Of a stretch of 25,685 nucleotides of DNA, positions 1 to 25,685 are shown piece after piece. Each line of letters opens with the position of its first letter. Position 1 is the first letter of the stretch. Both the position numbers and the translations under genes were made by a program. The DNA comes from a virus. The notes beneath the pieces were generated by a model. It was not told the DNA's origin and ran no database searches. It saw only the letters and a program-made list of their open reading frames with translations. The stretch covers positions 1 through 25,685 of the IMG/VR virus record IMGVR_UViG_3300037189_010834. One strand, given 5' to 3'.

Positions 1-53
1 ACAGCGAGGATCAGTTCCTCCAGTTGGCGGGTGGTCAGGGTGAGCGTATGCAT
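1..53 (-). CDS. Small hypothetical protein, 3' end cut by window edge
   Basis: Only the first 17 or so residues are inside the window (MHTLTLTTRQLEELILA...). The ATG at 53 is preceded by GAGAGGAT at normal Shine-Dalgarno spacing and by a promoter-like element at 82-108. The opening LTLTTRQLEEL recalls the LTLEQAEELL stretch of the 103-residue protein at 1335-1646, so the two may be distant relatives. That comparison is by eye over a dozen residues. Function unknown. Confidence 0.5.
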   Translation of the reverse strand, partial: MHTLTLTTRQLEELILA

Positions 54-81
54 TTCACTATCCTCTCTAGTAGATAAGTCT

Positions 82-116
82 AATATAGCAGGGGGGTCCG
101 ACAGTCTAAGACTGTC
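82..116 (-). promoter_or_regulatory. Leftward promoter with overlapping palindromic operator-like site (copy 1)
   Basis: Read on the - strand there is TAGACT (103-108), a 15-nt spacer and TATATT (82-87), about 30 nt upstream of the ATG at 53. A perfect 17-nt palindrome, GACAGTCT-A-AGACTGTC (100-116), overlaps the -35 position. The block 92-108 is identical over 17 bp to 1309-1325 in front of another leftward gene. The promoter and operator roles are inferred from position and repetition only. Confidence 0.45.
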
Positions 117-144
117 CCGAAACGGTAGTGCAGGTAGTCCCGAA

Positions 145-309
145 TTAGTACGGTACTCCATTCCATAGGTGAGTAACAATGTAGTCCCCACGGATCTCGC
201 AAGGGCCACAGGCAACAAAGTTCCAACTGAAATATGACTCATGACAAATCATGCATGTACGCTGCATCTTGCCTTTTTCAGGGCGGGTGGTGAGAACTAG
301 GTTAAGCAT
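145..309 (-). CDS. Small two-CxxC protein, probable zinc ribbon
   Basis: 54 residues. An upstream in-frame ATG at 447 would give a longer protein, but the ATG at 309 has GAGAGG at good spacing and follows a promoter-like region, so I start here. The sequence has two cysteine pairs, CMIC near residues 19-22 and CGPC near 34-37, separated by an aromatic-rich loop, which is the usual spacing of a zinc ribbon. Many phages carry such small zinc proteins with unknown roles. It lies between the cut gene at the left edge and the 29-residue peptide, in the leftward small-gene block. No specific function can be assigned. Confidence 0.6.
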   Translation of the reverse strand: MLNLVLTTRPEKGKMQRTCMICHESYFSWNFVACGPCEIRGDYIVTHLWNGVPY

Positions 310-324
310 GTCATGCCTCTCATT

Positions 325-365
325 TAGTAGATGAGTACAGCCTAGCATAGGGGACTGACAACGGT
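325..365 (-). promoter_or_regulatory. Third, diverged copy of the leftward promoter element
   Basis: On the - strand TTGTCAGTCCCC is followed by TATGCTAGGCTGTACT and then CATCTACTA, just before the ribosome site of the gene at 309. The order and wording match the copy at 82-108 (CTGTCGGACCCCC, CTATATTAGACT, ATCTACTA). The exact -35 and -10 hexamers are uncertain because the spacing differs. Confidence 0.35.
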
Positions 366-430
366 CAAAACGTGGGTGAACGTAAGCCATGTACGTAAAG
401 ACTATTGTTGGTGGTGCGGGTAAGATCCTA

Positions 431-445
431 GCCCGCGAAGCGGGC
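431..445 (-). terminator. GC hairpin downstream of leftward small-gene operon
   Basis: Perfect inverted repeat GCCCGC-GAA-GCGGGC, 40 nt beyond the stop of the leftward membrane peptide. No T-tract follows on either strand, so it is not a classical intrinsic terminator. It may end or stabilise the leftward transcript. Confidence 0.3.
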
Positions 446-450
446 AAAAC

Positions 451-490
451 CTCAAGATTACCTCAAGGTTTGCAATAGGTTTCCTCAAGG
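451..490. repeat. CCTCAAGG short repeats
   Basis: CTCAAG or CCTCAAGG occurs at about 451, 461 and 483 here. It recurs at 790 and 1765, with a further CTCAAGG at 1778. The 13-mer CCTCAAGGTTTGC is present at both 461 and 1765. Their role is unknown; they cluster in spacers around the leftward genes. Confidence 0.4.
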
Positions 491-574
491 CCAAGGGTTG
501 AATGATAGGAAACCTATTAGCATGATAAATGATAATAGGGCTAATACATTGTTTCCTCTATTTGTTAATCGCAT
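485..574 (-). CDS. 29-residue single-span membrane peptide
   Basis: The peptide starts MRLTNRGNN and continues with a hydrophobic run of about 16 residues (VLALLSFIMLIGFLSF), ending NPWP. The ATG at 574 is preceded by CGGAG at about 8 nt, within the tail of the neighbouring gene whose stop is at 579-581. The basic N-terminus and one hydrophobic span predict a membrane protein with its N-terminus in the cytoplasm. It could be a holin-like or membrane-modulating micropeptide, but such short frames can arise by chance. It ends exactly at the CCTCAAGG repeats. Confidence 0.4.
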   Translation of the reverse strand: MRLTNRGNNVLALLSFIMLIGFLSFNPWP

Positions 575-578
575 TCTA

Positions 579-743
579 TTACTCCGGTTTCGGGATATTG
601 AGGAATGGGTTATTTGTTATTTCGCCGTCTTTTAGTGCAATTAGGCCGGTGTGGATAATTATTTCCCCGTTCCATTCATCGATTATGATTTCTGATTTGG
701 GATATATTTCTTTTACCTCTTTTATGTATTGATCTAATTTCAT
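579..743 (-). CDS. Small hypothetical protein, tandem paralogue B
   Basis: 54 residues: it starts MKLDQYIKEVKEIYPKSEII and later has IIIHTGLIALKDGE. Its ATG at 743 overlaps the stop of the gene at 740-889 as ATGA, so the pair is translationally coupled. Both proteins share the pattern (D/E)-hydrophobic-helix, then (Y/F)P, a beta strand, then IHTGL followed by a charged strand. This suggests a tandem duplication that has diverged. No family recognised. The rightward frame on the opposite strand here is a shadow of this gene. Confidence 0.65.
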   Translation of the reverse strand: MKLDQYIKEVKEIYPKSEIIIDEWNGEIIIHTGLIALKDGEITNNPFLNIPKPE

Positions 744-889
744 ACCATTACCTCTCTAGTGGGATATACCTTATCGGTAACAGTACCAACCTCAAGGCCG
801 GTATGAATTGTTAATTCATAGTTATCAATAGTGACATATGCATGAGGAAACAATTCCCCTACTAGTTTAGTGAATTCATCATAGGTCAT
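740..889 (-). CDS. Small hypothetical protein, tandem paralogue A
   Basis: 49 residues: it starts MTYDEFTKLVGELFPHAYVT and contains LTIHTGLEVGTVTDK. The ATG at 889 is preceded by GGAGCGGAATAATC, so the ribosome site lies in the end of the upstream gene (stop at 892-894). It is coupled by ATGA overlap to paralogue B. The predicted helix-strand-strand layout and the IHTGL motif are shared between the two. The function is unknown, but close packing in one operon suggests co-expression. Confidence 0.65.
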   Translation of the reverse strand: MTYDEFTKLVGELFPHAYVTIDNYELTIHTGLEVGTVTDKVYPTREVMV

Positions 890-891
890 GA

Positions 892-1071
892 TTATTCCGC
901 TCCGTTTTCTTTAGCCTTGTCAATTGCCTTATTAATTAGGTAAATCAATTCTTCTGCATCATGGATATCTAGGTCGATATCTTCATCTTCAATTGATACG
1001 TTAATTGTGTGTTGGGGAAAGCCAACGACACCGACATAGATACTTGCATGTTTAGTGGTGATATAGGTCAT
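892..1071 (-). CDS. Small acidic hypothetical protein
   Basis: 59 residues: it starts MTYITTKHASIYVGVVG and has a middle SIEDEDIDLDIHDAEELI, ending in a Lys/Glu-rich helix. The beta strands followed by an amphipathic helix resemble many small phage proteins that modulate host enzymes, but no family is recognised. The ATG at 1071 follows the previous stop (1074-1076) by two bases, with GAAGGAAACTAATC as ribosome site. The first nine bases (ATGACCTAT) are the same as those of the downstream gene at 889. Confidence 0.65.
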   Translation of the reverse strand: MTYITTKHASIYVGVVGFPQHTINVSIEDEDIDLDIHDAEELIYLINKAIDKAKENGAE

Positions 1072-1073
1072 GA

Positions 1074-1262
1074 TTAGTTTCCTTCACAGTCGTGTGCTTC
1101 GGTGTGATCAAACTCACAGTAGATGCACCCCATCATCTCATCGCAATGCTCACAGAATAGGGCATCCTGCATCTCACCACAGTGAATGAGGGTGTCGCCT
1201 AGTGAGTAGTAGTTAGCGTTAACCTGCACGCGCAGGGGGCGGGAGGTTTCGATGAATTGCAT
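1074..1262 (-). CDS. Cys/His-rich small protein, probable zinc-binding
   Basis: 62 residues. After an N-terminal strand region the C-terminal half is rich in metal ligands: C28, C37, C40, C46, C49, H53, H57 and C59, including CEHC and CIYC pairs. That would suit one or two zinc sites. The ATG at 1262 is preceded by CGAAAGGCAAGAAA and, further up, by copy 2 of the leftward promoter element (1298-1325). It is the first gene of a coupled run 1262 to 485. The 3' end (GAAGGAAACTAAT) is almost the same as that of the gene at 2052-2459, serving as ribosome site for the next gene in both. Function unknown. Confidence 0.65.
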   Translation of the reverse strand: MQFIETSRPLRVQVNANYYSLGDTLIHCGEMQDALFCEHCDEMMGCIYCEFDHTEAHDCEGN

Positions 1263-1297
1263 TTTCTTGCCTTTCGTTGTTGTTTGCTTGTGTAGTT

Positions 1298-1325
1298 AGT
1301 ATAGCGGAGGGGGTCCGACAGTCTA
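1298..1325 (-). promoter_or_regulatory. Leftward promoter element (copy 2)
   Basis: On the - strand TAGACT (1320-1325), a 16-nt spacer and TATACT (1298-1303), ahead of the gene starting at 1262. The stretch 1309-1325 is identical to 92-108. The second half of the palindrome seen in copy 1 is not conserved here, so control of the two genes may differ. Confidence 0.45.
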
Positions 1326-1334
1326 GAGAGTGGA

Positions 1335-1646
1335 CTATGCCCGACCGTGGTAACGGTCGAACATAGTGGAGACAGACTCAAAAAAACTATAGGCGGGTTC
1401 GATCATGTTTGACATATAGTCATCTTCAAGCACCTCATCCTCGCGGATGCGCGTCGCGTCCTGTAGTTCAAGTACGATACGGGTGAGGTTGTCTAGCAAT
1501 TCCTCAGCCTGCTCTAGGGTCAGGTCAACGCCTGCCGATGAGCGGCTGCCGGTCCAGCGATGACCGATTACCTCAACCTTCACGGTGAGATCGGTTAGGT
1601 TGGGGACGGTGTAAACGTCACCTGATTCTACTGCAATGTAGGACAT
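1335..1646 (-). CDS. Hypothetical acidic helical protein
   Basis: 103 residues. The N-terminal third is beta-rich (SYIAVESGDVYTVPNLTDL). The middle is an amphipathic helix (LTLEQAEELLDNLTRIVLEL), followed by an acidic segment and a C-terminal FFESVSTMFDRYH. The ATG at 1646 has GAAAGG eight bases upstream and a promoter-like region further up at 1671-1717. The pattern of a sheet region followed by LTLEQAEELL is seen in many small actinobacterial and actinophage proteins of unknown function; this is an impression, not a search result. It is probably monocistronic, since copy 2 of the promoter element follows its stop. Confidence 0.6.
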   Translation of the reverse strand: MSYIAVESGDVYTVPNLTDLTVKVEVIGHRWTGSRSSAGVDLTLEQAEELLDNLTRIVLELQDATRIREDEVLEDDYMSNMIEPAYSFFESVSTMFDRYHGRA

Positions 1647-1670
1647 TTTAGTGCCTTTCGGTCAAATCGG

Positions 1671-1717
1671 ACATTTGGTATATCCGGCGGTGTTTTCTTG
1701 TGAACCTTACAGGTTCA
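1671..1717 (-). promoter_or_regulatory. Leftward promoter with perfect 17-nt palindrome
   Basis: TGAACCT-TAC-AGGTTCA (1701-1717) is a perfect inverted repeat. On the - strand TTCACA at its downstream edge, a 16-nt spacer and TATACC form a plausible promoter for the gene at 1646. The palindrome overlapping the -35 looks like a repressor site. The sequence differs from the palindrome at 100-116, so a different regulator would be involved. Confidence 0.4.
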
Positions 1718-1878
1718 TCCTACCGGACAGGACTGACATTACAAGGGGGAAAGCGCACCATTTTCCTCAAGGTTTGCTCAAGGATATTAATCGAACACCC
1801 GTATGGGCGCACTATCTTTTTTTATAATGTTTGCGGGCAGGATGGCATCATACATGAAATTTAGGAATTAACATTTTG

Positions 1879-2052
1879 TCAATTTAAAAAATGATCTTGA
1901 AAGTTGTCTTCAAGTTCGATGTGCCAAGGGAGGGCGGGGAAGGTTGTAGAAATAGAGGTGGTCAGTTTACCTTGTTCGTATATTAAAAATTCGACAGCGG
2001 TGAACTGGGAGTTAAATTGGGGGTTTGTATCTGTTTCTATGTAGGCACGCAT
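1879..2052 (-). CDS. Small hypothetical protein
   Basis: 57 residues, beginning MRAYIETDTNPQFNSQFTAV and ending in ELEDNFQDHFLN. The ATG at 2052 overlaps the stop codon of the gene at 2052-2459 by one base (TAATG), with GAAGGAAAC as ribosome site, so the two are translationally coupled. No motif recognised. The protein looks like a small mixed alpha/beta fold. The spacer 1647-1878 after it contains only the promoter/palindrome described at 1671-1717 and CCTCAAGG repeats. Confidence 0.55.
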   Translation of the reverse strand: MRAYIETDTNPQFNSQFTAVEFLIYEQGKLTTSISTTFPALPWHIELEDNFQDHFLN

Positions 2053-2459
2053 TAGTTTCCTTCATAGAAGTCATGATCGTCTTCTTCGTACCATTTGGAT
2101 GTGTCTGGTCGGTATGATGAGCGGTATCTAAAATTTGATAGATTTTTATCAAAGGTGTTGGTGGGTGGAGATTGAATACGTAATTTTTTAAATTCAGTCC
2201 ATGAGGTATGCGAGCCGGAATTGTAATCTGTCTTTGTATCATACGCCGAAGGCGTCATCTCATTATTAGCAACTTTTATTATTTCTGAATATAAGTCAAA
2301 GGATTGTTTATAGAGGGAGGCTAGGTCTTTTTCGTGTTGAGTTATGATTCTGTCTGAATATTTTTTGAATTCTTCTAGTTCGTCTTTTACTTTTATGATT
2401 TCTTTATGTACTATGTCGGTGAGGTTCCATAGTATGTTGAGTTTATCATTATGTGTCAT
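2052..2459 (-). CDS. Hypothetical protein with N-terminal coiled coil
   Basis: 135 residues. Residues about 15-65 form a long charged helix with heptad-like spacing (IIKVKDELEEFKKYSDRIIT), probably a coiled coil. The C-terminal 60 residues are polar, Ser/Tyr/Asp-rich and likely disordered, ending EEDDHDFYEGN. The ATG at 2459 has a strong AAGGAGGG ribosome site, which lies just after the stop of the HNH gene. No family recognised. It belongs to the leftward run from 3186 to 1879. Confidence 0.65.
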   Translation of the reverse strand: MTHNDKLNILWNLTDIVHKEIIKVKDELEEFKKYSDRIITQHEKDLASLYKQSFDLYSEIIKVANNEMTPSAYDTKTDYNSGSHTSWTEFKKLRIQSPPTNTFDKNLSNFRYRSSYRPDTSKWYEEDDHDFYEGN

Positions 2460-2471
2460 GTCCGGCCCTCC

Positions 2472-2753
2472 TTATTTTTCTAGTTCTCTCTGTATGGTGT
2501 AGGTGTGTTCCATGTGACAGTTGAAACAAAGGACACGGCATTTATCTATTTCTTTTAGTATAGTTTTTAACGAGTACCTGTTTCCTTTTACCATATCAGA
2601 AATATGTACAATATTTCCTGTTTTAGTGCGATATTTTTCTTCTGGTCTTATGTGATCAAAGGTGAGGGCGGAAGGGTGTTTACGATATCCACACATATCG
2701 CACCCTCGTTTTAACTTAATTGAATCAGTTATCACTCGATGTCTTAGTATCAT
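2472..2753 (-). CDS. HNH-family nuclease-like protein
   Basis: 93 residues from the ATG at 2753; a TTG one codon upstream is less well placed relative to GAGG. It has an HNH layout: a zinc knuckle C18xxC21 (CDMCGYRKHP), FDHI with D33-H34 as the expected catalytic His, a polar loop with N58, and a second knuckle C76xxC79-H80 (CFNCHMEHT). HNH proteins of this size are found as free-standing phage nucleases, homing nucleases or partners of terminase. It overlaps the upstream gene by 29 bases, which suggests a stable operon member and not a recently inserted homing gene. It lies far from any packaging gene in this window, so the terminase-partner role cannot be tested here. Confidence 0.75.
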   Translation of the reverse strand: MILRHRVITDSIKLKRGCDMCGYRKHPSALTFDHIRPEEKYRTKTGNIVHISDMVKGNRYSLKTILKEIDKCRVLCFNCHMEHTYTIQRELEK

Positions 2754-2931
2754 CAATCCTCAAAGCCGGATCAGGTGCAAGCACATAACCCTGTTCATGT
2801 AAGTCTTTTAAACCAATAATATCAACATCCATCTTATCGGCTATTAAACATAGTACATCATAGTGACGTAAAGATTGAATGTATAGTCCTGAGAGTATTT
2901 CTAACAAGGCTTCAGATTGCTTATCGTTCAT
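2725..2931 (-). CDS. Small acidic hypothetical protein
   Basis: 68 residues: it starts MNDKQSEALLEILSGLYIQS, then a helix with MDVDIIGL and a Ser/Asp-rich tail. The ATG at 2931 follows AAGAAGGG, placed just after the stop of the preceding gene at 2947. Its 3' end overlaps the start of the HNH gene by 29 bases in another frame, and the HNH ribosome site lies inside it, so translation is coupled. Predicted mostly helical; no family recognised. Confidence 0.6.
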   Translation of the reverse strand: MNDKQSEALLEILSGLYIQSLRHYDVLCLIADKMDVDIIGLKDLHEQGYVLAPDPALRIDDTKTSSDN

Positions 2932-2946
2932 CGCTGAAAACCCTTC

Positions 2947-3186
2947 TTACGCATCAAAATTGGTTGATTGCCATACCGTTTCGACCTCACTCTTCATGCG
3001 TTCCAGCATATCATGACCGGGTTTAACCGTATAGTTACAGGCTAAACATTCAAATATAATTCTGTCAAGTTCGTGATTAAAAAAAGGATGCATAGATTCA
3101 TGATTCTCTAAACAGTCAAAAAAAGGTTTTATCCTACCCTGAACTACAAACTGCCGCCACTGGAAGCAAATATTCGCATCTGTCAT
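2947..3186 (-). CDS. Small hypothetical protein with Cys/His motif
   Basis: 79 residues from the ATG at 3186 (MTDANICFQWRQFVVQ). A longer form from the ATG at 3204 is possible, but that codon has no ribosome site, while AAAGAGA sits correctly before 3186. The middle contains CLENHESMHPFFNHELDRII followed by ECLACNY, so C-x2-C plus nearby His residues could bind zinc. Ending KPGHDMLERMKSEVE, it looks helical. It is the first gene of the leftward operon and is divergent from the glycosyltransferase gene. Confidence 0.6.
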   Translation of the reverse strand: MTDANICFQWRQFVVQGRIKPFFDCLENHESMHPFFNHELDRIIFECLACNYTVKPGHDMLERMKSEVETVWQSTNFDA

Positions 3187-3279
3187 ATCTATAATCTCTT
3201 TCATATATAATAATATTCAGTAAATCTAATATATTTAATATAAATATATATATTATTCAATTATAACGAAGTGTAGCAC
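3187..3279. promoter_or_regulatory. AT-rich divergent promoter region
   Basis: Almost pure A/T between the leftward operon and the first rightward gene, with many TATA-type hexamers on both strands, so no single -10 can be named. TTATAACGAAGT at 3261-3272 is repeated as TTATAACGAGGT at 6331-6342, just before another rightward start. The repeat probably includes the ribosome site of both genes. Confidence 0.5.
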
Positions 3280-4299
3280 ATGAGAGTTTATCTGGCAGGG
3301 TCTTTTGAGTACCAAGATCGAAGAGTAGGATACGGAACTGCCGCCTATCACGCTTACAGATCTTTGAAGAAATTAGGATTAGACGTTCATTGCAAGAAAG
3401 TTGATGATAATACTCCTTACGAAGCAGATATAGAAATATATTTTGGTTTTCCCTCAGACTACAAATTCCTATCAAATGGTTACAAAATAGGATATACTCC
3501 TTGGGAGTCTACAGAATTTCATCCTGAATGGTATCCTAAGATGAATGCTTGCGACGAAATTTGGACCACTTCTTCTTGGTGCCGCAAAGTTTTCCAAAAA
3601 AATCTTCCCGACAAAAAAATATTCCCATATGTGCATGGAATTAATCCAGAATTTAAACCTAAAAAACGTAGGTACGATAAAAATAAACCTTTTACTTTTT
3701 TATTTATTGGTGAACCTTATAACCGTAAAGATGGTCCAATGGCTGCCCGTTGTTTCATAGAATTATTTGGTAATAATCCTGAGTATGAATTAATAATTAA
3801 AGGAACAAATGCTAATAATATTACAACTAAAAAAAATGGATTTAATGCATCACCCGGAATGCTATATAGCAACATAACTGTAACAACAGATATGCTAAGT
3901 CCGGTAGAAATGATTCAACTTTATGAAATGGCAGATGTAGTTATATATCCAACATGGGGAGAAGGATTTGGTTTTATACCTCTTCAGGCAATTGCTATGG
4001 GGATTCCAGTAATTACAACTTATGAGTGGTCAGATTACAAAGATCTAATCACAATTCCCATAGATTCTACCATAACCCAAACCCCTTGGCCCACAATTCA
4101 TCCGGGTCAAATGTACCGTCCAGACGAACAACAATTTAAAAATGCTATGGCAAATGCTAGAAATAATTATGAATATCTTTCTGACCTAGCATTTAAGAAT
4201 TCTTTTAGAGCGCATGAGCAATTTGATTGGATCAAGGTAACCCGACCCGCTTATGGGAGACTAAAAAACATTTATAAAACTCTTCATTTAGAAGATTGA
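3280..4299 (+). CDS. GT-B fold glycosyltransferase (GT4-like)
   Basis: 339 residues. The N-terminal half resembles the acceptor-binding lobe (AGSFEYQDRRVGYGTAAYHA, a GYG loop). The C-terminal half has the nucleotide-sugar lobe signature WGEGFGFIPLQAIAMGIPVI. In GT4 enzymes this is the EX7E motif; here the first Glu is E228 and the second position is Q236, a change seen in some related transferases. FLFIGEPYNRKDG near residue 142 is the usual start of the second Rossmann lobe. It likely transfers a sugar to phage DNA bases, a phage structural protein or a host surface glycan; the substrate cannot be read from sequence. It starts at an ATG with AACGAAG upstream and is followed by the reductase gene 52 bases later. 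Confidence 0.85.
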   Translation: MRVYLAGSFEYQDRRVGYGTAAYHAYRSLKKLGLDVHCKKVDDNTPYEADIEIYFGFPSDYKFLSNGYKIGYTPWESTEFHPEWYPKMNACDEIWTTSSWCRKVFQKNLPDKKIFPYVHGINPEFKPKKRRYDKNKPFTFLFIGEPYNRKDGPMAARCFIELFGNNPEYELIIKGTNANNITTKKNGFNASPGMLYSNITVTTDMLSPVEMIQLYEMADVVIYPTWGEGFGFIPLQAIAMGIPVITTYEWSDYKDLITIPIDSTITQTPWPTIHPGQMYRPDEQQFKNAMANARNNYEYLSDLAFKNSFRAHEQFDWIKVTRPAYGRLKNIYKTLHLED

Positions 4300-4351
4300 G
4301 CATGTTAGACTAGAAACCTAATTAAAATTCCGAAAGGCCAGTGAAAGACTT

Positions 4352-6289
4352 ATGATTGAAAATCCGTTCCAGAACTTTATTGCTCTATCTCGTTATGCCC
4401 GTTGGCTTGAACAACAAAATCGCCGTGAAACTTGGGAAGAAACAGTAGACCGTTACTTTAACTTTATGGTTAATCATCTAGCCACATATAATTATTGGCC
4501 CGAAAAAGAACTTGTTGATGAAATTAAGAATGCTGTTCTTACTATGAACATTATGCCCTCTATGAGGGGAGTTATGACTGCTGGTCCAGCATTGGAAAGA
4601 GATCATGTTGCTGGTTATAATTGCTCATTTCTTCCAGTAGACTCACCCCGCTCCTTCGATGAAGCCATGTATATTCTTATGTGTGGAACTGGGGTTGGAT
4701 TCTCTGTTGAATCTGTTTATGTGAATAAACTTCCAGTTATAAACGAACATTTTGAAAATTCAGGCACCGTAATAGTGGTAGAAGATTCTAAGGCAGGATG
4801 GGCTAGAGCATTAAGAGAATTACTTGCGATGCTCTGGGCAGGTCAGATTCCTTCATGGGATACTTCAAAAGTACGACCAGCCGGGGCAAGACTCAAGACT
4901 TTTGGCGGGAGAGCATCTGGTCCAGAGCCACTTGAAGCCCTTTTTGATTTTTGCATTTACACATTTAATAATGCAGCAGGCCGTAAACTTAAGCCTATTG
5001 AGGCACATGACATTATGTGCAAGATTGGTGAAGTTGTAGTCGTAGGCGGCGTACGTCGTTCTGCCATGATCAGCCTTTCTGATCTTAGTGATACGGATAT
5101 GGCTAAGGCGAAGTTCGGATCTTGGTGGGCGACTGAAGGTCATCGCGCTCTTTCTAATAATTCTGTTGCTTATACAGAAAAACCTTCTATGGCTGATTTC
5201 ATGGAAGAGTGGAAGAATCTTTATGACTCTAAGTCTGGTGAACGCGGGATTTATAACATTAAGGCTGCTCAGATGCAGGCTTCTAAGTATGGTCGCAGGG
5301 ACGATAATATTCGTTATGGTACGAACCCTTGTTCGGAAATTATTCTTAGACCTTACCAGTTCTGTAACCTTTCAGAAGTTGTAGTTCGTGAGAATGACAC
5401 TCCAAAGTCTATGGTTAGAAAAGTGCAACTTGCTACCATTCTTGGAACTTGGCAATCCACTCTTACTGATTTTAAGTATCTTCGCAAGATCTGGAAGCAG
5501 AATACTGAAGAGGAAAGACTTCTAGGAGTTTCTATTACAGGTCAGTTTGGCAATAAGTTTTTCTCAGGTCAGGACGGATTAGATAAACTTTCAAAAGTTC
5601 TTGAAGATCTGCGTTTGGTTGCTGTAGAAGCAAATAAGTCTGAGGCAGAGAAACTTCATATTAATCCTTCTGCTGCTATCACCTGTGTTAAGCCTTCTGG
5701 TACTGTCTCTCAGTTGACTGGCGTTTCTTCAGGTATGCATCCTTGGCATAGTCAGTATTACGTTAGAACCGTTCGTGGTGATAAAAAAGATCCACTAACT
5801 CGTTTCCTTCAGGATTCTGGTGTTCCAGCAGAAGATGATGTGATGAAGCCCAATGATACTACTGTGTTTTCATTTCCAGTTAAAGCACCTTCTAATGCTG
5901 TTTTTAGGGAAGATTTGAGTGCCGTAGAGCATCTAGACATTTGGCTTGTTTATCAGCGTGCTTGGTGTGAACATAAGCCTTCTATCACGGTTTCTGTTAA
6001 GGATCATGAATGGATGGAAGTTGGAGCATGGGTCTGGAAACATTTTGATGAAGTTTCTGGTATATCATTCCTTCCTTATTCAGAGCATACTTATAGGCAG
6101 GCACCCTATCAGGAAATTAATAAAGACGAATATGACAAATTGGTCAAAGAATTTCCTCGCAACATAACTTGGGAAATGCTTTCTTTATACGAAACAGTGG
6201 ATAGCACAACTGGGACTCAAGATCTTGCTTGTTCAGCCGGTGCCTGTGAAATTGTTGATATTACATCACAATCAACTTCTCCCGCATAG
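4352..6289 (+). CDS. nrdJ: Class II (B12-dependent) ribonucleoside-triphosphate reductase, monomeric
   Basis: 645 residues, somewhat shorter than the ~740 of the Lactobacillus enzyme. It reduces ribonucleoside triphosphates to deoxy forms in the cytoplasm using adenosylcobalamin. The catalytic set is present: C91 (NCSF) and C338 as the redox pair, C327 as thiyl-radical cysteine inside NPCSE with N325 and E329, and C627/C632 near the C-terminus for re-reduction. The spacings C327-C338 and C627-C632 equal those of the Lactobacillus enzyme (C408-C419, C731-C736). VVGGVRRSA at 230-238 and PSGTVSQLTGVSSGMHPWHS are family signatures. Phages carry it to supply dNTPs. It starts at an ATG after GTGAAAGACTT and probably shares a transcript with the glycosyltransferase. 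Oxygen-independent, so it would serve in aerobic or anaerobic hosts supplied with cobalamin. Confidence 0.93.
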   Translation: MIENPFQNFIALSRYARWLEQQNRRETWEETVDRYFNFMVNHLATYNYWPEKELVDEIKNAVLTMNIMPSMRGVMTAGPALERDHVAGYNCSFLPVDSPRSFDEAMYILMCGTGVGFSVESVYVNKLPVINEHFENSGTVIVVEDSKAGWARALRELLAMLWAGQIPSWDTSKVRPAGARLKTFGGRASGPEPLEALFDFCIYTFNNAAGRKLKPIEAHDIMCKIGEVVVVGGVRRSAMISLSDLSDTDMAKAKFGSWWATEGHRALSNNSVAYTEKPSMADFMEEWKNLYDSKSGERGIYNIKAAQMQASKYGRRDDNIRYGTNPCSEIILRPYQFCNLSEVVVRENDTPKSMVRKVQLATILGTWQSTLTDFKYLRKIWKQNTEEERLLGVSITGQFGNKFFSGQDGLDKLSKVLEDLRLVAVEANKSEAEKLHINPSAAITCVKPSGTVSQLTGVSSGMHPWHSQYYVRTVRGDKKDPLTRFLQDSGVPAEDDVMKPNDTTVFSFPVKAPSNAVFREDLSAVEHLDIWLVYQRAWCEHKPSITVSVKDHEWMEVGAWVWKHFDEVSGISFLPYSEHTYRQAPYQEINKDEYDKLVKEFPRNITWEMLSLYETVDSTTGTQDLACSAGACEIVDITSQSTSPA

Positions 6290-6293
6290 TTCC

Positions 6294-6342
6294 TTGCATG
6301 ATGTAGAATATTAATATAATATTTTAAATTTTATAACGAGGT
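6294..6342 (+). promoter_or_regulatory. Putative promoter and ribosome site before LamG gene
   Basis: TTGCAT (6294-6299), a 15-nt spacer and TATAAT (6315-6320), then TTATAACGAGGT (6331-6342), which supplies the ribosome site for the GTG start at 6347. The spacer is short for a sigma70-type promoter. Confidence 0.4.
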
Positions 6343-6346
6343 AATT

Positions 6347-8770
6347 GTGTCTTATACATTATTGGTACAAGGTTCTAAGCCGTTAGGCTATTGGAAACTG
6401 AATGGTACAGGAATTGCTACAGTTGGTTCTAATGCAAATGTAAGTAATGGAATTTATACAACACCTCCATTGATTTCAAATTCTGGATCTTCTCTTTTAG
6501 TCAATAAAACTTCTTCTTCTGTAACTATAAACAATGTTTATGATGGATTTTATAGAAATTTTGATGACACCACTACTCAAATAGAGTTTTGGTTTTCTTT
6601 TAATGGAACATTAAATGGAAATGGTTATCCCGGCAGTTTGAGTTCTGCTTCACAATACTATGTAAATAATATTTTAAAAATTGTAAAAATAATGAATGGT
6701 TCTACAGAGATTGGTTTAATCTATTATGATTACAGTAAAAATACTTTTAGATTTAAAATAAATGGTGTTAACAATACTGAGGCATATATACCTGTTAGAA
6801 ATTTACACACAAATTTTTATATCTTGGCGGGGTTCTCAAATAAAAAAATAACAATAACTGTTAATGGGGAAGATGGAGTGTCTGGTTTTGCTTATGATAT
6901 ATCATCATTTCCTTCGAAAACAACAACTAGTACATATCAAATAGATGGATCTTCAATAAATGATTCTTCTAAAAATTTTGTTGTAAGTGATTTTTCTATT
7001 TATAATTATTTTTTGAATAAAGATCAGCAAAGACGTAGAGTGGTTATAGGTTTTTTGCCAGATAAACCTACGTCAATAACATCTCAACTAGAATCTTCTC
7101 TTTTTAATTTTTATGAAAGAGATTATCAAGTACTCGTAGACAAATATATTACGGGTAATTTGTTTAATTCTGAGGGAATATATAAAAATAATATAATTAT
7201 TGATGAGATTGAGGGAATACAATATAAAAGAATTCCAAAATTTTTTATTAGCGATTTTACTCCTAGTGGTTCAGTAATAATAACTTCTTCTGGCGTTAAA
7301 ATGGCAAATAATGTTACTGCATTACAAATGTCAAAATATGGAAATCTTTTTTCTGGAGAGAGTTATAAAACTATAACTGCTCAAATTTCTGGAGTTGTAG
7401 GTTCTTTAAATACAATATTTTCTTTACCTGAAGTAATTGATAATCAATCAACAATTTATGTATATGCAGCAAGTAATGGTTTTTATTTAAATTCTTATGA
7501 TCCCGTTACTTCGACATCTTCTAATATTTTTACATTATCAACAAATTTAAATAGTTCAAGCGTTTATAATTTTGGTCTATCCATCTGGGGAGAGAATATA
7601 TATTTGTATGGAGCGGGAATAACAGCAAGTGGTACCATAAACAATTTAAAAATAAATCCATATACTTCAATTTATGTAGGCAACAATCCTTATTCTACTT
7701 CTGCAAACAATATTTATATTAAAAATTTAGGAATGAATAACATAAATCAAACAACTTTTTCTGGATATGATTTTACAGAAAATAAAATGTTTATGTCTAG
7801 ATTCAACACAGATTTTTCTGTATCACAAATATCTACATGGATAACCAATATACCTTTATCACATTTCAACTCAGATATAGTCGGTAGTAAAGTTTTTTGG
7901 ACATCGATGGATAATTGTATGGTTCAATATTCACAAGATGGGACTACTTGGTCAAATATTTTTTGTGGAGAACAATTACCTATAAATTATAATACATTAA
8001 ATAATGACATTTTATTAAAAGTAACTGTTCCTTATGAATATGAAATAGAAAATGTTAATCAATCATTTAGTAATTTGAACATAACTCTTTATAGAGACTT
8101 ATCGTTTGTAACTATGGATGGTAAATATTTAATACAACCTTTAACAGATAGTTCTGGTCAACATTCGTATGCCGTTAAGAAAAATCCAGAGCCAATTTTG
8201 AACCGTCTAAATAAATTTGGCCTGCATTTTGATAGATCTTCTGGTACTAGCGATGGTTATGCTGTCATTACTCCAACGTCTAGTGCTTATCAGCCATACG
8301 CTATAGATTTTTGGTTTAAAGCAGATGCTTGGCCCCAAAATCAAAATTATATTTTAGATCAAGCAAATGGTGGCGGTTCTCATCCATCTATGTATATTGA
8401 ACAAAATACCGGACATCTAAGATATGGTTCTGGAAGCGTATATGTAAATGGAATTTATTATCAAGACAATAGCAATAGTTTTAGTGCATCAACTGGTCAG
8501 TATTATCACTTTTTTTATGATTTTGGTGGTCCAGCCGCTAGTTCAATTTATATAAATGGAAAATATCAAAATTCTTCATTTCATACACATGCTTCATATG
8601 GATATATTAATTTGTGGAATAGTCAGGTATCTCCTTCAACAGCATCTAGCAGGTATCTACATTTTATTTCAAATAATATACAGGTAATAAATGATACTCC
8701 AAGTCAATTATGGCAATCAAGTTATTATAACGATGCGTTAACAAGTGTTTCTTCTTATAAAATTGGTTAG
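6347..8770 (+). CDS. Large LamG/jelly-roll domain protein, probable adhesin or virion fibre
   Basis: 807 residues starting at GTG. The N-terminus (LLVQGSKPLGYWKLNG) and the segment ending FSIYNYFLNKDQQRRR near residue 225 have the form of a LamG/concanavalin-like lectin domain. A second such domain occupies about 620-790 (YAIDFWFKADAWPQNQNYIL ... SIYINGKYQ). The middle is Ser/Asn/Tyr-rich beta sequence. These folds bind glycans in phage tip and fibre proteins. The gene is markedly more AT-rich than the reductase before it and full of Asn/Lys/Tyr codons, consistent with fast divergence or separate origin. It sits upstream of the portal gene, so it could be a head fibre, or an adsorption protein displaced from the tail module. 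Its stop codon is followed in the same frame by the next gene. Confidence 0.7.
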   Translation: MSYTLLVQGSKPLGYWKLNGTGIATVGSNANVSNGIYTTPPLISNSGSSLLVNKTSSSVTINNVYDGFYRNFDDTTTQIEFWFSFNGTLNGNGYPGSLSSASQYYVNNILKIVKIMNGSTEIGLIYYDYSKNTFRFKINGVNNTEAYIPVRNLHTNFYILAGFSNKKITITVNGEDGVSGFAYDISSFPSKTTTSTYQIDGSSINDSSKNFVVSDFSIYNYFLNKDQQRRRVVIGFLPDKPTSITSQLESSLFNFYERDYQVLVDKYITGNLFNSEGIYKNNIIIDEIEGIQYKRIPKFFISDFTPSGSVIITSSGVKMANNVTALQMSKYGNLFSGESYKTITAQISGVVGSLNTIFSLPEVIDNQSTIYVYAASNGFYLNSYDPVTSTSSNIFTLSTNLNSSSVYNFGLSIWGENIYLYGAGITASGTINNLKINPYTSIYVGNNPYSTSANNIYIKNLGMNNINQTTFSGYDFTENKMFMSRFNTDFSVSQISTWITNIPLSHFNSDIVGSKVFWTSMDNCMVQYSQDGTTWSNIFCGEQLPINYNTLNNDILLKVTVPYEYEIENVNQSFSNLNITLYRDLSFVTMDGKYLIQPLTDSSGQHSYAVKKNPEPILNRLNKFGLHFDRSSGTSDGYAVITPTSSAYQPYAIDFWFKADAWPQNQNYILDQANGGGSHPSMYIEQNTGHLRYGSGSVYVNGIYYQDNSNSFSASTGQYYHFFYDFGGPAASSIYINGKYQNSSFHTHASYGYINLWNSQVSPSTASSRYLHFISNNIQVINDTPSQLWQSSYYNDALTSVSSYKIG

Positions 8771-8821
8771 CATAGTAACAAAAATTACACTTTAGAACAA
8801 TTAAATGGTAAAATTGTTGAC

Positions 8822-9157
8822 ATGGTGAATAAAAGAGTTACGCAAGTAGAAGAAGTTAATTATGGCCTCTATCTTTGGATGATGCCGGACGGATTAGTTT
8901 GTGATGAAGATGGGAATTATTTAAATATTGCCTCTATGAAGGGGGATATTAGAAAAATAAATAAATTAAAAGAAGCAGCAAAATATTATGGTTTAGAAGA
9001 AGGAAAGCCAGTTTGGTTTTCGGGACATCGGCAAGTTACTGATGAAGAGTATGAAGAACAAAAAAATAGGTTAGAGTGGGGACTTATTCCAGATGAACTT
9101 GATGTCCCTGCCATTAAAGAAGATTTAGACGAAAAAAGAAAAATGGGGATACTTTGA
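8822..9157 (+). CDS. Conserved-looking small protein upstream of portal
   Basis: 111 residues (starts MVNKRVTQVEEVNYGLYLWM). A beta-rich N-terminal part, with DGLVCDEDGNYLNI, is followed by a charged helical part (EEYEEQKNRLEWGLIPDELD). The ATG at 8822 lacks a clear Shine-Dalgarno. The same frame is open upstream for 17 codons, directly after the stop of the LamG gene, so a non-ATG start or readthrough is conceivable. The stop overlaps the TTG start of the portal gene (TTGA), showing translational coupling. The function is unknown; the position suggests a head-assembly accessory. Confidence 0.7.
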   Translation: MVNKRVTQVEEVNYGLYLWMMPDGLVCDEDGNYLNIASMKGDIRKINKLKEAAKYYGLEEGKPVWFSGHRQVTDEEYEEQKNRLEWGLIPDELDVPAIKEDLDEKRKMGIL

Positions 9158-10737
9158 CATCATTAATTCCAGTAGAAGATTATGACGATGATGAAAATCA
9201 ATTAATAAAGGTTTCTTTAGGGACACAAAGTTCCAATTTGCTTTCTGAGTCCAGTTTTGATGATCCTTTTAACAAAAATTGGGATGAGTTAAGTAAATTA
9301 GAAGGTTTAAGCCCTAATTTTAAAAGAAAAGCAACAAGATTACAGAAAGCATATACGGGTTTAGATGATGCAAAGTCAAAAAAACTAGATCCGCTTGATC
9401 TAACTGGCTATTCTTTATTTCAAATTGTTCAACCACCATACAACTTGATGTATTTGGCCCAACTTTATGACATTTCACCTTTCCACCATGCTGCAATTAA
9501 CGCAAAAGCAGCCAATGTCGTGGGACTTGGATACCATTTTGAAGAAACCCCTAAAACTTTAGGCAAAATTGAAGATGTAATGGATGATGATAAAAAATTA
9601 GAAAAACTTCGTAAAAGAATTGTTTCTGCAAAAACAGAATTAAGAGATTATCTTGAATCACTAAACTCTGATGACAGTTTTTTGTGGATTATGAAGAAAA
9701 TTTATATTGATTTAGAGACTTGTGGCAATGCTTACATGGAAATTGGTCGAACATCTACTGGAAGAATTGGATATATTGGTCATATTCCTACTGTTACTAT
9801 GAGAATCCGCCGCCACCGTGACGGATTTGTTCAAGTTGTATATAATCGTTACACATATTTCAGAAATTTTGGAGATACAATAACTCAAGATCAAATTGGT
9901 ACAGATCCACAACCAAACGAAGTAATTCATTTTAAAACTTATACTCCAACAAACACATATTACGGAGTTCCTGATATTTTGTCAGCAAAAAATGCAATCG
10001 CCGGTGATGAATTTGCTTCAAGGTTTAATCTTGACTATTTTGAGAATAAGGCGGTGCCTAGATACATTATTACTGTAAAGGGTGCTAAGTTAAGTGGAGA
10101 TTCTGAAAGAAAACTACTTGAATTCTTCCAAACAGGACTTCGCGGTAGAAATCATAGAACTTTGTATATCCCTTTGCCTTCAGATGGAGAAAACTCTCGC
10201 GTAGAATTCAACATGGAGCCAATTGAGGCAGGCGTTCAGGATTCTTCATTCAGGAACTATGCTATTGAGAATCGTGACCGCATCCTTTTTGCAGATGGTG
10301 TTCCTATTTCTAAAATTGGTTCCCCGAATGGTGTAGGTAACGCCGCTGCAATGGCAGCAGATAAAACTTTTAAAGAACAAGTTTGTCGTCCGGCCCAAGA
10401 TGAACTTGAACGTAAAATTAATCAAATAATTAAAGAGTTTACAGATGCTTTTATTCTTGCATTTGACGAATTGACATTGACCGATGAACTTACACAAAGT
10501 AAAATTGATGAATCACAACTTAGAATGCAAGTTCTGGTACCCAATGAGATACGTGTTCGTAAAGGTCTTACTCCGCGCCCCGGTGGGGATGCTCCAGTTC
10601 AATTAAATGCTCAGCAGGGCGCTGAAGAAAGAACTCAGGCTTCTGGTAATAGAAATCGTGATCAGCAAAGAAGTATGAACCAATCTTCAACAGATGGTGA
10701 ACGAAATCCTAAAGGTGAGGGTAGACGAGTAGGATAA
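9154..10737 (+). CDS. Portal protein (PBSX/phage_portal type)
   Basis: 527 residues. It would form the dodecameric ring at the unique capsid vertex through which DNA is packaged and ejected. Family-like features are ISPFHHAAINAKAANVVGLG near 105-125, GNAYMEIGR near 190, the stem region EVIHFKTYTPTNTYYGVPD, and SKIGSPNGVGNAAAMAADKT in the C-terminal part. The length suits PBSX-type portals. The C-terminal 50 residues are Gln/Arg/Gly-rich and probably disordered. The start is TTG at 9154, overlapping the previous stop, with ATGGGGAT upstream. No terminase gene precedes it here, unlike the usual order, so packaging genes must lie elsewhere. Confidence 0.9.
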   Translation: MTSLIPVEDYDDDENQLIKVSLGTQSSNLLSESSFDDPFNKNWDELSKLEGLSPNFKRKATRLQKAYTGLDDAKSKKLDPLDLTGYSLFQIVQPPYNLMYLAQLYDISPFHHAAINAKAANVVGLGYHFEETPKTLGKIEDVMDDDKKLEKLRKRIVSAKTELRDYLESLNSDDSFLWIMKKIYIDLETCGNAYMEIGRTSTGRIGYIGHIPTVTMRIRRHRDGFVQVVYNRYTYFRNFGDTITQDQIGTDPQPNEVIHFKTYTPTNTYYGVPDILSAKNAIAGDEFASRFNLDYFENKAVPRYIITVKGAKLSGDSERKLLEFFQTGLRGRNHRTLYIPLPSDGENSRVEFNMEPIEAGVQDSSFRNYAIENRDRILFADGVPISKIGSPNGVGNAAAMAADKTFKEQVCRPAQDELERKINQIIKEFTDAFILAFDELTLTDELTQSKIDESQLRMQVLVPNEIRVRKGLTPRPGGDAPVQLNAQQGAEERTQASGNRNRDQQRSMNQSSTDGERNPKGEGRRVG

Positions 10738-10776
10738 ATTTTGATTTGTTAAAATTTATTGTTACTATTAACTCAA

Positions 10777-12405
10777 ATGGACATTAACAAGGTTAATTGG
10801 ACAAATAGCAAAGAAAAGATTAATATGGCTTTTCCAATTGCTAAAGTCAATAAAGACAAAAGAACTGTTTCAGGGTTTGCGACCCTTGATAATATTGATC
10901 GTCATGGTGACATCGTAACTCCCGATGCCAGTGAAAAGGCTTTTAATCGTTTTCGCGGTAATTTAAGAGAAATGCATCAGCCAATTGCAGTTGGCAAAGT
11001 AGTTTCGTTTGAAACACAGGATTTTATTGATAAAGAAACGGGTAAATCTTATAAGGGCATCTATGTTGATGCCTATATTTCTAAGGGTGCCCAAGACACA
11101 TGGGAAAAAGTATTGGATGGTACGCTTACCGGCTTCTCTATTGGCGGTAATATTGTTGAAGCCTCATACGAACCCGGTGATTCAAAAGACGACACCAGAG
11201 TTATTAAAGATTATGAGTTAATGGAACTCTCGCTTGTGGATAATCCTGCTAACCCTCTTGCAACTATTTTTTCTATTCATAAGAATGAAGATGGTATTTT
11301 GATGAAGGGAATGGCAACCGAAATTACAGTTGAAAATGTGTTTTGGTGCAAAAATGATCAAATGGCTACTACTTCTGAAATTGATAATAAAGATTGCGTT
11401 ATTTGTGGTGATCCAATGTCAACAATTGGATGGGTTGAAAGTTCAGATGTAACTAAATCAGAAACTGTAAAGAAATTTGTTCAGGCTCAATTTAAAAAAG
11501 ATGATGCTGGTGGTCCAACTCATGCAGCAACAACAAGAGATGGTGACGCTGCAACTAATTCAAACGGGACAATTGATAGCAATGAAACTATTAACACGTA
11601 TCCCGATCAGAATCCCATTAAGAAGGCCGATAGTTTATCTACGGGTGATTTTGTAAAGTGGGGATCTAGCGGTGGAACTGCTTATGGTAAAATTACTAAA
11701 ATAGTTAAAAATGGAAGTTATAAAGTTCCTGATTCTTCATTTACGATTAATGGTGATGAAGAAGATCCTGCAGCAGTGATTAAAATTTATAAAAAAACAG
11801 AAAAAGGTTTTGTGCCGACAGATAAAATTGTTGGTCACAAATTAAGTACTCTTACAAAAATAAAAATTAAAGTTAATAAGAGTATTGATGAAAAAATAAT
11901 AAATAAAGGAGGCAATGAAATGGCAGACGAAACTAATTTAGTTGAGGCCGCTCCGGTCGAAGAAGTGGCAGAAGAAGCCGTTGTAGAAGTTTTTGAAACC
12001 GTTGAAGAAGAGGCTGTAGAAAAGGCCGCAACCGTTTCAGAACTCCCTGTAGACGAACTAGATTTTGCTAAGATGGTTGATGGACTCAAAGTTGACCTTG
12101 AAAATGCAATTAAGAAGAATTACGTTGATGCTACTAACGCAGCACAGGATGTACAGAAATCAGTTGATGATTTTAACCTAAACATTCAGAAGTCAATTGA
12201 TGACTTTGGTTCAAAGATCACAGATCTTTCAAACAATGTCGCAGAGGTTACTCACAAACTTTTAGACCTACAGAAGCGCGTCGATTCCTTTGAATCAGCA
12301 ACAGCAGTAAAGAAGTCTGGTGAAGTCGAACAGGCTTCAACAGATAATAATAAAATAACAAAGAGCATATGGAACGGGCATTTCCTCAACGCACGCGATC
12401 TATGA
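10777..12405 (+). CDS. XkdF-like prohead protease fused to scaffold
   Basis: 542 residues from the ATG at 10777. An in-frame TTG at 10759 and an ATG at 10825 are alternatives, and none has a strong ribosome site. The protease domain (about 18-170) has VSGFATLDNIDRHGDIV, REMHQPIAVGKVVSF and GTLTGFSIGG, as in XkdF-type S78 relatives. Next come a CxxC pair (CVICGDPM) and an SH3/Tudor-like segment of the DUF2945 kind (GDFVKWGSSGGTAYGKI ... VGHKLSTLTKI). The C-terminal 160 residues are acidic, Val/Glu/Ala-rich and coiled-coil forming, as expected for a capsid scaffold. A strong internal ribosome site lies at the junction (see 11920). Protease and scaffold would build the procapsid and then be degraded. 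Confidence 0.85.
   Translation: MDINKVNWTNSKEKINMAFPIAKVNKDKRTVSGFATLDNIDRHGDIVTPDASEKAFNRFRGNLREMHQPIAVGKVVSFETQDFIDKETGKSYKGIYVDAYISKGAQDTWEKVLDGTLTGFSIGGNIVEASYEPGDSKDDTRVIKDYELMELSLVDNPANPLATIFSIHKNEDGILMKGMATEITVENVFWCKNDQMATTSEIDNKDCVICGDPMSTIGWVESSDVTKSETVKKFVQAQFKKDDAGGPTHAATTRDGDAATNSNGTIDSNETINTYPDQNPIKKADSLSTGDFVKWGSSGGTAYGKITKIVKNGSYKVPDSSFTINGDEEDPAAVIKIYKKTEKGFVPTDKIVGHKLSTLTKIKIKVNKSIDEKIINKGGNEMADETNLVEAAPVEEVAEEAVVEVFETVEEEAVEKAATVSELPVDELDFAKMVDGLKVDLENAIKKNYVDATNAAQDVQKSVDDFNLNIQKSIDDFGSKITDLSNNVAEVTHKLLDLQKRVDSFESATAVKKSGEVEQASTDNNKITKSIWNGHFLNARDL
11920..12405 (+). CDS. Nested in-frame scaffold protein (internal start)
   Basis: AAAGGAGG at 11905-11912 is the strongest Shine-Dalgarno in the window and lies 7 nt before an in-frame ATG at 11920 (MADETNLVEAAPVEEVAEEA). 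It would produce the 161-residue C-terminal scaffold as a separate protein. The known parallel is lambda Nu3, made from inside the protease gene C. The peptide is acidic at first, then has heptad repeats (VQKSVDDFNLNIQKSIDDFG), typical of scaffolds. The separate product is inferred, not seen. Confidence 0.65.
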   Translation: MADETNLVEAAPVEEVAEEAVVEVFETVEEEAVEKAATVSELPVDELDFAKMVDGLKVDLENAIKKNYVDATNAAQDVQKSVDDFNLNIQKSIDDFGSKITDLSNNVAEVTHKLLDLQKRVDSFESATAVKKSGEVEQASTDNNKITKSIWNGHFLNARDL

Positions 12406-12415
12406 TCTTAGATTG

Positions 12416-12454
12416 TATAATTTAATATAAATTTTAAAAAAAAGGTAGGTGAAA
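12416..12454 (+). promoter_or_regulatory. Putative promoter and ribosome site for capsid gene
   Basis: TATAAT at 12416-12421 without an obvious -35, then AAAGGTAGGTGAAA (12441-12454) before the capsid ATG at 12460. The same 14-mer precedes the tail tube gene (16784-16797). Confidence 0.45.
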
Positions 12455-12459
12455 AAAAT

Positions 12460-13620
12460 ATGAGCAACGAACTTTTACAAAAAGTTATTGATACTGGTAA
12501 TCTTGGGTCTACTGTAAACCCAAACCTTTCTGGTGATGGTGTAACCAACTCCGGTAATGGTCTTCTTTACCCTGATCAAGCAAATAGATTCCTTGACTAC
12601 ATGTGGGATGCTACAATTTTGGCAAAGTCTGCACGCACTATTCGTATGCGTTCAAATACTACTGAAATTGATCGTGTTTCCGTAGGTCAGAGAATCATGA
12701 CAGTTGCATCTGAAGATAATCCAAGAGATTACGCACAGGGAACAAACAGCATCGCTGCCGGTGCGCTTTTCTCAAAGATCTCTCTAACAACTCGTAAACT
12801 ACGTCTTGACTGGGAACTTTCAGCAGAAGCACTTGAAGATAACATTGAAGGTCCAGATCTTGAAGATCACATTGCACGCTTGATGGCAACACAGGCTGGT
12901 AATGATATTGAAGATGTACTAATTAACGGTAACACTTCACAGTCAGGTCTTTATGGTGCTTTCAGCGGTTTCCGTGCCCTCGCAGTAGCAAATGCACACG
13001 TTGTTGATGCTAACGCAACGGGCCTTGACCGCACCGTTTTCAACAATGCAATCAAGGCTTTACCCCGTAAATACAAGCAGCGCAGAAATCAGTTGCGTTT
13101 CTTTGCCGGTTCAAACTTAGTTCAGGACTACCTTTACAATTTGACCGCAATGAGTACCGGAGGATTTACTCCATTCGATATCGCTTCTCCAATTCTTCGT
13201 GGTGATGTCGCTGCAAACGATGGTGGACCGGGTACAGTTACCCCATTCGCCTTTGGCATTCCAGTTATCAACGTACCGCTTATGCGTGAAGATCTTGCAA
13301 AGGATGGTGTTCCATCAGCAACTGTTTCAACATCAGGTGCATTGCATGGTGATGTACATCTTACATTCCCACAGAACTTCATCGTTGGTATTAAGCGTGA
13401 CGTTGTTGTTTACCGTTTGTTCCAGCCCAAGAAAGACACAATTGAATATACTCTATTCATTCGTGTTGGCTGTGCAATCGAAAACTATGACGCACATGTC
13501 ATTGTTAAGAATGTTCTCGTTGCAGGTTCAGCACCAGCATTTGGTTCTTCCTTCAACACAAGCAATGCTTCAGGTATTACTGGAGGTTCAAACACCTCTC
13601 CATATACCACTACATTCTAA
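12460..13620 (+). CDS. Major capsid protein
   Basis: 386 residues. It is placed directly after protease/scaffold and followed by a terminator, which is the normal layout for the most abundant head protein. The sequence has an N-terminal arm (ELLQKVIDTGNLGS), then YPDQANRFLDYMWDATILAK and LTTRKLRLDWELSAEALEDN, which match the E-loop and spine-helix region of PBSX XkdG-type capsid proteins with an HK97 fold. GNDIEDVLINGN and FAGSNLVQDYLYNL fit the A-domain of the same group. The codon use and strong upstream site AAAGGTAGGTGAAA suggest high expression. The assignment rests on position plus recognisable sequence; length is in the usual range. Confidence 0.88.
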   Translation: MSNELLQKVIDTGNLGSTVNPNLSGDGVTNSGNGLLYPDQANRFLDYMWDATILAKSARTIRMRSNTTEIDRVSVGQRIMTVASEDNPRDYAQGTNSIAAGALFSKISLTTRKLRLDWELSAEALEDNIEGPDLEDHIARLMATQAGNDIEDVLINGNTSQSGLYGAFSGFRALAVANAHVVDANATGLDRTVFNNAIKALPRKYKQRRNQLRFFAGSNLVQDYLYNLTAMSTGGFTPFDIASPILRGDVAANDGGPGTVTPFAFGIPVINVPLMREDLAKDGVPSATVSTSGALHGDVHLTFPQNFIVGIKRDVVVYRLFQPKKDTIEYTLFIRVGCAIENYDAHVIVKNVLVAGSAPAFGSSFNTSNASGITGGSNTSPYTTTF

Positions 13621-13636
13621 TAAGAATGAAACTAGG

Positions 13637-13670
13637 CAAGGGAGGCGAAAGCCTCCCTTGTTTGGTTTCT
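13637..13670 (+). terminator. Intrinsic terminator after capsid gene
   Basis: Perfect 10-bp stem CAAGGGAGGC / GCCTCCCTTG with a GAAA tetraloop (13637-13660), followed by TTTGGTTTCT. It ends the capsid transcript, at least partly, and may lower expression of the connector genes. Confidence 0.85.
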
Positions 13671-13678
13671 GATATAAT
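13670..13678 (+). promoter_or_regulatory. Extended -10 promoter after terminator
   Basis: TGATATAAT is a perfect extended -10, placed 10 nt after the hairpin and 24 nt before the ATG at 13702. The -35 position falls in the hairpin and has no match. The same TGATATAAT follows the terminator at 17648-17683. Confidence 0.55.
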
Positions 13679-13701
13679 TTCTTATAAAGGAAGGAAATAA
13701 A

Positions 13702-14091
13702 ATGTCTTTTAAAGATCTTAAACTATCAGAACTAAAGGTAATCGCAGAAAGTTTTGGCGTAGAGGTTCCTGAAAAAATTACAAAGAATGCAGTGATTCTT
13801 TTACTGCAAGAAGAAGGTGTTTCTTATCAGGATTATGAAAGATTTGCCAAAATTGAAAATGAAAATTTGGAAATACCAACGGAAGAAACTCAACCTCTTA
13901 TTTTAAAGAATGAAAAGACCATTCTTGTAAAAATGGATAGAGCAAATTTTTCATATCAAATTGGTCCAGTAACTTTCACAAATGAACATCCTTTTATGGC
14001 AGTTCCAGAAAGTTTTGCACAGCAAGTGTTTGATCATCATGAGGGTTTTCGTCCAGCAACCCCAAGAGAGGTTCAGGAGTATTATTCCTAA
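13702..14091 (+). CDS. Head-tail region protein with SAP/HeH-like N-terminus
   Basis: 129 residues. The first 45 (FKDLKLSELKVIAESFGVEV, then ITKNAVILLLQEEG) have the helix-extended loop-helix shape of SAP/HeH/Rho-N motifs, often seen in small proteins after the capsid gene. The C-terminal half (ILVKMDRANFSYQIGPVTFT, then FRPATPREVQEYY) resembles small beta proteins found in the same place in other phages. The ribosome site is AAAGGAAGG. The role is probably head completion; this is inferred from position. Confidence 0.6.
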   Translation: MSFKDLKLSELKVIAESFGVEVPEKITKNAVILLLQEEGVSYQDYERFAKIENENLEIPTEETQPLILKNEKTILVKMDRANFSYQIGPVTFTNEHPFMAVPESFAQQVFDHHEGFRPATPREVQEYYS

Positions 14092-14107
14092 TCTGGAGGT
14101 AATTTAA

Positions 14108-15055
14108 TTGCAAGAAATTCATAGTGGTGCTACAGATAAAATACAATTAGTTATTTACCGTGATGGTAATAAGGTAGATGCTGATGGAACTGTTACGGTA
14201 CAAATATATAATGCAGATGATTCTAATAAAACTGTTATTGTTTCAGGCTCTGCATATAATGAACCATACTTGGGACTATACAGTTTTGAAATTGGACCAT
14301 CTGTAACTTCAATTAATAGAGTTTTAAAAATAATTTGGTCTTATTCTGTAAATGGAAATTCTACAACAGAAACTAATTATGTTGAAATTGTTACGCCTTA
14401 CGCAACAGTTTCAGATATTATTGATTACTATGGTTTTGGAACTCGTCCACAAGACAATAATTATAAATCTCATGCTCAAATAACTAATATGGAAAAACTT
14501 GCAAGAACTGTTATTAATGGTTACACTGGACAACAATTTTCTTTAAGATATGGATCTCAGGAAGTTACTGGGAATGGTTCAGACGCCGCATGGTTAACAG
14601 AACCTATTCAGTCTATAGATTCAATTTATGAAAATGGTACTATGGTTTATAGTGCATCTAATGGAAGCGTAAAATACAATACTTTTGGTTTTGATTTAGA
14701 GATAACTCAGACTAGCAAAGTTGTTAGAATTGTAAATAATTCATGGGATGTTCGATACGATAATCAGGTTGACCCCACAGTTCTTTATTATGGAAGATTT
14801 AGAAATCAATCAAGATATAAGTTTACTGGATTAATTGGTTGGAATTATGTTCCTCAAGATGTTAAACTTGCTGCAATTTTACTTGCTGGTGATTATATGT
14901 CTAACGATTCCGCTTGGAGAGTTAAATATCTTAATAAAATTAGCATGAGTGAAGTTTCATTTGAGATGAAAGCCGGTGCTTATAATGGAACTGGTAATCT
15001 TATTGTTGATAATATTCTTGATCAATATCGTAATGTTGGGATTGTTATTATTTAA
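14108..15055 (+). CDS. Head-tail connector/adaptor protein with N-terminal Ig-like domain
   Basis: 315 residues from a TTG at 14108, preceded by CTGGAGGTAA. Residues 1-95 look like an Ig/beta-sandwich domain (IQLVIYRDGNKVDADGTVTV ... LKIIWSYSVNGN). From about 100 the helical adaptor part begins (YATVSDIIDYYGFG, MEKLARTVINGYTG), as in gp6/gp15-type connectors that attach beneath the portal. The C-terminus (VPQDVKLAAILLAGDYMSND) matches the conserved helix of this group. Its stop overlaps the start of the next gene (TAATG). An extra Ig domain on a connector is less common and may decorate the neck. Confidence 0.65.
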   Translation: MQEIHSGATDKIQLVIYRDGNKVDADGTVTVQIYNADDSNKTVIVSGSAYNEPYLGLYSFEIGPSVTSINRVLKIIWSYSVNGNSTTETNYVEIVTPYATVSDIIDYYGFGTRPQDNNYKSHAQITNMEKLARTVINGYTGQQFSLRYGSQEVTGNGSDAAWLTEPIQSIDSIYENGTMVYSASNGSVKYNTFGFDLEITQTSKVVRIVNNSWDVRYDNQVDPTVLYYGRFRNQSRYKFTGLIGWNYVPQDVKLAAILLAGDYMSNDSAWRVKYLNKISMSEVSFEMKAGAYNGTGNLIVDNILDQYRNVGIVII

Positions 15056-15504
15056 TGATTAATTCATTCATTGGCAGTATTATGAATATGACCGCTGAAA
15101 TATATATTCAGCAAAATACTCAGGCTGATAGTGGAAATGTTACTAGACAATGGGTTTATGATAAAACATTAGACTGTAAGATAGAGCCAATTAAATCTGG
15201 CGGCGCCCTTGGTCGTTCAGATAATAAAACATTTGATTATGGATCAGACAATTCTTATCAAGAAAGATTTCAACTAAAAATGAAATCTCCTGAACCATTA
15301 AGCCGTAGATGGAGGGTTTCTGGGATAAAAGATATTTCTGGTAATTCTATTTATAAAGAAATTGATAGGTATGGTCAACCGGACATGATTTTTGACGTTA
15401 CTGCATCCCATGCAGAGTTGGACCCCTTTGGCAAAATTAGTTATTATGAAACTACTATTCAGAGAGTTATGGTTCAACAAAATGATTCAAACAGTGGTTC
15501 CTAA
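15055..15504 (+). CDS. Probable head closure/neck protein
   Basis: 149 residues, mostly beta. It begins MINSFIGSIMNMTAEIYIQQ and includes KTLDCKIEPIKSGG and WRVSGIKDISGNSIYKEIDR. Position between the connector and a tail-completion-type protein, with its length, fits a head closure (gp16/stopper-like) protein. It is coupled to the previous gene by TAATG and overlaps the next by 23 bases. The function rests on position, not on a recognised motif. Confidence 0.55.
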   Translation: MINSFIGSIMNMTAEIYIQQNTQADSGNVTRQWVYDKTLDCKIEPIKSGGALGRSDNKTFDYGSDNSYQERFQLKMKSPEPLSRRWRVSGIKDISGNSIYKEIDRYGQPDMIFDVTASHAELDPFGKISYYETTIQRVMVQQNDSNSGS

Positions 15505-16210
15505 ATCTAATTTTGATGCAGTATCAGTATCGATTAATTCTAAAATTAAACAAATGGAATTAATTATCAGTCCAAAATCTCTTACTGAAATATCTAAAGC
15601 AATATTTACAATAACAACTAAAAAGTTTTTAAAAGATTTGTCTATTGCAGCATTGCAAGATCCCAAAAAATACCATCATCTTTATGAATGGGGATACGTG
15701 GGCAAAGAAACTAGAAAACTTTTTCTGTTAAAAAGGTCTTCTGTTAAGTACGGCAATTTAATAATAGATATTATCCCTCTTAAGTCAACAAAACCTGTTC
15801 CTATTTCACAAGCATTGCTTCAACCCGGCTCAACGGGTAAAATTGTAAAAACAAAAAGTATTTTTAAAAATAAAATGGAAATAATGGAAGAAAATATTCC
15901 TATTTATATGATAACTAAAAAAACTGTTGTTTTTAGTCCAGATAACAGAGAAATAATTTTTGTCCCAGCAGGCAAAGTAATTAATATTTTAAATCCGGGC
16001 GGTAAAAAAACAACTCATGCCTTAAGAGATTTTAGTAAAATTTGGTACGACACAAAAGCACCTTTAGTAATACAAAATTCTAGATTAATTCAACAAATTG
16101 GAAATGAAGTAGCAAAAACAATTAATATTCAAGGATCTTCACCTCAAATGGTGTATGAAACAATTAAAAAAGTTACTTCAAGTTATTCTCAGGATCGTGA
16201 TGTTGTATGA
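15482..16210 (+). CDS. Probable neck/tail-completion protein
   Basis: 242 residues from the ATG at 15482 (MIQTVVPKSNFDAVSVSINS). The frame is open further upstream to 15392, but that stretch overlaps the neighbouring gene and reads as a shadow. The protein is basic and Lys-rich, with helix SLTEISKAIFTITTKKFLKD and DPKKYHHLYEWGYVG. It occupies the usual slot of HK97 gp10-like proteins between head closure and tail terminator. The stop overlaps the next ATG (ATGA). It is longer than typical gp10-like proteins (about 110-150 residues), the excess being in the C-terminal half. Confidence 0.55.
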   Translation: MIQTVVPKSNFDAVSVSINSKIKQMELIISPKSLTEISKAIFTITTKKFLKDLSIAALQDPKKYHHLYEWGYVGKETRKLFLLKRSSVKYGNLIIDIIPLKSTKPVPISQALLQPGSTGKIVKTKSIFKNKMEIMEENIPIYMITKKTVVFSPDNREIIFVPAGKVINILNPGGKKTTHALRDFSKIWYDTKAPLVIQNSRLIQQIGNEVAKTINIQGSSPQMVYETIKKVTSSYSQDRDVV

Positions 16211-16719
16211 CAGACTATAGTTCTTTAGCAGTTTATGATATAAGAAAATATATTTGGGATGAATTGCAGTCTGCTGGCATTTTAGACCCTCAAGATTATT
16301 ATGCAGATGGTTTTGACATGCCACTAATTCCCATTATTCCATCTCAACAAATTCCAGAATTTAATAATCTTCTTCCAACTGCTACTTATTTAATTTACGA
16401 CTATGAAGTTCTTCCAACATCAGAAATGTGGTGGATGACACATGAAAATTTAGAATTAATGATAGTATCTCTATATCATGACAAAATAAATACAATTTTA
16501 AACTTCTTGTTCGATTTATTTCGCAGATATGATGAATCCGCAAAAGACATATTTAAATCATCAACAATCTTTTCAAATAATTTTGAGTTTAAATATACTG
16601 CGGTAGAATCAGTAAAAGCACCCACTCCTTTCAAAAACGAAGGTGGACTTATGGTAGGTCATATAAACATTCAATATGGATACTGCAGGAAACTTGATTC
16701 TACCGGCAGATTTGCCTAG
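16207..16719 (+). CDS. Probable tail terminator protein
   Basis: 170 residues. It precedes the tail tube gene, the standard slot of the tail terminator that caps the tube and joins it to the head. The sequence is alpha/beta: YDIRKYIWDELQSAGILDPQ, LPTATYLIYDYEVLPTSEMW, then MIVSLYHDKINTILNFLFDLF and a C-terminal strand GGLMVGHINIQYGY. That sheet-helix-sheet order suits the family. Translation is coupled through an ATGA overlap. No catalytic motif is expected. Confidence 0.6.
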   Translation: MTDYSSLAVYDIRKYIWDELQSAGILDPQDYYADGFDMPLIPIIPSQQIPEFNNLLPTATYLIYDYEVLPTSEMWWMTHENLELMIVSLYHDKINTILNFLFDLFRRYDESAKDIFKSSTIFSNNFEFKYTAVESVKAPTPFKNEGGLMVGHINIQYGYCRKLDSTGRFA

Positions 16720-16783
16720 AATGCATTTAGAAACTAATCTGCTATCATAATAATGAGGAAATGCAATAATCATATCTTTGAAG

Positions 16784-16797
16784 AAAGGTAGGTGAAA
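16784..16797 (+). promoter_or_regulatory. Shared high-expression ribosome site
   Basis: AAAGGTAGGTGAAA followed by an A/T-rich gap and the ATG at 16804. It is identical to 12441-12454 before the capsid gene. The two most abundant virion proteins thus share the same translation signal. Confidence 0.55.
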
Positions 16798-16803
16798 TAA
16801 ATA

Positions 16804-17631
16804 ATGGCTGCTTCACAGAAAAATATTCTCGTCGGTGCTGCCCGTCTATGGGTATCATTCGGCACAGGCTCAAACCGTCCCGGTCTAGCAGATGCTTCTG
16901 CCTTCCCTTGGACTGTAAATGTATCTGGCGGATCTCAGTCAAATAGTCATGCTGCTAACGCTTCTTCTGTTTCCACCGCTTCATTTTTGAATAACACTGC
17001 CTCCACAATGTGGAGAGAACTAGGTTTTACTAGTACAGGTGTTGATGTTTCTTATGAACCCGGTTACTCAGATGTTGTTGTTGATCAGTTGCTTGATGCT
17101 GCTCGTCTATTCCAGCAGAGTCTCAAGATCGTAATTAAGACTGAACTTAATGAAGGCACGTTTGAAAACATGAACTTTGTTTGGGGTCAGCAGGAATCCG
17201 TACTTAATGTCGGAACTTCTGCTGCGTCTGCTGGTGCAATCCAGCAGTACGGTCTTGGAACTGCTTCAGCAGTTCAGCAGTTGAACATTAACGGCGGCGC
17301 ACTTGGTATTGCACCAGTAGAGCGCTCTCTCGTTTTTGTTGGTAATGCTCCCGGCATTATGGGTGCAACATCTGGCTCAGGTCAGACTCCATATCCAACA
17401 AGCGGTTCAACAGTTGCAAATACATACACTGGTTCTGATGTATCTGCTAAGAGAACTAAGGAACGTGTTTACGTTGCACGCCGTATTGTTCAGGAACAGA
17501 CTACAGCACATGCTCTCAAGCGTGACGCTGCAACTGTTTTCCCAGTATCATTCCGCGCACTTCCAGACGTTGATCGTACGGAAGCCGGTGGTTCTGAATA
17601 TGGCTTTATCATTGATAGAGTCTACGGCTGA
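16804..17631 (+). CDS. Major tail tube protein
   Basis: 275 residues, flanked by the tail terminator upstream and the tail chaperones downstream, the invariant slot for the tube protein of long-tailed phages. The first part (SQKNILVGAARLWVSFGTGS) and TSTGVDVSYEPGYSDVVVDQ are typical of tube proteins with a leading beta strand. The fold would be a beta sandwich forming stacked hexamers. A Gly/Ser/Thr-rich loop (GQTPYPTSGSTVANTYTG) sits in the middle. Codon use is less AT-rich than its neighbours, like the capsid gene, which fits high expression. It is followed by a strong terminator. Confidence 0.82.
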   Translation: MAASQKNILVGAARLWVSFGTGSNRPGLADASAFPWTVNVSGGSQSNSHAANASSVSTASFLNNTASTMWRELGFTSTGVDVSYEPGYSDVVVDQLLDAARLFQQSLKIVIKTELNEGTFENMNFVWGQQESVLNVGTSAASAGAIQQYGLGTASAVQQLNINGGALGIAPVERSLVFVGNAPGIMGATSGSGQTPYPTSGSTVANTYTGSDVSAKRTKERVYVARRIVQEQTTAHALKRDAATVFPVSFRALPDVDRTEAGGSEYGFIIDRVYG

Positions 17632-17647
17632 TATATTCTTATATCGT

Positions 17648-17690
17648 ACAAATGCCCCCGTTTTCACAAACGGGGGTATTTGTATTTTAT
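17648..17690 (+). terminator. Strong intrinsic terminator after tail tube gene
   Basis: A 16-bp stem (ACAAATGCCCCCGTTT with AAACGGGGGTATTTGT, one G-U pair) and TCAC loop at 17648-17683, followed by ATTTTAT. Confidence 0.85.
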
Positions 17691-17713
17691 AAGTAAATCT
17701 TGATATAATCAAG
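17680..17713 (+). promoter_or_regulatory. Promoter with palindromic extended -10 before tail chaperone gene
   Basis: TTGTAT (17680-17685), an 18-nt spacer, then TGATATAAT (17701-17709). The -10 is embedded in a perfect inverted repeat CTTGAT-ATA-ATCAAG (17699-17713). The -35 overlaps the end of the terminator. Confidence 0.5.
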
Positions 17714-17735
17714 TAGAGAAAACTGGAGGCTATAA

Positions 17736-18074
17736 ATGGCAAACACCGTTTATGAAGTTGTTGATATTCAACTTTCCAATGGCGAAGAAATTAGCGTTCG
17801 TCCATTAACAATTAAGAATTTAAAGAAATTTACAAAGGCTATTGCAAAACTAGATGATGAAAATGTAAAAACTGAAGATGATGCTCTAGATGTTTTTATT
17901 GAAGCAGGCATGGTTTGCATGGAGCAATTTTCACCAGAATTAGCAAAAGATAAAGAAAAATTTGAAGATGTTATTGAAGTTCCAACCCTAATGAAGATTC
18001 TTGAAGTTGCGGGGGGTCTTAAGTTAAACGGTGACCCAAATCTCGCGGCAACGGGTCTAGTTGGGATGAATTAG
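17736..18074 (+). CDS. Tail assembly chaperone, unshifted form (G-like)
   Basis: 112 residues. The sequence begins ANTVYEVVDIQLSNGEEISV, then RPLTIKNLKKFTKAIAKLDD, with an acidic helix and IEVPTLMKILEVAGGLKLNG. This is typical of the first tail assembly chaperone, which coats the tape measure during tail assembly. The ribosome site is CTGGAGG. The stop TAG at 18072-18074 ends the normal product; the frameshifted product continues to 18376. Location between tail tube and tape measure is invariant for this gene. Confidence 0.85.
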   Translation: MANTVYEVVDIQLSNGEEISVRPLTIKNLKKFTKAIAKLDDENVKTEDDALDVFIEAGMVCMEQFSPELAKDKEKFEDVIEVPTLMKILEVAGGLKLNGDPNLAATGLVGMN

Positions 18075-18376
18075 ACCTCGTTGCCTTAGAAGCAGAGGTC
18101 TTCCTTCTAGGCAGATGGAAGAACTACGAGGAACTTGAAGAAAGTCTTTGTTTTGAAGAATTAATAGCAACCATAAATGCTATTAGAGAAAGAGAAAATA
18201 AAGATAGGAAATTCCTTGCCGCCCTTCAAGGGATCGACATGGATGAGGTTGAATTGGAACAGCAGGAAGCAAAACAGGATGTATTAACCTTAACTGGTCG
18301 TCAGGCCGCTGAGTCGGGTTTTGGCATTGGCATGGGTCTTGGCTTCATGAATGTTGATGGTGCTGATCAAGTATGA
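17736..18376 (+). CDS. Tail assembly chaperone frameshift fusion (GT-like), -1 at CCCAAAT
   Basis: 213 residues if the ribosome slips -1 at C-CCA-AAT (18035-18041). The -1 frame is closed by TGA at 18032-18034 and open from 18035 to the TGA at 18374-18376, so the shift must happen between 18035 and the 0-frame stop at 18072. The extension reads SRGNGSSWDELDLVALEAEV and then a charged helix (KNYEELEESLCFEELIATIN). There is no start codon with a ribosome site at the head of this part, which supports a fusion. In lambda and many other phages the long form recruits the tail tube to the tape measure. The final codon overlaps the tape measure start (ATGA). Confidence 0.82.
18035..18041 (+). promoter_or_regulatory. 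Programmed -1 frameshift slippery site CCCAAAT
   Basis: XXXYYYZ heptamer in the correct phase (CCA and AAT in frame 0, re-paired as CCC and AAA in frame -1). It is the only canonical heptamer inside the 18035-18072 window that the downstream frame allows. Confidence 0.8.
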
Positions 18377-21300
18377 GTCAACGTATAGATTTTGAAATAG
18401 TTGGTAATGCTAATTTTGCTGCAATTTATGCTCAATTAGATAAACTTAAAGTTTCTATTGCTAGCCTTAACAATCAAAGTATTGGCGCTGGTTTTACCAA
18501 AGAACTTCAAGCCGGTCTTAAAAATGCTGAAAATTCTTTTCTAACCACTGTTAATTCTTTAAGAGGTATGCAGGTTGAAACGGTAAGAGTTTCAGATGCT
18601 ACCGGACGTTTAACAGAACAATTCGTAAAGGGTAAATTTACTACTTCTCAATATTTTGATATTTGGAAAAATCGTTCTAAAGAAACTATCCCTTACCTTA
18701 ATATTATTGCTCAAGCGCAAGCAAAAATTTCTGAGTCTTTTGTAGTTCCTAGTGCTGCTAGGTCTGGGTATGCTCAAGTAATTACTGATATGGGTTCTGT
18801 TGCTCAAAAGAGTGCTGTAGCAACAATTCAACAACAGGCTTATAACACAGCAATGATGGATGCAAGTAATAAAATCATTAATTTTGGTAAGAATACTCAG
18901 TGGTCCGGTCGTCAGTTGATGGTTGGTTTCACCGTACCACTAGCCGCCGCTGCTGCGGGCCTTGCAAATATGTATTATCAAGTTGATAAGAATATGCAAA
19001 TGCTTCAGCGTACTTATGGTGTTGGCGGTGCTGCTGGACAAGCATTTACTAAGGCTCTTCCTTCACAGGCGGAACTTGATAAAATTAAAACTCAAGTTCA
19101 ACAAATTAGTCAGGAAATGGCTAATATGTATGGGCAGAGCGCCCAAGAAACTACATCGGTTGCAGCGGCACTTTCTGCTGCTGGTTATACACAAAATCAA
19201 TTAGTTAATTTAACTAAAACAGTTTCCCAAGCGATGGTACTAGGTGAAACAGATATGCAATCGGCAATGAAAGCCACCATTTCTCTCCAGACTGCTTACA
19301 GGTTAAGCACAAGCCAAACTGCCGATGCTATGAACTTTTTTAGTGCTGCTCAAGCAGCAACTAGCACAACAATGAAAGATTTGATTGATGCTATACCTCG
19401 CGTGGGACCAATTGTACAAAATTTGGGTGGAACGTATAAAGATACCGTCGCCTTTCTTGTAGCCATGAAAGAAGGCGGTGTCGGAGCATCAGATGGTGCT
19501 AACGCGCTTAAAAACTCTTTGCAAAGACTAATTGTTCCAACAAAAGCAGCAGTCGCATCGCTCATGTCATATGGAATTGATTTACCAAAAATTGTAAAAG
19601 ATAATACTGGCAATGTTGTTGGAATGGTTGAATCTCTTCAAATGGCGCTGGATAAATTACCGGCACTTGCACGTCAGCAAGCGATCACAGAATTATTTGG
19701 TAAATTCCAAGCAGCACGTATCACCGCCCTGCTTGATAATTTTAATAGAACTGGTACACAGTCAGCAAAAGTTATGAACATGATGAGCCTTAGTTCTAAA
19801 GAACTTACAGACATCGCTAATCAACAAACAAATATACTTCAACAGTCTAGCGCGGGTAAATTTAAAATAGCCGTAGAGAGCCTTAAAACATCCTTGTTGC
19901 CTATTGGACAAGCATTCTTAGACTTAGCAACAAAAGTTATAAATGCTGCAACATCAATTGTAGATATTTTTCAAAAACTTGGTCCACTTAAATATATAAT
20001 TGGCGGGATTTTCGGTGGCGCAGCAATTCTTGGCCCCATTATCATGTTCTCTGGCCTCATGGCGAACCTTGTTGGACAAGTGTTTAAACTTACAAATATG
20101 ATGAGAATGTTCAAAGAAGGGGCAAGTTCGGGTGGTGGATGGACTAATCCAATTAAGGCAATACAAAGCGGAGTTTCAGGACTTGCTAATTACTTTGCGG
20201 AAATTGATAAAGCACAATTAGCATCATCTAAATTAAGTGAAACTGTAAGTTCTCAAATGGGAACTCAGGCTAAGATGCTTGATTTATTCAATGTTGCCCT
20301 AACTAGATATACACAAAACATTGAAAGACTTATGCAGATTGAACGTGGTGGCATCCCGCCAATTATGGGTGGTCCCGGCAGTCCCGGTGGACCTACTGGA
20401 GGAAACCCAATTGGTGGTGGACCTTACATAGTCCCATCGGGTGGCGGTGCGAGCGGAGCAAGAACTCCTGAACAAATTCTTGCTAATACTGGTTATGTAA
20501 ACACTTTCTTTGTGAGGGGTAAAGATGAAAGTGGCAAAGATATTAGGCGCAACCTTTTAGAGCAGACAGATCTTGGTCCAGTAGGAGGAGTTACTTTCTC
20601 TCACGGTTTAGCGAATGAAATAACTCAAAATATTATGGGTAGCCGTTCTATAGTGCCCGGAATATTTACAAATACTCCACAAGGTAAAGAAATTAATTTA
20701 AAAAATCAAGATCAAACATTACCTCTTATTCCCGCACACATGATGACAGATGACATCATCGCAGCAGTATTGAAAGAATTAGGAATAACGCCTCAAGGAC
20801 CACTTTCAGCATATGGTAAAGAAGTAAGTTCTATAACTGCTGTAAAACAGTCCGGCGATCAATTAGCACAATTAAGGGCTTTAAAACAAATAGAGGCTAG
20901 TAATCCGAATGCTGTTACAGAATTTAAATCTATAGCGAAAAATGGTGCAAGTTATGAAGATGCAGATAATTGGTTTAAACAACAGTTAGGTCCAGATCAA
21001 TGGGCAGATATGCGTCGAAGGGCTATGTCTGATGTAAAGGTTGCATATGATCAAGCATTTAGTTCTGTTGAAGCATCAATTAAGTCTTCTGGTCGTACCG
21101 GGGTAGGTCCAGAAAACTTTAGGGCAATTGCTACTAATTTTTATACATCAACTTCTCACCTGTTTTTAGAGCAATATCGCGGTATGAGTATGGCAATGCA
21201 GAATGCTCTTACGGTTACTTCAACTCAGACTGGAGAAAAACTTGCCGATACCATAAGAGATTCTATGAAAAGCACACTTGCCCCAGCAATGATTAATAGT

Positions 21301-24300
21301 CTAGCCGCATCTTCTAATGGAATCGAATTTCTTGGTAATGCATATCAGGAATTGGGAAATACTGTAAAAAATACTACTCAAAAAATGGCTGCGGAGGCGA
21401 CGGCCCTTGCAGAAAAAATTAATTTGATTGCTGCTGAATCAATAGTAGGCGCGTCGGGCGCAGTTTTAGTTCCCGGTGGAATTGGAAAATCTACTATAAA
21501 AAATGTTCCGGGAATTAAAAATTTCCCTAGATTTGCTAATGGCGGTAAAATTTATGGACCGGGTGGCCCTAAAGACGATCTTATTCCAGCAATGCTTTCT
21601 AACGGAGAATATGTTGTTAATGCAGCGGCAGTAAGTCAATACGGCAATGGTTTCTTAGATGCAATAAATACTCGCAAATTTGCTGATGGTGGAAGGGTAG
21701 CAAATACTAATTATGAAAACGCTCCTGCTCAAATTTCACCAACAACAAATCAATTTTTAACTACTCCAAAGTATGCTTCAGGGAATATGGTTCAGGATGT
21801 TTCCCGCGATATGCTTTATAACCCATCAATGGGTTATGCTAATGGCGGGAATGTGAGAAGAAAAGATTCCTTTACTCATCACAGACAGTTTGAGTATCAT
21901 CCTCGTAAATATAAATATGATTTAGGTGGTATTGCTAAGTTTCCTCTTGGTGGTTCTAATATACCTAATCCTCCTGCTTCAAATAATGTTTTAACTACAA
22001 GTCCAGCCGCTTGGAAGGAAGCCATTGCAGTTTCTCCACCAAGTTACGGAGAAAGTTTAATTGATGCTTTTGGTTTAACGGACTCTTTAGGTAGAAGGTT
22101 GACCTTTGAACAATTGCAGAATGCCTCTGTTGCTGAATTAGAAATATTAATGACTCATGCAAGTCATATACGTCAATTAAAAGATATATCATGGTTAGAT
22201 CCAGAAGAGGCAAAAAAAAGACAAGACGACCTTAAGAAAAGAATTGAAAATTGGGAAGAAGAAGGAAAAGTAGGCTCTAAGCCACAGTTATCAGAATTAG
22301 ATAATGCATTTGTGTTAGATGCAGCAATGATGACTCCATATCAACATAATATGCTAATGACAGATTTGGAATATACTTTAAAAGATAATAGCCCAAAAAC
22401 TCAAGAGATAAGAGATTTAATTGAAAGTAAAAAAGATGGTGTATATAAGCCTATGCTTGATGCAATTGCTCGCGGAGGACAGTTCTCTGCTGATCAAGCG
22501 GGATTTTTAGAGGCTCAAAGCCTTGCACGATTTATATCAGATGTTGAAATGCATCAAAAAACGGGAAAGGAAATGTTTATTGGTCAAAGGCTTACAAATT
22601 TAAGTTCTCAGTCACAAGCAATTCCTGCAACAAAACAATTTTTAGACAATATGCTTTCAACTGGAGAAGATTTATTCATTGAAAGATCAAAAGCATTAGT
22701 TCATTATGCAAATATAATTAAATTTTCTGGAACAGATTCTGTCGCAGGGGAATCAAACTTAAAATTCCCATCAGAAATGTTTAGTCTTGAAGAAGAATTA
22801 GCCCTTTCAAAAATTTCTAATCCAAATTCTCGTACTTTCTCTATGGTCGGTCGCCCAGCAGATATAATTAATGGAACTGGATTTGAAAATGCTAAAACAG
22901 TAATTTCAATAAGTCCCAAAATTTTATCAGAAGAGATAGATATTAAAAATAATTATCTTAAAGATGCGTTAAATAAAATAAAATCAGTACTAAAGTTTGA
23001 TTTTACGCCTGCTGCAAACGGTGGTTTTATTTCTAAATTCTCTACAGGTAATTTTGTGGGAGGATATTCAGAAGAAGCATTAAATGGATTATATAATTCC
23101 ATAGGTCGTACCGCCCCGGATTTTGTTAAATCAATGACAGAAACTCAATTGCAAGAATATTTGTTATCTCCTGCAAGTCCTTTTTATGGAAATAAGGTGG
23201 AAGAATTTTTTGCTACTCGTTCTGCGGGAGAAGTTGGAAGAGTAGACAAAAACTTTAAAGAAGGTTGGAAAGATTTAGGATTAAATAGACAATATGATGA
23301 TAACTATGATCCTACAAGAGATTATTCATCTAATAAGTTTTATTCTGACATGGGTGAGCAACCACAAATAGTTACTTCTACTCAAAATTTATCTAAGGAT
23401 GAAGCGAGGCTTGCTGACATTGCATATTGGCACGCTCGCGGCTACAAAGAGAGGTGGAGCGAACTTTCTGATAAAGAAATTGATTCTGGGTCAAAGAGTT
23501 TAAGAGATCATCTTTCAGAAAAAGGATCAACTGTTAGAGTCTGGCGTTCTGTTGTCACTGGTCCTCAGCAGAGTGAAAAATCTCCCGGTAGTTTTGGTAT
23601 GTCTGATGCGATTTTAAGTGAAACTGAGGCAGGACAAAGATTCTTATCTTTTTCGCGTGAACCCAGAATTCCTCAAAATTTTGCTGAAGAAGATAAAAAA
23701 GGTTATACTCCAAGAATTATTGAGATGGACGTTCCTGTAAGTGCGGTAGTGGGAATAGATAAAATGAATTATGATTCTGTTGATTTTAGAGAACAGGAAG
23801 TAATTATTGATTCTAATAAATTGGCAGGAGTCCCGGTTAGATATATTACTCCTACAGGATTATCAAAATTAGGTAGAAAAACAGAAGATGATCTTGGGGT
23901 TGAAAGAAGAAATCCTTTATATCAATCCGTTTCAGTAGAGCCTAATTCTGGAAAAAGACAAGATGCTTCGTTCCTTGAAATGATTGCGCCTAGAAAAGAT
24001 CCCACTGCAATAATTGATGATATAGCCCAACGTAGAAACTGGGCTTTGGAGGCTTATAACGGAAACTTTGATAATGTCCCAGCATTCCTTCAACAGGGAA
24101 TGGACAAAATGTCAATGGACGAAAGGATAAACAAATTATTTGGTATTTCCCAAGCAGAACTAGATTTTGCTGAAAAATATCTCATGGAAAGGTATAGAGC
24201 GTCGGATCTGCAGTCCTTGGTAGATAATAAAACTATTATTTATGGTCCACATGTTGAAACTATTGATGCAATTGCTCAAAGAAAAGGAATTTTCAGATCA

Positions 24301-25685
24301 GGAAATGATAAAAATGCTTTAAAAAATATATATGTACGTCCTTTGCCTATTACTGAAACTCCCGGCCTAGCCTCCAGCGTTTGGTCAGAAAAAAGAATTA
24401 CAGGTCCAACACCCGAATTTGTTAAAAATAACCCCTTTGGATTTAAACCACCTAAACCAATAATGCCTAAAATTGCAAATGGCGGTCCCGTTAAACTTGC
24501 AAATGGTGGTGTTCCTGCTCTAGTTTCAAACGGTGAGTACTTCTTTGGCCCAGATACTGTTAAGCATTATGGTAAAGGGTTTATGGATAATCTTAATGCT
24601 GGTAAACTTGCTACCGGAGGTCTTGCTGGTGGAAGGATTGTTGGTCCCGGCGGTCCTAAAGACGATTTAATTCCTATGACATTACCAGAGCATTCTTATA
24701 TTATTAATGCTGCTGCTACTCAAAAAATTGGTACCCCAACCCTTGATGCAATTAATTCTAAGAAGTTTTCTACAGGTGGAATTCTTAAATTCCCAACAGG
24801 TGGTGGAGTACCATCTAGAATGGTTGCTCCCGGTCATCAAATATCAATGGACCTTCCTAGCGAGGTTCTAACAGGACTTGATCGTACCGGCGGGATAAGT
24901 AATATGTTTAATCCAAACGTAAAATTACCATCCCGTATTCAGGATTTTGAAGTTTCTCAACAACGTAGAGCAAATGTGGAACAATCAGTATTTGGAATTC
25001 CAACAACCGCTCCGTGGACAGAAAGACCAGTGTATGGCTATCTGCGTCGTGAAGGCGAATACATGGGTGCTGCTTATGGTAATGTTACGATTGACATAGA
25101 GCCAAGAAGAGGCCAGAAAGTTACAACTACTGCAGATGATTCATTTAAGATTAATACTTCTCTTACTCCAGCAGAAACATTAAGTCCCGCTCATACACAA
25201 CCAGAACAGGCAAAAGTGCCGGGAATTGCCCCAGAAGGTGGATATCAACCTGCATACAGAGAAGTTCAAATACATGGTGGATCAGTCCCATTAAGTCAAA
25301 TAAAAACAGCCACATACCACTTTGATTCAAATTTTGCCAATTCTCAGGGAACAAAAATTGAAGATCAGGCTAGAGAGGCTTTGCGTTTCTTAGATTGGGC
25401 AGAATCTCAAGGTATCCGTGCCAACGTAGAATTCACAAGAGGTTTTAATCATGACACTGGCATCATGGATAGAAGTTTCTTGGGCAGAGATGAATTACAG
25501 AAATATGCAGAACATGGTTGGTCTGCTGCACCTGTTGCAACAACTGAAATCAAACCTGTAGAAAGAAAGCCTGTTCCAGAAAATGTTGTCCTTGCAAATG
25601 GTGGTGTTGCTAAACTTGCTGATGGTGGAGTTCCTTCTCAAAATTGGAAATTGGGCCTTCACAATATTCCATATGATGTAGATAA
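18373..25685 (+). CDS. Giant tape measure protein with embedded enzyme-like domains (3' end outside window)
   Basis: Open from the ATG at 18373 to the window edge, at least 2,437 residues. Residues 1-170 are helical. GRQLMVGFTVPLAAAAAGLA (180-198) and the TP901-type core at about 250-450 (SVAAALSAAGYTQNQL, FFSAAQAATSTTMKDLIDAI) follow. A membrane span lies at 541-565, then a Gly/Pro linker at 658-698. Beyond that come a helical segment (700-1045), module GPGGPKDDLIPAMLSNGEYV (1062), an unrecognised globular part (1200-1550), and an ADP-ribosyltransferase-like domain (about 1675-1830) with R1722, S1759/S1761 and E1807/E1809. Then come a second GPGGPKDDLIP (2091) and a DUF3626-like domain (about 2213-2375). 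ANGG/ADGG linkers separate modules. The tape measure sets tail length and enters the host envelope at infection. It overlaps the chaperone stop by ATGA. Confidence 0.88.
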   Translation, partial: MSQRIDFEIVGNANFAAIYAQLDKLKVSIASLNNQSIGAGFTKELQAGLKNAENSFLTTVNSLRGMQVETVRVSDATGRLTEQFVKGKFTTSQYFDIWKNRSKETIPYLNIIAQAQAKISESFVVPSAARSGYAQVITDMGSVAQKSAVATIQQQAYNTAMMDASNKIINFGKNTQWSGRQLMVGFTVPLAAAAAGLANMYYQVDKNMQMLQRTYGVGGAAGQAFTKALPSQAELDKIKTQVQQISQEMANMYGQSAQETTSVAAALSAAGYTQNQLVNLTKTVSQAMVLGETDMQSAMKATISLQTAYRLSTSQTADAMNFFSAAQAATSTTMKDLIDAIPRVGPIVQNLGGTYKDTVAFLVAMKEGGVGASDGANALKNSLQRLIVPTKAAVASLMSYGIDLPKIVKDNTGNVVGMVESLQMALDKLPALARQQAITELFGKFQAARITALLDNFNRTGTQSAKVMNMMSLSSKELTDIANQQTNILQQSSAGKFKIAVESLKTSLLPIGQAFLDLATKVINAATSIVDIFQKLGPLKYIIGGIFGGAAILGPIIMFSGLMANLVGQVFKLTNMMRMFKEGASSGGGWTNPIKAIQSGVSGLANYFAEIDKAQLASSKLSETVSSQMGTQAKMLDLFNVALTRYTQNIERLMQIERGGIPPIMGGPGSPGGPTGGNPIGGGPYIVPSGGGASGARTPEQILANTGYVNTFFVRGKDESGKDIRRNLLEQTDLGPVGGVTFSHGLANEITQNIMGSRSIVPGIFTNTPQGKEINLKNQDQTLPLIPAHMMTDDIIAAVLKELGITPQGPLSAYGKEVSSITAVKQSGDQLAQLRALKQIEASNPNAVTEFKSIAKNGASYEDADNWFKQQLGPDQWADMRRRAMSDVKVAYDQAFSSVEASIKSSGRTGVGPENFRAIATNFYTSTSHLFLEQYRGMSMAMQNALTVTSTQTGEKLADTIRDSMKSTLAPAMINSLAASSNGIEFLGNAYQELGNTVKNTTQKMAAEATALAEKINLIAAESIVGASGAVLVPGGIGKSTIKNVPGIKNFPRFANGGKIYGPGGPKDDLIPAMLSNGEYVVNAAAVSQYGNGFLDAINTRKFADGGRVANTNYENAPAQISPTTNQFLTTPKYASGNMVQDVSRDMLYNPSMGYANGGNVRRKDSFTHHRQFEYHPRKYKYDLGGIAKFPLGGSNIPNPPASNNVLTTSPAAWKEAIAVSPPSYGESLIDAFGLTDSLGRRLTFEQLQNASVAELEILMTHASHIRQLKDISWLDPEEAKKRQDDLKKRIENWEEEGKVGSKPQLSELDNAFVLDAAMMTPYQHNMLMTDLEYTLKDNSPKTQEIRDLIESKKDGVYKPMLDAIARGGQFSADQAGFLEAQSLARFISDVEMHQKTGKEMFIGQRLTNLSSQSQAIPATKQFLDNMLSTGEDLFIERSKALVHYANIIKFSGTDSVAGESNLKFPSEMFSLEEELALSKISNPNSRTFSMVGRPADIINGTGFENAKTVISISPKILSEEIDIKNNYLKDALNKIKSVLKFDFTPAANGGFISKFSTGNFVGGYSEEALNGLYNSIGRTAPDFVKSMTETQLQEYLLSPASPFYGNKVEEFFATRSAGEVGRVDKNFKEGWKDLGLNRQYDDNYDPTRDYSSNKFYSDMGEQPQIVTSTQNLSKDEARLADIAYWHARGYKERWSELSDKEIDSGSKSLRDHLSEKGSTVRVWRSVVTGPQQSEKSPGSFGMSDAILSETEAGQRFLSFSREPRIPQNFAEEDKKGYTPRIIEMDVPVSAVVGIDKMNYDSVDFREQEVIIDSNKLAGVPVRYITPTGLSKLGRKTEDDLGVERRNPLYQSVSVEPNSGKRQDASFLEMIAPRKDPTAIIDDIAQRRNWALEAYNGNFDNVPAFLQQGMDKMSMDERINKLFGISQAELDFAEKYLMERYRASDLQSLVDNKTIIYGPHVETIDAIAQRKGIFRSGNDKNALKNIYVRPLPITETPGLASSVWSEKRITGPTPEFVKNNPFGFKPPKPIMPKIANGGPVKLANGGVPALVSNGEYFFGPDTVKHYGKGFMDNLNAGKLATGGLAGGRIVGPGGPKDDLIPMTLPEHSYIINAAATQKIGTPTLDAINSKKFSTGGILKFPTGGGVPSRMVAPGHQISMDLPSEVLTGLDRTGGISNMFNPNVKLPSRIQDFEVSQQRRANVEQSVFGIPTTAPWTERPVYGYLRREGEYMGAAYGNVTIDIEPRRGQKVTTTADDSFKINTSLTPAETLSPAHTQPEQAKVPGIAPEGGYQPAYREVQIHGGSVPLSQIKTATYHFDSNFANSQGTKIEDQAREALRFLDWAESQGIRANVEFTRGFNHDTGIMDRSFLGRDELQKYAEHGWSAAPVATTEIKPVERKPVPENVVLANGGVAKLADGGVPSQNWKLGLHNIPYDVD
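21526..21700 (+). repeat. Tape measure module repeat, copy 1 (ANGG ... GPGGPKDDLIP ... ADGG)
   Basis: It encodes FANGGKIYGPGGPKDDLIPA, then MLSNGEYVVNAAA, DAINTRKFADGG. It is repeated with changes at 24616-24810 (GPGGPKDDLIPMTLPEHSYI, INAAA, DAINSKKFSTGG) and partly at 24475-24620 (VPALVSNGEYFF). Such a module is common in tape measure proteins of several phage groups; its role is unknown. Confidence 0.7.
24616..24810 (+). repeat. Tape measure module repeat, copy 2
   Basis: Protein-level repeat of 21526-21700; the DNA has diverged mainly at third codon positions, so the protein is under selection. It is preceded by a partial third copy that includes LVSNGEYFFG at about 24526. Confidence 0.7.

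Follow-up and report, generated by a model that had tools for sequence, protein, structure and literature searches.

Inside the tape measure protein (TMP) of a small family of tailed phages lies a conserved domain that we interpret as a probably active ADP-ribosyltransferase (ART) cassette of the R-S-E class. The explanation that fits best, and that we hold with fair confidence, is that this cassette is released with the TMP to modify targets in the host. We recognized the domain in a linear IMG/VR virus record of 25,685 bases, the whole of which we call the window, and on seven other IMG/VR contigs (L002, L003, L004, L006, L008, L015 and L024), in all seven within a TMP open reading frame (ORF). 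Neither the enzyme class nor delivery with the virion is new as a concept; what is new is the tape measure as the carrier.

The last gene of the window encodes a tape measure protein

The window ends in an ORF of 2437 codons (18373-25683, plus strand) whose 3′ end is open at the contig end. This ORF matches the tape-measure profiles PF10145 (E = 2e-28) and phrog_10030 (E = 7e-104) and its place in the gene order, downstream of portal, protease, capsid, adaptor and Ig-domain genes, fits a TMP, which is expected after the tail tube genes. Both matches bear out the preliminary description of this DNA, which had taken the gene for that of a TMP. Searches of Pfam and PHROGs gave no match to a MuF (head morphogenesis) domain in the ORF, which sets the protein apart from the MuF-ART fusions. 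Upstream of it are genes for a glycosyltransferase, ribonucleotide reductase, portal, head protease, virion/capsid protein, adaptor and Ig-domain protein. Just upstream of the portal region, at the place where a terminase would be expected, an 807-amino-acid ORF with a GTG start (6347-8770) has no PHROG match at E ≤ 0.001.

Relatives of the TMP belong mostly to Streptomyces, Gordonia and Mycobacterium phages. As most of these relatives come from actinobacterial phages, and as two WhiB genes are found in the L004 record, the phage family is likely to infect actinobacteria.

A conserved domain with an invariant R-S-E motif

The preliminary description had placed an ART-like domain with a full R-S-E triad at 23398-23880, which translates to TMP residues 1676-1836. 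The residues it named are found at the positions it gave: VRVWRSV starts at residue 1721, RFLSFS at 1756 and FREQEV at 1805. Using an eight-sequence alignment, AlphaFold models and fold searches, we set the limits of the ART-like core at residues 1672-1836 (23386-23880). Within this core, R1722-V-W-R1725 (23536-23547) is on strand 1, S1759-F-S1761 (23647-23655) provides the SxS of strand 2 and is followed by a helix and the invariant F1770, and strand 5 opens with the ExE, E1807-Q-E1809 (23791-23799); the core and its motifs are all encoded on the plus strand. R1725 is more likely than R1722 to be the catalytic, NAD-binding Arg, because it corresponds to the Arg of the 'LYR' motif, as in T4 ModA/ModB.

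By itself, the triad tells little. A loose pattern, R-x20..60-SxS-x30..60-ExE, occurs at seven places in the window TMP and in 57% of 500 shuffled copies, for which reason we rejected the motif alone as evidence. A stricter pattern (hydrophobic-R, S[FMY]S, F/A, ExE plus two hydrophobics), drawn up after the family alignment was known, was present in 0 of 500 shuffles. The bare motif is within chance, and the evidence for an ART lies in homology, that is, in the comparison across relatives.

As a single-sequence query, the domain alone retrieved nothing from Pfam, PHROGs, PDB sequences, 50,697 phage records or viral contigs. L002, L003 and L004 were found by searching with the N-terminal region of the TMP, and L006, L008, L015 and L024 were added by profile searches; two final scans for further relatives gave none beyond these seven. 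With three relatives as queries, the phage records yielded no credible match; the plasmids held no relative of the domain, and a profile scan of genome contigs returned no cellular one. Searches of Pfam, NCBIfam, PHROGs and PDB sequences likewise gave no match, and no curated family covers the domain.

The window domain shares 33-45% identity with its seven relatives. Each record carries one copy, which the family profile detects at E values of 1e-64 to 1e-78. R1722, R1725, S1759, S1761, E1807 and E1809 are invariant in 8/8 sequences. These six motif residues are among the 28 invariant positions of the 147 gap-free columns in the core alignment, and the probability that five named residues would all fall among 28 invariant columns of 147 by chance is ∼2e-4. 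The dN/dS ratios of two close pairs, 0.16 for L002-L003 and 0.22 for L008-L015, indicate that selection on the domain is purifying. Judged by these sequence comparisons, the segment is a real conserved domain, beyond chance. A stop or frameshift artefact was ruled out, the frame being open in all eight records.

Predicted structure points to an ART fold

The core that defines R-S-E enzymes carries its Arg, Ser and Glu on strands 1, 2 and 5, respectively (PMC7827354). We modelled the domain twice with AlphaFold. The window domain, modelled with seven sequences, reached a mean pLDDT of 60 (mostly 70-87 in the core); this model was poor overall, and fold searches started from it were weak. The L003 domain, modelled with eight sequences, reached a mean pLDDT of 77 and a pTM of 0.77. 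In both models, helices precede six core strands, of which the first carries R, the second carries SxS and the fifth begins with ExE; the L003 model has an additional short strand between strands 1 and 2. The Arg, SxS and E/Q-x-E of the alignment thus occupy, in both models, the strands (1, 2 and 5) that mark the R-S-E class.

A search of the PDB with the L003 model returned ART-superfamily structures at all of ranks 1-15 (Vis, C3, PARPs, KptA/Tpt1 and others), and such structures made up 38 of the top 50 matches by our hand count. No single PDB match reached E ≤ 0.001, the best E value being 0.018, and TM-scores were about 0.25-0.33. The ART fold predicted in the preliminary description is supported by the strand order and by the dominance of ARTs among the matches, but not by any individually significant match. 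An hhalign comparison with a T4 ModA/ModB alignment that we built covered 33 columns, with the SxS in register (P = 0.005; probability only 7%). A profile search against ART families, the other check proposed earlier, came back empty: no Pfam ART family (ADPrib_exo_Tox, ART and others) matched the domain at E ≤ 10. Pfam gives no such match for T4 ModA either, so its blank here means little and leaves room for membership of the superfamily.

One canonical feature is missing, namely the ARTT aromatic at position 3 of X-X-aromatic-X-X-E/Q-X-E, which is replaced by D1804 in the window and by Lys in L002, L003, L008 and L015. Genuine ARTs without this aromatic exist (PMC7827354), so its loss is not strictly defining. 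The ExE suggests that the target may be arginine, a reading tempered by the missing ARTT aromatic. In sum, the earlier ART reading stands as regards the invariant triad, the ART strand order and the ART-led fold matches, and is qualified by the missing aromatic. The domain very likely has an ART fold; it is a probable R-S-E-class ART and is likely to be catalytically active.

Repeats delimit the ART block within the tape measure

The ART block has three parts: a conserved helical lead (residues 1590-1620, 23140-23232; 'YL.SP.S.Y.G..VEEFFA.R.AG' in the alignments), the ART core and, after the core in 8/8 TMPs, a conserved trailing segment (residues 1837-2012, 23881-24408). An invariant 'DI' lies close to the start of the trailing segment and a PG..S..[WYF]S motif close to its end; the segment may belong to the enzyme or serve in targeting as a domain of its own. 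In all eight TMPs the block is preceded by an ∼50-amino-acid repeat, 'GPGGPxDDxIPAxLSNGEYVVNAxAVxxYGxxFxDxIN'. It starts after the first of these NGEYVV repeats and, wherever the record extends that far, ends before the next one. In the window, the upstream boundary is the first repeat, 'GPGGPKDDLIPAMLSNGEYVVNAAAV..YG..FLDAIN..KFADGG' (21544-21693), and the downstream boundary is formed by the second and third NGEYVV-type repeats (24475-24786); lead, trailing segment and repeats are all on the plus strand. The repeat, with its core IPAMLSNGEYVVNAAAV, occurs between cassettes in one to five copies per TMP, in the window and in all related TMPs.

In complete relatives, the ART domain occupies the middle part of the TMP, with a tape-like stretch on either side. 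Long relatives have the second tape-like stretch after the ART block and then C-terminal blocks, which in L003, L004 and L008 contain cell-wall enzymes (M23, SLT_3, M15-like or NlpC/P60-like).

Closer to its C-terminus, the window TMP has a second domain (residues 2207-2396, 24991-25560) with RP.YG.L, VT...DS and Y.E.Q motifs, which it has in common with L024 (9690-10253). Weak tblastn matches to this domain (E = 0.08-0.3) include phage proteins annotated DUF3626; identity with DUF3626 (PF12294) was not supported, as the Pfam profile gave no match. A match to the same DUF3626-like domain is found in L017 (Actinomycetia phage DSL-LC01), in the gene after the portal (19110-20510), and a few genes further on lies a 9.9-kb gene of unknown function (21742-31611). 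The second domain could be another ART-like domain. As a tentative extension, these TMPs may be polymorphic effector carriers, in which NGEYVV repeats bound the cassettes, the ART sits mid-tape and travels unfolded to fold in the host, wall-degrading cassettes are C-terminal, and the window's subfamily has a second possible ART-like domain.

Proposed role of the ART cassette and alternative explanations

Tape measures exit the tail before the DNA, and the tail lumen is ∼40 Å wide (PMC8718954). A point absent from the preliminary description is that a folded domain in the middle of a TMP is hard to fit into such a lumen; the ART cannot simply ride folded in the tail and must be unfolded or extended there, or be cut from the TMP. 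Unfolded or extended storage has likewise been proposed for Sle1 (PMC13277306). In the mechanism that we propose, the TMP would hold the ART extended or unfolded in the tail, or would free it by cleavage. At infection, the ART would exit with the TMP and fold inside the host, where it would use NAD to modify at least one host target as the DNA enters. Its job would be akin to that of T4 Alt or of MuF-ART fusions, but would be done by way of a tail protein. Action of the ART in the infected host after ejection appears somewhat likely to us; we infer delivery into the host, as we do the use of NAD, the target, the time of action and passage into the cytoplasm.

The main rival to this mechanism is that an active ART works in the producing cell. 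It would be excised from the TMP ahead of tail assembly or in the course of it, or would act on the growing chain; it would modify host or phage proteins late in infection, and the tail would never deliver it. TMPs are known to undergo proteolytic trimming, as lambda gpH does, and the ART block is flanked by repeats on both sides, as a removable cassette would be. The tape also continues past the block in L002, L003, L004, L006 and L008, and a folded domain would not fit into the lumen alongside the TMP. However, we identified no protease or cleavage site, and the cell-wall hydrolases at the C-termini of three of these TMPs make most sense at entry, so that we consider it unlikely that the ART is cut out and works in the producing cell.

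A structural or binding module that has kept the ART fold without catalysis, e.g. as a spacer or a nucleotide-binding tail scaffold, would account for the missing ARTT aromatic and for the low scores of the individual fold matches. Inactive ART-like domains usually lose one residue of the triad, whereas R, SxS and ExE are invariant here though most of the domain has diverged; we judge a non-catalytic role distinctly improbable. Least credible is a coincidence in which an unrelated alpha/beta domain has R, SxS and ExE spaced as in ARTs: chance often produces the loose motif and there is no family or sequence match, but the motif is invariant in eight divergent sequences, two AlphaFold models have the ART strand order, ARTs dominate the fold matches, and the ModA/ModB match is in register.

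If release of an active ART with the TMP is the correct reading, a question becomes open to direct test: whether the tail stores TMP-borne enzyme domains in unfolded form, and what their final location is.

Comparison with known systems

We found no report of an ART in a tape measure in the open-access literature. The best fold matches of the predicted domain are Vis, C3-type and PARP structures (PDB 4y1w, 2c8g, 4x52), from which it differs in biology and at about 10-16% identity (E about 0.02-0.1). Among phage enzymes, T4 Alt, ModA and ModB are ARTs that act on host RNA polymerase and other proteins. ModA and ModB resemble the window domain in the R-S-E order with LYR, SxS, A/F helix and ExE, and the profile match is in register at the SxS; homology over the whole length is not detectable, the hhalign match being confined to 33 columns. 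The Mod proteins are made after infection, whereas the window domain is an integral section of a tail protein, the TMP.

There is precedent for phage ARTs carried in the virion (PMC5576092, PMC7302621, PMC9206674). T4 Alt is present in the virion and injected (PMC9206674); it is a separate head protein, in contrast to the ART inside the TMP described here. Of the T4 proteins, the sequence comparison took in ModA and ModB. Closer in design are the MuF-ART and MuF-VIP2 proteins of Microbacterium phage clusters EH and EJ, AXL1 gp16 and the MuF toxins of Firmicutes prophages (PMC7302621, PMC9206674, PMC5576092), in which an ART is fused to a structural protein of the virion and delivery with the DNA has been proposed. 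Their carrier is a portal-associated head protein, whereas the ART described here is internal to a TMP and has no Pfam ART match. Those phage ARTs for which entry along with the DNA is known are head-derived, and a TMP-borne ART may take a tail route instead.

TMPs with enzymatic cargo such as M23 or muramidase domains, e.g. Basilisk gp47 (PMC6145125), are modular in the same way, the relatives found here bearing M23, SLT_3, NlpC/P60-like and M15-like domains. That known cargo attacks the cell wall, whereas an ART would use NAD and its site of action would for this reason most likely be cytoplasmic. In the sections considered here, the reports on Sle1 and Tme of actinobacterial contractile injection systems (PMC13277306, PMC11126660) describe a tape-measure-like carrier whose variable effector domain acts in cells; these are cargo of contractile injection systems with other effector domains, and no ART is described in those sections. 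If a TMP does bear an ART, tail rulers can carry host-modifying enzymes into the cytoplasm, which would link them to the TMP-like effectors of contractile injection systems.
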